A stretch of DNA of 64,000 nucleotides, from positions 124,001 through 188,000 of the forward strand of contig JAEPQH010000006.1 of assembly GCA_017640605.1 (NCBI GenBank), in the 5' to 3' direction. Both the position numbers and the translations under genes were made by a program. Positions 1 through 64,000 of this stretch are shown piece after piece (position 1 is the stretch's first letter; each line of letters begins with the position of its first letter). The DNA is from Balneolaceae bacterium. Its GTDB lineage: Bacteria > Bacteroidota > Rhodothermia > Balneolales > Balneolaceae. The notes under the pieces are model-generated. The model was not told where the DNA came from, did no database searches, and saw only the letters and a list, made by a program, of their open reading frames with translations.

Positions 1-1034
1 TTGCATATGAACTAGGATTTGAGCAAAGTTTCTTTGATAATTATTTAGTTAGAATCAGTGGTTATTACAAGGATACAATTAATGATCCAGCATTACAGAC
101 TTATATTCATAGAGGTGAGAGTGATTCATACAGTGTTTCACAACCTTTTTTCTATCGTGATGTTCGTGGAGTTGAACTAACTTTGAGAAAGCAAAGAGGG
201 CGATTTTTCTGGGGTGAAGTAAACTATACATATGACGTTCAATCACGTGGATTCTTTGGTTCTCTCGAGGTCTACCAAAATCCATTCAGGCAAGATGAAT
301 ATGACCGAGCTACTAGCGATAATGATATAACTCGCCCAGTGCCTCAACCATTTGCGCGATTACAACTTTATTTCAGAACCCCAGAAGATTTAGGTCCGAC
401 TGTACTTGGTGGTAAACCATTAGGTGGATGGCAATTTGTGCCACTCATTTCGTGGAGGCAAGGATTTTTGCTTACCTATACAGGGGGAGGGGATCGCCCA
501 GGGATTTTTCGAAACCTAAAATATAAAGACAGTTGGGGAAATAGCCTACGTATTTCAAAGCAATTTAACTTAGAAGGGCGATCAAATTTAAGTTTCTTTG
601 CAGATATCACTAATGTGATAAATCATCGTTATTTCAATATCTATAATTCTGGAACAATCAATGGAACGGATCGTGAGAATTACTTTTCTTCGTTACACTT
701 GCCAGCTGATAAACTAGAAGAAATTGGACTAACTAATTCGAGAGTGCCTGGAAACGATCAACCAGGTGATTATCGACCGGCTGGTGTTAAATTTGTACCT
801 ATCGAAGCATCTTCAGATTTGGGTAGTATAAACAATCCCAATACTAGAGCGTTGTATTACGATACTCAGCTGGGCGAGTATTTCCAATATGTAGACGGTG
901 GTTTTGTCGCTGCAGATAAGGATTTTGTAAATAAAGTACTTGATGATAAAGCCTACATAGACATGCCTAATCAAGAATATTTCCATTTCCTCGACCCACG
1001 TACTGTTCGGTTTGGAATCAGATTTTCATTTTAA
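1..1034 (+). CDS. TonB-dependent receptor, C-terminal part (partial)
   Basis: The reading frame is open from base 3 with no stop up to the TAA at 1032-1034, so this is the last ~343 residues of a longer protein that begins outside the window. The sequence is rich in alternating aromatic beta-strands and ends in a short strand with terminal Phe (RFGIRFSF), as outer-membrane TonB receptor barrels do. A stretch near position 590 (SFFADITNVINHRYFN) resembles the late barrel strand of SusC/Oar-like receptors. It is followed after 26 bases by a secreted FN3 protein and then a PorV-like protein, the same order as the complete receptor at 41059. The family call is firm for a beta-barrel receptor and weaker for substrate; the plug domain is not visible. 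Confidence 0.75.
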   Translation, partial: AYELGFEQSFFDNYLVRISGYYKDTINDPALQTYIHRGESDSYSVSQPFFYRDVRGVELTLRKQRGRFFWGEVNYTYDVQSRGFFGSLEVYQNPFRQDEYDRATSDNDITRPVPQPFARLQLYFRTPEDLGPTVLGGKPLGGWQFVPLISWRQGFLLTYTGGGDRPGIFRNLKYKDSWGNSLRISKQFNLEGRSNLSFFADITNVINHRYFNIYNSGTINGTDRENYFSSLHLPADKLEEIGLTNSRVPGNDQPGDYRPAGVKFVPIEASSDLGSINNPNTRALYYDTQLGEYFQYVDGGFVAADKDFVNKVLDDKAYIDMPNQEYFHFLDPRTVRFGIRFSF

Positions 1035-1060
1035 TACTGAGAAAGTTTAATAAAGAATAC

Positions 1061-3175
1061 ATGACGAAGAAGAATTCTAACATAGTTATCTGGACGGCCA
1101 TAATTCTAGTATTTACCTCTGTAAGTCTGAAAGCACAGGTGGAAAATCGATGGTTATCAGCAGGTTCTTTCCATAATTATTATGCCAGTATTGGTTCCGA
1201 AATTGAAAGTGGATTTATTAGTGCCCAACAAGGTGGCTGGCAATGGCCAGCTATTTATTCGGGGCAAGATGCTATGGCAATGAAAGGATTTTGGTTGGGA
1301 GTAAAGAATTTTAATGATGGATTTAATGATTGGGAAACTAGAGTTGTTCACGTAGGCCCTCGAGTAACTGGTTTAGGTGAGTTTTATCCGGTTAGTATGG
1401 AGACTATAAGTAAATTTGAACCACCTCAAGTATTTGTAGATGGTCTTCAATCCATTGCTAAAGATGTGGTAAACGAACGTGTTGACCCCAATCTTGATGC
1501 AGATCGTGAAATTCGAATTGAAGTAAATACTTTAATTGGAGTAACCGTAAAGCGAACCATCAAGCAATTCAGCCAACAGTACCATGATAATTATCACGTA
1601 CTTGAATATACCTTTATAAACACAGGAAATACCGATTCAGATCCAGAGATTGAGCTCCCGGGACAAGACTTAGAAGGGTTTATTCCTTATTTCCTAAACA
1701 GAATGGCTCCGGTTAAGGCAACACGTTTTACTATTGGAAATGCTTCCGGTTGGGGTATTAATACAATGAACGATCAGAGAGGTGACGGTTGGAGACCGGA
1801 AGAACCTGAAGATTTTAGAGCTTCTTTTGCATGGCACGGTTACTGGCCTAATGCGGAGGTTGAATATGACAATATTGGAGCACCAATATTTATACCAAAC
1901 ACTACAGGCGGTTTCCTATCACCAGCCGATACAACAGGGCGATTAGGAGCTTATCACTTTGTTGGAACTGCAACATTGCAAGCTCCGGTGTCTGCTGACG
2001 ATCCTACCGATGATCCCGGTCAACCTTTCACTATGGCCTACGAGCACAATGACGATCCTCTATATTTCAATAACGACCCATTTAATTTGGTGAAAATGCA
2101 ACAAGAATATGCTATGATGAGTCGAGGAAGGGTTACTCCAAGGCATGCTTATGTTGTAGAACCGAATGGTTATGAAGGATTTATTAACCCAAGAGGTGAT
2201 CCTTCACTCGGAGAAGTAGGAGGACAAGCTTATACGTATGGGTACGGGCCTTACGATTTAGCATTCGGAGACTCAATAAAAATTGTACTGGTTGAGGCTA
2301 GTGCTGGAATTTCTCGCGAACAAGCAGAAATAACCGGCGCTGCTTTCAAAAATGGTGAAATTACCGCCACTGAAAAAAATGAAGTTGTATTTCAAAGTAG
2401 AGACTCACTTTTTCAGACTTTCAATCGTGCTATTGCAAACTTTGAATCAGGGTATTCAATACCTGAGCCGCCACTTCCTCCAAGTATTGTGAACATATCT
2501 TCTGCTGGTGATGGTGTGCTGATCGAATGGGAGTTTGATGGAAACGAAGCAGACATTGAAGGCTTTCAAATATATCGCGCTTCTGGTCGAGTTGATTCAA
2601 CGTATCGATTACTATTTGAGGCAGCCCCATCTGATCGTTCAATGAAAGATGGGGATGCGGGTAGAATTGCCGAACCTGATCGATATCTCATAGATAATCC
2701 TATTAGAGGTCGAGACTATTTTTATTATGTTGTAACCGTTGGGGCTACAAATAGCGATAACACGGGTGAAACACCTACCGGGAATCGATTAGTGAGTAAT
2801 CGTTATTTTACTCAAAGTTATACACCAGCACGTTTACTACGTCAAGCTGGTGAGAATATGGAGGAAATTCGGGTGGTTCCCAATCCATATAATCCGAATG
2901 CTAGTCAAGAGTTATTGTTGGATCAGAACGGTAGAAATCGCATCAATTTTTATGAAGTTCCTGGTATCTGTACCATCGAAATTTATACCGAGGTTGGAGA
3001 GCTTATCAAAACTATAAAACACGATAATGGTAGTGGCGATGAAGAATGGGATTTACGAACCGATTATAGACAAACTGTTGTAAGTGGAGTTTATATTGCA
3101 CGTATTGTAAATGAAGATCCTAACGACGACGAATTTGGCAGAGTTGCCATTCGTAAAATTGTAATCATCTTATAG
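1061..3175 (+). CDS. Large secreted protein with FN3-like domain and PNPY-type C-terminal sorting domain
   Basis: No named function is recognised. The 704-residue product begins with a signal peptide (about residues 1-26, ending SLKAQ). The first ~450 residues are an unknown domain rich in Trp, Asn and Gly. An FN3-like domain follows at about 475-590 (VLIEWEFDG, GFQIYRAS, YYVVTVGAT). The C-terminus from about 600 starts with VVPNPYNPN and ends in a VSGVYIARI...KIVII strand, a FlgD-like/type IX sorting fold differing from the NYPNPFNP form used by other proteins here. It sits between a TonB receptor and a PorV-like protein and is architecturally parallel to the 1089-residue product at 43719. 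It is probably surface-exposed and may work with the receptor (inference). Confidence 0.7.
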   Translation: MTKKNSNIVIWTAIILVFTSVSLKAQVENRWLSAGSFHNYYASIGSEIESGFISAQQGGWQWPAIYSGQDAMAMKGFWLGVKNFNDGFNDWETRVVHVGPRVTGLGEFYPVSMETISKFEPPQVFVDGLQSIAKDVVNERVDPNLDADREIRIEVNTLIGVTVKRTIKQFSQQYHDNYHVLEYTFINTGNTDSDPEIELPGQDLEGFIPYFLNRMAPVKATRFTIGNASGWGINTMNDQRGDGWRPEEPEDFRASFAWHGYWPNAEVEYDNIGAPIFIPNTTGGFLSPADTTGRLGAYHFVGTATLQAPVSADDPTDDPGQPFTMAYEHNDDPLYFNNDPFNLVKMQQEYAMMSRGRVTPRHAYVVEPNGYEGFINPRGDPSLGEVGGQAYTYGYGPYDLAFGDSIKIVLVEASAGISREQAEITGAAFKNGEITATEKNEVVFQSRDSLFQTFNRAIANFESGYSIPEPPLPPSIVNISSAGDGVLIEWEFDGNEADIEGFQIYRASGRVDSTYRLLFEAAPSDRSMKDGDAGRIAEPDRYLIDNPIRGRDYFYYVVTVGATNSDNTGETPTGNRLVSNRYFTQSYTPARLLRQAGENMEEIRVVPNPYNPNASQELLLDQNGRNRINFYEVPGICTIEIYTEVGELIKTIKHDNGSGDEEWDLRTDYRQTVVSGVYIARIVNEDPNDDEFGRVAIRKIVIIL

Positions 3176-3183
3176 GAAACGGC

Positions 3184-4191
3184 GTGAGAATAGTAAGAAT
3201 CTTTTTACTCTGTTTAATTAGTATTACACTAGCAGAGACTGCTTTAGCTCAAAAAAAGCGAGCCCAAACAAGTATGAAATTTCTAAGTGTTTCTCCATCG
3301 GCAATGGCCTCTTCTATGTCGGATGCAGTAACTTCGGTTGAAATGGGGGTTTATGCAGCACTATATAATCCGGCTACTATGGCTCATATTGAAGGTAATT
3401 ATGCTGCTACTGCGGGGGTAGTGCAATGGATAGCTGGAATTAATCATAACTCAGCTGCTTTTGTGTTTAAACCAGCTGGGGGAAGGTTTGGTGTATTTGG
3501 GGTAAATGCTATATCTGTTGATTACGGAGATATAATTGCAACAGTTGTGGATGAAACCAATGAAAAAGGGTATTCCGATATTGGTTTTATTAATCCAACA
3601 GCATTAGCCGTTGGTTTTTCCTACGCAAATGCGATAACCGATCAATTTTCTGTGGGTGCGAATTTTAGGTTTAGCCAGCAGGATTTAGGTTCAGTAGCTA
3701 TGGGAACGAATAATACGGGCGGGTATAACTTCGAATCGTTCAAAGCATCAACCAATTTGGTAGATTTTGGAGTACTCTATAAAACCGGATTTGAGAGTCT
3801 TCAATTTGGAATGGCTTTCAGAAATTTCTCACCGGAGATCGAATATGATGACGAAAGCTCTGAGTTACCCCTTACATTCAAAATTGGAATTTCGATGGAT
3901 GTATTTGATCTTACCAATCTCGATAAAGATGTCCATTCACTACTAGTTAGTATAGATGCAAATCGCCCAAGAGATTTCGATGAACAATTACTTTTTGGTT
4001 TTCAATACACATTCGTGAATCGGTTTATGATTCGTGGTGGACACGGGTTCCCTAAAGATGAAGAAGGTTTTAGCCTTGGAATGGGTATTAAACAACCACT
4101 GGGCTCACTTACCCTAAGTGTGGACTATTCATATACTGCTTTCGGAGTATTTGGTGAAGTGAATCGCTTTGGCGCAAAAATAGGATTTTAA
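3184..4191 (+). CDS. PorV/PorQ-family outer-membrane protein
   Basis: This 335-residue protein has a signal peptide (about residues 1-22, ALAQ) and then the early hallmark of the PorV/PorQ family: a conserved N-terminal segment with SPSAMASSMSDA and ALYNPATMA, followed by beta-barrel strands to a C-terminal FGAKIGF. In type IX secretion PorV-like barrels shuttle proteins with C-terminal sorting domains; this family is related to FadL-type barrels. The start is GTG at 3184, with an AGGA ribosome-binding sequence just upstream, 8 bases after the previous stop. It is directly downstream of a CTD protein, suggesting it handles that protein. A transport role of its own (FadL-like) is the alternative. 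Confidence 0.75.
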   Translation: MRIVRIFLLCLISITLAETALAQKKRAQTSMKFLSVSPSAMASSMSDAVTSVEMGVYAALYNPATMAHIEGNYAATAGVVQWIAGINHNSAAFVFKPAGGRFGVFGVNAISVDYGDIIATVVDETNEKGYSDIGFINPTALAVGFSYANAITDQFSVGANFRFSQQDLGSVAMGTNNTGGYNFESFKASTNLVDFGVLYKTGFESLQFGMAFRNFSPEIEYDDESSELPLTFKIGISMDVFDLTNLDKDVHSLLVSIDANRPRDFDEQLLFGFQYTFVNRFMIRGGHGFPKDEEGFSLGMGIKQPLGSLTLSVDYSYTAFGVFGEVNRFGAKIGF

Positions 4192-4204
4192 TAGGTACTA
4201 GATA

Positions 4205-5455
4205 ATGAAGTTTAATAAGTCAATTTTTGTAGTTCTTATCGTTGCTATCTTAATAAGCGGGAATTCATGTGGCGATGGATTTAGCGTATATGATCCCGAT
4301 TATGAAAGCACTGAACCAAAAGCCATAATAACGGATATTAGCCCAGCTGGTGGATACTTAGCAGGAGTAGATTCGGTGGTAATTACTGGTTCTAACTTTG
4401 CGTTAGACCCAGATTCCATGATAATTGATTTTGGAGGAGCACCGGGCACTTTTTTAAGTTTATCAGAAACACAGCTGATTGTACGTCCAGGAGTTCGCCA
4501 TGGTGTGGATTTACCAGTTAAAATAGCTGTGAGGGGCCAGGAGTTTTTTAGTGATGCTTACAACTATACGTTATTTCAACCATTCGGGCTTTACCCCGGT
4601 TTGACAGCTGATGACGAACCAACATCTCCTGTTGCAGTAGATGCTGACAATAACATTTATACTATTGTTACTACTAATAATGTAACTCAATATGTGAAAG
4701 TTACTCCTGATGGTGTAGTTACAAAAGACGCAGCAGTATTTACAGGTGGTACAGGAGGGTCAGATTTAAGGTTCGAAGCGTATTCATCGTTGGTTGTGGC
4801 GCCTAATAATGAATTGTTTATGACTCAACAAAGCCTGCGAGCAATATTTAGAAAAACATTCGGAGATGGAGCTCGAGAAGGGGTGTGGGCCGCTTCCTCT
4901 ACCGGTTCTTTCAAAATTCGAGATATGGTATTCGACAATAATGGCTATTTGTGGGTAGTGGGTAGAGATAGTGATCAAATTCACCGTTTTGATGCTACAA
5001 CCCGTGCTGAAACCAAATTCCCATTCGAAGGCATATTATCTGCAGTTGCGTATTACAGCAACGATAATGAACTGTATGTTGGCGGAGAAATTGACAGCAC
5101 TCAAAGTATTTGGAAGTTTACCATCGATGGATCAGGAAATATTGGTGCCGGAGAACTCTACTTTGATTTCGGTAAGCATTATGATGGCATTGTTGCTTCA
5201 ATGATTCTAGCTTCAAATGGAGAATTGCTCGTGGCTACAGGTCCTGAAATTAATAATGTTAGCAAACCAAGTATCGTAAAGGTATTTCCGGATGGCAGAC
5301 ATGAGCAGCTACATAATGAAATGATAACAGACGGCGCCTACAGTATTACATGGCGCGACGATAAATTCGCCGTGGTTGCAATTCGTGGCGAAGAAACGAG
5401 CATTAATTTTCTGGATATGTATGATCGAACCCGATCAGGTATATTCGGATTTTAA
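4205..5455 (+). CDS. Lipoprotein with IPT/TIG domain and NHL-like beta-propeller
   Basis: The 416-residue product has a lipoprotein signal with the lipidated Cys at about residue 22 (SGNSC). An IPT/TIG immunoglobulin-like domain covers roughly residues 38-120 (ITDISPAGGYLAG, VVITGSNF, IVRPGVRHG). The rest is a beta-propeller of NHL/SMP-30 type with repeated VDADNNIYT, APNNELFM, FDNNGYLWVVG and YSNDNELYVGG strands. It is 13 bases after the PorV-like gene and reads as part of the same operon. TIG plus NHL lipoproteins are common in Bacteroidota glycan-utilisation loci as surface glycan-binding proteins; that role is inference here, and no catalytic residues are evident. Confidence 0.75.
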   Translation: MKFNKSIFVVLIVAILISGNSCGDGFSVYDPDYESTEPKAIITDISPAGGYLAGVDSVVITGSNFALDPDSMIIDFGGAPGTFLSLSETQLIVRPGVRHGVDLPVKIAVRGQEFFSDAYNYTLFQPFGLYPGLTADDEPTSPVAVDADNNIYTIVTTNNVTQYVKVTPDGVVTKDAAVFTGGTGGSDLRFEAYSSLVVAPNNELFMTQQSLRAIFRKTFGDGAREGVWAASSTGSFKIRDMVFDNNGYLWVVGRDSDQIHRFDATTRAETKFPFEGILSAVAYYSNDNELYVGGEIDSTQSIWKFTIDGSGNIGAGELYFDFGKHYDGIVASMILASNGELLVATGPEINNVSKPSIVKVFPDGRHEQLHNEMITDGAYSITWRDDKFAVVAIRGEETSINFLDMYDRTRSGIFGF

Positions 5456-5526
5456 ATGAACCATTAACCTATAAACTATAACTAAATCAATAATCTATCG
5501 ATACACTGATACTAGGAGATTTACAT

Positions 5527-6906
5527 ATGAAAATAAATAAGTTAACAGCCTTATTAGGTTTACTTTTAATTCCAGCAATGGCAAGCGCACAATGGGCTCA
5601 AGATACAACTTTTGTTCCGGCAGAAGGTGATTTCTTCGTAGAAGTTCATGGTGTTGCAGTTGATGGCGAAGGTAAAACCTGGATACAGCCATTCGGAACT
5701 ACGGAAACTGTAGTAGCAAACAGAACAGGAGAAACAGTAAATACACGTGCTTTGTATGTGTACAATGCTGATGGTACTCCTGCAGAGTTTTCACCACTAA
5801 TCGTTTTAGAATGGGCCGATGGAACTACTCCAAATGACACTTTGGGATATTTCTGGGATGAAACCTTAAACGATGGCGCTGGCGGGTACGATACACGTTC
5901 AGGTCGTGGTATCGAAACAGATCACGAAGGAAACATCATCGTTTCTCAGTGGAATACTCTGTTTAAAATTGATCATAAAACAGGTAAAGCTCTTGCAAAA
6001 GTAGCTCCTGAGATTGGTTCTTTAACAGAAGCTTCTGTTGATGCTGCCGGTAACGTATACGTGGGTGCTGTAGTTGCTACAGAAACTCCAATCGTGAAGT
6101 TCGACTCAAATCTTGAAAACCCCGAAAACGTTGTAACCTTAGCTTCAAGCTTCTCGCGCGACTTACAGGTTATGCCAGATGGTAACACCATCTATTGGGC
6201 AGGATATACCTTAGGTGTTGTATTAAAGTATACTCGTCCTGATGAGTTTAGTGGTTTCAATGCCACGCCTGATACCGTACTTCGTGGTATTAAATCAGAA
6301 AGCTTCGACATCCACCCAATCACCGGATATCTATGGACTGGTTCAGGTTCATTGAATGATGTTCCTGATGCGCCATGGCAGCCACAAACTTGGTATGCAT
6401 TCGATCCAGCTGATCTTGGCACCGATAACGAGGCAGCACTTGACAGTATCAACTGGGCAGCCGGTGCAGACATCGCAGGTGGTTTTGATAATGCACGTCC
6501 ACGTGGTCTAGATTTCTCTTTAGATGGGAAAACAGCTTATGTAGCTGTGTTTAGTGGAACAGAAACAGATGTTGATGTTCAAAAATTCACTACCGATCAG
6601 GTATTCTCTTCTAACGAGGAAGAAAACATCAGTGGAATCCCAGCCGGTTACGTGCTTGAGCAAAACTATCCAAATCCATTCAACCCTTCTACCAACATCG
6701 AGTTCTCTATCAACGAGCCGGGTGCTGTTAGCTTGAAGGTATATGACATGACAGGACGTGAAGTTGCTTCACTCATCGATGGTCGTATGAATGCAGGATC
6801 GCACACTGTTCGATTTGATGCTTCAAATCTATCTTCCGGTGTATACATTTATGTAATGCAATCAAACGGCGTACGTTTGACCAACAAAATGACTTTGATT
6901 AAATAA
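5527..6906 (+). CDS. Secreted beta-propeller protein with type IX C-terminal sorting domain
   Basis: The 459-residue product has a signal peptide ending at about residue 21 (MASAQ). The body is an NHL/SMP-30-like propeller with repeated strands (AVDGEGKTWIQPFG, TDHEGNIIVSQWN, VDAAGNVYVGAV, SLDGKTAYVAVFSG). From about residue 372 comes a canonical sorting domain: [49 protein letters not shown] and a final KMTLIK. The start is preceded by a good Shine-Dalgarno (AGGAG at 5514-5518), showing SD-led initiation is used here. It is followed by a strong terminator. It probably belongs with the preceding TIG/propeller lipoprotein; its ligand is unknown. Confidence 0.75.
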   Translation: MKINKLTALLGLLLIPAMASAQWAQDTTFVPAEGDFFVEVHGVAVDGEGKTWIQPFGTTETVVANRTGETVNTRALYVYNADGTPAEFSPLIVLEWADGTTPNDTLGYFWDETLNDGAGGYDTRSGRGIETDHEGNIIVSQWNTLFKIDHKTGKALAKVAPEIGSLTEASVDAAGNVYVGAVVATETPIVKFDSNLENPENVVTLASSFSRDLQVMPDGNTIYWAGYTLGVVLKYTRPDEFSGFNATPDTVLRGIKSESFDIHPITGYLWTGSGSLNDVPDAPWQPQTWYAFDPADLGTDNEAALDSINWAAGADIAGGFDNARPRGLDFSLDGKTAYVAVFSGTETDVDVQKFTTDQVFSSNEEENISGIPAGYVLEQNYPNPFNPSTNIEFSINEPGAVSLKVYDMTGREVASLIDGRMNAGSHTVRFDASNLSSGVYIYVMQSNGVRLTNKMTLIK

Positions 6907-6929
6907 TTTTAGTTATAGGTTACCAAAGA

Positions 6930-6957
6930 GGCAGCATTTTGTGCTGCCTTTTTTTTT
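6930..6957 (+). terminator. Rho-independent terminator
   Basis: A perfect 7-bp stem GGCAGCA/TGCTGCC with a 5-base loop (6930-6948) is followed by nine T. It closes the transcript of the beta-propeller gene ending at 6906 and separates it from the GHL10 gene starting at 6980. Confidence 0.9.
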
Positions 6958-6979
6958 CTAAAGCACTATCAATTACACT

Positions 6980-8971
6980 ATGAAGTTCAGACTTACACTC
7001 GTTTTTTTACTTCTACTTACCCTATCCAGTCAAATTTCTGCTCAAGCTCCCGAGCCTCCAAAATATGAATTCAGGGCAACATGGATGGCCACTGTAGTCA
7101 ATTTAGATTGGCCTGCCTCTGGCTCATTACCTGTTCGATTTCAAAAGCAAAGTTTGACAGACCGATTAGACGATATGAAAGAAGTGGGCATTAATGCCTT
7201 GTTCTTTCAGATCCGAACCGAGGGTGATGCGTTGTATGCATCAGATCTTGAGCCGTGGTCGAGATATTTAACCGGAGAAGAAGGGAAAGCTCCCGATCCG
7301 TATTGGGACCCACTTGAATTCGTAATTGAAGAAGCTCATAAAAGAGGAATGGAATTACATGCTTGGCTGAATCCTTATCGAGCGATGCGTTCAATTCCTG
7401 GCGATTTTACTCAAAAAATTAACTTCGAAAGTATTGAAAATGAGTATGAAGGATTAGGGCCTTTTTTGCAACGTTATGAATCAGACAATGACGAATTTAA
7501 AGCAAAAGGAACATCGGCCCGAGATAGCCTTCATGTAGCAAATAAACACCCCGAATGGCTGATGGTGATGAACGATGCTATTGCTATCATGAATCCGGGA
7601 ATTCCCGAAGTGATCGACTATAATGTACAGGTGGTGATGGATGTAGTAAACCGCTACGATATTGATGGAATCCATTTTGACGATTATTTCTATCCATATC
7701 CACCCAATAATATGGCAAGCAACGATAATGAAGCCTTAGATGATTCAACTTTTGCACGATACCCACGCGGTTTTGATAACAAAGGAGACTGGCGCCGTAA
7801 TAACATCGATATTTTCGTAGAAGCTCTGCACGATTCTATCCAACAAGTTAAACCTTGGGTTAAATTTGGAATAAGTCCGTTCGGAATTTGGAAAAGTGGT
7901 GTGCCCTCTGGAATTAGCGGTATGGATGCTTACAGCGTAATTTATGGGGATGCCGTTGCGTGGCTCGAAGAACAAACAATTGATTATATAACCCCACAAT
8001 TATATTGGGCGATCAGCCGATTCGGAACCGGGCAGGATTACAAGAAATTAGCCGATTGGTGGGCATCAAAAGCATCTGAGTACGGTTTGCATACTTATCC
8101 TGGGCATGGATTATATCGCGCTAGCAGTAGTACTTTTTCTGGAACGCTATTCGCTGCAAACGAAATTCCCCGTCAAGTTCGTCATAATCGAGGTAATGAT
8201 CAGATTACGGGGAGTGTATTCTTTCGATCCAGCAATATCACTACCTACAGTTCGAAAGGTTTTGCTGATTCTCTAAAAACAAATTTCTACCGATATCCGG
8301 CGCTTCAACCAACTATGGACTGGAAAGATACTACCGCGCCGGCCACTCCAGAAATATTTTTGGTAGAACGGGATTCAGAAGCACAAAATAAATTTCATCT
8401 TTCGTGGGATCGCCCATCGAACGATGTAATCACAAAAAGTGCAAGCGCTCATCAGGATACACTGCTCAAATATGCCATTTATCGCGTGGATGCTGCAGAA
8501 AAACCGAGTGCGGCAGAAGCCATGAATTCACCTAGAAATTTAATTGCCGTAACAGGACAGACTTCCTACTCTGATACTGCACCTCCTTCAGAACATACCT
8601 ACTGGTATTTCGTGACTTCGGCAAGTAGAAATAACGTTGAGAGTGAGCCAACCGAAGTAGTTGAGGCCGGTGTGGTGGTAAGCAATGAAGAATCGCGTGA
8701 AATTCCATCTGAAATCGTGTTAAATCAGAATTATCCGAATCCATTCAACCCCGAAACTTCAATCAGTTTCACACTTCCTGAAAGTGGAGAAGCAAATTTG
8801 TTGGTGTATAACTTATTGGGGCAACAAGTGGCTACCGTTCATCAAGGAATGTTAAATGCTGGAACTCACACTTTCCGATTTGATGCCTCCGGATTATCAA
8901 CCGGAGTGTATGTGTATCAACTGAGATACGAGGGAACTACTTTAAATCGTAAAATGATGCTCATCAAGTAA
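6980..8971 (+). CDS. Secreted GHL10 (YngK/DigH-like) glycoside hydrolase with FN3 and sorting domain
   Basis: This 663-residue protein has a signal peptide (to about residue 22, SAQA) and a GHL10 catalytic domain (PF02638, COG1649) at about 26-400. Visible family motifs are the opening RATWMATVVNLDWP, HAWLNPYRAM, YDIDGIHFDDYFYPYP with the conserved DD pair, FGISPFGIW and DYITPQLYW. An FN3-like domain follows (about 453-560) and then a canonical sorting domain ([14 protein letters not shown] ... KMMLIK). In this family E. coli DigH (YddW) is known to cut peptidoglycan glycan strands stripped of peptides. A murein-glycan substrate is thus likely but not proven. The next gene starts 3 bases downstream, so the two are probably coupled. 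Confidence 0.85.
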   Translation: MKFRLTLVFLLLLTLSSQISAQAPEPPKYEFRATWMATVVNLDWPASGSLPVRFQKQSLTDRLDDMKEVGINALFFQIRTEGDALYASDLEPWSRYLTGEEGKAPDPYWDPLEFVIEEAHKRGMELHAWLNPYRAMRSIPGDFTQKINFESIENEYEGLGPFLQRYESDNDEFKAKGTSARDSLHVANKHPEWLMVMNDAIAIMNPGIPEVIDYNVQVVMDVVNRYDIDGIHFDDYFYPYPPNNMASNDNEALDDSTFARYPRGFDNKGDWRRNNIDIFVEALHDSIQQVKPWVKFGISPFGIWKSGVPSGISGMDAYSVIYGDAVAWLEEQTIDYITPQLYWAISRFGTGQDYKKLADWWASKASEYGLHTYPGHGLYRASSSTFSGTLFAANEIPRQVRHNRGNDQITGSVFFRSSNITTYSSKGFADSLKTNFYRYPALQPTMDWKDTTAPATPEIFLVERDSEAQNKFHLSWDRPSNDVITKSASAHQDTLLKYAIYRVDAAEKPSAAEAMNSPRNLIAVTGQTSYSDTAPPSEHTYWYFVTSASRNNVESEPTEVVEAGVVVSNEESREIPSEIVLNQNYPNPFNPETSISFTLPESGEANLLVYNLLGQQVATVHQGMLNAGTHTFRFDASGLSTGVYVYQLRYEGTTLNRKMMLIK

Positions 8972-8974
8972 TTC

Positions 8975-10000
8975 ATGAAGTCGAACCGTCGAAACTTTAT
9001 CAAAAAACTGGGTTTAGGCACCGTAGGAATTGGTGGAGTTCTTTCCAGCAATTGCTCCCCAAGTGAAGAAGATGAATTCAACATTGTTCATCTTACCGAT
9101 ACTCACGTTACCTCTCGCCGACAAGGACATAAAGGTTACCAAGCTTGTGTTAATTCGATCAATGCACTTACACCAGCTGTTGATTTTGTGTTGATGGGCG
9201 GTGATATGGTGTTCGACGGTTTATACAACGAAATGGATGAGTATGAGGATCAAATTCGTCTATTCAAAGAAATAAGCGGCAATTTGAATGTTCCTTATTA
9301 TCCGTGTTTAGGAAATCATGATGTGCTCGGACTTTCATCCCGTCGTAAAGTACCGGCTGATCATCCCGGGATTGGACAAAAGCATATTTTAGATGCTCTG
9401 GGGATAGACAGCGCATACTATTCATTCAACCATAAAGGTTGGCATTTTGTGATTCTGAACTCCATCCACGAGATAGAAATGGAACACGGTCCTGCATACG
9501 AACAACGCATTGGAAAAGAACAGCTCGACTGGTTGCGTTACGATTTAGGCGATCATTTAGATATGCCAACCATTGTGGTTTCGCATTATGCAGCATTCAA
9601 TCATCTTGGACAGATAAATGCTGATCAAGAATTGAAGGCGATGAATCATTTAGTACTTAAAGACAATAAAGAACTTCGCAATATCCTGGAGCGACATGGA
9701 GTAAAAGCGATGCTTCAAGGTCATACCCATATGAGCGAGGATTTCAGATTCAATAATGTTTGGTACATAACCAGTCAATCGGGTTCAGCGGCTTGGTGGG
9801 GTGGAAATTGGCTGGGTTTTGAACCGGGCTATACGGTTTTAACTCTCGGTAAAAACGACATTAAAAGCTGGAAAGCAGTTACTTACAACTGGACACATCA
9901 ACTCGAGCCGGAAGATACTTTGGAACAAGAACGCATTCTTGAACGAGAAGAATTTAATGCTCGTCAGGACAGTTTATACCGAGCTGAGATTACCGGCTAA
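8975..10000 (+). CDS. Tat-targeted calcineurin-like metallophosphoesterase
   Basis: The 341-residue product carries a twin-arginine signal (NRRNFIKK, residues 4-11) and a lipobox-like SSNC at about 24-27, so it is probably an exported lipoprotein folded before export. All metallophosphoesterase metal motifs are visible in order: DTHV, GGDMV, GNHDV, SHYAAF and GHTHM. The enzyme would hydrolyse a phosphomonoester or diester in the periplasm; the substrate cannot be read from the sequence. It starts 3 bases after the GHL10 gene, suggesting co-translation and possibly phosphate removal from the same glycan. The short tail after about residue 310 is charged and without clear fold. Confidence 0.85.
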   Translation: MKSNRRNFIKKLGLGTVGIGGVLSSNCSPSEEDEFNIVHLTDTHVTSRRQGHKGYQACVNSINALTPAVDFVLMGGDMVFDGLYNEMDEYEDQIRLFKEISGNLNVPYYPCLGNHDVLGLSSRRKVPADHPGIGQKHILDALGIDSAYYSFNHKGWHFVILNSIHEIEMEHGPAYEQRIGKEQLDWLRYDLGDHLDMPTIVVSHYAAFNHLGQINADQELKAMNHLVLKDNKELRNILERHGVKAMLQGHTHMSEDFRFNNVWYITSQSGSAAWWGGNWLGFEPGYTVLTLGKNDIKSWKAVTYNWTHQLEPEDTLEQERILEREEFNARQDSLYRAEITG

Positions 10001-10048
10001 ACAGCTTCTATCTATCTTTTTTTTAGAATTTAATCTTGCTGGAGTTCT

Positions 10049-11209
10049 CTAAACCTTGATGATTATGTTCTTCTTTTTCATCCAGCGAGCTAGCAAATAG
10101 AAGAGGAAAATCCACATGATTGCATACAGTAGAGATGCATTTATGGGCGAGGCAATAGCACGGTATACTTCCTCATACAACCATGATTTGAGCGTATAAT
10201 CTTCGCCATTCACGCTAAATTTGATTAGGAACATCAATCGGCCAATTATGCCGCTTAAAAAGAATACGGTGATGGCATTAATCCCGAAAGCAACGCCCCA
10301 ATCAGTAAAACGTTTCTTTTCTTTCACATCGATAAACCAATAAGCTAATCCAAAAAAGCACATTGCTTGTCCACCTGTAAATAAAGTATACGAGCTGGTC
10401 CAGATGTTTTTATTGATTGGAAATACCCAGCTCCAAACGTATCCAAGGGCGATCATCAAAAATCCCCAGATAAAAAACTGCAGTGTTCGTGATGACTCAG
10501 TTTCATGATCCCTCATTAACATCCGCCCGGTCCAGATTCCCATTAACGTGCTTCCAATTGCGGGAAATGTGCTCAGTAACCCTTCAGGATCCCAATTTTC
10601 TTTCCAGGTGTGACCGCTCAAAAACAGTTGATCGAAATAAGCAGCAAGATTTCCCTCGGGAATATCGATGGCGCCTGCTCCGTAACCGGGAACAGGTATG
10701 AGCGTCATTGCCATCCAATAACCAACTAAAAGTGCACCAAGAGTAATCATCTGGGTTTTGGGTTTTGTGTATAAAAACATAAACGCTCCAACTGCATAAC
10801 AAATAGCAATGCGCTGCAGAACGCCCGGAATCCGAATGTCAATCAGGTTGGGATGTAAGGAAAATCCGGCTTTAAATGAGATGTATGGAAAAGCTGAAAG
10901 TGCAAGACCTAATCCGAAAATTTTTGCGGCTCGAATCATCGTTTTTTTAGCTAAATCGCCGGTTGCTGCACCTTTCGCTTGTGCTTTGGTAAAAGCAAGT
11001 ACGATTGAAACCCCAACAATGAATAAGAAAAATGGGAAAATTAAATCAGTTGGAGTCCAGCCATGCCAGGGAGCGTGTTGCAATGGTCCATACATATACG
11101 ACCAGGAGCCCGGATTATTAACCAAAATCATTGCCGCTACAGTAGCTCCCCGAAAGAAATCCAAAGAGACTAAACGTTTGCCCGAAGAAATCCCACTTAG
11201 TGTTGTCAT
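10049..11209 (-). CDS. nagX: NagX-like transmembrane glucosamine N-acetyltransferase (HGSNAT family)
   Basis: This 386-residue polytopic membrane protein has about ten hydrophobic helices and the family signature of COG4299/HGSNAT-like acyltransferases: RLVSLDFFRGATVAAMILVN near the start, HAPWHGWTPTDLIFPFFLF at about 46-64, and RIPGVLQRIAICY. NagX-type proteins are placed in GlcNAc/chitin utilisation gene sets and relate to lysosomal heparan-alpha-glucosaminide N-acetyltransferase, which acetylates glucosamine across a membrane. It is transcribed divergently from the GlcNAc kinase gene at 11308, which supports an amino-sugar role. The exact acceptor is not known. The catalytic His of HGSNAT could be the His in the HAPWHGW segment, by position only. 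Confidence 0.8.
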   Translation of the reverse strand: MTTLSGISSGKRLVSLDFFRGATVAAMILVNNPGSWSYMYGPLQHAPWHGWTPTDLIFPFFLFIVGVSIVLAFTKAQAKGAATGDLAKKTMIRAAKIFGLGLALSAFPYISFKAGFSLHPNLIDIRIPGVLQRIAICYAVGAFMFLYTKPKTQMITLGALLVGYWMAMTLIPVPGYGAGAIDIPEGNLAAYFDQLFLSGHTWKENWDPEGLLSTFPAIGSTLMGIWTGRMLMRDHETESSRTLQFFIWGFLMIALGYVWSWVFPINKNIWTSSYTLFTGGQAMCFFGLAYWFIDVKEKKRFTDWGVAFGINAITVFFLSGIIGRLMFLIKFSVNGEDYTLKSWLYEEVYRAIASPINASLLYAIMWIFLFYLLARWMKKKNIIIKV

Positions 11210-11307
11210 CGAAAAGTAAATAGTTTAAAAGATGCTATAAATAACGAGTTCTGTATGGCAATAGAAACACCACTTAACTATTTTTGCAACAATTAATTAA
11301 GCGTATT

Positions 11308-12153
11308 ATGACCATACTTGTAGCCGATAGTGGATCAACCAAAACAGAATGGATCTATCAATCTTTAGAAGGTGAAAAAGACACATTCTATTCCGAGGGA
11401 TTGAATCCTTATTTCAAAGATAGTACCACCATTTCGGAAATTGTAAAAGAAGCAGTGGCTACAAAAATTCCATCGGCAGTAGATAAGATTTTTTTTTATG
11501 GAGCAGGATGCAGTTCTCCGATTAAGCAACTTGATGTAACCAAAGCTATCACAGACTGTTTTCCCAATGCATCTGTTCGTGTTGACACTGATTTAATGGG
11601 AGCTGCCATTGCTTGTTTTGGAGATGAACCCGGCGTGGCTTGTATTTTAGGAACCGGTTCGAATGCCTGTTTATACGATGGGGAAAAAATCACCAGCAGT
11701 ATTCCATCTTTAGGATTTACCCTAGGGGATGAAGGCTCAGGTGGATATTTCGGTAAACTATTACTTCGCGCCTATTTCTATAAAACCATGCCGGAGGACT
11801 TACGCCGAGATCTTGAGAATCAGCGTTTGATGAGGTTGGATGATATTCTGGATCATGTGTATCGAAAACCGGCGCCTAATCGATTTGTAGCCTCTTTTGC
11901 AAGAATGCTGGCCGATCATTCAAATCATCCATTTATCAAAAAAATAGTAACCGACGGTTTTGCAGAATTTGTTGACCAGCAACTTGGATATTTCGGTGAT
12001 GTGATTCAAAATAAAAATCTCGGATTTGTAGGCTCCATCGCAAAAATACACCAAGATTCACTTACAAAAGTTCTAAGTGATAGAGGCTTGCAACCACCAA
12101 AAGTGATCATCCAAAAACCCATTGAAGGAATACTGGAATATCACACTCGCTAA
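11308..12153 (+). CDS. BadF/BcrA-family N-acetylglucosamine (or MurNAc) kinase
   Basis: The 281-residue product belongs to the BadF/BadG ATPase family of the ASKHA fold. Visible motifs are the phosphate-1 loop ADSGSTKTEW (residues 6-15), the phosphate-2 loop ILGTGSNA (about 111-118) and LGDEGSGGYFG (about 138-148). These match GlcNAc kinases; clostridial MurK in this family also accepts MurNAc. An upstream in-frame TTG at 11284 would add eight residues, but the ATG places the kinase motif at the usual distance from the N-terminus. It lies between nagX and nagZ, converging on nagZ with only 8 bases between stops. No signal peptide, so cytoplasmic. Confidence 0.85.
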   Translation: MTILVADSGSTKTEWIYQSLEGEKDTFYSEGLNPYFKDSTTISEIVKEAVATKIPSAVDKIFFYGAGCSSPIKQLDVTKAITDCFPNASVRVDTDLMGAAIACFGDEPGVACILGTGSNACLYDGEKITSSIPSLGFTLGDEGSGGYFGKLLLRAYFYKTMPEDLRRDLENQRLMRLDDILDHVYRKPAPNRFVASFARMLADHSNHPFIKKIVTDGFAEFVDQQLGYFGDVIQNKNLGFVGSIAKIHQDSLTKVLSDRGLQPPKVIIQKPIEGILEYHTR

Positions 12154-12161
12154 GACTAAGC

Positions 12162-13226
12162 TCAGTTAAGCGTTGCTTTCAATTCGAGAATTCTTGCAAC
12201 CGATCGTTCAATTCTTTCCTCGGTAATTTCACCCGCATCCAGCAGCGCTTCGACAGCGTCAATGGCATCTGATAGCTTAACAGGTTCCGGTAATAGATTA
12301 TTTCCAAAGCAGAACATGTCGAGACCGGCATCTATACCAAGTCGTAAAGAATCTTTCAAACTGTAATGGTCGGAAATCGCTCGCATTTGCATGTCGTCGG
12401 ATATAACAACTCCTTCGAAACCCAATTTTCCACGAAGCATTTTGGTTAAAACTTTATTCGACAGGGTAGAAGGATTGGAAGAATCCCAGTTAGCATTAAA
12501 AATATGCGCTGTCATTATCATGGGGCACATCCCTTTTTCAATGAGAGTTTCATAGGGAGCAAGTTCCTCTTCAAGCCAGGTTTCGGTGACATCCACAAAA
12601 CCGGCATGTGTATCGCCGAGGGCGCTTCCATGTCCCGGAAAATGTTTACAACAGGTAAGAATGTTTTTGTTTTGATGTCCCTTTATGTAAGCTTCTGCGT
12701 GTTGGGCTACTTTCTCTGCGGATCGCCCAAAAGAGCGTTCTCTTCCCGCAATAATCATACTTTTAGGTTGAATGGCCAAATCTAACACGGGAGCGAAGTT
12801 TAGGTTGATTCCTGAATCAGCGAGAACATCAGCAATCAAAGCAGATTGCTCTTCGGTGTAAGCAGGATCATCACGTTCACCTAAATGCTTATGCGATTTA
12901 GTTTCAGGAAATCCATATTCAGGTTTTAACCGTTGAATGATTCCACCTTCCTGATCGATGCCAATAAAAAGTGGGGATTCGGCAGTTTCTTGCAGTTTCT
13001 GGGTGAGCGCTTTTAACTGCTCCGGAGATTGGATGTTATGCACCGGTTTTTTGTGCACCATATCCCGATCAAATAAAATTACTCCGCCGGGATTTTCATC
13101 TGCGATATCCTTTAGAATTTCTGAATTCTCCGAAAGGTCTGATCCTCGAAATCCCATGAGGAATAATTGAGCGATTTTTCGGCGTGTACTTTGTGACCGT
13201 GCGATTTGTAAATATTTGTCATTCAT
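12162..13226 (-). CDS. nagZ: Beta-N-acetylhexosaminidase (GH3)
   Basis: This 354-residue GH3 enzyme removes GlcNAc from muropeptides or from chito-oligosaccharides. The GH3 NagZ signature is present: KHFPGHGSALGDTH (about 193-206), where the final His of GDTH acts as acid/base in this family, and VISDDM (about 272-277), where the first Asp is the nucleophile. FIGIDQEGG is also characteristic. There is no signal peptide, so it should act in the cytoplasm, unlike the lipoprotein NamZ encoded divergently 102 bases away. In Bacillus subtilis nagZ and namZ are adjacent in the MurNAc operon, so the pairing here supports peptidoglycan-glycan breakdown. Confidence 0.93.
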   Translation of the reverse strand: MNDKYLQIARSQSTRRKIAQLFLMGFRGSDLSENSEILKDIADENPGGVILFDRDMVHKKPVHNIQSPEQLKALTQKLQETAESPLFIGIDQEGGIIQRLKPEYGFPETKSHKHLGERDDPAYTEEQSALIADVLADSGINLNFAPVLDLAIQPKSMIIAGRERSFGRSAEKVAQHAEAYIKGHQNKNILTCCKHFPGHGSALGDTHAGFVDVTETWLEEELAPYETLIEKGMCPMIMTAHIFNANWDSSNPSTLSNKVLTKMLRGKLGFEGVVISDDMQMRAISDHYSLKDSLRLGIDAGLDMFCFGNNLLPEPVKLSDAIDAVEALLDAGEITEERIERSVARILELKATLN

Positions 13227-13328
13227 GGCTTTAAGTTACTGTAAAAATCTCAAATTTTTAACGCTTCTGTGAACTTTTAACATAGATTGTATACCTTCAT
13301 TGAAGGCCTAAAATTAACTCACTTTTTT

Positions 13329-14576
13329 ATGATAAGAATCGCTTCTTTATGTCTGATTTTTGCACTTTGTATCGGATGTAATTCATCAAAAGCACAGCAA
13401 GATGCTACCGTTAAAACCGGTATCGAAGTACTGGTAGAAAATAACTTTGAGCTACTACAAGGAAAGCGCGTTGGATTGATAACCAACGCCACAGGAGTAA
13501 ATGCCAATTTGGTTTCTACCATTGATCTGATCGATCAGGCAGAGGGCGTTGAACTTGCAGCTCTTTACGGACCTGAGCATGGGGTTCGAGGAGAATATGC
13601 TGCCGGCGACAAAGTTAAAACCTACGTAGATGAACGCACAGGAGTTACTGTGTTTTCATTGTATGGCGATACTCGTAAACCAAATGCGGAAATGCTGGAA
13701 GGAATTGACGTTTTAGTGTACGATATACAGGATATTGGAGTGCGTTCGTATACCTACATCAGTACAATGGGCTTGGCAATGGAAGCTGCCGCCGAACATG
13801 ATATTGACTTTGTAGTGTTAGATCGTCCGAATCCATTGGGCGGATATAAAATCGAAGGAAATATTGTTGAAGAAGGATATATAAGTTTTGTAAGTCAGTT
13901 TCCGGTTCCTTACATCTATGGATTAACTCCCGGCGAAATCGCAAAAATGATCAATGACGAAGGCTGGCTCGAAGGCGGACAAAAAGTGAAGCTGGATGTT
14001 GTTGGAATGGAAGGATGGAGCCGAAATATGACCTTTGATGAAACAGGGCTGCCTTGGGTACCAACTTCTCCGCATATTCCGCATGAATATTCGGCCTATT
14101 TTTACGTGGCAACCGGTATAATGGGTGAATTGGGAGTGTTTTCGGAAGGAGTAGGATATACTTTGCCCTTTCAGGTATTTGCCGCAGAATGGATTGATGA
14201 AGCTAAACTTGCCATCGAAATGAATGCCTTAAATTTGCCCGGTGTCATTTTCAGGCCAACCGTATTCAAACCCTTTTACGGGAAACATCAAGGCAAAGAA
14301 TTACACGGTGTACAAATTCACTTCTCTGATATAGAAGAAGCAGAATTGATGAACCTTCAGTTCTATTTTATGCAGGTACATCACAAATTATATCCTGATG
14401 TGGATTTATTTGCACAAGCAGAAAACCGATGGTCGATGTTCGATAAAGTGAATGGCACCGATCAAATCAGAAAACTTTTTGGCGAAAACTATTTGGTTTC
14501 CGATATCGAAGCCTATCTAAATAAAGATGTGCAAACCTTCCGTGAAAAATCCAAAGCCTACTATCTCTACAACTAA
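13329..14576 (+). CDS. namZ: Exo-beta-N-acetylmuramidase NamZ-like lipoprotein (DUF1343)
   Basis: The 415-residue product is a DUF1343 (PF07075) protein. Members characterised in Bacillus subtilis and Tannerella forsythia release MurNAc from the non-reducing ends of peptidoglycan glycan. Visible hallmarks are GKRVGLITNATGVN, LYGPEHGVRGEYAAGDKV (about 78-95), VLVYDIQDIGVRSYTY and LDRPNPLGG. An earlier in-frame TTG (13287) exists; I choose the ATG at 13329 because it gives a lipoprotein signal immediately, with the lipobox Cys at about residue 17 (CIGC). The enzyme should thus be membrane-anchored outside the cytoplasm. The amidase gene follows after 4 bases. Confidence 0.92.
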   Translation: MIRIASLCLIFALCIGCNSSKAQQDATVKTGIEVLVENNFELLQGKRVGLITNATGVNANLVSTIDLIDQAEGVELAALYGPEHGVRGEYAAGDKVKTYVDERTGVTVFSLYGDTRKPNAEMLEGIDVLVYDIQDIGVRSYTYISTMGLAMEAAAEHDIDFVVLDRPNPLGGYKIEGNIVEEGYISFVSQFPVPYIYGLTPGEIAKMINDEGWLEGGQKVKLDVVGMEGWSRNMTFDETGLPWVPTSPHIPHEYSAYFYVATGIMGELGVFSEGVGYTLPFQVFAAEWIDEAKLAIEMNALNLPGVIFRPTVFKPFYGKHQGKELHGVQIHFSDIEEAELMNLQFYFMQVHHKLYPDVDLFAQAENRWSMFDKVNGTDQIRKLFGENYLVSDIEAYLNKDVQTFREKSKAYYLYN

Positions 14577-14580
14577 ATCT

Positions 14581-16419
14581 ATGCGTGTATTAAATCAACT
14601 TTTTCTGGCAAGTGTTTTTTGCTTGCTTACAGCATCCTCTGCAATTGCACAAAATAATATGGTAAGAATTGCGGCTTCGGATTCAGATTCATTATATCTG
14701 AACATCGTAATTCCCGAAACTGATACCGTACAATATAGCTTTTCGAGATATCGAATCGGAGCAAATACGCATCCCGAGGCACGAGCTTTTGTTAATGGAC
14801 GAGAAGTAAAAGTGTACGAAAGTGGCGCTTTTGTTGATATGATCGCTCACACAGAAGACACTACAGGAATTCACATCAGAGTAAGCTTAAACGGAGAAGA
14901 GCTGAACTACAACGCAATGTTGGTGCGTCCTCAAAGTGTAATTCCTGAGTTCGATGGCAAAGTAATCTCTAACATTAGCATGAAACCGGACAGCGACTTA
15001 TGGCTGAAAGCCGGAGAGTTGTTAGAAGTTCAGTTCGTTGGCACACCGGGGCAAAGTGTGGTATTCAATATTGATGGATTCAAACGAAATATACCGATGC
15101 AGGAAGTTTCGGAAGAAGAAGCCGGTTATCCCGGATTGTATCGTGGATTTTATAAAGTGCTGGATAGCGATGTGGTATACAATCAATTCATCACTTTTAA
15201 GATGAAAAAAGGACTATTCGGCTATGAAAAGCAGAAAAGTGAGCATACAGTTTCGTTTAACGGTACTCCCAGAGTGGCCGAAGTTGTAGTTGATGATGCC
15301 TACTTGAATATTGGCATGGGAACCGATCGCTTAGGCGGTGCTCGTCACGGCTTTTTGGATAAAGGAGTGTTGCTCAACATCGATGGACAAAAGAAAGGAA
15401 ATTATCGCGTCCGTTTAACGGAAAGTTTAAGTGCTTGGATTCCAATGCGTTTTGTTGAATTACGAGAAGAGCGTCGAACGGCGGTATCTTCACTTACCGG
15501 TAATATCCGAATTTCAGGTCGCTCTGAAACCGATTTGATACGACTATCACTTTCCGAAAAACTGCCTTACATCACTTGGCAAGATATCAACCCAAATATG
15601 ATTTACGTGGATGTATTTGGGGCAACCTCTAACACCAATTGGAAAGTGAAGCACAAAAGTAGTTCGGGAATAAAGAAATTGAATTGGGTTCAGGTCGAAG
15701 ACGATCGTTTCCGGTTAGAAATTGAGCTGGCTCACAGCCATAATTGGGGATACTCGGTAGGATATGGCTGGGGTTCGATATTAAATATCGAAGTGAATCG
15801 TCCACCGGTAATTTCCGATCCGTTAAATCCACTTGCAGGTAGAGTTATCTCGGTGGATGCCGGTCATGGTGGCGATAGCAGAGGTGCACTTGGAGCGAGC
15901 GGCATCGAAGAAAAAGTGATCACCTTACAAATAACCGAGCGACTCACCGACTTGTTAGAAGCAGAAGGTGTAACGGTAGTTCTGCCTCGAACCGATGATT
16001 CGTATGTATACATGAGTGAGCGCCGTGAAATGACACTCGATTCGGGTGCAGATTTATTAGTGAGTATCCATGCAAACTCAATTGGATATGGGAGCAATCC
16101 GCTGGAAATAAGAGGAACCGGTTCCTTCTATAAGCATCTTGCATTCAAGCCGTTAGCAGAAATTATGTATGATAAAATGCTTGAGCTTGGCTTAGAGGAT
16201 TATGGTCTTACCGGAAGTTTTAATTTTTCATTAAATGCACCGATCGAATTTCCAAACGTACTGGTAGAAACAGGATTTGTATCCAATCCAGAGGAAGAAA
16301 TCATGCTGATGGATCCGGATTTTCAGCAACGAATAGCTGAGCAGATAGTAGAGGGTTTGAAAGAGTTTTATTTAAATCATGCTACCATCAAAGCTTTAGA
16401 AGCAATGCCGGATAAGTAG
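14581..16419 (+). CDS. Secreted N-acetylmuramoyl-L-alanine amidase (Amidase_3)
   Basis: The 612-residue product has a signal peptide (MRVLNQLFLASVFCLL...AIAQ) and about 390 residues of unassigned beta-rich sequence before the zinc amidase domain at about 420-605. Zinc-site motifs are clear: VDAGHGG (His), IEEKV (Glu), SIHANS (His) and VETGFVSNPEEE (catalytic Glu). The reaction is removal of the peptide from MurNAc. A longer frame begins 54 bases upstream inside namZ, but the ATG at 14581 directly starts the signal peptide and lies 4 bases after the namZ stop. The neighbours NamZ and NagZ would then attack the denuded glycan. The long N-terminal part may bind the wall (inference). Confidence 0.9.
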   Translation: MRVLNQLFLASVFCLLTASSAIAQNNMVRIAASDSDSLYLNIVIPETDTVQYSFSRYRIGANTHPEARAFVNGREVKVYESGAFVDMIAHTEDTTGIHIRVSLNGEELNYNAMLVRPQSVIPEFDGKVISNISMKPDSDLWLKAGELLEVQFVGTPGQSVVFNIDGFKRNIPMQEVSEEEAGYPGLYRGFYKVLDSDVVYNQFITFKMKKGLFGYEKQKSEHTVSFNGTPRVAEVVVDDAYLNIGMGTDRLGGARHGFLDKGVLLNIDGQKKGNYRVRLTESLSAWIPMRFVELREERRTAVSSLTGNIRISGRSETDLIRLSLSEKLPYITWQDINPNMIYVDVFGATSNTNWKVKHKSSSGIKKLNWVQVEDDRFRLEIELAHSHNWGYSVGYGWGSILNIEVNRPPVISDPLNPLAGRVISVDAGHGGDSRGALGASGIEEKVITLQITERLTDLLEAEGVTVVLPRTDDSYVYMSERREMTLDSGADLLVSIHANSIGYGSNPLEIRGTGSFYKHLAFKPLAEIMYDKMLELGLEDYGLTGSFNFSLNAPIEFPNVLVETGFVSNPEEEIMLMDPDFQQRIAEQIVEGLKEFYLNHATIKALEAMPDK

Positions 16420-16422
16420 ACA

Positions 16423-17622
16423 TCAGAAAAATAAGAACAACAGGATTCCAATAAGATTAATCCCGATCAACGTGTAAACAACCCCGCGCTTGATCGGGCC
16501 ACTTCCTTCCATTTGCATCATCTTCATGGTATGATCTTTCAAATATTGCTTGTTTTGCCAGCTTAACCAACCTGCGATAAAAACAAAGATCACATTCATC
16601 CAGAACGTATAATCGATCTTAAACTGAGTGATTTCAGAAACAACACGCTGTGTTTCAGGGATGATGTCCAGCCATCCAAAAACACTGTTCAGTATTAATG
16701 CAGTTAAAACGATACTTATATACATAATACCGGCAATATAAAGCGCTACTCGCCATCCGTAATATTTCGCGTTAATGCTTACAAGAGGGGGAACCATCAA
16801 ATCTGAATAGATAAAGCCCATGATACCTGCAAACAACACGCCATTGCCTTGAAGAACGGTTGCTAATGGAATGTTACCCATCGACCCAATGAATGTAGAA
16901 GCTGCCACAAAGGGTGCTATCAAAGCATTTTCCAGTGCGATCAGCCAATCCGGAAGGTGAGTGGCATCCACCAAAAACAATGCTGCCCAAAATTCACCGG
17001 GAACCAACACTGCAACAAAACCTGCAATAGAAAAACCAATTAAGATATCTTCCCACGCCATTTTCCAGTCGTTTACGAATTTGTGCCCAACCAACTGCCA
17101 TCCTTCTTTACTTTTTATGCGTTGCTTCCAATCGAAGTCATCATTCATTTCTTCGCCTTCATCTTCAACTTTTTCTCGAGCTGCCTGCATCCATTTTTTT
17201 GGATAAGTGAGCTTGATGAGTACACTACTGATGGCAATCAAAATCAATCCACCAAGTAATTCTGCGGCTAGAAACTGCCAGCCAAGGAATATCATAATCA
17301 ATATTCCCAGCTCGATTACCATATTTGTAGAAGCAAACATAAATGCCACTGCGGCTATAAAATGGGCACCTTTTTTAATCAACGCGCGTGCCGCAGCCAG
17401 CGCAGCAAAGGAACAGGAAGATGAAGCCGCTCCAAAAAACGTTGAAAGCGAAATACTTTTGAAATCGGCTTCGCCCATATATTTTGTCAAACTGCCTTTT
17501 GGAACAAAGGCTTGAATCATACCGGAAACGAAGTACCCTAAAATGAAAGCCCACCCCGATTTCCAGAAGAAACCGAGAGCGGTTTTTGCAGATTCGGAAT
17601 AAAGAGATAGAAATTCATTCAT
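16423..17622 (-). CDS. COG0701/DUF318 family permease
   Basis: This 399-residue membrane protein has about ten hydrophobic segments. The segment SSSCSFAALAAARALIKKGAH (about 62-82), with its Cys, is typical of the PF03773 predicted permeases (ArsP/YraQ-like). A charged cytoplasmic loop (EDEGEEMNDDFDWKQRIKSK) divides the protein into two halves. Family members include organoarsenical exporters, but most are uncharacterised. It lies downstream of the heavy-metal RND genes on the same strand, 39 bases after the adaptor gene, so a role in metal or metalloid handling is likely. It converges on the amidase gene with a gap of only 3 bases. Confidence 0.8.
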   Translation of the reverse strand: MNEFLSLYSESAKTALGFFWKSGWAFILGYFVSGMIQAFVPKGSLTKYMGEADFKSISLSTFFGAASSSCSFAALAAARALIKKGAHFIAAVAFMFASTNMVIELGILIMIFLGWQFLAAELLGGLILIAISSVLIKLTYPKKWMQAAREKVEDEGEEMNDDFDWKQRIKSKEGWQLVGHKFVNDWKMAWEDILIGFSIAGFVAVLVPGEFWAALFLVDATHLPDWLIALENALIAPFVAASTFIGSMGNIPLATVLQGNGVLFAGIMGFIYSDLMVPPLVSINAKYYGWRVALYIAGIMYISIVLTALILNSVFGWLDIIPETQRVVSEITQFKIDYTFWMNVIFVFIAGWLSWQNKQYLKDHTMKMMQMEGSGPIKRGVVYTLIGINLIGILLFLFF

Positions 17623-17661
17623 AGGAAAGTGAGTTGTGTTTTGAAGTTAAATAAGGTGCGG

Positions 17662-19479
17662 TTACTCAATTTTAGTTACTGTTTCGCCACAGTTGTGCAT
17701 CATTTGTCCGTAAAAAGGATTGGCGATCGTTTCAGTATTGCTGATCCATTGTGCACCTTTATTGTTATTGGCCATTGGGCAAAACTGAACGAAAAGTGAT
17801 GGATGTTGATAATCCTGATTTTCAATAGCCGTGAGGAGTTCTTTAGATATATTGATGAAGGCATCCCTGAATTCTTCAATGGATATTGCATCCTCAGCAG
17901 AGGCAATGGCTTCCAACATCTTACCGTGATGGTTTCTGTGTTTATCACCATGTTCCTCATGATTATTCATTTCATCATTAGTGCGTGCTTCTTGGGCAAA
18001 TTTAACGAGAGCCGTTTGCGCCGCTTCAAAATCATCAGCAACTAGCGCATCTTTCATCTCTAAATAATGCGCTACAAGGCTATCTAAATGTTCGGTATGC
18101 TTGTGCTGTTGTTGATCTTCAGCCATACTATTTTCACGGTGCTGATGGTTTGAGTGATCAACAGAACTTGCTTGGTTTCCCTCTGTATTGGTTGTTGAAG
18201 CATGATGTTCATGCCCGGTTTGGTTATTTCCCGATCCCGGTGATGGATTCATCATACTACGTTTGTCGGCAAGTTGGGCAGCACTGTCTAGCTTAAAAGT
18301 TCCGTTAGTAACCACTCGTTCACCTTCGGCTAATCCTTCAACTACGATATACTGATCGCCGGCGCGTTCACCTAATACAATTTCACGGGCGGTAAAGGTA
18401 GGTTTAGCTGTGTTTGGTTCCTGTACAAATACCAAAGATCGTTTACCGGTCCACAGTACCGCAGAGGTTGGGATTAGTAGTTTGGGTTCTTTTGATGAGC
18501 TTTCGATAACTCCTTCTACCAACATATTAGGTTTAAGTCGATTTCCAACATTTGGTACCTCCGATCTGATTTCAATCACTCTTCGGTCGTTCGCTACAAT
18601 CGGATCGATATAATCAATGGTTGATGTAAAAGTGTCACCGGGAACAGCCGTTGTGATAAATGATAATTCATTGCCTTCTTCCACTTTTGCGATGTCTTGT
18701 TCGTAAATGTCAAACATCACCCAAACAGAAGATAAATCAACGATTTGATACATCATGGAACCGGCCATTACGTGTTGCTCGCGATCCACGAATACCGACT
18801 GAACATACCCTGAAACCGGCGAAACAATATCTACACTTTCCATCACCTGCTCACTTGCTTCAATTTTGTTGATGGTGGAAACAGGTAACTCCCAAAGTTC
18901 GAGTTTTCTTCGTGCTGCCTCATATAAGGTAGGATTCTGAGTTTTTACTTTCGCCGTTTCGAGTAGCTCTTGTTGCGCCGCTACTAACTCGGGAGAGTAG
19001 ATGGAGGCCATTCGTTGCCCTTTTTGTACAAAAGCTCCTTCAAAATCTACGTATAAATCAATAATGCGCCCTTTCAAGTGAGAAGTAACCGAGGAGCTGT
19101 TATTTTTATTAATGCTGATTTTGCCGGGAACTCGAATTTGTTCGATAGCGATTGCCGAAACTACAGACGTTGTTTCGATTTCAGCTAGTGCAAGAGCGGC
19201 CTTACTCATTACTAAACCGTTTGGGTTTGCACTTTCGAAATTATTTTCGGCCTCAATCAAATCCATGCCACAAATGGGACAATTACCGGGTTCGTTTTGC
19301 CTTATCTGAGGATGCATACTACAAGTATACACCACTTCTCCAAGCTCGTTAGTGTGCGTTTCGGCAATGTGTTCTTCCATTGAATGGGAGGTGGAATCAT
19401 TACCAAAAAGGACAGCGCCAATTACTATTCCGCTAATTCCAACGAGAGCAAAAATTAGATAGGTTTTAAATGTATTCAT
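17662..19479 (-). CDS. CusB-like RND efflux periplasmic adaptor with metal-binding ends
   Basis: This 605-residue adaptor links the RND pump to the outer-membrane channel. Order of parts: membrane anchor (about 8-26); a heavy-metal-binding domain with CSMHP and CPICGMDL (53-74); the HlyD/CusB barrel-sandwich and beta-barrel region (about 95-390), with GYVQSVFVDREQHV and VWVMFDIYEQDIAKV; a His-rich linker (about 405-465) full of HH and HEHH clusters; and a C-terminal DUF3347-like domain ending in a CGETV motif. The heavy-metal-efflux subclass and metal motifs indicate Cu(I)/Ag(I)-type export. It is the third gene of the pump operon, 12 bases after the TolC-like gene. Confidence 0.9.
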   Translation of the reverse strand: MNTFKTYLIFALVGISGIVIGAVLFGNDSTSHSMEEHIAETHTNELGEVVYTCSMHPQIRQNEPGNCPICGMDLIEAENNFESANPNGLVMSKAALALAEIETTSVVSAIAIEQIRVPGKISINKNNSSSVTSHLKGRIIDLYVDFEGAFVQKGQRMASIYSPELVAAQQELLETAKVKTQNPTLYEAARRKLELWELPVSTINKIEASEQVMESVDIVSPVSGYVQSVFVDREQHVMAGSMMYQIVDLSSVWVMFDIYEQDIAKVEEGNELSFITTAVPGDTFTSTIDYIDPIVANDRRVIEIRSEVPNVGNRLKPNMLVEGVIESSSKEPKLLIPTSAVLWTGKRSLVFVQEPNTAKPTFTAREIVLGERAGDQYIVVEGLAEGERVVTNGTFKLDSAAQLADKRSMMNPSPGSGNNQTGHEHHASTTNTEGNQASSVDHSNHQHRENSMAEDQQQHKHTEHLDSLVAHYLEMKDALVADDFEAAQTALVKFAQEARTNDEMNNHEEHGDKHRNHHGKMLEAIASAEDAISIEEFRDAFINISKELLTAIENQDYQHPSLFVQFCPMANNNKGAQWISNTETIANPFYGQMMHNCGETVTKIE

Positions 19480-19491
19480 GATTGCGTGGTT

Positions 19492-20817
19492 TTAGTAGTT
19501 AATTTCTTGTGGTGTGATGTTGTGCGTTCCCGATAAATAATTAAGGAATGCACTCGCTGTTTTTTGATCCGTTTTTGCCTTAACACGCTGCAACTCATAT
19601 TCAAAAAGCTTGCGTTGTAATCTCAAAATTTCTTCAAAATCAGAATTGTCGGTGGCGTACGATTGCAACATAATTCGTACGGCTTGTTCCAAACGCTGTA
19701 TTTGTTGCTGATCGTAGAGGGTATACCGGCGTTGTGCATCTTCATAGTCTCTAATCACGCGGTACACGAGTTGTTCAAGTTCAATTTCTCGGTCTGAAAG
19801 CCGTTCTTTACTTGCCGACCAATTATTCATTGCCTGTTGATGGGCTGCACGATTCTTGGATCGGAAAAGAGGAATTTTGATATTAACTCGTGCAATCAAA
19901 GCGTCTCTACCATTGTCGATTAGAGCAGGTATATCCGAGCGCTCACCGGTAGCAATGTAATCGAATCCAACTCCAAAGCCGGGTTTTGCACGATTTGAAG
20001 CTATTTCTAAGTCACTGTTGGCTTGTTCCTCAAGCAGCCGAAGCCGATTTATATCCGGATTGTTGGATTGCACTCTCTGCCGAAACTCAACTTCATCCGA
20101 AAATAAATCACCGGATACATCTATCGAAGAAGGTAATCGTATGTCAGCGTCTAATGGTACATTTCGTAAAGTATTGAATGCACTTTTTTGAACATCCAAT
20201 TCGTCTTCAAGCAGAGCAATATTGGTTTTAAGATCTTCTTGTTCGATTTGTGCACGCAGTACATCAACCTGGGGAACTAATCCTGTTTCATATTTTCGAA
20301 GGCTCACATTTACTAGTGTGTTTACAACTTCCAGGTTTTCGTTTGCCAAACGGAGTTTTTCACTCGTTTCATAGAGCTGTGCCCATAACACCTCCATCTG
20401 ATAAAACAATTGATTTCTTGTGTCTCTGAAGTGCTCAAACCGAGCTTTTGCAGCTAAAGATTGTGATGTTTGATTGTCTTTAAGCGAACCAAACCATGGA
20501 AACATTTGAGTGTAAGAAATACGCGCTTGTTGTGGACCAAGTCGTGTGTCAACAGGGAGAATGAACCAGGCAAAGCTCAGTTCGGGATCGGGTAATGCGC
20601 CTACCTGAGCTATTTGTTCTAAGGATGCTAAATACTCGAAATAAGTAGCACGTAGTTGCGGGTTATTTTGTGCCGCTTTTTCCTGATAGGTTTGCAAGCT
20701 TTGTGCTGTTGTTAAACTGCTGCATATGCCGACGACGCCCAACAGAATAACGCCTTTGAATCCATTCTTAAGAAGAGACATCAATAGTTTATTTAAAAGC
20801 ATTGAACTTGATTTCAT
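19492..20817 (-). CDS. TolC/CusC-family outer-membrane efflux protein
   Basis: The 441-residue product has a signal peptide (cleavage near TTAQS, about residue 39) and two long alpha-helical repeats typical of outer-membrane efflux channels (PF02321): PQLRATYFEYLASLEQIAQVG, NENLEVVNTLVNVSLRKYETG and the second-half counterpart DRETIELEQ-type helix followed by QSYATDNSDFEEILRLQRKL. It forms the exit duct of the tripartite pump. Its start overlaps the RND gene stop by 4 bases (ATGA), a sign of translational coupling. Confidence 0.9.
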   Translation of the reverse strand: MKSSSMLLNKLLMSLLKNGFKGVILLGVVGICSSLTTAQSLQTYQEKAAQNNPQLRATYFEYLASLEQIAQVGALPDPELSFAWFILPVDTRLGPQQARISYTQMFPWFGSLKDNQTSQSLAAKARFEHFRDTRNQLFYQMEVLWAQLYETSEKLRLANENLEVVNTLVNVSLRKYETGLVPQVDVLRAQIEQEDLKTNIALLEDELDVQKSAFNTLRNVPLDADIRLPSSIDVSGDLFSDEVEFRQRVQSNNPDINRLRLLEEQANSDLEIASNRAKPGFGVGFDYIATGERSDIPALIDNGRDALIARVNIKIPLFRSKNRAAHQQAMNNWSASKERLSDREIELEQLVYRVIRDYEDAQRRYTLYDQQQIQRLEQAVRIMLQSYATDNSDFEEILRLQRKLFEYELQRVKAKTDQKTASAFLNYLSGTHNITPQEINY

Positions 20818-23800
20818 TTTGCGCTCCTTGTTAATTGAAATTCCTTCCAGAAAGCATACAGCACCGGTACTACAAAAAGGGTAATAACCTGCAGAAACAT
20901 GCCACCCACACTGGGAATGGCCATTGGAATCATAATATCGGCTCCGCGACCTGTTGAAGTGAGTACCGGAAGCAGCGCTAGAATGGTGGTGGCGGTAGTC
21001 ATCATGGTTGGACGAATTCTTTTCGATCCAGCCTCAATAACTACTGCTTTGATCGCTTCTTTCGTTTGTGGTTTTTTCTTATCGAAGAGTTGATCGAGAT
21101 AAGTGGCCATCACCACGCCACCGTCGGATGCGATGCCAAATAGAGCTATAAACCCAACCCATACGGCTACACTTAGGTTTACAGTTCCCATTTGGAACAA
21201 GTCTCTCAAATTTTGCCCAAACAGATCGAAATTGAGAAACCATGGTTGGCCATACAGCCAAACTAAAAGAAATCCACCGGCCCATGCCACAAAAATCGAT
21301 GAAAAAATCATGCCGGTAGTAGCCGTTGACTTGAACTGGAAATACATCACCAGAAAAATGGCGAGTAATGCAATGGGCAGAATGATACCCAGTCTTTTTT
21401 CGGCTCGTACCTGATTTTCGTAATTCCCGGTAAATTCAAAACTGATTCCTGCAGGAACTACTAATGAACCATCATTAATACGTTGTTCGATGGTTAATTG
21501 AGCATTTTCAACTACCTCTACTTCAGAGTAGGAACTACTTTTATCGAATATTACATAGCCAATTAAAAATGTGTCTTCACTTTTGATGGCTTGAGGACCA
21601 CGACGAAATTCGATATTTGCCAGTTGAGAGATAGGAATTTGTGCTCCGGATTTTGTAGGAACTAATAAGTCTGAAATGGCTTCCGGGCTGTCTCTGAATT
21701 CCCGCGCAAATCGTACTCGAATCGGATATCGTTCGCGCCCTTCAACCGAAGTTGACACGGGCATTCCTCCAATTCCAACCATCACAACTTGTTGGACATC
21801 CTGAATAGTAAGCCCAAAACGAGCCAACTGATTTCGATCCCAATCAATTTCGAGATATGGTTTACCAACAATTCGATCGGCAAACACCGAGGCCGGATTT
21901 ACACCAGTTGTTTGACGCAATATTTCTTCCAGTTCTAGCCCAAAAGACTCTATCGACTCAAGGTCAGATCCTTTTACTTTAATCCCCATAGGTGCCCGCA
22001 TTCCTGATTGAAGCATTACTAATCGAGTTTGTATGGGTTGTAATTTTGGAGCAGAAGTAGTTCCGGGTATTTTCGCAGCCGATACAATTTCATCCCAAAT
22101 ATCATCGGGAGTTTGTATATGATCTCGCCACTGTCGGTAGTATTTCCCTTTTACATCCGGGACGAGTTCACCTTCTTCATCACGCAGAAACTGACCGTTA
22201 TCATCTACTTTAAAGCGAATTCGGCGACCATCAGCATCGGTCTTAAATTCCGATTTATATTCGATAAGATTTTCAAACATCGAAACCGGAGCGGGATCGA
22301 GCGCAGAATTGGTTCTTCCCATTTTACCGACAACTGTTTTTACCTCGGGGATCGCTGAAACGGCCTTGTCGATTTTTTGCATCACGTCCATCGCTTCCTC
22401 AACACCGGCATGAGGCATGGTAGTGGGCATCAGTAAAAAAGCACCTTCATCTAAAGCCGGCATAAATTCTTGTCCAAGACCGGGAAATGTTTCTTCTGCG
22501 GCTGACCAAAAGCGAGTATTTTCTAAGCCGGCTTTTCCGATTAGTCCAAATACATTTCCGAAGCCCAACCAGATCACAAGGCCCAAAATCACCAAAGAAG
22601 CAGGAATTGACAGAAAAGCCAATTTGTGATCTAAACACCAAGCAATGATTTGTTCGTAGTAATGGATCACAAGCCAAACGCTTGCAAGAGTCAATCCAAT
22701 GAGTGCCATCACAAAAACTAGATTCCAAGTAAACGCTATAGATGGACCCATAGGTAACCAAATCTGAGTTAGCAGCCATGTTACGATGAGCACACTTAGA
22801 GCATTATTCAGAAATAATGATTTCCGGGTGTAACTTTCATCAAGTATTAGAGTTAGTCCATTAATAATTCCAAAACCAATGAGCGCTAAACCTGCCCAAA
22901 CAGGACCAATGATTAGTATCAAAAACCCTGCAAGAACAAGTAAGGCATTCCAAATTGCTTTTACCCGTCGAGTTGATATACGAATGGAAAACAGCCAATG
23001 GGCAAAAGGCGGAATCAGTGTAATGGCAATAATGATGGAGGCAACAAGAGCAAAAGTCTTTGTGTAAGCAAGCGGCTTAAATAATTTACCCTCGGCAGCC
23101 ACCATTGTGAAAACCGGCAGAAAACTAATAATAGTGGTAGTTACCGCGGTCAGAACTGCTGAAGCAACTTCGGTAGTGGCCTGATAAATCACCTCGAGCA
23201 AAGATTCGTGATCTTCCTTTTGGTCGATATGCCGCAGCATATTTTCCGACAGAATAACGCCCATATCCACAATAGTACCAATGGCGATTGCAATACCCGA
23301 AAGTGCTACAATGTTGGCATCCACACCGCCGTATTTCATAGCGATGAAGGTGATAAGAACTGCGATTGGCAACATAGCAGACAGAAGGAAGGAAGCACGC
23401 AAATTCATCACCATAATCATAATTACGATAATGGTTATTAGCATTTGGAGACTTAAGGCTTCTTCCAGAGTACCGAGAGTTTCGCTTATTAATTCTGAGC
23501 GATCGTAGAATGGAACAATCGTTACTTTGGAGCTTCGTCCATCTGCAAGCTTTTTGGTAGGTAAGCCCGGACTTATTTCTTCGATCTTAGCTTTTACATT
23601 ATCGATAACCGCTTGTGGATTAGCTCCTTGCCGGGCAACTACAACTGCGCCAACCGCTTCGGCTCCTCCTTTATCAAGAGCGCCTCTCCTCATTGCAGGT
23701 CCCATGGTTATAAATGCGACATCTTTAAGCCGGATGGGAGTGTTATCAACTACTTTAACCACCGATTGCTCTAAATCTTCGATGTTTTCGATATAGCCTA

Positions 23801-24554
23801 AACCCCGTACTAGATATTCTGCGTTGTTTAATTCGATTGTTCTGGCACCAACTTCTACATTACTTTTTCGAACGGCATCAAATATTTCCGAAAGTGTAAT
23901 TCCATAGTTTTGCAATGTATTTGGATTCACTTCAATCTGATACTCTTTAACAAAACCTCCGATTGGCGAAACTTCAGCTACACCTTGTGCGCCTGAAAGT
24001 GCGTAGCCAACTAGATAATCCTGAATAGACCGCAGTTCTTGAGGATCCCAGCCACCGGCCGGATTCCCATTCTGATCTCTACCTTCCAGCGTGTACCAGA
24101 ACACCTGTCCGAGAGCGGTGGCATCCGGACCCAGTGCAGGCTGCACGTTGGCGGGCAAGGTCCCGGCGGGTAGAGCATTCAGTTTTTCGAGAATACGAGA
24201 ACGGCTCCAGTAGAACTCCACGTCTTCCTCGAAGATCACATAGATAGAGGAAAGCCCGATCATGGAAGTACTGCGGACGGTTTTAACTCCCGGTACGGTG
24301 AGCAGTTGAGTGGTGAGCGGATAGGTTATCTGATCCTCTACATCCTGTGGGGACTGACCGGCCCATTCGGTAAAAACAATTTGTTGATTTTCTCCCAAAT
24401 CAGGAATGGCGTCTACCGGAACGGGATCGGAGGGAAGGATGCCGATATTCCAGCTGAAAGGAGAAACAACAAATCCCCAGCCTACAAAGAGTAGGAATAG
24501 GAGAACAGCAACGAGTTTGTTCTCAAGAAAAAAACGTATGGTTTTATTTAACAT
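20814..24554 (-). CDS. Heavy-metal RND efflux transporter (CusA/CzcA family), enlarged
   Basis: This 1246-residue inner-membrane pump is of the HME-RND family. Visible hallmarks are DAIPDLGENQQIVFTEW near the start, PGVKTVRSTSMIGLSSIYV, TMPHAGVEEAMDVM, and GIASDGGVVMATYLDQL in the TM4/TM10 proton-relay region. The product is about 200 residues longer than CusA (~1040). The extra length shows as added hydrophobic segments in the middle (about 540-680) and a charged insert (about 770-830). Met residues in RLVML and IGGMPVSTSVEG fall where CusA has its copper-binding methionines (alignment by eye). The likely substrate is Cu(I)/Ag(I); Zn/Co remains possible. Confidence 0.9.
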   Translation of the reverse strand: MLNKTIRFFLENKLVAVLLFLLFVGWGFVVSPFSWNIGILPSDPVPVDAIPDLGENQQIVFTEWAGQSPQDVEDQITYPLTTQLLTVPGVKTVRSTSMIGLSSIYVIFEEDVEFYWSRSRILEKLNALPAGTLPANVQPALGPDATALGQVFWYTLEGRDQNGNPAGGWDPQELRSIQDYLVGYALSGAQGVAEVSPIGGFVKEYQIEVNPNTLQNYGITLSEIFDAVRKSNVEVGARTIELNNAEYLVRGLGYIENIEDLEQSVVKVVDNTPIRLKDVAFITMGPAMRRGALDKGGAEAVGAVVVARQGANPQAVIDNVKAKIEEISPGLPTKKLADGRSSKVTIVPFYDRSELISETLGTLEEALSLQMLITIIVIMIMVMNLRASFLLSAMLPIAVLITFIAMKYGGVDANIVALSGIAIAIGTIVDMGVILSENMLRHIDQKEDHESLLEVIYQATTEVASAVLTAVTTTIISFLPVFTMVAAEGKLFKPLAYTKTFALVASIIIAITLIPPFAHWLFSIRISTRRVKAIWNALLVLAGFLILIIGPVWAGLALIGFGIINGLTLILDESYTRKSLFLNNALSVLIVTWLLTQIWLPMGPSIAFTWNLVFVMALIGLTLASVWLVIHYYEQIIAWCLDHKLAFLSIPASLVILGLVIWLGFGNVFGLIGKAGLENTRFWSAAEETFPGLGQEFMPALDEGAFLLMPTTMPHAGVEEAMDVMQKIDKAVSAIPEVKTVVGKMGRTNSALDPAPVSMFENLIEYKSEFKTDADGRRIRFKVDDNGQFLRDEEGELVPDVKGKYYRQWRDHIQTPDDIWDEIVSAAKIPGTTSAPKLQPIQTRLVMLQSGMRAPMGIKVKGSDLESIESFGLELEEILRQTTGVNPASVFADRIVGKPYLEIDWDRNQLARFGLTIQDVQQVVMVGIGGMPVSTSVEGRERYPIRVRFAREFRDSPEAISDLLVPTKSGAQIPISQLANIEFRRGPQAIKSEDTFLIGYVIFDKSSSYSEVEVVENAQLTIEQRINDGSLVVPAGISFEFTGNYENQVRAEKRLGIILPIALLAIFLVMYFQFKSTATTGMIFSSIFVAWAGGFLLVWLYGQPWFLNFDLFGQNLRDLFQMGTVNLSVAVWVGFIALFGIASDGGVVMATYLDQLFDKKKPQTKEAIKAVVIEAGSKRIRPTMMTTATTILALLPVLTSTGRGADIMIPMAIPSVGGMFLQVITLFVVPVLYAFWKEFQLTRSAK

Positions 24555-24666
24555 GATTAATTGATTTAGCCAATACTGAAGAATTCAGCAGTTGAAATGT
24601 CCGGCTCGAAGTTTCCACAAAGAGGAATCCCGAGGTCTGAATAGAATCAGAAAACAGACTTGAGGT

Positions 24667-25155
24667 CTAAATCAAAAAGGCTTCGTTAGCCAAAAATAGA
24701 ATAGGTGGAGAGTAGGAGGAAGAATTCCAAAGAGGAGGAGGGAAAGTTTCTTGCCGAAGTTGACTATCAAATTCGATTGACCTTAGTGAAAGGCTGCATT
24801 CACTTAAATGAAGAGAAGGTGAAGTAATAATGCTGGTAGCCGGCAGGGTTTCTTGCTGCTTGATAATGCAATTACAATCCACCGCAAGAATACAATGTGC
24901 TACATCCTGATCGGTTGAAGCTTCTGCATGCATATTTGATGTACTTTCGCAGTGCTCCATCTTCATATGCGAATTATTGGCATTCTCAGCGTGAATAGTT
25001 GCATCTTTGCCCATCGACATTTCAGAATGATGTCCGGTCATGTCCATATCCATCGAACACCATAGCATCATGGCATTGGCAGGGAATACCAAACTGACAC
25101 TTAGCAACAGTGTTAACAAAGAAAACAAAGCGGTATGTGCTCGAAGTTTTTTCAC
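24667..25155 (-). CDS. Small exported His/Met/Cys-rich protein, candidate metal binder
   Basis: The 162-residue product is not a family I can name. It has a signal peptide (to about residue 28, FPANA). Residues 29-96 are dense in Met, His and Cys: MMLWCSMDMDMTGHH, MKMEHC, AHCILAVDCNC. The C-terminal third is unremarkable. It is the first gene of the heavy-metal efflux block, 112 bases before the RND pump, so it may act as a periplasmic copper/silver scavenger or sensor. This is inference from composition and context. It is preceded by direct repeats at 25201-25230 and a possible promoter at 25234. Confidence 0.6.
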   Translation of the reverse strand: MKKLRAHTALFSLLTLLLSVSLVFPANAMMLWCSMDMDMTGHHSEMSMGKDATIHAENANNSHMKMEHCESTSNMHAEASTDQDVAHCILAVDCNCIIKQQETLPATSIITSPSLHLSECSLSLRSIEFDSQLRQETFPPPLWNSSSYSPPILFLANEAFLI

Positions 25156-25200
25156 AATTAGAAGGTATTAAATCAAAATAAGAAGAACTAACGTTCAAAA

Positions 25201-25230
25201 AATCTTATACGCTTTTGTGATAATCTTATA
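25201..25230. promoter_or_regulatory. Direct repeat AATCTTATA x2, candidate regulator site
   Basis: The nonamer AATCTTATA occurs at 25201-25209 and 25222-25230, 21 bases apart, i.e. two helical turns. It lies 46-75 bases upstream of the metal-binding protein gene and just downstream of a possible -7 element. The spacing and location fit a repressor or activator site for metal induction; no regulator gene is nearby. Confidence 0.35.
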
Positions 25231-25233
25231 CTC

Positions 25234-25241
25234 CAAATCTA
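25234..25241 (-). promoter_or_regulatory. Possible Bacteroidota-type -7 promoter element
   Basis: On the minus strand this reads TAGATTTG, matching the TAnnTTTG -7 consensus known for Bacteroidota sigma factor. It would drive the metal-binding protein and RND efflux genes with a leader of about 70 bases. No convincing -33 TTG is seen at the ideal spacing. Confidence 0.35.
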
Positions 25242-25272
25242 TTTTTACTGATTTCTAACACGAATTATTTAT

Positions 25273-25305
25273 CAAAAAAAAGGCTCTATTTTTAAAAATA
25301 GAACC
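25273..25305 (-). terminator. Rho-independent terminator (minus strand)
   Basis: Read on the minus strand, a 12-bp near-perfect inverted repeat (GGTTCTATTTTT/AAAAATAGAGCC, 25282-25305, one mismatch) is followed by eight T. It lies 41 bases past the stop of the amidase at 25346 and ends that transcript. Confidence 0.8.
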
Positions 25306-25345
25306 CTATCAAAAAAGTGTATTTGTGAAAAAATCAGGTACTTAT

Positions 25346-27832
25346 TTACTTAATTAAGGTCATCTTCTTAACCACCGAGCTTGATGGAGTGGTTAAACGA
25401 TACAAATACACCCCACTTGAAAGTGAAGAAGCATTAAAGTTGATCGAATGAAAACCTTCGGATTGGTATCCATCAATTAGTGTAGCAACTTCCCGACCAA
25501 GCATGTCATAAACGACCAAGGTAATATTTCCGGCTTCCGGTAGTGCGTAATTAATTTTAGTGCTTGGGTTGAATGGGTTTGGATAGTTTTGCTCTAAAGA
25601 TACCCGAGTTGGAACGTCTTCTGAGCTTAGTTCTGACGAAGTAGCTTTACCTTGGTTTACTGCACGAAGATCATCAAAAATAAATGAACCGGCCGCCGGA
25701 CTTCCCTGAGTGTAGGTAAGTTGATAACTGTCTATGTACGCATTTCCATTTATTACACCATTGCCATTTACCCAACCGAAAACACTGTCGGCTGCCATGT
25801 CCCAGCTAACTAATTTCCAGCCAATCCAATCTACAGAATACCATGGACTTCCCTCCAATTGGTTGCTCGCATCGCGCACCATAAATCTGAATTTATTGCC
25901 GCTTCCATCCCCAAATACATACGATTGAAGAATTTTTGTATTTGAGAATTTTGGTAACCCAACATTTCTGTATTCGCGAATTAAGTGTTCGGTTTCGTTC
26001 AAATCAAATCCGTAATGTAAATGCATAGCGCTCGAACTTCCGGTAATCAGATTCACAGTTTCTGAGGTAGCTTCAACAAAAGTTTCGTCGGGGGTGTAGC
26101 CGGTAGTGCTTCCACTTTGTGATGGTTGCCACCACGCACCTAATCCATTTTCAAAGTGATCTACACTGGTGATACTGTTAAACTCTTGATCGCCGGTTGG
26201 AAAGGTTCGAATTATATTTGAACCAATGGCATTGCCAACGGTATCTCGTATCGCACCGGAGATTTCAATTTTGTAGTTCGAGCTTGGGTCAAGTCGTTCT
26301 GATGGGAAAAAGTTAAGTACACTTTTTTCGCCAACAACGTAGTATTTGATGGTTCCGGGAACCACATAAGTTCCTTTTCTCAATTCGATGAAACTATTAA
26401 TCCCGGTGGTGTCGAGTTGCTCACTAAAAGTAGCACTTACTATTGGCTTAAGCTCACTGAAACGTGTGTTTGTTGGGTAAATGTTAGAAACAACCGGTGC
26501 GATGATGTCTTCCTGTCCTGTGTTAAAACTAAGCGTGTAAATGCCACCTTCATTTCCGTCATTGTCGCCGTCAATCATGTGAGCAAATGGAGAGTTATCG
26601 AAAGCGGTGGTATCGATAGTAAGTGTATAATTGCTTTCGAAGGTAAAATTTCCGGTAGTAATGGTTAACTCATTTCCGGCGCTGTTCCAGCTTCTAACCC
26701 AATTTGCCTCCGGTGATAGTTGAATAGATGAATCAACGGATGCTTTATTCATAGCTCTGCTAAAAGTAATAACTAAATCTTCGCCCGGATTAATGGTGTT
26801 ATCATCGCCAACAGAAGTAGTTTCAACAAAAGGTGCAACACTCGAAATCAAAGCTACATCCGTAAATGTGAAATCAGTTGAATCAATGTCGATGGAAATG
26901 GTTTGGCTGTAAAAACCTTCTGCTTCCACAACCAGTTCAGCGGAGTCGATGGCGATATCTTCCAAATAGTAGAAACCGTTTTTTAACGCTTCAGGATCGC
27001 CGGAGTAGTTACTGAATAGCGACTCATACGTATCAGTGGTGTACACAGAGTCGCCAATAGAAACGATTGCACCATTTAAAGGTTCGTTACTGTCATAGTC
27101 GGTGATAATTCCGGCTGCAATACCTTTTTGAGGTCGCTCCACACCTAAATACTCCAACATCACCCAGAAAAAAGACTGCGCTTCCAATCTTTTCCATTCT
27201 GCATTTAGGTTACGTTGTTGCTGCTCGGGATTGGTATGAAAACCGGATTCACTTAAAATCGAAGCCATACTGGAAGTTCGATTCACAAACAGATAAGGCC
27301 ATTGATTGGTGTGGTGATTTACATTCGCGCCTTGATAAAAATTACGATCGGCCCAGTTTCCAATAGTTGGAATACGCATGGCATCAGTATGGATATCTTC
27401 CATAATGTCGCCCATTTCTTTACCACCAGCAGGCGATTTTTCAACTGTTTGTCCGTTCGATCTCCATCCACCATGCAAAAACAGAGTATTATTGGTGGTG
27501 CTTGCACCTGCATTACTATGGATAGAATGGAAGAAATCGGCAGCTAAGGAATTTGCTAAGTCGGTTCGTTGCGATAGCGAAACCTGCTGACTATCGTTTG
27601 TACGGCTAATGTACACGGTGTCGATATCGGTTTGGGTAAGCAGCATTTCCCGAAGAGCTAAACCCACACGAAGTACCTTTTGTGCCTCGGAATAATTGTA
27701 TAACCCTTGATTTTCTGTCTGACTGTGTCCCGGATCCAAAAACAAGCTAAAGCCATCTAGACCGGTAACTTCCTGAGCTTGTAATGGGCTGAGGAATAAA
27801 ATAAAAGCGAATAGGGCGATAAATTTTTTCAT
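25346..27832 (-). CDS. Secreted multidomain N-acetylmuramoyl-L-alanine amidase with sorting domain
   Basis: The 828-residue product has a signal peptide (to about residue 19, PLQAQ) and an Amidase_3 domain at about 28-230. Zinc-site motifs are LDPGHSQ (His), NYSEAQ (Glu), SIHSNAG (His) and SESGFHTNPE (catalytic Glu). After it come a regulatory-type Ig-like domain (about 235-325), two Big_5-like Ig domains (about 335-550; VITFSRAMNKASVD, VSATFSEQLDTTGI), a beta-sandwich of carbohydrate-binding appearance (about 555-720) and a canonical sorting domain ([14 protein letters not shown] ... KMTLIK). It is distinct from the amidase at 14581, which lacks a sorting domain. It likely acts on foreign or shed murein at the cell surface (inference). 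Confidence 0.88.
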   Translation of the reverse strand: MKKFIALFAFILFLSPLQAQEVTGLDGFSLFLDPGHSQTENQGLYNYSEAQKVLRVGLALREMLLTQTDIDTVYISRTNDSQQVSLSQRTDLANSLAADFFHSIHSNAGASTTNNTLFLHGGWRSNGQTVEKSPAGGKEMGDIMEDIHTDAMRIPTIGNWADRNFYQGANVNHHTNQWPYLFVNRTSSMASILSESGFHTNPEQQQRNLNAEWKRLEAQSFFWVMLEYLGVERPQKGIAAGIITDYDSNEPLNGAIVSIGDSVYTTDTYESLFSNYSGDPEALKNGFYYLEDIAIDSAELVVEAEGFYSQTISIDIDSTDFTFTDVALISSVAPFVETTSVGDDNTINPGEDLVITFSRAMNKASVDSSIQLSPEANWVRSWNSAGNELTITTGNFTFESNYTLTIDTTAFDNSPFAHMIDGDNDGNEGGIYTLSFNTGQEDIIAPVVSNIYPTNTRFSELKPIVSATFSEQLDTTGINSFIELRKGTYVVPGTIKYYVVGEKSVLNFFPSERLDPSSNYKIEISGAIRDTVGNAIGSNIIRTFPTGDQEFNSITSVDHFENGLGAWWQPSQSGSTTGYTPDETFVEATSETVNLITGSSSAMHLHYGFDLNETEHLIREYRNVGLPKFSNTKILQSYVFGDGSGNKFRFMVRDASNQLEGSPWYSVDWIGWKLVSWDMAADSVFGWVNGNGVINGNAYIDSYQLTYTQGSPAAGSFIFDDLRAVNQGKATSSELSSEDVPTRVSLEQNYPNPFNPSTKINYALPEAGNITLVVYDMLGREVATLIDGYQSEGFHSINFNASSLSSGVYLYRLTTPSSSVVKKMTLIK

Positions 27833-27860
27833 AACAACTAAAATGATGAATACAGCCTGA

Positions 27861-28820
27861 TTACTGCTTATTGATGGTTAATACGTAAATGTTTCCTGTT
27901 TCGGGGCTGTCAAAAGCAATTCGATCACCGGTTGGCGACCAATCTGGATTGGTAGCAATCAGGTTAGTGCCTTCGGTTAGATTGATGCGTGCATTATTTT
28001 CCACACCAAGTGCATAGATATTGGATTCCGTAAATTGGTAGCCATTATCATTCGCAACCATTGCCACAACATACTCGCCATCAGGCGACCAGCGAGGGCG
28101 ATTGGCACGACCTAAATCTTTTAGCCCGGTTCCATCGATATTCATCACATATAAATTACCGCCATAAACTTCGAAAGCTAGTTTAGAGCCATCCGGTGAA
28201 AGTTCAAGATTGATGTACTCTGCGTTTTCAAAAGGAGAAATATCAGCGGTTGAGTTTTCCGGAATTCGTCCGGTTGCTATACTTCCTGACTTGAGTACAT
28301 AAAAACGTTGATTTACAGCTTTCTGAGCTCCCGGCGTTTCTTCTTTACCGGATTCAAAGGCTTCAATACTGTCATCAGTAATTAGAACAATGTTCTGATC
28401 TGCATTGGCCCATTTAGGAATGGCAGGCATACTATTTCTTAAATCTGTGATACGATTTTGCGTGCCGCTTTCAACGTCATATACAGTAATAGCATGTTTA
28501 TTTCGTCGATTTTCATATTCGGAAACCCGAGCTAATATCGACTCCGAATCATTCGACCACGAAAAACCAAAACCTGCTGTTTCGTCGGTTATCTGCTTGG
28601 TTTGATTGGTCGATAGATCAACCATCCACAAACCGATATTTCGTGCAGAAGTAAAAGCAAGATATTCGCCATTTGGAGCCCAACGGGGATTCATATATTC
28701 TGCATTCTCGCCACCAATCAAAACTTCAGGTTCACCTACAACGGTGATTTGAGCATTCAGCTGAAGAGAAGAAACTGCAAGTATTAGTAGTATTAGTGTT
28801 AGGTTTGATAAATATTTCAT
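27861..28820 (-). CDS. Exported TolB-like PD40 beta-propeller protein
   Basis: The 319-residue product has a signal peptide (about 1-23, LNAQ) and repeated PD40/WD40-like strands as in TolB: PRWAPNGEYLAFTSAR, FSWSNDSESILAR, LELSPDGSKLAFEVYGG, PRWSPDGEYVVAM, PDWSPTGDRIAFDSP. It is not TolB itself, as no Pal/Tol genes are near and the N-terminal domain is missing. It lies 28 bases upstream of the amidase gene on the same strand, so it may serve as a protein-interaction partner for this cell-wall gene set. Confidence 0.75.
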   Translation of the reverse strand: MKYLSNLTLILLILAVSSLQLNAQITVVGEPEVLIGGENAEYMNPRWAPNGEYLAFTSARNIGLWMVDLSTNQTKQITDETAGFGFSWSNDSESILARVSEYENRRNKHAITVYDVESGTQNRITDLRNSMPAIPKWANADQNIVLITDDSIEAFESGKEETPGAQKAVNQRFYVLKSGSIATGRIPENSTADISPFENAEYINLELSPDGSKLAFEVYGGNLYVMNIDGTGLKDLGRANRPRWSPDGEYVVAMVANDNGYQFTESNIYALGVENNARINLTEGTNLIATNPDWSPTGDRIAFDSPETGNIYVLTINKQ

Positions 28821-28918
28821 GTACTTACTGCATTTTTATTAAAGTCGTAATTCGAAGTGTTTGAATGTGTTTAAGCTACATTCCTTGAAAATTGTCTTCT
28901 CTTTTTTTATTCCAGCGC

Positions 28919-30223
28919 TTAGGCTTCGTCTTTTTCCTCGTCTTTTTTCTTTCCGAATTCTGGATCAATCTTTATGAATGGTGTGATAACGAAAATGGGA
29001 ATTGAAGAAATTAACACCCAGATAAAGAACTGTTCGTAGCCCACATATTCCTGAATAAAGCCACTCACCGCGCCCGAGATCGACATCCCAATGGCCATTA
29101 AAGCCGTTCCAAATGCGTAATGCGCAGTTTTATATGTTCCACGCGCAATGTAAATGAGATACATTAAAAACGCTGCAAAGCCGAATCCATAGCCGAATTT
29201 TTCAATCGAAACCAAGCTTGCAATCATCAGATAGGATTCGGGCTGAGTGCTGGCTAAATACCAATAAGCAGCATTCGGTAAATTCATGATGATAATCATC
29301 GGCCATAACCATGCTTTTAATCCGTGTCGGGAAATCACAATTCCTCCAAAAATCCCACCAATGGTAAGCGCAATTAAGCCAAAGGTTCCATTTATAATAC
29401 CTACATCCGTTACTGACAATCCTAGACCGCCGAGTTCACGGGAATCTAATAAGAAAGGTGCGGCTAATTTTACTAATTGTCCTTCTCCAAGTCGGTAAAG
29501 CAATACAAAAAGGACCGCCAGTATAATCTGTTCTTTCTTGAAGAAATCGACAAAGGTTTTTGCAATAGCATTAAATGGCGATTCCCCCTCATTTTTTACA
29601 GCAAAATCCCCATCCGGTGTAGGAAGCATCACTTTGTGATAGAACGACATCACCAACATTAACACAGCAACTATACCTAAAATGGAGATCCAAGAAAAGG
29701 TAGAACTTCCGCTTTGGGTAGCAATAATACCGGCAAGTACTACAAAGAGCCCTTCACCGCTAATCATAGCTAGTCGAAAAAAGGTAGATCGAATCCCAAC
29801 GAAAAAGGATTGCTTATCGTCGCTTAGCGCCAGCATATAAAATCCATCAGCAGCGATATCATGCGTGGATGAACAGAAAGCAGCTACAAACAAGAAGAAA
29901 AGGGAAGCTTCGAAAAAGTAGGGCGTTCCAAGAGTTAGAGCAGCACCGGCAAAAGAAACCGCAATTACTGCCTGCATGGTGTAGGTCCACCAGCGTTTGG
30001 TTTTGTAAATATCGATGAACGGGCTCCAAGCCGGTTTAAAGCCCCAAGGAAGCGAAAGTAAACTGGTATAAAAGGCAATTTCTGAATTCGAAATCCCAAG
30101 ATCTTTGTACATAATTACCGAAACGGTAACGATAAGCACATACGGAATACCTTGGATGTAATAGAGGGTTGGAATCCACGACCACACACTTTTTTTGAAA
30201 TCAGAAATAGAAAAAGTACTCAA
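28919..30223 (-). CDS. AmpG-like major facilitator permease
   Basis: The 434-residue product has about 12 membrane helices. Motifs resembling AmpG/SLC33 transporters are YYIQGIPYVLIVTVSVIMYK near the start, SLLSLPWGFKPAWSPFIDI (about 54-72) and STHDIAADGFYM (about 118-129), the last typical of this group (D-IA-D). AmpG imports GlcNAc-anhydroMurNAc muropeptides in proteobacteria; homologues in Bacteroidota are found in peptidoglycan-recycling clusters. The surrounding amidase and phosphodiester glycosidase genes fit muropeptide uptake. It starts 9 bases downstream of the phosphodiester glycosidase gene. Other sugar conjugates are possible substrates. Confidence 0.8.
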   Translation of the reverse strand: MSTFSISDFKKSVWSWIPTLYYIQGIPYVLIVTVSVIMYKDLGISNSEIAFYTSLLSLPWGFKPAWSPFIDIYKTKRWWTYTMQAVIAVSFAGAALTLGTPYFFEASLFFLFVAAFCSSTHDIAADGFYMLALSDDKQSFFVGIRSTFFRLAMISGEGLFVVLAGIIATQSGSSTFSWISILGIVAVLMLVMSFYHKVMLPTPDGDFAVKNEGESPFNAIAKTFVDFFKKEQIILAVLFVLLYRLGEGQLVKLAAPFLLDSRELGGLGLSVTDVGIINGTFGLIALTIGGIFGGIVISRHGLKAWLWPMIIIMNLPNAAYWYLASTQPESYLMIASLVSIEKFGYGFGFAAFLMYLIYIARGTYKTAHYAFGTALMAIGMSISGAVSGFIQEYVGYEQFFIWVLISSIPIFVITPFIKIDPEFGKKKDEEKDEA

Positions 30224-30232
30224 TAAACCACC

Positions 30233-31912
30233 TTATTTGATAAGTGTTAATTTTTGGATTTGATGCTCGGTTGTTCCCGCGGAAGTAAAATCCATTTTTA
30301 ACAGGTAAACACCACTAGCTGCTGATTGTGCATTCCATCGAAGTTGATGCCTACCAGCAGATTGTCTGCCTTCGAATAAGGTAGAAATTAGCTGACCGTT
30401 AATCGAATAAACATTTACGCTAACGTGACCCGCCTTTGGAATATTGAATTCAATATTTGTTGATGGATTAAATGGATTCGGATAGGATGGAAAGAGTTCA
30501 AATCCCGAAATGTGATCTTCCATTTCGTTCGATACAGTATTGTTTTCGACTCCTACAAATCGGATCGCATCGGCAACCACATAGCTATTTGTTGCCGCTC
30601 CAAAATTCGAAATAATTACTTGATCGGTATAGGTACCTGAAAATTCATATTCCCCCAACAACACCCATTTAGAGTTATCGGTACTTTGATCTGCATACAC
30701 GGTATCAATGCCCTGCTGATGATGAACAATAAATGGCGCTTTTTTACTACGATTTGAAGAAGAAACCCACCATCCGTACAACTCATAGGTGCTAGCTGCC
30801 GGAAGATCTGGTTTAAAAGTCACGGTTTTGGAGCCATCACCGCCCAAAGTTATCAAGGATGGAGTATCACCATAGTAACCGGCGTTTGCCGAAGCCGACC
30901 ATCCACTGGAAACTTCAACGCTTTCGTCGCCGGTATCTAAAATCTGTTCATAGCCAACTACCGGGAAAGTTGGAACGGAATCTGCCGGCATGATTGCAAG
31001 GAAAGTTGCAACCGGGCGCTCAAAGCGTGAACCTCCGGGGCGATTGATCAGTTTGTCACCAATAACCATTTGGCTTGATCCACCACCATCCAAATTGATT
31101 GCCTCAGTAGCCCCTAGATCGATCATAATTTGAGCTAATTCTGTAAGACTTACTCCCACGGAAACGGAGCCTTGTCGACCATCGACCACCATCAAAATAG
31201 CTTTACCATCTTCGGTATAGCCAACTGCGGTTCTTGGGTCTGCATTATCTCTTCCAACTCCTGAGCCCCAGAAAATTTCTTCATTATAACTAACTTTAAC
31301 ACTATCACCTTTTACCAAAATCGGGCCGCCGCCTACGCCCATGTAAGCGTCGCTGTATAATTCACCACTTTCTTTTACAGGAGCAGGAAGAGGACTTGAA
31401 GTGGAACCTCCGTAAGGCATTGGTTCGTCAAATCGGTATAAATTTTCGATTCCGCCCCCAAAGTGATAAATCCAATCGATGGACATGCTTTTATCTTCTT
31501 TTATGCCAAACATGCTTCGAATCACGGGATAAGACTGCGAATTTCTAGTAAGGGAAGTCACATTTTGTGCCTGTACTTCGCCAGGCTGAATTAACGTTGA
31601 GTAACTGATTCCTCCTCCAAAGTACCCGCCATTGATGGCAGCATATGCATTTTTACGAGCGGCAAACTTGGTGATGGCTTCGGTACCTCCTGCTGCCAGA
31701 TAGGGGACCAAAGCAATATCTTCGTTGTTGGTGTCTACTTCGAAATACCAGCCTTTAAACGCAGGTGAACTTCGTGTACCTTCAAAGTAGCGAACACCAT
31801 CGGGAAGTTGCACAGAATCGGTGAGCTCGGCCCACATTATGTCTTGCGCGTGTGTAGTTTGATTGATTAGTAAAAAAGCTGAAAAAACAGCCAGAAATAA
31901 CATTTTTTTCAT
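30233..31912 (-). CDS. Secreted phosphodiester glycosidase (NAGPA/DUF2233) with sorting domain
   Basis: The 559-residue product has a signal peptide (to about residue 22, THAQ). A NAGPA domain (PF09992) covers about 60-310: KNAYAAINGGYFGGG, DPRTAVGYTEDG, ILMVVDGRQG and LGATEAINLDGGGSSQMV are characteristic. The family removes GlcNAc-1-phosphate caps from phosphodiesters, as the human uncovering enzyme does. A golvesin-like beta domain (about 325-455, YELYGWWVSSSNRS) and a canonical sorting domain ([10 protein letters not shown] ... KLTLIK) follow. It is the first gene of the minus-strand operon ending at 25346. The substrate could be teichoic-acid-like or sugar-phosphate polymers; this is inference. 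Confidence 0.85.
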   Translation of the reverse strand: MKKMLFLAVFSAFLLINQTTHAQDIMWAELTDSVQLPDGVRYFEGTRSSPAFKGWYFEVDTNNEDIALVPYLAAGGTEAITKFAARKNAYAAINGGYFGGGISYSTLIQPGEVQAQNVTSLTRNSQSYPVIRSMFGIKEDKSMSIDWIYHFGGGIENLYRFDEPMPYGGSTSSPLPAPVKESGELYSDAYMGVGGGPILVKGDSVKVSYNEEIFWGSGVGRDNADPRTAVGYTEDGKAILMVVDGRQGSVSVGVSLTELAQIMIDLGATEAINLDGGGSSQMVIGDKLINRPGGSRFERPVATFLAIMPADSVPTFPVVGYEQILDTGDESVEVSSGWSASANAGYYGDTPSLITLGGDGSKTVTFKPDLPAASTYELYGWWVSSSNRSKKAPFIVHHQQGIDTVYADQSTDNSKWVLLGEYEFSGTYTDQVIISNFGAATNSYVVADAIRFVGVENNTVSNEMEDHISGFELFPSYPNPFNPSTNIEFNIPKAGHVSVNVYSINGQLISTLFEGRQSAGRHQLRWNAQSAASGVYLLKMDFTSAGTTEHQIQKLTLIK

Positions 31913-31972
31913 TGCACCACCAGTTTTAGCTAGTAGATACCCGAACTAAATTTTTAAATCAAGAAGCATAAA

Positions 31973-31986
31973 GTTCATAAATGGAC
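31973..31986. promoter_or_regulatory. Candidate operator GTTCATAAATGGAC
   Basis: A 14-bp near-palindrome (GTTCAT-AA-ATGGAC, one mismatch between arms) lies in the divergent region between the phosphodiester glycosidase (minus) and the DUF4434 gene (plus). Very similar sequences occur at 38612 and 38811. It may bind the GntR/LacI-type regulator encoded at 48000 (inference). Confidence 0.45.
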
Positions 31987-32052
31987 ATAATTTGTAAAAA
32001 GCGCGAAGTTCTTTCCCGTTTTCATCCCAACACTTAAAACTTAGAATACTTA

Positions 32053-32976
32053 ATGGCCATCCTGAAAGGAACTTTTTTAGACGAAATCACACATGATATT
32101 CCATCCCAAAACTGGACAAAAAAAGACTGGGCAAAGGATTTCGATGCTATGCACGCCGTTGGCATCGATACGGTGATTTTGATACGTGCCGGTTATAAGC
32201 AACACACGGTGTTCGAGTCGGAAGTGCTCAAAAAGGAAATGAACACTTTTCCTGTGTATGATGATTTGATGGATTTATTTCTGGAGCAGGCCGAACGCTG
32301 TGGGATGAATTTCTACTTCGGCTTGTACGATTCCGGCAAATATTGGGTGAATGGCGAATATCAAAAAGAAATAGAAGTGAATAAGGCCTTTTGCGACGAA
32401 GTTGTTCAAAAATATGGAGATCGCAAAGCGTTTAAAGGCTGGTATGTAAGTCATGAAATTGGCCGTTACGAAAAAGGTGTGTTGGATGTATACGAAGAAT
32501 TATCCATTCATTTGAAAAAACTAAAAGATCAGCCCATTTTAATCTCACCGTACGTGCATGGTGTGAAACAGTTTTCTGATGAGGCTATCAGTTTTGATGA
32601 TCACACCAATGAATGGCGGAAAATTTTCGATCATATTTCTGGTTTGATAGATATTGTTGCTTTTCAGGATGGACAAGTGGGCTACGATGAATTGCAGAAT
32701 TACTTAATGGCGCATAAGCAGTTAGCCGATGAATTCAACCTTGAGTGCTGGAGTAATGTGGAATCTTTCGATCGTGATATGCCCATCAAGTTCCTTCCAT
32801 TACCATTTAAAAACTTGCGCTACAAAATGGAATTGGCTGAAAAGGCCGGAGTGGAAAACCTCATTACCTTTGAGTTTTCCCATTTTATGAGTCCGAATTC
32901 AGTGTATCCGGCCGCTCATGGATTGTATGATCAGTATAAAAGCTGGTTGTTAGATCAGGGCTACCAATTACCGTAA
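32053..32976 (+). CDS. DUF4434 domain protein (putative TIM-barrel glycosidase-like)
   Basis: The 307-residue product resembles DUF4434 (PF14488): ILKGTFLDEITHDIPSQNW at the start, FDAMHAVGIDTVILIRAGY, MNFYFGLYDSGKYW and GWYVSHEIGRYEKG follow the alpha/beta-barrel pattern of that family. No function is established for it, though it sits in sugar loci of Bacteroidota. No signal peptide is seen, so it is cytoplasmic unless the start is upstream. It is followed after 34 bases by the AGE epimerase on the same strand; the two are likely an operon under the candidate operator at 31973. Confidence 0.7.
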   Translation: MAILKGTFLDEITHDIPSQNWTKKDWAKDFDAMHAVGIDTVILIRAGYKQHTVFESEVLKKEMNTFPVYDDLMDLFLEQAERCGMNFYFGLYDSGKYWVNGEYQKEIEVNKAFCDEVVQKYGDRKAFKGWYVSHEIGRYEKGVLDVYEELSIHLKKLKDQPILISPYVHGVKQFSDEAISFDDHTNEWRKIFDHISGLIDIVAFQDGQVGYDELQNYLMAHKQLADEFNLECWSNVESFDRDMPIKFLPLPFKNLRYKMELAEKAGVENLITFEFSHFMSPNSVYPAAHGLYDQYKSWLLDQGYQLP

Positions 32977-33010
32977 GTCATTTTAAAAATTCTGTTATTC
33001 AACACGCATT

Positions 33011-34186
33011 ATGAATCAATCAAGCATATCGAGTTACAAAAATAAGTTTGAAAATGAACTGTTCAACTCGGTGATTCCTTTTTGGGAAAACCACTCACCA
33101 GATTACGAAAACGGTGGATTTTATAACTGTCTGGATCGAAAAGGAAAGATTTACGACACCCGAAAACACGTTTGGTTGCAAGGCCGACAAACATGGATGT
33201 TCAGTAAGTTGTACCGGACCGTGGATCAGAACCCGAATTGGTTGAAGATGGCTAAAAATGGGGCTGATTTTTTACTCAATCAAACGCTTACAGAAAAAGA
33301 TCGAGTGTATTTTGCCGTTACCGAAACAGGAAAAGGACTTTGGATGCAACGCAAGATATTTTCCGAGTGCTTTTGGATTATGGCCCTCGCAGAGTACAGC
33401 CGAGCAAGTGGAGAAGCGAAGTATTTGCAAGAAGCACAACGTTTATTCGAAAAAGTTTGGGGATGGTCTTCCGATTTAACGAAAGTTGGCCAACCGGTAT
33501 ATGAAGGAGCGCAGCCTATGAGTCAGCTTGCAATTCCTATGATTTTACTAAACCTGATTGAGGAAATATCAGGTGGTGATTTCTCGGATTTTCAAACTGA
33601 AATCCAGGAATGTATTCGCCGGGTGAAATTGCATGTGCATAGCGATCGCAAATTAGTTTTTGAGCAGGTTTCCCCGAGTGGCGATTTCGTAAATAATATC
33701 GACGGACGATTATTAAATCCGGGTCATGCTATTGAAGCTGGTTGGTTTCTACAGCATTGGGCACGGCACATCAACGACGATTCGTTTTCGAAAATGGCTA
33801 TCGATATGGTGCGTTGGTCACATGAAACCGGATGGGATGACCAATACGGTGGACTGTTTTATTTCCTTGATTCTGAAGGGCATTCACCGGTTCAGCTCGA
33901 GTGGGATATGAAACTGTGGTGGCCACATACCGAAGCTATGTATGCGCATCTGTTAAACTATTCCATCACCAAAGATGAAAATGATTTCAAATTGTTTGAA
34001 GAAGTGGTGGATTACAGCTTTGAGCATTTTTCTGATTCTGAATTTGGGGAATGGTTCGGGTATTTAAATCGGGAAGGGAAACGTACACATGATTTCAAAG
34101 GTGGCCCGTATAAGGGTTGCTTTCACGTTCCGCGCGCACTTTATTTGTGCTGGCAATTACTCACCGAAATGGAAAAAACCAATTAA
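33011..34186 (+). CDS. AGE-family sugar epimerase/isomerase (N-acylglucosamine 2-epimerase-like)
   Basis: This 391-residue (alpha/alpha)6-barrel protein carries the AGE-family motifs HVWLQGRQTWMFSKLY (about 53-68), FSECFWIMALAEYSRASG (about 117-134), RLLNPGHAIEAGWFLQHW (about 236-253, with the catalytic His), WWPHTEAMYAHLL and KGCFHVPRALYLC (about 367-379, second catalytic His). Family reactions include GlcNAc/ManNAc interconversion, cellobiose 2-epimerisation and mannose isomerisation; the sequence alone does not choose among them. An amino-sugar role is suggested by the neighbourhood, a mannose role by the adjacent GH38 gene. It converges on the PpiC gene with only 2 bases between the stops. 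Confidence 0.85.
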   Translation: MNQSSISSYKNKFENELFNSVIPFWENHSPDYENGGFYNCLDRKGKIYDTRKHVWLQGRQTWMFSKLYRTVDQNPNWLKMAKNGADFLLNQTLTEKDRVYFAVTETGKGLWMQRKIFSECFWIMALAEYSRASGEAKYLQEAQRLFEKVWGWSSDLTKVGQPVYEGAQPMSQLAIPMILLNLIEEISGGDFSDFQTEIQECIRRVKLHVHSDRKLVFEQVSPSGDFVNNIDGRLLNPGHAIEAGWFLQHWARHINDDSFSKMAIDMVRWSHETGWDDQYGGLFYFLDSEGHSPVQLEWDMKLWWPHTEAMYAHLLNYSITKDENDFKLFEEVVDYSFEHFSDSEFGEWFGYLNREGKRTHDFKGGPYKGCFHVPRALYLCWQLLTEMEKTN

Positions 34187-34188
34187 GT

Positions 34189-35886
34189 TTAATTTTCGAA
34201 ATGATAGGGTAAAACGTCATTCAACAATTGTTGATTGAATACTACCTCATCGGCCTTGTAGCCGGCTTGCTCCAGCAGAAAATAATGAGTTATGGAGGGA
34301 ATATTCGCCTCCATATCAGATTTAAGGCGTGTGCTGATTTCTTCCCTAGAGAAATACTGGTTGGTTCTTTCAATAATTTCGATGAATGCCCAGCCCGATT
34401 CTAACTGATAGGGTCCCCAAAGCTGTGTAGAATTATCAGTGGTTGAAGGACGATATTGGATAGAAAATGCGGGGTGATCCGAGTCTTCTGAGCGTAAGAG
34501 CCTTCTCGAATCGCTAACCGTAATTTGTTCACTTTGTGATAGCACGGTACTCCAATCCAACCCACTTTGAAAGGCCTTGAGCGCTTCACGGGCATTTTGC
34601 TCGGTGTCAAAAGTATATGTGTTGATACTAAGTTCCGTATCGGCCACATATCGTTCTTTATGTTTTCTGTACCAAGCATCTTCAAGTCGAGATAGGTTTA
34701 AGGTGTCAGCAACATCAGCGGCAAAATAATTATAGAGCTGCCGAACTTCTTCAATCCTAGTTTCCTTTTGAACCTCCGGATCATCAAAATATCCTGCTTC
34801 CATAGCTCTTTGAGCAAATAATATATCTTTGGCCACGGTTTCAAGAGCTGGTCGTAAATTTTGATTTAATTGCCAATAGGGAATGGTAGGAAGTCGATCA
34901 AGAACATCCTGCGAACTTATGGATTCACTGTTTAATTGAGCAAGAATATGATTCTCAGGATTTGAAAAAACCTGATTCAGCATCACTTCAGAATTCAGTA
35001 GTCCCACTAATTGCTGTTGATCGGAGGGAAGTCTGGGTTCCAGGTACTCCCAAAATTCGTTGATTTTAGCCGGGTAAAATTCAATCGGTGTTACTTCTAA
35101 CACACTATTGATGTACCGGATACTTTCTTCCTCAAATTTACGACGATCCAGCTCTTGCTCGACTACTTCTCGTGAATTTTGAAAGGTTGTCTGATCTGCA
35201 AAGAAGGTTTCTTGTTTGTCAACCACTCTAAATATGTGCCATCCTGATAATGACTGAACAGGTTCGGAAATCTCACCAATTGCTAATGAAAGCGCCGTTT
35301 TTTCCGGGCCTAAGTCCATTTGATTCCAACGTACCCAACCCATTTGATACTGATTCGGTTGTTCCCCAGCCTCAATCATGGATTGCTGTGCCAGCGATTG
35401 AAATTGAGTAGAGTCACTAGATAATTGTTGGGAATATTGTTCGATTTGATCGAAGGTTGGCGCGTAAATCTGTTCAAGTTTAACCGAAGTATTTTTACGT
35501 AGGAAAGCATCATAAATCTCTTCATCGGTAGTTTCCGATAGCCTTGGTTCTACTTGCTCGCGGATGAAATACTTCATCGCAGCGAGTTCTTTTGTACGCT
35601 GAATGGATTGTTGGATGGCTTTTATAGTGTCATACCCAAATTGTTTAGCATAATTAGCAACAATGTTACGCTCAAGTAGTGTGCGTGCATATCGTTTCCG
35701 TTGTTCGTAAGAATCTCGAATGGGAGCAGAACTGCTTAACCGGATATATTGTGATTTAAACACATCTTCGGCTAAAGTTATAGTATTCCATTGTGCGACA
35801 GTTGGAGTTTCTACTTCATCTTTAGAGCACGAGGTTAATCCGACTAAAATAATGAGCGCAATACACCAGTAGAGTTTTTTTGCCAT
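34189..35886 (-). CDS. PpiC-type peptidyl-prolyl isomerase lipoprotein
   Basis: The 565-residue product has a lipoprotein signal with Cys20 (LTSCSKDE). A PpiC/parvulin rotamase domain lies at about 125-245 (YQMGWVRWNQMDLGPEKTAL is the usual GxxGW segment, GEISEPVQSLSGWHIFRVVDK the closing strand). SurA/PrsA-like helical regions flank it. It would assist folding of exported proteins in the periplasm. It is 2 bases downstream of the GH38 gene on the same strand, an unusual operon partner. Two of the three regions after the rotamase domain show PPIase-like pattern remnants (LSINTYTFDTEQNAREAL, GPYQLESGWAFIEIIE), so a second degenerate domain is possible. Confidence 0.8.
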   Translation of the reverse strand: MAKKLYWCIALIILVGLTSCSKDEVETPTVAQWNTITLAEDVFKSQYIRLSSSAPIRDSYEQRKRYARTLLERNIVANYAKQFGYDTIKAIQQSIQRTKELAAMKYFIREQVEPRLSETTDEEIYDAFLRKNTSVKLEQIYAPTFDQIEQYSQQLSSDSTQFQSLAQQSMIEAGEQPNQYQMGWVRWNQMDLGPEKTALSLAIGEISEPVQSLSGWHIFRVVDKQETFFADQTTFQNSREVVEQELDRRKFEEESIRYINSVLEVTPIEFYPAKINEFWEYLEPRLPSDQQQLVGLLNSEVMLNQVFSNPENHILAQLNSESISSQDVLDRLPTIPYWQLNQNLRPALETVAKDILFAQRAMEAGYFDDPEVQKETRIEEVRQLYNYFAADVADTLNLSRLEDAWYRKHKERYVADTELSINTYTFDTEQNAREALKAFQSGLDWSTVLSQSEQITVSDSRRLLRSEDSDHPAFSIQYRPSTTDNSTQLWGPYQLESGWAFIEIIERTNQYFSREEISTRLKSDMEANIPSITHYFLLEQAGYKADEVVFNQQLLNDVLPYHFEN

Positions 35887-35888
35887 GA

Positions 35889-38573
35889 TTACGGTCGTAA
35901 CCTGATCGTTCGAATTTGATTCGGTTCTAAACGGATCGGCACTTCGTTTGAGTGTAAAGCAATTTCCTCTTTTTCATCCCATTTTTCATAAAAATCAGTA
36001 GAGCACATACTTGAAAATGAAGAATGGAAAATGGCTTTCGAGTCGATAGTTTTGTTGGAAAGATTAAACACTCGTAGAATTATATCCTCTGAAAATCCAT
36101 CCATTTTTAAGCACGATATTTGCACTTCCGGATCCTGAATGGTGACGAATTGCAAACTACGTGGAACTGTACCCACCGGTAAATCACCGTGCATTGCCGG
36201 TAACTGTTGAACTTTAGGCGGGTGCGAAAATTGCTTAGCTAATTGGTTAATTTCATAGCGATTTGATGAAGTGGTTCCCCAGGCTAAGTTCGCCTTTACT
36301 GCTCGTAAACATTGAGCATCCGGCACGCTGATTTTAGGTCCGGCATGAGGGCGACGAATCGATCCATTACTTACCGATAAAAAGCCAACCGCACGATGTA
36401 GCGTAATCGCAAAATGCGTCGAATTATTTACTTCAACCAGTTCATATTCATGATTTCCGCGATTAGCCACCCAAGTATTAAAGTGGGCATTTTCAGCAAA
36501 ACAAAAATCGCCCTGAAAATGTGTTGGGTAATTTAGCTCTCCGGGATACTGTTCGTAGCGTTTTAGGTGATCCTCGGCTGAAATCTCGGGAGTAACTTCA
36601 TGCTCATACATCATAAAATGGCCATCAGAAAAACTCTTGCCTGTTTTAAAGCCAACAGGCAACAACATGCGTAGGCGACCATTTTTAGCCTGATTTTTGT
36701 AATCGATTTCAAACTCAATTCGATCAGCGCTATTAAGATTGATATCAACAGAAATATCGAGATCAATGTTGCGGCTATTTGTTAAATCTTCGGGTACTAC
36801 CAGATTGAAATCAGCAATTATTGATTGCTTACTTTTCCCGGCTCTGGCACCGGTAAATGTGCTATAGATTGGATTTGACGCTCTGCTGAAGGAGTACGTA
36901 TCACCATTATCCTGTACATATTCGAATGTGATAAAATCAGAAAATGATAGTTCAAGAGTTTTATCTCGAACTTGTAAGCCCGAATCATTCCAAGAAATGG
37001 AATAACGATCATTTTCCAAGGTAGCATCGGCCAAGGTGTGTTCCCTCAAATCTAAAGGAATAGCTGTTTCAACCACGCGAATGAGTTGGTAGCCGGTTGC
37101 AGGTAGTGATGTTTTAATCCCGACTCTGTATTTACGTCCCCAAGTAAACTGAATAAATTCTGCCTTTAAGTAAGGCGCTTCGGTATCCAGAATCTCTAGT
37201 TCGAGTGGATTTCCAAGTGCATCGAATGCCTTTAATTGATAGGCTTCCAAAACCTCTTCTTCTTCCCCTTCATAATTCGGGAACACGATTTCTGTTTCAA
37301 AATATTGAGTAATTGGAGAGGAATGAGGGTTGAAAGCGAAAACATCCACAAAACGCTGATTTTCATTCGCTGGGTATTCAACCGGTTCAAAACCATGCTT
37401 CATGAGCGTTTCGATAGAATCAGTAAGTATCGATTCTCCATTTTCCAGTACATGTCGGAAACTAACCTCGTTATCCTGGTGAACGCCATCTTCACTGCAT
37501 CCACAAATATCATCATGTGGATGATTCTTGAGTAACTTTTTCCAACTATAGTTTAGAATATGATGCGGAACCTCTGAATCAGTCAAAGATGCAGTTATCA
37601 CAGAAATCGGTTCTGCAATCTTTTCAAGTATCCCCTGTGCCCGGTGATTCAGTTGCTTCAGATAAGTTCGGGTTGAATAAACACTGAGAAGAATAGGGTG
37701 GTTCGGATTTCCTATTAAATTGCCGGAAAAGGATAAGTGCTCAGGTATCTCAGGTAAAAGCTCTGCAAAATCGCTGAACGAACCATGTTTTAAAGTCAGA
37801 GAATCAGATCTTTCGCTCAATTGTTGAATGAGATTTGGTAACTCAGGTTGTTCAGGCATATGATCCATGCCATTATTGAGAAGGAATAGATTTTCAGGAA
37901 AAAAACCGGACAGTTTTTCTGTAGTGGTTTCGATTTTTTGTTCAGCAAGATCAATATCAGCCTTGGCTAAGTCATAACGACCAATATCCTTTTTGTATCC
38001 TAAATTTGAAGCATTAAGATAGCCATCGATCATATAATAAGATCGAACTGTGCTTCCATCAGGGGCCACCCAATTGAATAATAATGTGTTTTGCTCGAGA
38101 ACTTCTTCCGGCATACCCCGCATGAATAGGAAATTGTCTATGCCAAAGCTTTGCAGAATTTGTGGAAGTTGTGCTATGTGCCCAAAAGGATCCGGTACAT
38201 ACCCAACTTTCATTTTGCTTCCCCATTCTTCGGTCATGGAATGCCCGATTTGCAAATTCCGAATAATGGATTCGCCACTCACCAAAAACAGATCAGGTAA
38301 TATGTACCACGGCCCAATTTGTAACTTCCCTTCAGATATAAGTTTCTTTAAAATAGATGCATTTTCGGGTTTAATTTCTAAGTAGTCATCAAGTAAAATG
38401 GTTTGTCCGTCAAGTACAAAGCATTGATAGCCATTATTTTGAGAGAGCAAATCGATCAAGCGATCAATCATCTTAATCAAGCGGTATCGAAACTTTTCGA
38501 AAGGTAAATACCAAGCACGATCCCAATGTGTATGCGAAACTATTACCGCCTGCTTATGTGTGTTTGAATTCAT
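35889..38573 (-). CDS. Alpha-mannosidase, GH38
   Basis: The 894-residue cytoplasmic enzyme shows the GH38 order: N-terminal catalytic barrel with zinc ligands in SHTHWDRAWYLPF (about 13-25), the nucleophile motif VPDPFGH (126-132, Asp128), then the helical centre (HHILNYSWKKLLKNHPHDDICGCSEDGVH) and C-terminal beta domains. GH38 releases alpha-linked mannose; MngB-type members act on mannosylglycerate. No signal peptide is visible, so the substrate must be imported. It is divergent from the TonB/SSS operon starting at 38861 and shares a 287-base control region containing candidate operators. Confidence 0.9.
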   Translation of the reverse strand: MNSNTHKQAVIVSHTHWDRAWYLPFEKFRYRLIKMIDRLIDLLSQNNGYQCFVLDGQTILLDDYLEIKPENASILKKLISEGKLQIGPWYILPDLFLVSGESIIRNLQIGHSMTEEWGSKMKVGYVPDPFGHIAQLPQILQSFGIDNFLFMRGMPEEVLEQNTLLFNWVAPDGSTVRSYYMIDGYLNASNLGYKKDIGRYDLAKADIDLAEQKIETTTEKLSGFFPENLFLLNNGMDHMPEQPELPNLIQQLSERSDSLTLKHGSFSDFAELLPEIPEHLSFSGNLIGNPNHPILLSVYSTRTYLKQLNHRAQGILEKIAEPISVITASLTDSEVPHHILNYSWKKLLKNHPHDDICGCSEDGVHQDNEVSFRHVLENGESILTDSIETLMKHGFEPVEYPANENQRFVDVFAFNPHSSPITQYFETEIVFPNYEGEEEEVLEAYQLKAFDALGNPLELEILDTEAPYLKAEFIQFTWGRKYRVGIKTSLPATGYQLIRVVETAIPLDLREHTLADATLENDRYSISWNDSGLQVRDKTLELSFSDFITFEYVQDNGDTYSFSRASNPIYSTFTGARAGKSKQSIIADFNLVVPEDLTNSRNIDLDISVDINLNSADRIEFEIDYKNQAKNGRLRMLLPVGFKTGKSFSDGHFMMYEHEVTPEISAEDHLKRYEQYPGELNYPTHFQGDFCFAENAHFNTWVANRGNHEYELVEVNNSTHFAITLHRAVGFLSVSNGSIRRPHAGPKISVPDAQCLRAVKANLAWGTTSSNRYEINQLAKQFSHPPKVQQLPAMHGDLPVGTVPRSLQFVTIQDPEVQISCLKMDGFSEDIILRVFNLSNKTIDSKAIFHSSFSSMCSTDFYEKWDEKEEIALHSNEVPIRLEPNQIRTIRLRP

Positions 38574-38611
38574 TTAGTATGTATTTAAAAGCACAAAAAT
38601 AAGATCATAAT

Positions 38612-38625
38612 GTGCATAAATGAGC
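38612..38625. promoter_or_regulatory. Candidate operator GTGCATAAATGAGC
   Basis: The 14-mer matches the 31973 site at 11 of 14 positions, including the CATAAATG core. It lies immediately upstream of the possible GH38 -7 element, where a bound repressor would block transcription. Confidence 0.45.
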
Positions 38626-38810
38626 ATACAAAAATAACTCAATTATTTTCTAATTAGCAACTGATAATATCTTCTGTAAAAACAAATATAGGGTTAAAAA
38701 ATCGCTTTCACATTTGTTAAAATTTAAGAGAGTGGTAAAAATCGTGCATTCAATATTGATTAATTCATACAGGATAGATATGTTGAAAGTGCTTATTAAG
38801 TACAAACAAA

Positions 38811-38824
38811 GTGCATAATAAACA
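38811..38824. promoter_or_regulatory. Weaker candidate operator GTGCATAATAAACA
   Basis: It shares GTGCATAA and the following CATAA (38823-38827) with the 38612 and 31973 sites at the same 10-base spacing, but its right arm is degenerate. It is 37 bases upstream of the CBM9-like gene. Confidence 0.3.
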
Positions 38825-38860
38825 TAATGACTACATAGAATTTAATTTTGAGGTCTCTAG

Positions 38861-41002
38861 ATGGTTAAAAAGCTACAATCAGCCTTTCTTTTAGCACTGT
38901 TTATATCAGGTATAACCTTTGCGCAATCGCCGGCAGTGGATAATCTTTATCGCATTGCATTAAATGGAACCGCAATTACTGTGGATGGCGACTTATCCGA
39001 TTGGGATGATGCACAATGGGAATTTTTAAGTATTGATCGTCCTGCCTATGGGATTTTAAACTCGATCAGTAACTCTGGTATCTATCCGGCAAGTCCAAGC
39101 GATGCAAGTGCATGGTTGGCAATCAAAATGGACGACAATAACATCTATTTCGCATTAAATGTGCGTGACGAAAACGCTCCATTGTTTGCCGGTGCCGATG
39201 ACGCGGCAAAGCTAAATTTGTACGATAATCTAAATGTGTTTTTAGGGTTATATGATATTGGAGCAAATGCCTACTCAAGTCCTCATTTAGAACTAATGAA
39301 TGGTTCTTCTGGAGCAAATCTTGTTGATCCAACCAATCAGCAGGCTGTTAATGTAAACAGTACCTATAGAATTAGTGCGGCTAGCGATAATTCAAACTCT
39401 ACTTTAGGTCCGGATCATCACATTGGGGTGCGTGCAGTCGCTTATGGCGCTTCAGACAATCCGATTACCTACAACTGGGGATACGTTAATGATGAAATTT
39501 CTTCCACCGAAGTAGCAACTAGTTTATGGAGTGATTCCAAAGGGTATTCATTAGAATGGAAAGTTCCGTTTTCTTCATTAGCAGGAAATCTTGGTTCCGG
39601 TGATTTTGCAAATTTTGAATGGCCATTATTTACACCAACTGATGGTGCGATTATTTCTTTAGACGCGGAAGTTGGTGATGCCGATGCAGTTTCGGGTGGC
39701 ACTCCGGATACAGAAGTGCTTACTCTGGGTACAAGCAATAAGCTTGATAAATATTCCAGTCGTTTTGGTTTCCGTGGTAAAATCGTGGACATGACTCAAA
39801 ACCCAAATAACACTCCACGACGTACTTACAGCGTAGATTTTAAAATTAATCAGGATGTGGAGATTGACGCTGATTTGAGCGATTGGTTAGATGCACCGTT
39901 TATGGGATTGAGTCAGGATGTGCCTAATTGGGTATTGATTCAAGGAACCCCGGAATCACCTGACGATTTTAGTGGCTATTTGGCCATCAAAATGGATACA
40001 GCTAATGCATACTTTGCAGTACGTGTTCGCGATGAAGGCACACCGATGATTGAAACTCGGGATACACCAAATCTTGCGTTCAATTACGATCACTTAAGTG
40101 CATATTTAGGATTGTACGACATTGCTGATATTCCATCTAACCCGCACGTTGAGGGAGCAGGTCAATTCGAAATGTACAATTTCAGAAATGTGGGTACCGA
40201 TTCTGCATTCACCGATACCATCGAAGCAACGCGTACATATAGAATTAAAAACGACATTGATAACACAACCAGCACACGTGGACCTGATTATCAGCTAACA
40301 GTGCGTTCATTACCATATGGCGATGAGCCTGTTGATCCGGAAGATTATAATGGTGCTTATGTTGATACAGTAATCTTTAAAGGAAACGTAGCCGCTGCAG
40401 TTCGTACCGAAGATGAAACCGGATATGTTATGGAGTGGAAAGTTCCATTATCAAGCTTGGCGGGTGAAATCAATAACCGATCTACAAGATTTCAATATTT
40501 TGGAATTCCTTGGCCACAATTTGTACCTGATCATGGTAAAGTATTCTCTTTTGATGCAGACCTTACCGATCGCGACGAAACGGATGGTGCTAGAACTGCT
40601 AACCGATTCCTTCGCTTAGGTGATAAACCTTCGCTATGGAGAGATTCAAAGAGTTTTTCTATGAGAGGCGAGATTACATTAACCAACGAGAAAGTTGGCG
40701 TTTCAACCGAAGGATATGAGTTTTCTGATTTCCCAACCACACCAACCTTAGGGCAGAATTATCCTAACCCATTCAACCCTTCTACAAACATACAGTTTAC
40801 GTTACCGCAACCCGCAAACGTAACCTTGAAAGTATATGATGTGCTGGGTAAAGAAGTTGCCACATTGGTAAATGGAAATGTTAGTGCAGGCGTACACACC
40901 GTACGATTTGAAGCGCGTAGCAACATGTCGAGCGGAGTATATTTCTACCGCTTAGAAACACCCGACATGAGAGTTACTCGCAAATTGATGCTGATTAAAT
41001 AA
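38861..41002 (+). CDS. Secreted protein with two CBM9-like domains and sorting domain
   Basis: The 713-residue product has a signal peptide (to about residue 22, TFAQ). Two homologous modules of about 280 residues follow (about 30-305 and 320-605), each opening with a D-DLSDW motif (VDGDLSDWDDAQW; IDADLSDWLDAPF), and containing AIKMD--NxYFAxxVRDE, LSxxLGLYDI and a GYxxEWKVPLSSLAG strand. This is the pattern of CBM9-like/DOMON sugar-binding domains (PF06452). The end is a canonical sorting domain ([14 protein letters not shown] ... KLMLIK). It is the first gene of the PUL-like operon and probably a surface glycan-binding protein. Confidence 0.8.
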   Translation: MVKKLQSAFLLALFISGITFAQSPAVDNLYRIALNGTAITVDGDLSDWDDAQWEFLSIDRPAYGILNSISNSGIYPASPSDASAWLAIKMDDNNIYFALNVRDENAPLFAGADDAAKLNLYDNLNVFLGLYDIGANAYSSPHLELMNGSSGANLVDPTNQQAVNVNSTYRISAASDNSNSTLGPDHHIGVRAVAYGASDNPITYNWGYVNDEISSTEVATSLWSDSKGYSLEWKVPFSSLAGNLGSGDFANFEWPLFTPTDGAIISLDAEVGDADAVSGGTPDTEVLTLGTSNKLDKYSSRFGFRGKIVDMTQNPNNTPRRTYSVDFKINQDVEIDADLSDWLDAPFMGLSQDVPNWVLIQGTPESPDDFSGYLAIKMDTANAYFAVRVRDEGTPMIETRDTPNLAFNYDHLSAYLGLYDIADIPSNPHVEGAGQFEMYNFRNVGTDSAFTDTIEATRTYRIKNDIDNTTSTRGPDYQLTVRSLPYGDEPVDPEDYNGAYVDTVIFKGNVAAAVRTEDETGYVMEWKVPLSSLAGEINNRSTRFQYFGIPWPQFVPDHGKVFSFDADLTDRDETDGARTANRFLRLGDKPSLWRDSKSFSMRGEITLTNEKVGVSTEGYEFSDFPTTPTLGQNYPNPFNPSTNIQFTLPQPANVTLKVYDVLGKEVATLVNGNVSAGVHTVRFEARSNMSSGVYFYRLETPDMRVTRKLMLIK

Positions 41003-41020
41003 AGAACCCCTAAGCTTAAA

Positions 41021-41048
41021 TCGAGGCACTGATCGTGCCTCGATTTCT
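41021..41048 (+). terminator. Intercistronic stem-loop, possible attenuating terminator
   Basis: A perfect 9-bp stem TCGAGGCAC/GTGCCTCGA with loop TGATC (41021-41043) is followed by a weak pyrimidine run TTTCTCT. It stands between the CBM9-like gene and the TonB receptor and may reduce downstream transcription or stabilise the upstream mRNA. The alternative GTG start of the receptor (41035) is inside the stem. Confidence 0.6.
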
Positions 41049-41058
41049 CTATTCCAAA

Positions 41059-43707
41059 ATGCTTAAAAAACTACTTTTTCTGGGTATACTATTGGTTGGA
41101 TTCTCTCTGAGTTCTGAAGTTCATGCTCAAACCACAGGGAAAATTTCTGGTACCGTTGTTGACAGCGAAGGAATTCCACTGCCTGGTGTTAATATTGTAA
41201 TAGAAGGCGAAATGAAAGGGAATGCTTCCGACGGCGACGGAAAGTATTTTATCCTAAACGTACGTCCCGGCACCTACACACTGGTTGCTTCCATGATTGG
41301 ATTTCAAACGGTGCGAATAACCGATGTTCGGGTACAAGTAGACCGAACTGCCACCATTGACTTTGTAATGCAAGATGAAGTATTCGAAGGCGAAGAAATA
41401 ACAGTGGTTGCAAACCGGAAGCTTATCACTAAAGATCAGACATCCGCTTCTTCTAAAGTGGGCGGCGATGAAATTTTAAATCTCCCGGTAAAAGATTTTA
41501 CAGAAACGGTTTCGGTTCAGGCCGGTGTTTCAAAAAGCGAAAACGGATCGCTTCATATTAGGGGGGGAAGAAGCAGCGAGATCAAATACTATGTAGATGG
41601 AGTAGCTGTTTCAAACCCGTTCAGCAATGCACTAGCAACTCCTGTTGAAAATTCGGCCGTTCAGGAAGTAGAAGTGATTAGCGGAACCTATAATGCAGAA
41701 TACGGTCAGGCGAATAGTGGTATCATCAACATCGTAACCCGTGACGGTGGAAATGATTTTTCCGGGACCTTTATTGGTACGATTGGCACTTATAACACAG
41801 GTTCAAACCCTGAATTTTTTGGCATTGAAGAAGGATCTTATTTCGGCGAACAATCTTATGAAACGTCATTTTCTGGTCCTATTGTAAAAGATAAACTTAC
41901 CTTCTTCACCAATGTGAAATACACCGATTTCGATGGTTGGTTGTACGGACAAAATGTATTTCAACCCAGCGATTCCTCGGATTTTTCCTCCAACAACTCT
42001 GCAAATTGGATGATTGAGTCTACAGGAGATTCTTCCTTTGTTCCTATGAATTCGAGCGAAGGTTTAACAACTATGGGTAAGTTGAAATACCGAATTTCAC
42101 GAAATATAAATGTTTCTTATTCACTCACTCGTTCGAATAGCAAAGCTAATTTCTATCGCCATCAGTATCGCTTAAACCCAGAATTTCTGCCCACTCAACG
42201 AAGCACATCGTATAATCATCTTGTGGTATTGAATCATGTGTTGGACGATAGAACCTTCTACAACCTTCGCTTAACGGCTTACTCAACGGCTTTCACTCAG
42301 TATAAATACGAAGATCCTTTTGATGAAGGCTACAAATTCATTGATGGTCGAAATAATCAACCTGCTAACGTATTTAACACCGGTGGAGTAGATAATTACT
42401 ACCTCGATCGGAACAGTAATACGTATGCACTTCGCTTCGATATCACCCGTCAGTTTGGGAACGAACATCTTGTTAAAGCTGGGATAGAATATCGTTATAA
42501 CGAACTGAATTTTGAGGAATTCTTTATTCAAGCTCGTCGAGTTGATAATCTCGAACGCACCATTCCACCGCTTTCATCTCGCTTACATAATAAATATTCG
42601 AAAACGCCCATCGAGATGGCAGCCTTCATTCAGGATAAAATCGAGATTTCTGATTTGATCGTAAATGTTGGGCTTCGTTTCGATTATTTCGACGCTCAAT
42701 CGGTAGTTCCTGTTGATTTGCGTGATCCAAGCAATACTTCCGGTTTACCCGAAGATCAGGCATTTGTAGCAACCGATGTGAAATGGCAGATTAGTCCGCG
42801 CATTGGCTTTGCTTTTCCTATCTCTGAAAATAGTGTGATTCATGCCTCTTACGGACAGTTTTTCCAGATTCCGGAGTATGCACGATTGTATGAAAATCCT
42901 GAATTCGAGGTGCAATCCAGTAATTTTACCCAATTCATAGGCAATGCAAATTTGGATGCCCAACGCTCAAATACTTACGAAATCGGTTTACAACAGCAAC
43001 TGAGCGAATACATTGGCATCGATTTAACCGCTTATTATCGTGATATCCGCGAATTAGTGGGAACTACTTTGTACGAAGCTCGAGTTGGTGGCGATTCTTG
43101 GGGACGATATGAAAACACCGATTTTGGTCGTGTTCGCGGTATCACCTTTTCAACTGATATTCGAACCAATTTAGGATTAGTGGGATCGGTGAATTACACT
43201 TTCCAATCAGTTCGGGGTAATGCTTCTGATCCTAAACAAGCATTTTTCAATGCTCAAAGTAATAATGAAACCACTCGTCAATTACTGCCGCTTACCTGGG
43301 ATCAACGCCACAATATTTCAGGAAGCTTAACCTATTTGAGAGACAGTTTTACTGCCGGTTTGATTGGCACGTTCCACACAGGGTATCCTTTTACGCCGGA
43401 AGATGAGCAACGCAACGAAATTACCGTATTACGAAATCAATCGCGATATCGCGCGGAGTTTATTATGGATTTACGAATGGGATATCGGTTAGTAGTTAAT
43501 GGAGTAACCGGACAGTTATTTATGACGGCCGAAAATCTGCTCAACTTTAGTAGAAATGACCGTGATCCAAAGATATTTGACACCGAAATCGAAGCACATA
43601 ACGCCAATGGTTTCGATCGCATAAATGACCTGGTTGATTTTCGAACTAACCCGCTTCGACAACCGGCGCCACGACTCATCAAACTAGGCTTTCAACTCAA
43701 TTTTTAA
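41059..43707 (+). CDS. SusC/Oar-like TonB-dependent receptor
   Basis: The 882-residue outer-membrane receptor has a signal peptide (MLKKLLFLGILLVG...VHAQ), a carboxypeptidase-regulatory-like domain (about 25-110; GKISGTVVDSEGIPLPGVNI), a plug domain (about 125-230; LPVKDFTETVSVQAGV, LHIRGGRSSEIKYYVDGVAV, EYGQANSGIINIVTRDGG) and a beta-barrel to the C-terminal LGFQLNF. TonB receptors of this type import glycans or peptides too large for porins. No SusD-like gene follows; an FN3 protein and a PorV-like protein do. The ATG at 41059 is preferred to the GTG at 41035 because the latter sits inside a stem-loop and precedes the signal peptide. Confidence 0.92.
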   Translation: MLKKLLFLGILLVGFSLSSEVHAQTTGKISGTVVDSEGIPLPGVNIVIEGEMKGNASDGDGKYFILNVRPGTYTLVASMIGFQTVRITDVRVQVDRTATIDFVMQDEVFEGEEITVVANRKLITKDQTSASSKVGGDEILNLPVKDFTETVSVQAGVSKSENGSLHIRGGRSSEIKYYVDGVAVSNPFSNALATPVENSAVQEVEVISGTYNAEYGQANSGIINIVTRDGGNDFSGTFIGTIGTYNTGSNPEFFGIEEGSYFGEQSYETSFSGPIVKDKLTFFTNVKYTDFDGWLYGQNVFQPSDSSDFSSNNSANWMIESTGDSSFVPMNSSEGLTTMGKLKYRISRNINVSYSLTRSNSKANFYRHQYRLNPEFLPTQRSTSYNHLVVLNHVLDDRTFYNLRLTAYSTAFTQYKYEDPFDEGYKFIDGRNNQPANVFNTGGVDNYYLDRNSNTYALRFDITRQFGNEHLVKAGIEYRYNELNFEEFFIQARRVDNLERTIPPLSSRLHNKYSKTPIEMAAFIQDKIEISDLIVNVGLRFDYFDAQSVVPVDLRDPSNTSGLPEDQAFVATDVKWQISPRIGFAFPISENSVIHASYGQFFQIPEYARLYENPEFEVQSSNFTQFIGNANLDAQRSNTYEIGLQQQLSEYIGIDLTAYYRDIRELVGTTLYEARVGGDSWGRYENTDFGRVRGITFSTDIRTNLGLVGSVNYTFQSVRGNASDPKQAFFNAQSNNETTRQLLPLTWDQRHNISGSLTYLRDSFTAGLIGTFHTGYPFTPEDEQRNEITVLRNQSRYRAEFIMDLRMGYRLVVNGVTGQLFMTAENLLNFSRNDRDPKIFDTEIEAHNANGFDRINDLVDFRTNPLRQPAPRLIKLGFQLNF

Positions 43708-43718
43708 GTAGAATCACT

Positions 43719-46700
43719 TTGTACCTCGCACAACCTTCTACATATCGCATTCGACTCTCATCCACCGCAAAAGTTGTTATAGGCAGCTGGTGGATAGTAC
43801 TGTTTTTAATGGCTTCAACAGCTTTAGCCCAAACCAACGATTCCAACGTATTTATCGATCCAAATGAAGGCAGTCAAGATGCCCGGGTAGATTTCAATGT
43901 AACGGGAAATCAGGTTGAGTCGATTATCACTAACTGGGGAACAGTTGGTAATGGAAACGGAAGTATTAATCAGGCCGGGGTTTGGCCGAAAGGTACAGGT
44001 CATGGGCACTTGCACGAAATGACCGGCATGATTTTAACCCGAACGCCTGATGTGAATGGACAAAATGTGACCATAATCTCAGATGGATACGGTGCAAGTA
44101 GCGATGCCACAGACATTGATCCGAACACAAATATTCGGTGGAAATTTCAGCCTGTTCCGGGTTACTTCAATAGCAATACGGAAGAACCGGAAATTGCAAA
44201 CTCGCGAAATCCTGATAGCTGGCCGGCAACATGGCCTGATGTTGGTCCGGAATGGGACGGAAACTGGAATGGCTACTTTGGTTTAAATCAATTTAATGCC
44301 GATCAGGAAGTGTTTTATGTGATGGACGATTTGTCTAACACCGAATACGAATATTATCCAATTGACGGCGTTCAAAGTAAAGGTGGATTAGGCCTACAAG
44401 TTCGGGTTCGAGTTTTTCAATGGGCGCAAGCTTTAGCGAAAGATATTTTGTTCATGCAGTACGAAGTTTCCAATATTGGGGACAAAACCTACACCACCGA
44501 TTTGAACGACAAGCCATTGTTTTTCGGTGGATATACCGATGTAAACCCTGCAGGTTCAGGAACTGCTGATGACGCAGCCGGTTTCGATAACGACGATGAC
44601 ATTGTATTTGGATGGAGTAGTACCGGGCAAGGTTCTTGGCAGCAATTCCGTGATATTCCACCCGGATATATCGGATGGAAATTTTTAGAAAGTCCGGGAT
44701 TGGATTTTGATCTTACCGATAATGATAACGACGGTCTTGTAGATGAATCGCGCGATAATGATGCCGGAGTGTTTGCCTTTGCACCTTGCGGCAATTACGA
44801 CAATCCCCAAGAGCATTGGAGTGGGGACGAAGATTGCGACTGGAATGCATTAATCGATGATGTTGGGAGCGATGGAATTGGTCCGGAACAAGAAAGTTAT
44901 CCGGGGCCTGATGCAGACGGGACAGAAGGAAATGGAAGACCTGATCAAGGCGAGCCAAATTTTGGACGTTTAGATAACGATGAATCAGATCAAATCGGAT
45001 TAACCAGTTTTTATGCTCCGTTATTTGGGAATGTGAACATCCACGACGAAGAAACTGTGTGGCCGAATATTCAGCCCGGGTTTTTCGATGTTCCAAGTCA
45101 GGGAGTAAACCAAATCTGGATTTTCGGCTCCGGTGCGTTCCAGCTGGCGCCAAATACCACTCAGCGATTCTCTACTAGTTTTGTTTTTGGTGCAAACGAA
45201 GATGCTATGTTCAGATCGTCAGCGGTGGCTCAACGAATTTATGATTCCGATTACCGATTTGCGGTACCTCCACGTCAACCCAAAGTTCGGGCAATTCCAG
45301 GTGATGGTAAAGTTACCCTAGTATGGGATGAGTTGGCCGAAGTGTCACGCGATCCTGTTTATGGACAAGATTTTGAAGGCTATCGTATCATTAAATCCAC
45401 CGATCCTCAATTCAACGATGCTGATGATATTACCGATTCGTTCGGGAATGCAGTATACAAGCGCTCCATCGCCCAGTTTGATTTAGTTAATGGGTTAGAG
45501 GGATACCACTCTTTGCAATTTGGCGAAGAGATTGGTATCCCAAATGGAGTTCACTATTACATGGGCGACGATACCGGAATTCAGCATTCCTATGTTGATA
45601 CCGATGTTATCAACGGGCGTACTTATTATTATGCTGTTATCGCTTATGATGCAGGCTACGACAATACCTATTTCGATGAAGGGATTTCCAGACTAGAAAA
45701 TCTATTCCCGATTTCGCCATCTGAGTCGCCGGCGAGTATTACGTTAACTCAAGGTGTAATCACCAACTTCGACCCTAATACCGTGGAAGTTCGTCCGAAC
45801 CCGCCGGCAAGCGACATCGTTTTAGGTGATATAGATGTAGATTTCCAAAACCGGGTAGCTCAGGAAAATGGAAAAGCAACCGGAGTCGTAAAAGCGACTA
45901 TTGTTGATGAAAATCTGTTGAAGGATCAGAACTATGCCATCACTTTTAGTCAAGTTCCCGTTGTGTATGAAGGAACCGATACTTCAGCAGTAGAATACAC
46001 TACAACAGGCTTTAGTATTATCGGGCAATCAGGTGAAGTAATTGTCAACAACGAACCGGTTCCAACTAACCTGGAAGACGAATTTGTTGAAAACTGGACC
46101 TTCGAATTGTTAGATGAAGGATTGATTTTCACTTTCGAAAATGAATACCCGGATGAATCGAATACACAGCAAAATTCTGGGTGGAGCTCTACCAGTCAAA
46201 CTAATTTAAGAAGCCAAATCACGCTTCCACAGCCAACATTTTCGGTGCCAAACCCACCGGTATGGCCTATTCGAGTTAGAATCGAAGTTGGTAACGAAAA
46301 CGAAGTGTTGGATTCTGCCTTTACTTCCACTTCAGGTGCATTTTCATTTCCGGTTAATTTTAGAATTTCGGAATTCAACACCGGAGTAAAAATCCCATTC
46401 ATGTTTAATGAACCGGATTCTACCGAAAATGGACGAATTGATCCTGATGAACTCATCACGCTTCTTTTTAAAGAAAATCCGGATGATAGAAGATTCATCA
46501 GAGCATGGAATATTGATTTTAAAAAACCGGTGGATTCCAGAGGAGCTGATCTCCCGCCTTCACAAATTCGCTTACCACGAATTGGTGATGTATTTGAATT
46601 GAATGCACAAATCCCATTTGGCGAAAATGATACCTATGTGCTAAAAAGTACAGCATCGGTGGTGGATTCAACGGCTGGGGAGAGTTTGCTCGATGAAATC

Positions 46701-46988
46701 ATTGTAGTGCCAAATCCTTATGTGGCCGCTACCATCGCTGAGCAGCGTCCATTCTTATCCGGTCGTGGAGAGCAACGTATCGAATTCAGAAATCTACCCA
46801 ACAATGCTAGCCTCAGAATCTACACGGTAAGTGGAGTTTTTGTTCGCGAATTACAATCTGAGGATGGATTAGCCGTATGGGATTTGCAATCGAAAGACGG
46901 ATTAGAAGTAGCCTATGGGCTGTATTTCTATCACGTAAAAGCTGCCGGCATCGGCGAAAAAACCGGAAAGTTCGCAATTATCAAGTAA
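43719..46988 (+). CDS. Very large secreted FN3 protein with Asp-rich Ca-binding-like motif and PNPY sorting domain
   Basis: No named function. The 1089-residue product starts at TTG (43719), 11 bases after the receptor stop; its signal segment (VVIGSWWIVLFLMASTALAQ) needs this early start. The N-terminal ~500 residues are unknown and contain a DNDNDGLVDESRDND segment (about 331-345) resembling thrombospondin-3/dockerin Ca-binding loops. An FN3-like domain (about 516-650; KVTLVWDELAE, YYYAVIAYDAG) and a C-terminal domain starting VVPNPYVAA (about 996) and ending YGLYFYHVKA...KFAIIK follow. It matches the 1061 product in architecture and gene position, and is probably a receptor-associated surface protein. 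Confidence 0.7.
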   Translation: MYLAQPSTYRIRLSSTAKVVIGSWWIVLFLMASTALAQTNDSNVFIDPNEGSQDARVDFNVTGNQVESIITNWGTVGNGNGSINQAGVWPKGTGHGHLHEMTGMILTRTPDVNGQNVTIISDGYGASSDATDIDPNTNIRWKFQPVPGYFNSNTEEPEIANSRNPDSWPATWPDVGPEWDGNWNGYFGLNQFNADQEVFYVMDDLSNTEYEYYPIDGVQSKGGLGLQVRVRVFQWAQALAKDILFMQYEVSNIGDKTYTTDLNDKPLFFGGYTDVNPAGSGTADDAAGFDNDDDIVFGWSSTGQGSWQQFRDIPPGYIGWKFLESPGLDFDLTDNDNDGLVDESRDNDAGVFAFAPCGNYDNPQEHWSGDEDCDWNALIDDVGSDGIGPEQESYPGPDADGTEGNGRPDQGEPNFGRLDNDESDQIGLTSFYAPLFGNVNIHDEETVWPNIQPGFFDVPSQGVNQIWIFGSGAFQLAPNTTQRFSTSFVFGANEDAMFRSSAVAQRIYDSDYRFAVPPRQPKVRAIPGDGKVTLVWDELAEVSRDPVYGQDFEGYRIIKSTDPQFNDADDITDSFGNAVYKRSIAQFDLVNGLEGYHSLQFGEEIGIPNGVHYYMGDDTGIQHSYVDTDVINGRTYYYAVIAYDAGYDNTYFDEGISRLENLFPISPSESPASITLTQGVITNFDPNTVEVRPNPPASDIVLGDIDVDFQNRVAQENGKATGVVKATIVDENLLKDQNYAITFSQVPVVYEGTDTSAVEYTTTGFSIIGQSGEVIVNNEPVPTNLEDEFVENWTFELLDEGLIFTFENEYPDESNTQQNSGWSSTSQTNLRSQITLPQPTFSVPNPPVWPIRVRIEVGNENEVLDSAFTSTSGAFSFPVNFRISEFNTGVKIPFMFNEPDSTENGRIDPDELITLLFKENPDDRRFIRAWNIDFKKPVDSRGADLPPSQIRLPRIGDVFELNAQIPFGENDTYVLKSTASVVDSTAGESLLDEIIVVPNPYVAATIAEQRPFLSGRGEQRIEFRNLPNNASLRIYTVSGVFVRELQSEDGLAVWDLQSKDGLEVAYGLYFYHVKAAGIGEKTGKFAIIK

Positions 46989-46993
46989 CAGTC

Positions 46994-47995
46994 ATGATCA
47001 AAAAATTACTCTCTTTTGTTTTTGTTATTGCACTCAGCCTTCCGGTAATGGGGCAAAGTCAGGTTGGTAGCACAGCGTCTTCTTTTTTAGAAATTCCTGT
47101 GGGTGCACGAAGTATTGGAATGGGCGAAGCCTATGTTGCAGCTGTTAACGAAGTCAGTGCCTTGTATTGGAATCCTGCTGCTGCTACACGAATCGGACAA
47201 AATCAGGTGACTTTCCAAAACACCGATTGGTTTGTGGATACCAAATTATATTACGCAGCTTCAGTATTTAAGCTGAATGATATTTATTTGGGCGTGAGCA
47301 TTAATATGTTTGATAGTGGCGAAATGGATGTACGTACGCTCACACTGCCCGATGGAACAGGTGAACGTTTCAGAGTGCAGGATATCAGTATAGCGTTTAC
47401 CTACGCTCAGGCGCTTACCGATAATTTTAGCCTTGGTGGAAATCTGAAGTTTGTGCAAAATCAGATTTGGAGAATGCAGGCTTCAACCATAGCACTTGAT
47501 CTGGGATTCTTCTATCAAACACCTTTCGACAAAATTGATCTGGGCTTTAGTATCAGCAATTTTGGTGGCGAGATGACACTACGCGGCGACAACACCTTCG
47601 TACCGGTTGATCTGGATCCACTTAATTCCGGTAACAACGATGGAATTCCTGCTAACCTAATGACGGGTGCATGGGATTTACCACTGATTTTCAGAATCGG
47701 AACTACCTACGATGTATTTCATACCGTTGATCATAAATTGATTCTTGCTGCGGATGCGGTTTACCCCAACAATAACACCAATTATGTGAATACAGGCGGG
47801 GAGTATGGATTTAGAAATCTCCTGTTTTTAAGAGCCGGTTACAGCAACATTTTTACGGAAGATAATTATGGCTTAGGTCACCTCCGTTTTGGAGTAGGAA
47901 TTAAACCAATCGAAGAAATTTCGGTGGATTATGCACTCAGCGACAGAGATGAGCTGGGTTACGTACACACTATGGGACTCTCATTAAAATTCTAG
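46994..47995 (+). CDS. PorV/PorQ-family outer-membrane protein (second copy)
   Basis: The 333-residue product has a signal peptide (to about residue 20, VMGQ) and the family opening ASSFLEIPVGARSIGMGEAYVAAVNEVSALYWNPAA, closer to PorV than the 3184 copy, followed by barrel strands (GGNLKFVQNQIWRM, LGFSISNFGGEM) to the C-terminal MGLSLKF. A longer frame from 46877 overlaps the previous gene; the ATG at 46994, 5 bases after that gene's stop, starts the signal peptide. As in the first locus it follows a PNPY-type secreted protein, so the pair is likely functional. Confidence 0.8.
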   Translation: MIKKLLSFVFVIALSLPVMGQSQVGSTASSFLEIPVGARSIGMGEAYVAAVNEVSALYWNPAAATRIGQNQVTFQNTDWFVDTKLYYAASVFKLNDIYLGVSINMFDSGEMDVRTLTLPDGTGERFRVQDISIAFTYAQALTDNFSLGGNLKFVQNQIWRMQASTIALDLGFFYQTPFDKIDLGFSISNFGGEMTLRGDNTFVPVDLDPLNSGNNDGIPANLMTGAWDLPLIFRIGTTYDVFHTVDHKLILAADAVYPNNNTNYVNTGGEYGFRNLLFLRAGYSNIFTEDNYGLGHLRFGVGIKPIEEISVDYALSDRDELGYVHTMGLSLKF

Positions 47996-47999
47996 GATT

Positions 48000-49109
48000 A
48001 TGGTAGACATTACAGATACCGACAAGCATTTATATGAAATAGTAGCCGAGGATCTTAAAGACAAGATTAAAGAAGACTACTTTGGTGAGCGGGGTAAAAT
48101 TCCCAATTATCTGCGCCTTACCGAAATCTATAATGTGAGTATGTCTACCATTAAAAAAGCGATGAAAATCCTGAACGACCAGGGTGTAATCGTTAGTAGG
48201 GTGGGAAAAGGATCGTTTGCCAATAAAAATTTCAAAGAGCCGGTTCGTTCTTTTAAATCTTCAACCACAAATAAAATTGGGTTGTTAATCCGTGATATTG
48301 ATGGTCCTTATTTTTCCGGTATTTATAAAGGGTTAGCCGATCAAACCGATCGTTATGGTAAGAAGCTGATGGTAACAGTTTCGCGTGATTTCCATCAGCA
48401 GGAGGATTCGCTGGTTCGCATGATGCTATCGCACGAAATTGACGGATTAGTGGTAACTACGCGTAGAAAGTCAATTTACGGAGTTCGGATTTATGATGAG
48501 CTTCGCAAGAATAACATACCTACTGTTATTATTCACGATGTGTACGACTCTAAAATCCCCACAATTGATGTAGACAACTACAAAGGTGGATGTTTAGCCG
48601 CCGAACATCTGCTTAAAAGAAGTCAGAAAAAACTCTGTGTGATTGTGGGTGAAAACGGTTATAAAACTGATGATCAGCGGTTAAATGGATTCATCGACAC
48701 CTTGAAGAAACATGGTGTTAATCCAAAAGAACGCTGCGAGATATTCCGGTATTCATTCAGCACAGAGAAAACGGCCTTTGATGAAGGTTATAAGATTGGG
48801 CGAAGCTTAAATCTTCAGAATCTCGATATAGACGGAGTTTTCCTATTTAATGATTTGATCGCAATGGGATTCCAAAAAGCGTTAATCGAGCAGGGAATTT
48901 CTATTCCTGATGATATTGCCATAATTGGCTTCGATAATATTGAGCGATGTTCGGAAGCCAGAGTTCCGCTAACCACGATTGAAGTTCCCAGATACGACAT
49001 CGGAAAAATGGCTTACCAAGTGTTACGTACACACATGAAAAATGGACAAACAAATACAGAAAACGGACTTCATCTGGAGCCAAAATTGATCGTGAGGGAC
49101 TCCGCTTGA
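48000..49109 (+). CDS. GntR-type winged-helix regulator with LacI-type sugar-binding domain (AraR-like architecture)
   Basis: The 369-residue product has an N-terminal GntR winged helix (about 8-75; PNYLRLTEIYNVSMSTIKKA as recognition region, LNDQGVIVSRVGKGSFA as wing) and a LacI/periplasmic-binding-like effector domain (about 90-369; IGLLIRDIDGPYFSGIYKG, GFDNIERCSEARVPLTTIEVPRYDIG). This is the AraR architecture: a cytoplasmic repressor released by a sugar. It starts 4 bases after the PorV-like gene and lies inside the operon it probably controls. The candidate operators at 38612 and 38811 in front of the operon fit autoregulation (inference); the effector may be an imported glycan sugar. 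Confidence 0.88.
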   Translation: MVDITDTDKHLYEIVAEDLKDKIKEDYFGERGKIPNYLRLTEIYNVSMSTIKKAMKILNDQGVIVSRVGKGSFANKNFKEPVRSFKSSTTNKIGLLIRDIDGPYFSGIYKGLADQTDRYGKKLMVTVSRDFHQQEDSLVRMMLSHEIDGLVVTTRRKSIYGVRIYDELRKNNIPTVIIHDVYDSKIPTIDVDNYKGGCLAAEHLLKRSQKKLCVIVGENGYKTDDQRLNGFIDTLKKHGVNPKERCEIFRYSFSTEKTAFDEGYKIGRSLNLQNLDIDGVFLFNDLIAMGFQKALIEQGISIPDDIAIIGFDNIERCSEARVPLTTIEVPRYDIGKMAYQVLRTHMKNGQTNTENGLHLEPKLIVRDSA

Positions 49110-50248
49110 GGCTTAAAGTATTCATTATATCACTGATTTCAGTTTTAGGCATGATAAACTGTACTCAAAGATCTGACGATTCAAAATCAGAGCCGATTCG
49201 AGGGGTGTGGGTCACTAACATCGACAGCGATGTGATGTTTAGTGAAGAGAATATTATTGAAGGCATGAAAACCCTCGCTGACCTTGGATTTAATACAGTG
49301 TATCCGGTGGTTTGGAATAAAGGATATACCATGCATCCGAGTGAAGTGATGGTGCAATATTTCGGGGAAGAATATCGGCAGGACACATTGTTTAAAAACC
49401 GAAATCTTGATCCGCTTGCCGTGATGATTCGCGAAGCCCGGAAAAATGACCTCAAGATTATACCATGGTTCGAGTTTGGTTTTTCCAGTTCTTACAACAA
49501 AAATGGTGGTCATATTATCGAAGCATATCCAAGTTGGGCGGCCTTAGATAATGAAGGTAATCTGCTAAAGAAAAATAATTTCGATTGGATGAATGCTATC
49601 CATCCGGAAGTTCAGCAGTTTATGATCTCACTGATTCTTGAAGTGGTAAAAGGTTACGATATTGATGGAATCCAAGGGGATGATCGCTTACCTGCCATGC
49701 CCGCAGAAGGTGGATATAGTTCTTTTACAAAGTCTCTGTATCTGAATGAAACCGGAAATGAGGTTCCAAGCGATCCACTGGAAGAAGCATTTCTAAACTG
49801 GAAAGCCGATAAGCTTACCGATTTTGCCGTTCAGCTTTATCAAGCGGTTAAGGCAGAAGATGCCAATCTTACCGTTTCGTTAGCACCCAGTATTTACCCT
49901 TGGTCGAAGGAACAATATTTACAGGATTGGCCAGCTTGGATCGAAGCAGGTGCAGTGGATGAACTTATTCCACAGGCTTATCGATGGGATATTGATAGTT
50001 ATAAAACAACCATTGATGAAATGGTAGAATACTATCAACAAGCAGAAGGACATGAAAAAGTATCGATATATCCTGGCATAATCATTAAAGCCGGCGATCG
50101 CTACAATAATTTTGACTATGTAAAGGAAGCGCTTCTACACAATCGTAAAAAAGGATTGGATGGGGAAGTGTATTTCTTTTATGAAGGATTATTCGAAGAA
50201 AACGACCATCTCGGCGACTCACTACACACTCATTTTTACAGCAACTAA
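49106..50248 (+). CDS. GHL10 glycoside hydrolase, lipoprotein form
   Basis: The 380-residue product starts at TTG (49106), overlapping the regulator's stop in TTGA (4 bases), and carries a lipobox with Cys19 (GMINC). The GHL10 domain fills the rest: PIRGVWVTNIDSDVMFS, NTVYPVVWNKGYTMHPSEV, KIIPWFEFGFSSSYN, YDIDGIQGDDRLPAMP (conserved DD pair) and VDELIPQAYRWD. In this family DigH cuts denuded peptidoglycan strands. It is anchored, without sorting domain, and paired with a secreted homologue immediately downstream. Confidence 0.88.
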   Translation: MRLKVFIISLISVLGMINCTQRSDDSKSEPIRGVWVTNIDSDVMFSEENIIEGMKTLADLGFNTVYPVVWNKGYTMHPSEVMVQYFGEEYRQDTLFKNRNLDPLAVMIREARKNDLKIIPWFEFGFSSSYNKNGGHIIEAYPSWAALDNEGNLLKKNNFDWMNAIHPEVQQFMISLILEVVKGYDIDGIQGDDRLPAMPAEGGYSSFTKSLYLNETGNEVPSDPLEEAFLNWKADKLTDFAVQLYQAVKAEDANLTVSLAPSIYPWSKEQYLQDWPAWIEAGAVDELIPQAYRWDIDSYKTTIDEMVEYYQQAEGHEKVSIYPGIIIKAGDRYNNFDYVKEALLHNRKKGLDGEVYFFYEGLFEENDHLGDSLHTHFYSN

Positions 50249-50249
50249 T

Positions 50250-52202
50250 ATGATCAGAAAAAACACATTAAGGCAGTTTGTTGCAGTTTTTATCTTAACG
50301 GTTTTAACTATTTCTACCGCCACGGCACAGGAGCCGGATACGTACATCGAAGAGCTTCGGGGTGTATGGATTACCAATGTTGATAGCGATGTTCTTTCCA
50401 GCAAACAAAAAATTGCCGATGCCATGGATTTTCTGGCAGAACGAGGTTTCAATGTGGTTTTTCCGGTAGTCTGGAATAAAGGATATACCCTATTTCCAAG
50501 TCAGGTTGCGGAGGATTCGATCGGTTTTCGTCAAGATCCCGTATATGCTCCGGTTGGCAGAGATCCACTGCAAGAAGTGATAACCGAAGCTCACCGCGTT
50601 GGAATGGAAGTGATTCCATGGTTCGAATACGGTTTTGCTAGTGTGTTTGGCAATTCAAGTGGGGGGCACATCTTAGAAAGAAATCCACATTGGGCGTCTC
50701 GCGATATTGACGGCAATATTGCCAATCGAAATAACTTTTATTGGATGAATGCAATTCATCCCGCGGTACAGGAATTTATGCTTGGCATTATTGGCGAAGC
50801 CATCGACAATTACGATATCGATGGAGTACAAGGCGATGATCGACTCCCGGCAATGTCATCAACAGCCGGCTATAGCGACTACACCAAAGCATTATATAGA
50901 GCAGAACATGACGGAAATGATCCGCCCAGTTCGTATGACGACGCTTCGTTTTTACGCTGGAAAGCCGATAAACTCACTACCTTTGCCGGTGATTTATACC
51001 GCATGGTAAAAACTAAAGATTCTACGCTTACCCTTTCTCTCTCCCCATCGATTTATAGTTTTAGTTATGATAATTACCTGCAAGATTGGCCAACTTGGCT
51101 CGATTCCAGTTATGTAGATATCATTCATCCGCAAGCCTATCGCTACGATATTGGTAGCTACAAGTCCATTATCAGGAACATGTTGGGTCGTGAACCATTT
51201 TCATCGCAAGGGTACATTCAGCGATTTTACCGACCACAGATTTATCCGGGCGTTTTGATTAAAGCTGGCGGAGCCTTTAACGACGAAGCTTACGTAAAAC
51301 AAGCCATCGACTTCAATCGCGAATACGATCTTAAAGGCGAAGTGTATTTCTTCTTCGAAGGCTTAGATGAAAAGAACAATAACCTCGCTGATAGTTTGTA
51401 CAAGTATAAATACAACCTGCCAGCTTTGTTGCCGAACCGAAATGGACAAGTACGCCGACCACTTCCGGAAATAGTAAACGAAGACAGTAGTTTTGCTATG
51501 CAAACGGGCACTTGGATGGAAGAAGCGAGTCTTGCCGGCTTTAAAGGAACTACACTTAAAGCTGAGGCTAATTCCGGCGCTTCAATTTCTTATAAAGTTA
51601 CCGTTCCGCGCTCTGCTTGGTACAACGTGTTTGCTTGGAATCCGGTAAAATCGGGAGCCACAAGCGGAGCACACTACGAAGTATTTGGTGCACAAGACAC
51701 CGTAACAACTACCATCAGCCAAACAAGTAGCGTTAAAAAAGGCTGGGAGAAAATTGGAAATGTGTACCTGGAAGAAGGAGAGCAAACAGTAGTTAAAATC
51801 GATGCCGACAAAGCGACAGATTCTAATCCAACCTACGCCGATGCTGTGATGGTTATGCTGGATCGAAAGAACTCTCCGGAGGTTCAAATTGATGCCATCA
51901 TCACAAGTGCAGAGCAGGATAATAAAGATATTCCTGCCGGATATGCGCTGGATCAAAATTACCCGAATCCATTTAATCCTTCGACCAATATTTCATTTTC
52001 ATTACCCGAATCGAACCGAATTTCATTGGAAGTATTTGATGTATTAGGGCGGAAAGTAGCCACTTTACATCAAAACGAATTATTCAGTGCAGGGCAACAT
52101 CAGGTTTCTTTTGATGCTTCTGCGTTAGCAAGTGGCATGTACATTTATCGACTAGCTACGGCCAACTACACCTTTAGCAACACCATGATTTTGGTGAAAT
52201 AA
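50250..52202 (+). CDS. GHL10 glycoside hydrolase, secreted form with golvesin-like domain and sorting domain
   Basis: The 650-residue product begins at ATG 50250, one base after the previous stop; a longer frame from 50160 lies inside the upstream gene and is not used. Signal peptide to about residue 27 (ATAQ). The catalytic domain (about 32-390) closely parallels the gene upstream (LRGVWITNVDSDVLSS, YDIDGVQGDDRLPAMS, VDIIHPQAYRYD). A golvesin/xanthan-lyase-like beta domain (about 420-550, SAWYNVFAWNPVKSGAT) and a canonical sorting domain ([14 protein letters not shown] ... NTMILVK) follow. Tandem duplication with a change of anchoring is likely. Confidence 0.88.
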   Translation: MIRKNTLRQFVAVFILTVLTISTATAQEPDTYIEELRGVWITNVDSDVLSSKQKIADAMDFLAERGFNVVFPVVWNKGYTLFPSQVAEDSIGFRQDPVYAPVGRDPLQEVITEAHRVGMEVIPWFEYGFASVFGNSSGGHILERNPHWASRDIDGNIANRNNFYWMNAIHPAVQEFMLGIIGEAIDNYDIDGVQGDDRLPAMSSTAGYSDYTKALYRAEHDGNDPPSSYDDASFLRWKADKLTTFAGDLYRMVKTKDSTLTLSLSPSIYSFSYDNYLQDWPTWLDSSYVDIIHPQAYRYDIGSYKSIIRNMLGREPFSSQGYIQRFYRPQIYPGVLIKAGGAFNDEAYVKQAIDFNREYDLKGEVYFFFEGLDEKNNNLADSLYKYKYNLPALLPNRNGQVRRPLPEIVNEDSSFAMQTGTWMEEASLAGFKGTTLKAEANSGASISYKVTVPRSAWYNVFAWNPVKSGATSGAHYEVFGAQDTVTTTISQTSSVKKGWEKIGNVYLEEGEQTVVKIDADKATDSNPTYADAVMVMLDRKNSPEVQIDAIITSAEQDNKDIPAGYALDQNYPNPFNPSTNISFSLPESNRISLEVFDVLGRKVATLHQNELFSAGQHQVSFDASALASGMYIYRLATANYTFSNTMILVK

Positions 52203-52209
52203 GAACTCT

Positions 52210-54036
52210 ATGCATTACATCGACTACACCATAATTGTTGTTTACCTGCTTGCGCTGATCGGCTTAGGAGTTTATTTGCAACGTAAAGCATCGAGTAGTA
52301 TAGAGAGTTTCTTCTTGGGAGATCGCGATATGCCCTGGTGGGCTTTAGGCGCTTCGGGGATGTCGTCAAATTTCGATGTATCCGGCACCATGATTATCGT
52401 GGCCATGGTTTACGCATTAGGACTAAAGGGCTTTTTCATTGAATTACGCGGTGGGATTGTGCTGGTGATGGCATTCTTAATGGTTTTCATGGGTAAGTGG
52501 AACCGTCGGGCACAAGTAATGACTGCCGCAGAATGGATGGAACTACGCTTTGGGCGTGACAAAGCCGGTAATGCGGCTCGAGTGCTAAGTGCACTTGCCA
52601 ATCTGCTTTTTGCAGTTACCGTTGTTACCTATTTTGCACAAGGTGGAGGAATCTTTCTTGCTAAAATTCTGAATATCGATCCGGAGTGGGCCACCATTGG
52701 AATTATTGGTTTATCAACTATTTATACGGTGGCGTCCGGTTTATATGGTGTAGTTTACACCGATGTACTACAAGGTTTTTTAGTGTTTTTTGCGATTGTA
52801 GCAACTTGTGCCATTGCATTTTTTCATTATCCGCTTGCAGAAACGTTTCAGGTGTCGGTGCCATTGATTGGAGAAGGATTTCAAACCTTGGATGTAAATC
52901 TGGATAACTGGACCAATGTGCTGCCAAGTTGGACGATGGACCTTCCGGGCGAATACGGGCAATACAATCTATTCGGAATTGCCATAATTTTCTATCTCTT
53001 TAAAACCACTATTGAAGGTAGTGGTGGATCAGGCGGATATCTAATTCAACGTTATTTTGCTGCAAAAAGTGATCGCGATGCCGGTTTATTAAGTCTTTTC
53101 TGGATTTTCCTTCTTTCATTCCGTTGGCCATTCGTTGTTGCAGTTGCCATGATGGGAATCGCCTGGGGCGCAACCGGTACCGTAATTGAAAATCCTGAAG
53201 AAGTATTGCCTTCGGTTCTTTCAACCATGATTCCGGTGGGTTTAACCGGGTTGGTTATTGCAGGTTTAATTGCCGCTGCAATGTCTACGTTCGATTCGGT
53301 GGTAAACTCCGGTGCAGCCTATTGGGTAAAGGATATTTATCAGAGATTTATAAACCCGGAAGCATCCGAAAAAACCTTAGTTGCACATAGCCGATGGGCC
53401 TCTGTACTAATTGTTATTGTCGGATTTTTGCTTACCAAGCAATTCAAAAACATCAATGACATTTGGGGATGGCTAACCATGGGCTTGGGTTCTGGATTGA
53501 TCATCCCTCAAGTAATACGTTGGTACTGGTGGCGATTTAATGGATATGGATTTGCAGCAGGAGTTTTTGCGGGTATGTTGGCAGCTTTTTCGCAACTGAT
53601 TTTCTTTCCCGATTTCACCGAATATGAGCTCTTTATTTATGTAGCCTCTATTTCTTTAACTGCTTGTATTATCGGTACATTCGCAACGCCTGCAGTGGAA
53701 GATTCAATACTTATCAATTTCTACAAAACTACACGTCCGTTTGGTTTTTGGGGACGCATAAAAGAAAGCATGCCCAAAAAGAAAATGGAAGGCGTGGATG
53801 CAGAGAACAAACGAGACATCCTGTCTACAGTTATCGCAGTTCCTTGGATGCTCACACTTTGTATCACACCTATGCTATTAATGGTTCGGCAATGGCCCGA
53901 ATTTTTCACCGCATTAGGAATTTTAACTGTGCTGTCGGTTTCACTGTATTTCAGTTGGTTCAGGCATCTGTCTACCGAAAATGATTTAGATGAACTGGAA
54001 ATCAGTACCGAAGAAATCAATACAAAAAGAACTTGA
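52210..54036 (+). CDS. Sodium:solute symporter (SSS family)
   Basis: The 608-residue protein has about 13-14 membrane helices and the SSS/SLC5 signature IESFFLGDRDMPWWALGASGMSSNFDVSGTM in its first third, AAEWMELRFG, ASGLYGVVYTDVLQGFLV and LIAAAMSTFDSVVNSGAAYWVKDIYQR (sodium-site region). SSS members move sugars, sialic acid or amino acids with Na+, suiting a marine host. It is 7 bases downstream of the GHL10 gene, so the likely cargo is a product of those enzymes. Residues 510-530 form a charged loop (KESMPKKKMEGVDAENKRD) between the last helices. Confidence 0.88.
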   Translation: MHYIDYTIIVVYLLALIGLGVYLQRKASSSIESFFLGDRDMPWWALGASGMSSNFDVSGTMIIVAMVYALGLKGFFIELRGGIVLVMAFLMVFMGKWNRRAQVMTAAEWMELRFGRDKAGNAARVLSALANLLFAVTVVTYFAQGGGIFLAKILNIDPEWATIGIIGLSTIYTVASGLYGVVYTDVLQGFLVFFAIVATCAIAFFHYPLAETFQVSVPLIGEGFQTLDVNLDNWTNVLPSWTMDLPGEYGQYNLFGIAIIFYLFKTTIEGSGGSGGYLIQRYFAAKSDRDAGLLSLFWIFLLSFRWPFVVAVAMMGIAWGATGTVIENPEEVLPSVLSTMIPVGLTGLVIAGLIAAAMSTFDSVVNSGAAYWVKDIYQRFINPEASEKTLVAHSRWASVLIVIVGFLLTKQFKNINDIWGWLTMGLGSGLIIPQVIRWYWWRFNGYGFAAGVFAGMLAAFSQLIFFPDFTEYELFIYVASISLTACIIGTFATPAVEDSILINFYKTTRPFGFWGRIKESMPKKKMEGVDAENKRDILSTVIAVPWMLTLCITPMLLMVRQWPEFFTALGILTVLSVSLYFSWFRHLSTENDLDELEISTEEINTKRT

Positions 54037-54130
54037 GTATGGGGTTATATCCATCAAACAATCAAGAAAACAATATGTCGGGAAGCTAGTCTCTGCTTTG
54101 CGATTAACACTAACATAAAAGTCCAACAAT

Positions 54131-57100
54131 ATGATTGACCTTTACAAACGAACAATGAGTACTGTACTTAGTTTGATGTTTGTAGGTGCATTATTCGTAT
54201 CAACGAATGCATTTGCACAAGCACAAACTCAGTTAGAAACACTTTGGAGCGTTGATGCTCCGGTGAGTAACTGGTTTGGTACCGGTAACACAGAAAGGGG
54301 TATCACTTACAACCCAACTACCGGAAACCTGATTGTTGCCAGCCGTCAAGGTGGCGTAACACCAGTTATTATTGATGCCGCAACCGGTGATTCTCTGGGT
54401 TTACTTCAAACTACGATGCCGGCAATGGAAAATGTGGTGCCAAACTGGGCCATCGAAGCTCCATTTAGCAACTGGTTTGGTACCGGAAACACCGAGCGTG
54501 GTATCACATTTAATCCGGCAACCAACAACTTAATCGTAGCTAGCCGACAGGGTGGAGTTACTCCGGTAATTATCGACGCTGCTACCGGCGATTCTGTTGG
54601 GCTTTTACCTACCACTATGCCTCCTGCCGAAACTGTAGACCCAATCTGGTCGGTAGATGCACCGGAAGGTACTTGGTTTACAACCGGTAATACCGAGCGT
54701 GGTGTAACATTTAACCCTGCAACCGGTAATTTGATTGTGGCTAGCCGTAATGGCGGTGTAAAACCTGTAATTGTTGATGCAGCCAATGGTGATTCTATTG
54801 GTGTACTTGATAACACTGGTATTTCAGGCGGAATATTCCCATTCAATCAAGTGCGAGCTACTCCGGATGGACAGATTTTTACGGCTAACTTAGCAAACAA
54901 CGGAACTACGAAAATTTACCGTTGGGAAAATGAAGCTGCTACTCCTGTAGAAATTTTCAGCGATTCATTAGGACAGCGTTTAGGTGATTCTTTTGGACTT
55001 TTAGGCGATACTACTAATGTGACATTGCTTCTAAGTGGTGGTGGAGCTGATAAAGTTGTTCCATTTACTTGGAATGGCACTACACTTACCAAACAAGCTG
55101 ATTACCCGATAGCAGCAGGTGAAGCTCGCGGTGGTTTTTCTTCGCGTGTAATTAACGGTAACATTATCATTACCGGAACAGGAACTGCTCCTCGATTCAT
55201 GAATCCTGCTGATGGTACTTTAGGCGATCAATTGGTTTCAGATGACGTGCCTTCTGCAGATCTGAATTCTGCAATGTTAAACGATCAAATCGTTTATAAC
55301 GGTCGTCACCTTGTAGCTGTTGGTCCTGCTTTCACTAACGGTAAATTCTATCTTCTTGATGTAACCGATGGTGTAAAACTCATCAAAGAAATTGGACCAA
55401 TTGGCGAAAACACAAATGGTAATAATACCGGTGGTGTTCTTTTTGACGAGGGAACCAATCGCATGTATATCATGGATACAAACAACTCGATCCATGCGTA
55501 TAATCTTGCTGATTTCTTTGAAAAATCTGTAATCAGTGGTGGAATTTTTGCATTCAATCAAATTCGTGCTACTCCAAACGGACAAATCTTTACTGCGAAT
55601 CTTGCCATCAATGGTACTACTAAAATTTACCGTTGGGCAGATCAAACCAGCATCCCTGAAGAAATCTATAGCGGCGATCTTGGTGGTCGTTTAGGTGATT
55701 CTTTTGGTGTGATTGGCGACACTACCAACGTAACATTACTATTAAGCGGCTCCGGTGCTGATAAAGTGGTTCCATTTACTTGGGATGGTACAACACTTAC
55801 TAAACAAGCTGATTATCCGATTGCAGCTGGTGAAGCTCGAGGTGGTTTCTCATCGCGCGTTGTAAACGGTAACGTAATTATTACAGGAACCGGTACTGCT
55901 CCACGATTCATGAATCCAACTGATGGAGCTTTAGGCGATGCTATTGCATCCGACGATATTCCTGCTGCAGATTTAAATTCAGTGATGTTAAACGATCAGG
56001 TAATGTACAATGGTCGTCATTTAGTAGCAGTTGGTCCGGCATTTACCAATGGTAAATTCTACTTATTGGATGTAACCGATGGCGTTGAAGTGATCACAGA
56101 ATTAGGTCCGATTGGCGAAAACACTAATGGAAACAACACCGGTGGTGTATTATTCGACGAAACTAACAACAAATTGTACTTGATGGATACCAACAATGCG
56201 ATCCATTCGTACGATCTTGCTGATTTCTTCGATAAGCCGGTATTCAGTGGTGGTATCTTCACCTTCAATCAAATCAGAGCAACCGCTGATGGACAGATTT
56301 TCACCGCTAACCTAATTTTAGGTGGTAATGGTGTTAAAATTTACCGTTGGGCGGATGAAATGAGCGTACCCGAAGTAGTATTTTCCGGCGATCTTGATAA
56401 CAAAGTTCGTTTCGGTGATGCATTGGGTGTTGTTGGAACCGGCAATGATGTAACCGTATTATTGAGCGGTACAAACTCTGGTGTGATTGCTTCGTTTGCT
56501 TGGGATGGAAGCACACTTACGAAAACTGCAGAATATACTGTACCTGCAAATGTTGGTCGCGGTGGATTCTCATCTGCTTTCGGTGATAGCGTTTTAGCAA
56601 CCGGAACCGGTGCAGCTCCTACATTCGTAAACTTTATGGATGGCTCGGTAGGAACCAGTGTTTCTTCTGCAGCTGTTGCTGAAGCTGATCTGAATTCAGT
56701 GATGGTGAACGATGTGTTAGTAACTGATTCTAAAACATTAGTTGCTGTTGGACCTGCTTTCACAAACGGTATGTTCTACATCTTTGAGAAGATGGGTAAT
56801 TCGTACGAATTAGTTGCAGAATTAGGCCCATTAGGCGAAAACACCAATGGTAACAATACCGGTGGCGTTTTATTTGATGGCGCCAACAAGCGATTGTATT
56901 TGATGGATACCAACAACGCAATCAAAGCTTACGATATTAGTGTATTGGTTGATCCGGTTATGATTAGCCCATTTGCACTACTATCTCCAGCGGATGACAC
57001 AGCCGTTGAATTGGCCGGTGAAGCCACTACCGAAGTAGATATCATGTGGGCAGAAGCTAAAGCTAATGCAGCAGTTACTTACACTTGGCATGCCGATGCT

Positions 57101-57616
57101 GTTGATGGCGATTTCTCTGATCCATTATTGAGCATTGCATCTAACAACGAAGGTATGGACACTGCACTAACTCTAACGTATCAGCAAATTGATGATGCTT
57201 TGGTATCATTAAATGTTGAAGATGGCGCAACCATCGACCTGATTTGGACGGTAACAGCAAGTGCAGGTGAAACCACTGTATTCTCATCCGATGTATTTGA
57301 TATCTCGTTTACAAGAATGCTGCATGTAACTAACGAATTGGAAGACACTCCAACTCGCTTTGCACTAAATCAAAACTACCCGAATCCGTTCAACCCGTCT
57401 ACCAATATTGGTTACGACCTGCCTAAAGCAGCAAACGTATCCATTACCGTGTACGACATTACCGGACGAGTAGTAGCAAACATCGACGAAGGACAGAAGT
57501 CAGCCGGATCGTACAATGTAGTATTCGATGCTTCTCATCTTTCAAGTGGAATGTACATCTACCGCATTCAGGCAGGTAGCTTCATTTCAACTAAGAAAAT
57601 GATGTTGATCAAATAA
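54131..57616 (+). CDS. Giant repeat-built secreted beta-propeller-like protein (DUF4623-like) with sorting domain
   Basis: The 1161-residue product has a signal peptide (cleavage near AFAQ, about residue 30; an internal ATG at 54155 could also start it). Three ~65-residue repeats come first (about 36-101, 102-170, 171-230: [20 protein letters not shown]). Three ~237-residue repeats follow (about 231-467, 468-703, 704-940: [23 protein letters not shown]). A beta domain (about 945-1070) and a canonical sorting domain ([14 protein letters not shown] ... KMMLIK) close it. The repeats resemble DUF4623 proteins as I recall them. It lies 94 bases beyond the symporter and ends at a strong terminator. 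Binding is more likely than catalysis. Confidence 0.75.
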
Positions 57617-57651
57617 ATTAACAACAAGCAAATGCTTGATTGTAGAAAAGG

Positions 57652-57679
57652 CCCCCGGCAGCAATGTCGGGGGTTTTTT
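57652..57679 (+). terminator. Rho-independent terminator
   Basis: A 9-bp GC-rich stem CCCCCGGCA/TGTCGGGGG (one G-T pair) with a 4-base loop is followed by six T (57674-57679). It ends the long operon after the gene stopping at 57616. Confidence 0.92.
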
Positions 57680-57717
57680 GTTTTAATGGAGTATTGATTG
57701 TAAGCTCGTTAAGTATT

Positions 57718-57835
57718 CGTTCCGAACAACTTGTTCGAAATGCCTCATGGAACCACCGGTTCGAGAGTAATAGCCTCGATCACTCTCAATACGATAAAAT
57801 CTATCAGACAGACTTAAGCCGTCAGACAGATAATT
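57718..57835 (+). repeat. Triple-hairpin repeat, copy 1
   Basis: About 118 bp. Copy 1 contains the three inverted repeats of the family: TTCCGAACAAcTTGTTCGAAA (first, one arm slightly mutated), GAACCACCGGTTC (perfect 5-6 bp stem) and the terminal CAGACAGAC...GTCAGACAG arm pair. The middle segment CTCAATACGATAAAATCT is conserved in all copies. Shared orientation with copies 2 and 3. Confidence 0.85.
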
Positions 57836-57930
57836 AAATAATTAGGGTCATTCTGAGGGTACTCCCGAAGAAACTAAACGGGTGACGGTGAAAAGATAAT
57901 TATGTGGTAAGTAAATGATCAGAGCTTATA

Positions 57931-58047
57931 AACTCAAACCAAACAACTTGTTCGGAATACCTCCTCGAACCACCGCTTCGAAAGCATAGCCTCGATCACT
58001 CTCAATACGATAAAATCTATCAGACGGACTTTAGCCGTCAGACAGAT
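57931..58047 (+). repeat. Triple-hairpin repeat, copy 2
   Basis: About 117 bp, starting with a degenerate first hairpin (AACCAAACAACTTGTTCGGAA, left arm mutated), then CGAACCACCGCTTCG (one mismatch) and GACGGACTTTAGCCGTC (perfect 5-bp stem, extended by flanking arms). It is 213 bases downstream of copy 1 and lies 117 bases upstream of the lipoprotein gene at 58164. Confidence 0.85.
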
Positions 58048-58163
58048 GGTTGTATTACCAATCTCCTATCTTCAAATTTTATTACTTACACGCTTCATCC
58101 ATTATTCACAATAAGTTGGTATATAACATAGGATTGTACTATACCATCTAATAGTGAGGGCGT

Positions 58164-59258
58164 ATGAAATCGCTTCTTTTTAAGCTAACCATGTTTATTG
58201 TTGGGGCATACCTGTGGTTTGGTGCCTGTGGCTTATTAGGACCGGAAGACAAAGAAAAAGACCCGGTTGTTGAGTTAGAACCCGGATCACGAAATTATAC
58301 TTGGTCGGTGGATAGTGTGTATAGCGCTCCGGGTGGCTGGATGAATACGATTTGGGGTTCGTCCCCGGATAATGTATGGATTGCTTCCTCAGGAGGCTTT
58401 GAAAAGCTATGGCACTACAATGGAAGTGAATGGACTCCATATCCATATAGGGAAGGGTTAAATGGGTTCACGGGTGACTTTTATAGTATTTTTGGTTTTG
58501 AAGAAGATAATGTATGGATGGGGGGACAAGGACCAGGAGGAAGATCCATTTGGCATTATGATGGACGCGATTGGAAGTTGTTTTATACATATAAACCAAA
58601 CGGGAAAGGTGAAGCTACAATTTTAGATATATGGGGTTGTACATCCTCCAATTTACATGCGGTAGGTACTGTACCAACCGGGCAAAGCAATCCAACTTAC
58701 CAAGGTTTTATTCTACATTACGATGGCAGGCAATGGAGGGAAGAGTTGATGACTGATTTTGGCATGCAGTTTCAAAGAATCCGAGAAAACGAAGAACAAA
58801 TATACTTGTCTGGATCGGGTCCATATTCTACCCAGCTCATTTCGGATAGTGTGTCCATTTATAAATTGAAAGATAATCACTTGGATACCCTGTACTCAAA
58901 AAATCGAAATGAGGCGGGTTCAGTAAGTTTGAATAAGTTTGGAGATAAGGTCTACTTCGTAGCTGAAAACGAAGTGTTGGACACAAGTTTCATTAGCAAT
59001 TTACCTTTTACACTAACTGAGGATGTATTTGGAGTAGATGGCAGACATGGAAAAGACATGTTCATAACAACGGAAAAAGGCGTTTTGCATTTCAATAGTG
59101 AGAATGTGGAATATCTATTGGCGCTGGAAAGTAGGAATGCGGTGGTCTTCCGCACACTCATCATGGAAAAAGATGTCTTTTTTCTGGTGAATGACTACGA
59201 TGCAGGTACAAATGTAATCTATCACGGAACATTGAATGAAGAAGAAGAGGAGGAATAA
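58164..59258 (+). CDS. Propeller-like lipoprotein of unknown function
   Basis: The 364-residue product has a lipoprotein signal (lipobox Cys22, FGACG). Three blade-like repeats are visible in the first half: NTIWGSSPDNVWIAS...LWHYNGSEW, YSIFGFEEDNVWMGG...IWHYDGRDW and LDIWGCTSSNLHAVG...LHYDGRQW. This is a WG-x(3-5)-NVW propeller pattern. The C-terminal tail is a run of Glu (NEEEEEE). No function can be assigned. The gene is bracketed by copies 2 and 3 of the triple-hairpin repeat in the same orientation, which may mean it is a cassette. Confidence 0.7.
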   Translation: MKSLLFKLTMFIVGAYLWFGACGLLGPEDKEKDPVVELEPGSRNYTWSVDSVYSAPGGWMNTIWGSSPDNVWIASSGGFEKLWHYNGSEWTPYPYREGLNGFTGDFYSIFGFEEDNVWMGGQGPGGRSIWHYDGRDWKLFYTYKPNGKGEATILDIWGCTSSNLHAVGTVPTGQSNPTYQGFILHYDGRQWREELMTDFGMQFQRIRENEEQIYLSGSGPYSTQLISDSVSIYKLKDNHLDTLYSKNRNEAGSVSLNKFGDKVYFVAENEVLDTSFISNLPFTLTEDVFGVDGRHGKDMFITTEKGVLHFNSENVEYLLALESRNAVVFRTLIMEKDVFFLVNDYDAGTNVIYHGTLNEEEEEE

Positions 59259-59263
59259 TTGCT

Positions 59264-59293
59264 AAAAAAAAGAGTGGTGCTGCAACACCACTC
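59264..59293 (-). terminator. Rho-independent terminator (minus strand)
   Basis: An 8-bp stem GAGTGGTG/CACCACTC with a 6-base loop (59272-59293) is followed on the minus strand by eight T. It lies downstream of the FAD-oxidoreductase gene (stop at 59454), beyond repeat copy 3. On the plus strand no T-run follows, so it is assigned to the minus strand. Confidence 0.75.
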
Positions 59294-59310
59294 CTAAAAA
59301 TAAATGGTTA

Positions 59311-59432
59311 AACTCGTTCCGAACAACTTGTTCGGAATACCTCTCCGAACCACCGGTTCGAAAGTAATTGCCTCAGCCATTCTCAATACGATAAAATCTG
59401 TCAGACGGACTTTAGCCGTCAGACAGATAATT
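59311..59432 (+). repeat. Triple-hairpin repeat, copy 3
   Basis: About 122 bp and the best-preserved copy: TTCCGAACAAcTTGTTCGGAA is a perfect 10-bp inverted repeat, CGAACCaccGGTTCG a perfect 6-bp stem, and CTGTCAGACGG...CCGTCAGACAG an 11-bp stem with one mismatch. It lies between two convergent genes, within the 3' region of the FAD-oxidoreductase transcript. Confidence 0.88.
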
Positions 59433-59453
59433 CAATAACAATGAGAAATGAAT

Positions 59454-61313
59454 TTAATCCAGCATCGGATTCTCGAATCCAATTTGAACCTGATCTGCAG
59501 TAAATGGATCGAAAATGGCATCAATTAACCATGCAAGCTGGATGCGCGTAATTTCACTCCGATCACCGGCAAAGTTCATTGCTTCTTTGTTAGCACTAAA
59601 CCAAGTTTCATTCTCTATGTCTTCCACAGAGGTGAAGGATGGAGATTGATCCGCCAAAAAGCCCAATAGCGATTGCTGTGTAAGCTCATTTCTATTGAAA
59701 TCGGGCAGCTCAAGTCGCTGTAAGATTTCGTTCAGATTTTCGCGTTGTACCACGCTATCCGGATAAATACGTGTTTCGTTAGCCCATAAATATGGGATTC
59801 CTTCTCCACGCATCACTCCTGCAAGTCCAACCCGCTGTACCGATTCAAAGGCAGGATGATCCGGCTGAACATCCATATACGGCATCAAAAACATATCAGC
59901 ATCAAGTAATTCTTGTTGCAGTGTTCTTACATCCACATTTCTCGGTTCGATTCGGTTTTGTACAGCAAGAGCAGCTGCAGCTCCTGCTGCCTGACCTAAT
60001 TGCAACACCACAGGCTGTAAACGAGTGGTACCGTTAGCTAAATTAGAAACTGAAATACTTTTATCAGCTACAATCAACCCGTCAATTTCCTGAGGGATCA
60101 AACTTCCGTAAGGAACGTTATACGATGGGATTTTCGGAAAATCGAACTGATTTGGAACCGGATTTTTCTTTCGGTGATGATCAACCGGATAATCGCCCAC
60201 GGCAATTCCTGTTTTGTACAAAGGTCGCTCAGACATGGCATACGGATCTTGTATATCATACAAAAACAAACGATCTACTCCTACCAAGCGTCGGCTTTCT
60301 CGAATGTATGGAATCAATGGATAGCCATCTTCGGATGGGAATTCGTCGGCAGCGAGTTGAAGATTTGTGTAACCGCCTTCAGTTTGCATAAAGTAAATCC
60401 ACGACTTGGTGAATTCTTTGGCATAGGCCAGTATGGAATCACGCTCGTCGTAGCTTTGCTCTAGAATTTCAGCATAGAAATCGTTGCCATTCGTTGGCCA
60501 GTTTATCATAAACTTATCATTCGGTAAACGGCCGTAATCCAGCATGTAATCGCAGTCGATTAGATCCTCAATATTTTCTGAACAAACTTGTTTACACATA
60601 CAATCAAACTCAGCAGGATCATACGAAGCCGGTTTTTCAATGATCGGTCCTTCCGTGCCAATATCTTCCAGAATGGCTACATAAGTTAAATCCTGAACAT
60701 AGGGCAGAGGTTCGCGCGGTGCGGCTTCTTCTTTGGTTTCATCATACGTTTCCATATTGATGCTATAGTCAGCTCCGGCCAGTGCGAGTAAATCACCGTA
60801 TTCGGTGCCATCAATAAATACATCAGCAGAAACTGAAAGTGCCCCCCCATTTCGATCGGTAAAAGTAGCGCCTACCACTTTATTGTTTTGCACATCTACT
60901 GATTCGATATACCACCCATACTCAACGGTGATGTTTTCTTCAGCAGCCACCATTTTTTGGAAAACCTCATTCCCAAATGAAGGTTCAAACTGCGTTCGAG
61001 AAACCCATCCGGTAAATACTGCTTCCGGTCCGCCATAATGGTCGTACAAATGCTCGCGAAATTCGCCCCAAATGCCTGAAGGTAAATTATGATTTCCGTC
61101 GATGGCGCTTACTCCGGCAGAAGTAAGCATCCCACCTAACCATTCGGTAGGTTCGAAAATAGTAACTTGTTGGCCCATTCTGGCTGCTTGCAAGGCAGCT
61201 GTTACGCCACTGGCACCTCCGCCAACAACGGCAATTTCAGTTTGGATTGCAGGTTGATTGCTGCAATTCACAAAAAACAATAATGCAACTAATGGTAAGA
61301 GATACGTTTTCAT
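59454..61313 (-). CDS. FAD-dependent oxidoreductase lipoprotein (FAD_oxidored family) with Cys cluster
   Basis: The 619-residue product has a lipobox with Cys17 (FVNCSN), so it is anchored outside the cytoplasm. An FAD-binding Rossmann motif VVGGGASGVTAAL (29-41) follows at once, with GTEYGDLLALAGA and SNLANGTTRLQPVVLQLGQAAGAAAALA as further PF12831 family signatures. Four Cys lie at 238, 240, 244 and 254 (CMCKQVC then C). PF12831 members are often near polysaccharide genes in Bacteroidota (xanthan-lyase-linked), suggesting sugar oxidation, but no substrate is known. It is transcribed away from the NagB fusion gene, from which a terminator separates it. Confidence 0.85.
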   Translation of the reverse strand: MKTYLLPLVALLFFVNCSNQPAIQTEIAVVGGGASGVTAALQAARMGQQVTIFEPTEWLGGMLTSAGVSAIDGNHNLPSGIWGEFREHLYDHYGGPEAVFTGWVSRTQFEPSFGNEVFQKMVAAEENITVEYGWYIESVDVQNNKVVGATFTDRNGGALSVSADVFIDGTEYGDLLALAGADYSINMETYDETKEEAAPREPLPYVQDLTYVAILEDIGTEGPIIEKPASYDPAEFDCMCKQVCSENIEDLIDCDYMLDYGRLPNDKFMINWPTNGNDFYAEILEQSYDERDSILAYAKEFTKSWIYFMQTEGGYTNLQLAADEFPSEDGYPLIPYIRESRRLVGVDRLFLYDIQDPYAMSERPLYKTGIAVGDYPVDHHRKKNPVPNQFDFPKIPSYNVPYGSLIPQEIDGLIVADKSISVSNLANGTTRLQPVVLQLGQAAGAAAALAVQNRIEPRNVDVRTLQQELLDADMFLMPYMDVQPDHPAFESVQRVGLAGVMRGEGIPYLWANETRIYPDSVVQRENLNEILQRLELPDFNRNELTQQSLLGFLADQSPSFTSVEDIENETWFSANKEAMNFAGDRSEITRIQLAWLIDAIFDPFTADQVQIGFENPMLD

Positions 61314-61348
61314 GAGTAGATTTGTATGAGTTTATAAATCATATATAG

Positions 61349-61375
61349 AAAAAGGCGAAGGAGTTATCCCTCGCC
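61349..61375 (-). terminator. Rho-independent terminator (minus strand)
   Basis: On the minus strand an 8-bp stem GGCGAGGG/CCTTCGCC (one mismatch) with a 6-base loop is followed by five T. It is 28 bases beyond the stop of the NagB fusion gene. Confidence 0.8.
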
Positions 61376-61402
61376 TTCATTGTTTGAGGTCGAATGTTTG
61401 CC

Positions 61403-63331
61403 TTAATCTAGTTCTTTCCACCGTACGAATGCTTCCATAGCTTCGTACTCAGCAAGACCTAAATCATCGTAAATTCGAGCCGTATTTCTGGTTCTGTCGT
61501 CGGCACGTTGCCAGAATTCGCGCTTATCGGTGCCCGGGAACAACGGACGATCTTTCTGCGATTGATGCTTGAAGATAGCTCTTCGCTTTCGGTCGGTTTC
61601 TTCGGGGCTAAGAGGTACCGCCATTTCGATATCCTCGATATCCCATTCTTGCCATGCTCCACGGTACAACCACGTCCAGCAATCTTTCATCCATTCTTCG
61701 TCTTTGAGTTCGCGAAGTGCAGCAAATATTGCATCTAAACAAACACGGTGCGTTCCATGCGGATCAGACAAATCACCGGCAGCATAAATTTGATGCGGTT
61801 TGATTTCCTGAATTAGATTTTTTGTGATTTCGATGTCCTCAGGACCAATAGGATTTTTACGTACCTTCCCGGTTTCATAGAACGGGAGATCCTGGAAGTG
61901 CATGTTCTCATCAGGGATGCCCACATATCGACAAGCAGCTTTTGCTTCGCCTCGGCGGATTAATCCTTTGATGGTTTTAACTGCATCGGAATCAACTTCA
62001 CCCGGTTTTTTGTCTTTAATTGAGGCTCGTACTTCATCAAATAACTTGCTGGTTTCTACATTTTCGAACCCAAATTGATCGTGATAATCTGTTACGAAAT
62101 CAGCAAATCGAATAGCTTCATCATCAAAAACCGCGATATTCCCAGATGTTTGATAGGCTACATGCACTTCGTGGCCTTGATCAACCAAGCGAATAAAAGT
62201 ACCACCCATTGAAATCACATCGTCATCGGGGTGCGGACTGAATATTAAAACGCGCTTTTTAGCCGGTTCTTTACGTTCCGGTCGATATGTATCATCCGCA
62301 TTCGGCTTACCACCCGGCCAGCCGGTAATGGTATGTTGAATTTCGTTAAAGATGCGAATGTTAACGTTGTAGGCTCGACCGATATCAGTAAGTACATCGT
62401 TCATGCCATTCTCGCTATAATCCTCATCGGTAAGCTTGAGAATTGGTTTTTGTAGATGCTTACTTAACCAAACCACTGCCTTTTTAAGCATCTGATCGGT
62501 CCACTCGATAGGACCAACTAACCACGGAGTTAGAGATCGAGTCAATTTTGCAGAAGAAGCATCATCCAGTAAGAACTCAACGTTTGCATGATCTTGCAAG
62601 TAGGTTGCCGGAATTTGAGGAGTGATATCCCCTTCAATGGTTTGTTGAACAATACCGGCTTTACCTTCACCCCATGCCATGATGAAAATTCTGTCGGCAT
62701 TAAGAATGGTTCCAACACCCATCGTAATTGCGCGACGTGGAACGTTTTCAACACCAAAGAATCCACTTGCAGCATCAAGAATGGTTAGACTATCGAGGGC
62801 AATAAGTCGGGTTTTGGAAGTTTCTGCTGACCCTGGTTCATTAAATCCAACGTGACCGGTTCGTCCAATTCCCAGAACTTGGATATCCAAACCGCCAACA
62901 GCTTCAATTTTTTCTTCGTACTGCCGACAAAATTCATACACATCATTACGATCTAAGGTGCCATCAGGAATGTGGATGTTTTCTCTTTGAATATCGATAT
63001 GATCGAACAGGTACTCGTTCATGAAATGCACATAACTGTGTATGGAGTCAGGTTCCATCGGGTAGTACTCATCTAAGTTGAAGGTTACCACATTTTTGAA
63101 ACTCAAGCCCTCTTCTTTATGCATGCGCACAAGTTCGTCGTACACTTGAGTTGGGGTAGAACCGGTTGCTAACCCTAACACTGTTTGCTCACCTTTTTTA
63201 TCTTTCTCTTTGATTAAATCTGCAATTTCTTTGGCAGCATATATCGAAGCAATTTTTGCGGATTCAAATACTTTGGTGGGGATTTTTTCAAATTTTTCAA
63301 AATCAGGGCGAATCAACGGCGAAGAAGTCAT
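61403..63331 (-). CDS. Fusion of glucosamine-6-phosphate deaminase (NagB-like) and PIG-L/LmbE deacetylase
   Basis: From ATG 63331 the product has 642 residues. Residues ~20-270 are NagB-like: LGLATGSTP, FNLDEYYPM (Asp87, equivalent of E. coli Asp72), GIGRTGHVGFNEPG (154-167). His160 and Glu165 match E. coli His143 and Glu148, but the Asp141 position is Thr158. Residues ~360-600 are a PIG-L domain with zinc motifs SPHPDDD (365-371) and DPHGTH (about 522). PIG-L enzymes deacetylate GlcNAc groups. Such fusions are known in Bacteroidota. A longer frame from 63385 exists; a -7-like element at 63393 makes the 63331 start likelier. Role: amino-sugar-6-phosphate catabolism. Confidence 0.85.
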   Translation of the reverse strand: MTSSPLIRPDFEKFEKIPTKVFESAKIASIYAAKEIADLIKEKDKKGEQTVLGLATGSTPTQVYDELVRMHKEEGLSFKNVVTFNLDEYYPMEPDSIHSYVHFMNEYLFDHIDIQRENIHIPDGTLDRNDVYEFCRQYEEKIEAVGGLDIQVLGIGRTGHVGFNEPGSAETSKTRLIALDSLTILDAASGFFGVENVPRRAITMGVGTILNADRIFIMAWGEGKAGIVQQTIEGDITPQIPATYLQDHANVEFLLDDASSAKLTRSLTPWLVGPIEWTDQMLKKAVVWLSKHLQKPILKLTDEDYSENGMNDVLTDIGRAYNVNIRIFNEIQHTITGWPGGKPNADDTYRPERKEPAKKRVLIFSPHPDDDVISMGGTFIRLVDQGHEVHVAYQTSGNIAVFDDEAIRFADFVTDYHDQFGFENVETSKLFDEVRASIKDKKPGEVDSDAVKTIKGLIRRGEAKAACRYVGIPDENMHFQDLPFYETGKVRKNPIGPEDIEITKNLIQEIKPHQIYAAGDLSDPHGTHRVCLDAIFAALRELKDEEWMKDCWTWLYRGAWQEWDIEDIEMAVPLSPEETDRKRRAIFKHQSQKDRPLFPGTDKREFWQRADDRTRNTARIYDDLGLAEYEAMEAFVRWKELD

Positions 63332-63392
63332 GGTTAGTTTACAATTGATTGATTTAAGTAGTAACAATGGCTGAATGACCATCAACGAAATT

Positions 63393-63400
63393 CAAAAATA
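63393..63400 (-). promoter_or_regulatory. Possible -7 promoter element for the NagB fusion gene
   Basis: Read on the minus strand this is TATTTTTG, matching TAnnTTTG. Transcription would begin near 63386, leaving a leader of about 55 bases before the 63331 start. No clear -33 element is seen. Confidence 0.35.
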
Positions 63401-63423
63401 ATGGGAAGTATTGTGAAATACAC

Positions 63424-63440
63424 ATTATGATGGTCATAAT
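63424..63440. promoter_or_regulatory. Perfect palindrome ATTATGA-TGG-TCATAAT, candidate operator
   Basis: Seven-base arms with a 3-base centre, fully symmetric, lie in the divergent region between the NagB fusion and the second kinase. The inner 10-mer TGATGGTCAT recurs in inverted orientation at 63375-63384 (ATGACCATCA). The geometry suggests a dimeric repressor; which one is unknown, and its sequence differs from the 31973/38612 sites except for shared CATAA. Confidence 0.55.
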
Positions 63441-63581
63441 ACTTTGTAAAATTAATTTCTTAACACATTGGCAGCCTTAGAGATAGAAGTTGGCTTTTGT
63501 AAAAAATGATGATTCATAATTTCAATCGTTTTACAGCCTGATTGATTGGTGTTAGAATCATTATCTTACAAAGAAAAAACG

Positions 63582-64000
63582 ATGAGTATTTTAATAGCCG
63601 ACGGTGGCGCTACATCAACAAGCTGGGCTGTAGTTAAAGGGAATGATCACCAAATTGTGCGAACCTCGGGGCTTAATCCAACCTTAAAAGTGGACGCAGA
63701 AATTGAGTCGGTTATCTTTGATGAGCTCTCATTGTTAATTAATTCATCGCTAGTTTCAGAAGTGTATTTTTATGGGGCAGGATGTGATGAGTTCAAAAAT
63801 TCTAATCGTATTAAGCGCATTCTTTCAGAAGCATTCCGAAAAGCAGAAATAACTGTTAAACCAGATATCGAAGGTGCAGGAATTGCATTATTTGCCAATC
63901 AGACGGGTATCGTTGTCATATCCGGAACAGGATCAAGTGCCGGTTTTATGCACGAAGGCAGTTTGGTTGATATCATGCCATCAAAATCTTATCCCGCCGG
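63582..64000 (+). CDS. BadF-family kinase, second paralogue (partial, 3' end outside the window)
   Basis: An open frame from ATG 63582 runs off the window, giving 139 residues. Its start ADGGATSTSW parallels the first kinase (ADSGSTKTEW), and EVYFYGAGCDEF and VISGTGSSAGF match its second phosphate loop and GAGC motif. Two conserved positions of the first loop differ (Lys to Ser, Glu to Ser). It is divergent from the NagB fusion with about 250 bases between, so it probably phosphorylates an amino sugar feeding that enzyme. Substrate specificity may differ from the 11308 kinase; the C-terminal half cannot be seen. Confidence 0.8.
   Translation, partial: MSILIADGGATSTSWAVVKGNDHQIVRTSGLNPTLKVDAEIESVIFDELSLLINSSLVSEVYFYGAGCDEFKNSNRIKRILSEAFRKAEITVKPDIEGAGIALFANQTGIVVISGTGSSAGFMHEGSLVDIMPSKSYPA

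Follow-up and report, generated by a model that had tools for sequence, protein, structure and literature searches.

A three-hairpin composite repeat in a Balneolaceae genome, a probable chimera of REP elements from two RAYT systems

A lipoprotein-like gene in a Balneolaceae genome lies among copies of a short repeat with three hairpins, raising the questions of what the repeat is, how it came to lie there and which enzyme might move it. The window analysed was the whole stretch of 64,000 nucleotides at C7:124001-188000 of the genome G000 (here the own genome; contigs are labelled C1, C7, C10 etc.). It contains three direct copies of about 125 bp, all on the plus strand and each with hairpins H1, H2 and H3, bearing out a first-pass annotation that had described three same-orientation copies with three inverted repeats each. 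It is considered likely that each copy is a chimera of two REPs from two RAYT (TnpA_REP) enzymes, single-strand HUH enzymes related to IS200/IS605. In the following list, R2 and R1 are the covariance models of modules A and B, respectively.

57646..57679, plus strand: terminator-like hairpin of the upstream gene, with copies 1 and 2 beyond it
57717..57841, plus strand: composite copy 1 (module A and module B), decayed (repeat search, alignment, pair count)
57717..57764, plus strand: module A of copy 1, H1 57720-57740, H2 57748-57764 (R2, 58.5 bits)
57771..57831, plus strand: module B of copy 1, H3 57799-57831 (R1, 52.5 bits)
57933..58057, plus strand: composite copy 2, decayed, with 6/9 pairs in H1 (repeat search, alignment, pair count)
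57933..57981, plus strand: module A of copy 2, H1 57937-57957, H2 57965-57981 (R2, 53 bits)
57987..58047, plus strand: module B of copy 2, H3 58015-58047 (R1, 54.4 bits)
58164..59258, plus strand: neighbouring lipoprotein-like gene, 364 aa, between copies 2 and 3 (ORF)
59270..59295, minus strand: terminator-like hairpin
59314..59438, plus strand: composite copy 3, best preserved (repeat search, folding, pair count)
59314..59361, plus strand: module A of copy 3, predicted REP doublet of RAYT-A (R2, 69 bits; layout as beside RAYT-A)
59368..59428, plus strand: module B of copy 3, H3 59396-59428 (R1, 61.6 bits)

The composite structure of the repeat

The similarity among the three copies is far beyond chance. 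In a whole-genome search, copies 1 and 2 were 88% (E 6e-40) and 89% (E 2e-34) identical to copy 3, the self-match of which had an E value of 4e-60. Copies 1-3 were the only full-length matches in the own genome and were followed by partial ones, the significant partial matches covering the query at either ~1-51 or ~79-120, never both, and a split into the same two parts was also found among relatives (58 genomes searched). Since partial matches hit one part or the other and never both, the repeat is a composite of module A (H1 and H2) and module B (H3 and a leader). The annotation's description of a dispersed repeat therefore holds for the two halves, which occur separately elsewhere, but not for the 125-bp unit, which is not one dispersed family and is present at full length only at this locus. 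The conserved middle that it had noted corresponds to CTCAATACGATAAAATCT, which is invariant in 3/3 copies of the alignment.

Module A of copy 3 consists of a CTCG foot, H1 at 59317-59337 (TTCCGAACA-ACT-TGTTCGGAA), a TACCTCT spacer and H2 at 59345-59361, and module B of a leader, TTGCC...CTCAATACGATAAA, and then H3 (ATCTGTC-A-GACGG...CCGTC-A-GACAGAT). Counted as standard pairs over positions, H1 has 9/9 pairs in copy 3, 8/9 in copy 1 and 6/9 in copy 2, H2 has 6/7 in all three, and H3 has 12/13, 10/13 and 11/13 in copies 3, 1 and 2, respectively; in copy 3, H3 has a single mismatch, an A.A opposition that is kept in most copies of the H3 family. The plus strand of copy 3 folds far better than shuffled sequences (z -5.9), and copies 1 and 2 fold weakly better (z -1.7 and -1.9). 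The loss of one to three pairs from H1 and H3 of copies 1 and 2, nearly all of which are kept in copy 3, suggests that the former two are old. The window repeat search reported no terminal inverted repeat spanning a whole copy. Between copies 1 and 2, the sequence GGTCATTCTGAGGGTACTCCCGAAG... at 57842-57900 recalls the start of a common CGTC-type repeat, and the pattern of that repeat had no full match in the window.

Module A and its probable RAYT

The annotation had stated that no transposase is present, and the gene for a candidate enzyme of module A lies outside the window, on another contig of the same genome. RAYT-A (P0001) is a 178-residue ORF at C1:43767-44303 that passes the NCBIfam model NF047646, REP-associated tyrosine transposase (99 bits, cut-off 80), and has 4er8, TnpA_REP, as its closest solved structure; it reaches 15 bits against Pfam Y1_Tnp (cut-off 23) and is for that reason absent from the Y1_Tnp gene list. 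The gene is bracketed by A hairpins in inverted arrangement, with a triple at ~C1:43642-43705 (plus strand) on its 5' side and a doublet at C1:44309-44357 (minus strand) on its 3' side. R2 has 18 matches in the own genome and was found in 10/33 genomes, and all module-A places checked for gene context were intergenic. Homologues of RAYT-A in G005 (C5:180854+ / 181510-) and G018 (C15:639264+ / 639893-) also have A-model matches on both sides.

Homologues that are ~50-57% identical are spread through the family (e.g. Gracilimonas amylolytica) and are also present in Nostoc/Anabaena and Thiohalocapsa. Many of them are bracketed by CTCG-[TTCC...GGAA]-TGCC-[second hairpin], the layout being kept with other stem sequences. 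CTCG-foot hairpins with other stems lie beside the RAYTs of G025, G021, G007 and Nostoc/Anabaena; the stem beside the Nostoc RAYT is TTCCCAGTC...GACTGGGAA and that in G005 is TTCCCAACC...GGTTGGGAA. No hairpin of at least 7 bp was detected within 350 nt of the RAYT-A homologues of G028, G012, G026 and G023. The RAYTs of Nostoc, Anabaena and relatives that stand beside CTCG-tagged hairpins of the Nostoc stem type are ~50% identical to P0001, which suggests that this type of REPtron has spread horizontally as a whole.

Among 21 aligned doublets, 8/15 module-A pairs varied at both partners, with a covariation score of 0.328, compared with a shuffle mean of 0.104 (above all shuffles) and at most 0.075 in slid controls; pair counts from the alignments A3 and A4, which were built from hairpin matches, are biased towards structure. 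The module-A hairpins are arranged head to tail, each with a CTCG/CCTC-like tag 5'. The canonical GT[AG]G tag is absent from this position, which weakens the case for a canonical REP but not that for a RAYT-linked REP, and non-canonical classes of REP tag are known (PMC6006769). Module A appears to be the REP doublet of RAYT-A, with RAYT-A as its putative processing enzyme. Elsewhere in the own genome, a fragment of a RAYT-A gene (residues 120-160) adjoins an A-model match at G000:C14:249811-249985, which is apparently a decayed REPtron.

Module B, mosaics and the origin of the composite

The leader of module B is ~28 nt long, lies upstream of H3, starts at GCC and holds most of CTCAATACGATAAAATCT, the last bases of which belong to H3. 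R1 has 24 matches in the own genome at ~21 distinct places, some palindromes being matched on both strands, together with 16 in G001, 10 in G005, 4 in G018 and 43 in G019. At other loci H3, there called B1, has a partner hairpin, B2 (ATCCATCAGACGG...CCGTCAGATGGAT). In the sister species G001, this pair brackets the RAYT-like gene of RAYT-B (P0002; 197 residues, C33:115368-115958) in the order B1(-)-gene-B2, as in gene-free B1-B2 doublets, and module B is one end of the pair. Moreover, a G019 gene 57% identical to P0002 (C61) has an array of B1 hairpins around it; different hairpins accompany the homologues of RAYT-B in G028 and G026. RAYT-B scores 66 bits on the NCBIfam RAYT model (cut-off 80), and its protein has the HUH motif NHYH and the motif YIHQNP. 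In a maximum-likelihood tree, the A and B RAYTs, which are only distantly related, form separate groups (support 69/83 for A and 93/86 for B). Because RAYT-B was not found in the own genome, where the sole weak match was to a RAYT at C1:223 kb (34% over part of its length), the B copies there appear to be orphans. The annotation's suggestion of a non-autonomous mobile element is thus supported by a RAYT beside module A in the same genome and a RAYT-like gene beside module B in the sister species.

The B stem also covaries (0.167, against 0.081 in shuffles and at most 0.052 in slid controls). B copies cluster: in the own genome 13/15 strong matches have a neighbour no more than 5 kb away (expected 0.6), in G019 21/37 matches do so (expected 3.1), and each of the 20 adjacent pairs has both members on one strand; no such clusters were found in G001, G005 or G018. 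Same-strand clustering fits strand-specific local transposition of single strands, and repeated local duplication could give the same picture. According to a simple ORF caller, nearly all A and B copies are intergenic, and two weak B matches in or across ORFs (L211 and L215) are probably chance matches. The annotation had suggested checking whether copies are always intergenic and 3' of genes; with the location nearly always intergenic, both orientations relative to genes occur, and copies 1 and 2 lie upstream of a gene.

These positions bear on the possibility that the hairpins are RNA elements, retained as 3'-end stability or processing signals in transcripts. Copy 3 lies directly 3' of a minus-strand FAD oxidoreductase gene, the stop codon of which is 15 bp from the end of the copy, and given the minus-strand terminator-like hairpin at 59270..59295 it is probably in the 3' UTR of that gene; this location, the compensatory stem changes and the known side effects of REPs elsewhere (PMC8266576, PMC3733652) would all suit such a role. 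It is nevertheless considered improbable, as copies 1 and 2 are situated past a terminator and upstream of a gene, the orientation of copies relative to genes varies and the stem changes track different RAYT genes, as DNA recognition would explain. Moreover, an Rfam scan of the region gave no family at the gathering score, with sub-threshold matches falling outside copies 1-3.

The lipoprotein-like gene between two direct copies had led the annotation to propose a mobile or recombining cassette with copies 2 and 3 as its ends; such a unit would resemble an integron cassette or a compound transposon. A search of two genomes of the same genus did not find the gene, which would agree with mobility, and its product has no Pfam match above cut-off and no NCBIfam match. 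No A or B hairpins, however, lie within 1.5 kb of the homologues in G014 (42% and 40%), and unrelated single genes are likewise bracketed by B copies at C23, C27, C15 and C10, so that bracketing is no mark of a cassette. On these grounds the gene was rejected as cargo. The repeat itself consists of three separate hairpins tied to RAYTs, in contrast to the single large imperfect inverted repeat of an integron attC site, which was also rejected, and the cassette reading as a whole is regarded as highly improbable.

Mosaics of REPs from different transposases recur in these genomes. A third, REP-like palindrome family, C (CATAARCAAGCANGGASTNNASTCC; 32 matches, compared with 0 in a control), flanks an IS200-like Y1 transposase gene at C10:339143-339478 (locus G000:C10:339053-339848). 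With coordinates compared by hand, C lies at a constant 51-54 nt from B at four places on C23 and ~100 nt from A at two places on C33, and three of the B copies in G001 have a degenerate half-hairpin in front of them that is A-like and similar in each. The cross-system chimeras would be A-B at the present locus, B next to C on C23, A next to C on C33 and a degenerate A'-B in G001.

Several further observations concern these loci. The motif YIYNQEKHH of the C10 transposase recalls subclass 1.2, which is listed as without REPs (PMC6006769). At positions 3226-7366 of L031 (G000:C23), a 931-aa ORF has a pair of B-plus-C composites to either side, and the four share 190-630 bp of intergenic sequence. 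Long arrays of an 8-bp repeat (CACCGAAT) adjoin both B1-B2 doublets of L035 (G000:C15; 3285-3370 and 4318-4452). A second RAYT cluster (L072, G000:C1:220500-225500) has another palindrome (CAAGCGGACGCTTGCGCTAG / GGTTCAAGCGTCCGCTTGGACC) and at least two RAYT genes or fragments. No A or B palindromes were present in the surrounding sequence examined for the five Y1 genes from the Pfam Y1_Tnp search of the own genome.

The composite could have formed through the activity of RAYTs. Such an enzyme would bind a folded single strand, cut beside the foot and rejoin the strands, and short REP segments, or copies of them, would thereby reach intergenic gaps close by, with the strand kept. Here one element of each module probably came to adjoin the other, and the joint unit would then have multiplied to three. 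In the window, A occupies the usual place of B2, directly 5' of the B leader. The annotation had named empty sites in relatives as a test. The searches gave neither a polymorphic strain nor an empty site with both flanks, the search with joined flanks covering the first five and a half of eight pairs (3096 of 4480 bases), for which reason movement is inferred; homology to G001 ends on one side at the element edge or close to it, and the other side has no synteny. Enzymes of the IS200/IS605 type are not known to make target-site duplications, so that such duplications are no useful test here.

The alternative of local duplication, in which an existing A-plus-B intergenic segment was copied by recombination or replication slippage without a transposase, is a possibility to be taken seriously, if not the probable one. 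The full composites are all three confined to 1.8 kb of one strand, and repeated intergenic units, some longer than the hairpins (190-690 bp, C23 and C27), flank single genes elsewhere. The annotation had held that fewer than a handful of copies would point to local duplication, and this applies to the three full composites but not to the 18 module-A and 24 module-B matches, and the modules are spread over many contigs and several genera. Furthermore, homology between the copies extends over 110-134 bp, with spacings of 216 and 1381 bp and no shared flanks, and stops near the module edges; the spacings thus exceed the homologous unit, which argues against a single head-to-tail duplication as the source of the copies. 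Local recombination could still have made the three full composites. The chimera of two REPs remains the preferred reading, limited by the number of full composites (n=3, all in that short interval) and by the ~20 copies each of A and B, which is low for REPs. A further proposal is rather doubtful, namely that the A-plus-B composite is a mobile unit with hetero-ends, one served by RAYT-A and the other formerly by RAYT-B, and that cross-system chimeras are a general route to new mosaic REPs of Balneolaceae, able to persist once one of the transposases is lost.

Relation to known REP systems

REPs, REPtrons, BIMEs and composite palindromes are already known (PMC8266576, PMC6006769, PMC3733652). 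The CTCG/CCTC-like tag, the head-to-tail A doublet and the joining of REPs of two transposases are not described in the open-access literature examined and appear to be new. These data add Balneolaceae to the REP/RAYT world and link a CTCG-tagged palindrome class, which Cyanobacteria also have, to its transposase; the CGTC-tagged REPs, the other large non-GTAG group, have no enzyme known in the literature examined. If the chimeric REPs do derive from two enzymes, the action of RAYTs on foreign ends and the survival of orphan REPs after loss of their transposase would become testable.

The elements resemble the REPs and REPtrons of E. coli and Stenotrophomonas (PMC8266576, PMC2817692) in being short, imperfect, 5'-tagged palindromes that are intergenic, multi-copy and bracket a RAYT gene, and the conserved stem mismatch of module B is shared with E. 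coli group-2 REPs. They differ in their CTCG / CCTC-like tag in place of GTAG, in the head-to-tail doublets of module A, in the fusion of two systems and in their low copy number. TnpA_REP subclass 2.6 (Bertels group 5) is found in Bacteroidetes and is flanked by 'atypical secondary structures' (PMC6006769). RAYT-A, assigned to this subclass by motif comparison, agrees with it approximately in size and in motifs (178 aa, NH[LIVF]H, WQ/WE, YIH.NP) and likewise has hairpins with copies elsewhere in the genome, whereas the text on subclass 2.6 names no CTCG tag and RAYT-A has further relatives in Cyanobacteria and Thiohalocapsa.

REPINs and BIMEs likewise consist of palindromes that cluster and combine into mosaics. 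Those, however, combine the REPs of one RAYT in inverted arrangement, whereas here the A hairpins follow each other head to tail and module A adjoins the REP of another RAYT; the B1-B2 doublets elsewhere are closer to REPINs and BIMEs than the A-plus-B composite is. Module A is similar to CGTC-tagged REPs (PMC3733652) in its 9-bp stems starting with two A-T pairs, its short loops and its occurrence in Bacteroidetes. In those REPs the tag is CGTC, the tail is CCA, dimers are head to head and no transposase is known, compared with a CTCG tag, a TGCC tail, head-to-tail doublets and a RAYT in module A. Finally, the TIRs of P. putida and P. fluorescens, in which degenerate GTAG-1 units are combined with unrelated hairpins (PMC3733652), provide a precedent for many-copy composites of a REP and a foreign hairpin; the second hairpin there is described only as unrelated, whereas here each half has its own RAYT.

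Follow-up and report, generated by a model that had tools for sequence, protein, structure and literature searches.

A NagB–PIG-L fusion protein of a Balneolaceae bacterium as a probable deacetylase and deaminase of amino-sugar phosphates standing in for NagA

For Bacteroidota, N-acetylglucosamine (GlcNAc) and N-acetylmuramic acid (MurNAc) are important as sources of both carbon and nitrogen. The product of MurQ, GlcNAc-6-phosphate (GlcNAc-6-P), is the substrate of NagA, an amidohydrolase that removes the acetate, and the resulting glucosamine-6-phosphate (GlcN-6-P) is the substrate of the deaminase NagB. In the NagB of E. coli, which is hexameric and allosteric, Asp141 is annotated as a catalytic, ring-opening residue and Arg172 is a phosphate contact. 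The available part of PMC4281351 lists seven residues of E. coli NagB that contact the allosteric activator, Asp141 being one of them, and names four of the seven as conserved in the active enzyme of Giardia; by the numbering used there, in our reading, none of the four is Asp141. The same part of that source describes the NagB enzymes of B. subtilis and S. mutans as monomeric and with no known physiological activator.

Proteins in which a NagB domain is fused to a PIG-L deacetylase domain form an already known family, NF002557 (PRK02122), named 'glucosamine-6-phosphate deaminase-like protein' by NCBI, a name that is silent on the function of the PIG-L half. BT_0258 of B. theta is of the same kind and has its own name in UniProt. 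No test of the role of this family was found in the searchable literature, and no paper was recognised as characterising the fusion in the literature searched, which excludes most subscription papers. The available parts of PMC10017367, PMC11992087, and PMC5790795 make no mention of it, while a ChIP-seq table in the accessible portion of PMC3764172 includes PGN_0606 of P. gingivalis under the name 'glucosamine-6-phosphate deaminase-like protein'.

The window analysed here, meaning the whole stretch of 64,000 nucleotides, carries such a gene near its end:

61403..63331, minus strand: NagB–PIG-L fusion gene, ATG at 63331 and stop at 61403, 642 amino acids plus stop
62540..63283, minus strand: NagB half (residues 17-264), over the cut-offs of PF01182 and TIGR00502, with its model compared with 2bkv
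62831..62872, minus strand: motif GIGRTGHVGFNEPG (residues 154-167), holding Thr158 (codon 62858-62860), His160, and Glu165
62267..62536, minus strand: linker (residues 266-355), strongly kept, with TITGWPGGKPN
61406..62263, minus strand: PIG-L deacetylase half (residues 357-642), over the cut-off of PF02585, with its model compared with BshB
62219..62233, minus strand: HPDDD metal and base motif (residues 367-371), from the translation and relatives
61748..61759, minus strand: HGTH metal motif (residues 525-528), from the translation and relatives

NF002557 matches residues 12-640 of the protein and scores 1082 bits, where 384 is the cut-off, which means that its domain order and architecture are those of a named subfamily and not of a one-off fusion, and that it is a full-length, apparently uncharacterised, member of this family. 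Both domains exceed their Pfam cut-offs, with Glucosamine_iso at residues 31-248 and PIG-L at 362-538 (64.8 bits for PF02585 on the PIG-L half, gathering cut-off 28.2), and TIGR00502 (nagB) scores 256 bits, above its cut-off of 236.9. An AlphaFold2 model of the fusion, built on an alignment of 58 sequences including that of the window, has a pLDDT of 88.5 and a pTM of 0.83.

Fusions of the NF002557 type are found over cut-off in 120 of the 296 genomes of a Bacteroidota phylum set. Named loci were picked by the patterns FSPHPDDD or Q[HR]TITGWP, with the best 80 of 586 relatives kept, and they therefore lean towards intact, close relatives; nearly all of these 80 are Bacteroidota by title (the exceptions being one Ignavibacteria MAG and one 'uncultured bacterium'), and the closest, from a Balneola MAG, has 81% identity. 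A second set of 151 copies from 115 genomes (150 fetched plus that of the window) was found by profile and so leans less to intact relatives; it leaves out six of the 120 phylum-set genomes (G164, G203, G242, G254, G266, and G274), where the fusion fell below listing.

Alignment with NagB of E. coli K-12 (MG1655) sets Asp72, Asp141, His143, Glu148, and Lys208 against Asp87, Thr158, His160, Glu165, and Lys224 of the fusion, respectively. The catalytic Asp72, His143, and Glu148 of NagB thus have their counterparts and only the Asp of the E. coli type at place 141 is missing, just as the initial annotation had read from the letters. The threonine is likewise confirmed against characterised enzymes, of which that of E. 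coli has Asp and that of B. subtilis has Asn. The conclusion that had been drawn from it, namely that the loss of Asp141 implies an altered reaction, does not hold, given that the NagB of B. subtilis has Asn at this place and that Thr, Asn, or Ser is kept in fusions with an otherwise intact site; Thr158 as a mark of a dead or altered active site was rejected on these grounds. The B. subtilis enzyme (2bkv, deposited in the PDB as 'Structure and kinetics of a monomeric glucosamine-6-phosphate deaminase') is the closest solved enzyme, reads GIGRNGHIGFNEPG in this region, and shares 40-41% identity and the Asp/His/Glu set with the fusion. It differs in being a single-domain protein, in having Asn and not Thr at place 141, and in keeping the equivalent of Arg172. 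Residues 17-264 of the model superimpose on 2bkv with a Z of 38.5 and an rmsd of 1.1 Å over 242 residues. Given that B. subtilis NagB also lacks Asp141, this residue does not define the NagB family, and Thr158 alone is evidence for neither a deaminase nor a non-deaminating enzyme.

The distribution of residues at this place among the relatives indicates that the threonine is no sequencing accident, since the 111 aligned fusions have Thr in 77, Asn in 32, and Ser and Val in one each. Among the 151 copies, the counterparts of Asp72, His143, and Glu148 are kept together in 146, and all 146 have Thr (91), Asn (32), or Ser (23) at place 141, with Asp never found. In a further set of 144 copies, which partly overlaps the previous one, the 124 intact copies have Thr in 88, Asn in 33, and Ser in three, whereas the 20 broken ones have drifted to Ala (5), Val (4), Thr, Glu, Leu, Gly, and Ser (2 each), and Gln (1). 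This constraint in intact copies and drift in broken ones is the pattern of a residue that belongs to an active site under maintenance, and the threonine follows it. Classical single-domain NagBs found by motif near fusions of the order set, which comprises 159 genomes of the order around G230 (inferred to be probably Bacteroidales), 36 of them with a fusion, have Asp at place 141 in eight of eight cases.

The fusions share Asp72, His143, Glu148, and Lys208 with E. coli NagB and differ from it, besides the threonine, in the allosteric residues Lys160 and Tyr254, which are replaced in all of the 124 intact fusions, that of the window included (Ile, Val, or Met at place 160; Val, Ile, or Met at place 254). 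This fits an unregulated enzyme of the B. subtilis kind, and activation by GlcNAc-6-P would not be expected, as Lys160 and Tyr254 are not kept. At the place of Arg172, where the alignment is uncertain by one residue, the 124 intact fusions have Ser in 73 and Arg in 11; in the window this place falls on residues 189-190 (62762-62767), and in the fusions it is mostly not Arg.

The HPDDD and HGTH motifs of the PIG-L half, reported as intact, are indeed present in the translation at residues 367-371 and 525-528. His367, Asp369, Asp370, and His528 are found in 143 of 143 aligned copies, a set that is biased to intact motifs. The model has the fold of PIG-L deacetylases, with Z values of 23.2 for residues 358-642 against BshB and 23.0 for residues 338-642 against diacetylchitobiose deacetylase. 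The HPDD and HxxH motifs are those of BshB, diacetylchitobiose deacetylase, and MshB (fold Z 18.6 to 23.2), but identity to these enzymes is only 17-23%, and the fusion half, which is about 50 residues longer than BshB, has conserved C-terminal motifs of its own. A common fold modelled in this way reveals no substrate. Unlike that of the known PIG-L deacetylases, the substrate of this half is likely a sugar phosphate; the reaction proposed for it is that of NagA, which belongs to an unrelated family.

In the initial annotation it was proposed that the fusion could act on GlcNAc-6-P in place of NagA, which was said to be absent. The window alone could not show this absence, and the claim was upheld by a search of the whole genome (3.74 Mb in 34 contigs, 99.84% complete), in which no NagA was found at E 1e-20 and no match to TIGR00221 over cut-off, in a search that detected the NagA of E. 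coli and of six or seven other controls at 1e-20. Weak matches (E 1.7e-7 and 6.5e-7) come from one 467-aa frame on contig 11; a hidden NagA there was rejected, as the ORFs have signal-peptide-like starts and look by eye like other amidohydrolases. The only protein with PF01182, the NagB superfamily, found in this genome is the fusion. PIG-L domains occur in four places, one being the fusion and one BshB1 (265 bits, cut-off 182.5), and MurQ is present (TIGR00274, 382 bits, cut-off 302). An alternative deaminase of the SIS type was considered and rejected, given that the SIS proteins found are MurQ and a GlmS-like protein (the latter by eye) and nothing else.

The genes of the window that bear on the supply of amino sugars are the following:

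63582..64000, plus strand: GlcNAc/MurNAc-type kinase gene, 288 aa, divergent from the fusion, extending past the window end and complete in L004:2583-3449
12162..13226, minus strand: GH3 protein, beta-N-acetylhexosaminidase-like, PF00933 over cut-off, NF003740 short of its cut-off of 207 with 181 bits
13287..14576, plus strand: NamZ exo-N-acetylmuramidase homologue, PF07075 and PF20732 over cut-off
14527..16419, plus strand: N-acetylmuramoyl-L-alanine amidase domain protein, PF01520 over cut-off

The kinase has no Pfam match at E 0.001, and against PDB chains phmmer finds an N-acetylglucosamine kinase (8ow7, E 5e-23) and a putative MurNAc kinase (8ow9, E 3e-18). MurK of Tannerella is a MurNAc 6-kinase according to the available part of PMC5790795. 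A recognisable relative of the window kinase occurs in only three of 96 compared loci (76 and 20), so that a kinase neighbour is no general rule. The GH3, NamZ, and amidase genes lie inside the window at about 47-50 kb from the fusion and, being side by side (12162-16419), likely form a cluster for peptidoglycan scavenging. MurQ, the kinase next door, and NamZ make it very likely that this cell produces GlcNAc-6-P, and for the conversion of GlcNAc-6-P to GlcN-6-P no candidate besides the fusion was found in the genome. The window also holds a NAGPA phosphodiester glycosidase with a type IX sorting tail (30233-31912) and a gene of the GlcNAc 2-epimerase family (33011-34186), and an FAD-dependent oxidoreductase (PF12831) with a lipoprotein-like start (59454-61313) follows the fusion closely downstream in the same orientation.

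The fusion was recognised in 76 of the 80 named loci (best 80 of 586), and a MurQ-like gene lies within 10 kb of it in eight of these 76. NagA was not found in any of the eight genomes, searched at E 1e-10 (L063, L066, L067) or 1e-20 (L044, L045, L057, L062, L068), four of which are MAGs and four isolates (Robiginitalea SC105, Muriicola Z0-33, Flagellimonas aequoris, and Polaribacter marinus), with genome completeness given for none of them; among all genomes tested in these searches, NagA is over cut-off in 7 of 20 and 6 of 18. MurQ, the kinase, and the fusion are also found together in G356 of the order set, where there is no NagA at 1e-20. Directly upstream of the fusion, on the opposite strand, a gene that looks by eye like a DeoR-type regulator is seen in seven of the MurQ-linked loci (L044, L045, L057, L062, L063, L067, and L068), and this may perhaps be the regulator of the pathway.

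In the 296 genomes of the phylum set, fusion and NagA over cut-off occur together in 23, the fusion alone in 97, NagA alone in 19, and neither in 157, so that NagA over cut-off is missing from 97 of 120 fusion genomes; its presence in 23 of 120 fusion genomes versus 19 of 176 others gives an odds ratio of 1.96 (p 0.06, relatedness not corrected). With NagA taken at E 1e-20 the counts are 29, 91, 21, and 155, with an odds ratio of 2.35 (p 0.007, again uncorrected for relatedness). A simple avoidance between the two is thus not seen across this set. The two travel together in families f18 (7/7) and f21 (7/9), while in the family of the window organism NagA is over cut-off in one of 28 fusion genomes and reaches 1e-20 in four of them. 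NagA directly adjoins the fusion in G068 (544008-545924 and 546008-547108), lies about 5 kb from it in G245, and is beside or near it in L069 and G419. Classical NagB (at least 318 bits) is present in 33 phylum-set genomes, eight of which also carry the fusion; 16 of the 33 have NagA over cut-off, and the eight fusion carriers are not among these 16 (relatedness uncorrected here too). Six phylum-set genomes outside the order around G230 (G003, G008, G050, G058, G131, and G151) keep a fusion with both halves intact beside a classical NagB, none with NagA. In the order set, 9 of the 13 genomes with a classical NagB and no fusion also have no NagA, which means that NagA is commonly lacking in that order for other reasons and that its lack alone proves little.

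Taking the NagB half as broken when Asp72, His143, or Glu148 is lost, it is broken in 20 of the 36 order-set fusions, and 19 of these 20 genomes have a classical NagB, versus three of the 16 (G442, G325, and G322) with an intact NagB half; a weaker single-domain NagB relative of 166 bits in G433, where the fusion is intact, was not counted as classical. The tally joins 34 fusions from one table (19 broken, 15 intact) with G343 (broken) and G322 (intact), read separately, and for the 34 the association between a broken half and a classical NagB has a Fisher p of 1.4e-6, to be read with the strong and uncorrected relatedness in mind, as a tree of the linker and PIG-L region (291 sequences) groups 18 of the 20 genomes with a broken half into a single clade. 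This tree shows four losses of the NagB half, three of them touching the order set. Broken fusion and classical NagB gene are neighbours in several order-set genomes. The PIG-L catalytic residues are intact in all 20 broken fusions. Mean identity is 0.47 for broken NagB halves and 0.59 for intact ones, and in the broken fusions it remains 0.67 for the PIG-L half and 0.77 for the linker. Loss of the NagB half where a classical NagB is present suggests that this half normally deaminates and is dispensable given another NagB, and retention of the PIG-L half suggests that it is needed regardless of another NagB. The only broken genome without classical NagB is G405, of 1.2 Mb, from which the PIG-L half alone seems worth keeping.

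NagA reaches E 1e-20 in five of the 36 order-set fusion genomes (G322, G334, G373 with a 200-position hit, G419, and G456), and in G334, G419, and G456 it coexists with a fusion whose NagB half is broken. G322 is the single reverse case: its fusion (L161, 6970-8886) has an intact NagB half and has lost the PIG-L motifs (RPADD, HGTR), in a genome with both NagA and classical NagB. In the family of the window organism, second copies with Asp369 changed to Ala are found in G108 (L275), G199 (L277), G167 (L278), and G119 (L280), those of G119 and G167 also with His528 changed to Tyr; each of these genomes holds another copy with intact motifs (L025 in G108, L184 in G119, L017 in G199, and L024 in G167), and as for NagA, G167 has it over cut-off, G199 gives a weak hit, and in G108 and G119 it was not found.

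Taken together, these sequence and genome data make it probable that the fusion is a bifunctional amino-sugar-phosphate enzyme that deacetylates GlcNAc-6-P and then deaminates GlcN-6-P, standing in for NagA. The C-terminal PIG-L half, metal-dependent through its HPDDD/HxxH motifs, would take the acetate off GlcNAc-6-P, as NagA does elsewhere, and the N-terminal NagB half would then use the usual mechanism of NagB to open, isomerise, and deaminate GlcN-6-P, yielding fructose-6-phosphate and ammonia, the threonine standing where E. coli has Asp and B. subtilis Asn; we infer GlcNAc-6-P as the substrate of the PIG-L half, as well as which step comes first and any channelling from one site to the other. 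The reading builds on the presence of both catalytic sets, on the single NagB and the MurQ and kinase of a genome in which no NagA was found, and on the fact that each half has been lost in some relatives where a stand-alone enzyme exists for its reaction. The initial annotation had offered this as the first of two options, and comparative genomics (the MurQ linkage, the own genome, and the half losses) supports it. Counted against it are the NagA of 23 of the 120 fusion genomes, the NagA genes that adjoin or lie near a fusion (G068, G245, L069, G419), the six intact fusions beside a classical NagB, the nine of 13 fusion-less genomes without NagA, the place of Arg172 that is mostly not Arg, the broken-NagB fusions that coexist with NagA (G334, G419, G456), and the second copies of G108 and G119, where no NagA was found.

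Some of these data would suit a fusion whose NagB half is an ordinary GlcN-6-P deaminase while the PIG-L half deacetylates something else, such as free GlcNAc ahead of its phosphorylation, a chitobiose, or another N-acetyl sugar, so that the halves do not act consecutively. The nearest solved PIG-L folds, diacetylchitobiose deacetylase and BshB, act on unphosphorylated sugars, judging by their names, NagA stands beside the fusion in some genomes (G068, L069), and MFS, SusC, GH3-like, and NagX-like neighbours suit a general use of GlcNAc; this is nonetheless unlikely, given that MurQ delivers GlcNAc-6-P inside the cell in the own genome, that NagA was found neither there nor in the eight MurQ-linked genomes, and that the PIG-L motifs were lost in a genome with NagA (G322). 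That the NagB half without Asp141 would only isomerise or bind a sugar phosphate, the second option of the annotation, draws on the annotation of Asp141 as catalytic in E. coli, on the change at the Arg172 place, and on the NCBI name 'deaminase-like'. It is disfavoured and appears very improbable in view of the Asn of B. subtilis NagB, of the Thr, Asn, or Ser kept with Asp72, His143, and Glu148 in every intact copy, of the order set, where nearly all genomes whose fusion lost catalytic residues of the NagB half carry a classical NagB, and of the fusion being the sole NagB-type protein found in its genome. The available part of PMC4281351 describes the NagB of Giardia as mainly anabolic, and the reaction can accordingly run both ways, but a fusion that works in the synthetic direction or regulates amino-sugar levels, and not in catabolism, is hardly credible given a GlmS-like protein in the own genome, the neighbouring kinase of the window, and, in some relatives, neighbours that include MurQ, transporters, and glycosidases.

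Should the PIG-L half prove to be the GlcNAc-6-P deacetylase that so many of these genomes lack, it would close a gap in the pathways for the sugars of chitin, mucin, and peptidoglycan, and the 'deaminase-like' annotation of many genomes would become that of a bifunctional enzyme; the view of Asp141 as the mark of a working NagB stands corrected. A wider proposal, which we put forward tentatively and consider possible but doubtful, is that the PIG-L half founds a second GlcNAc-6-P deacetylase family, unrelated to NagA and replacing it in many Bacteroidota, and that in some lineages the NagB half may have become, about four times, a full-length pseudo-deaminase acting as sensor or scaffold for the deacetylase, often beside a separate NagB gene. 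In a separate clade of fusions Asp72 is replaced by Asn or Ala (L296 of G211 and L297 of G163); G211 also has a single-domain NagB with one stop in its frame.
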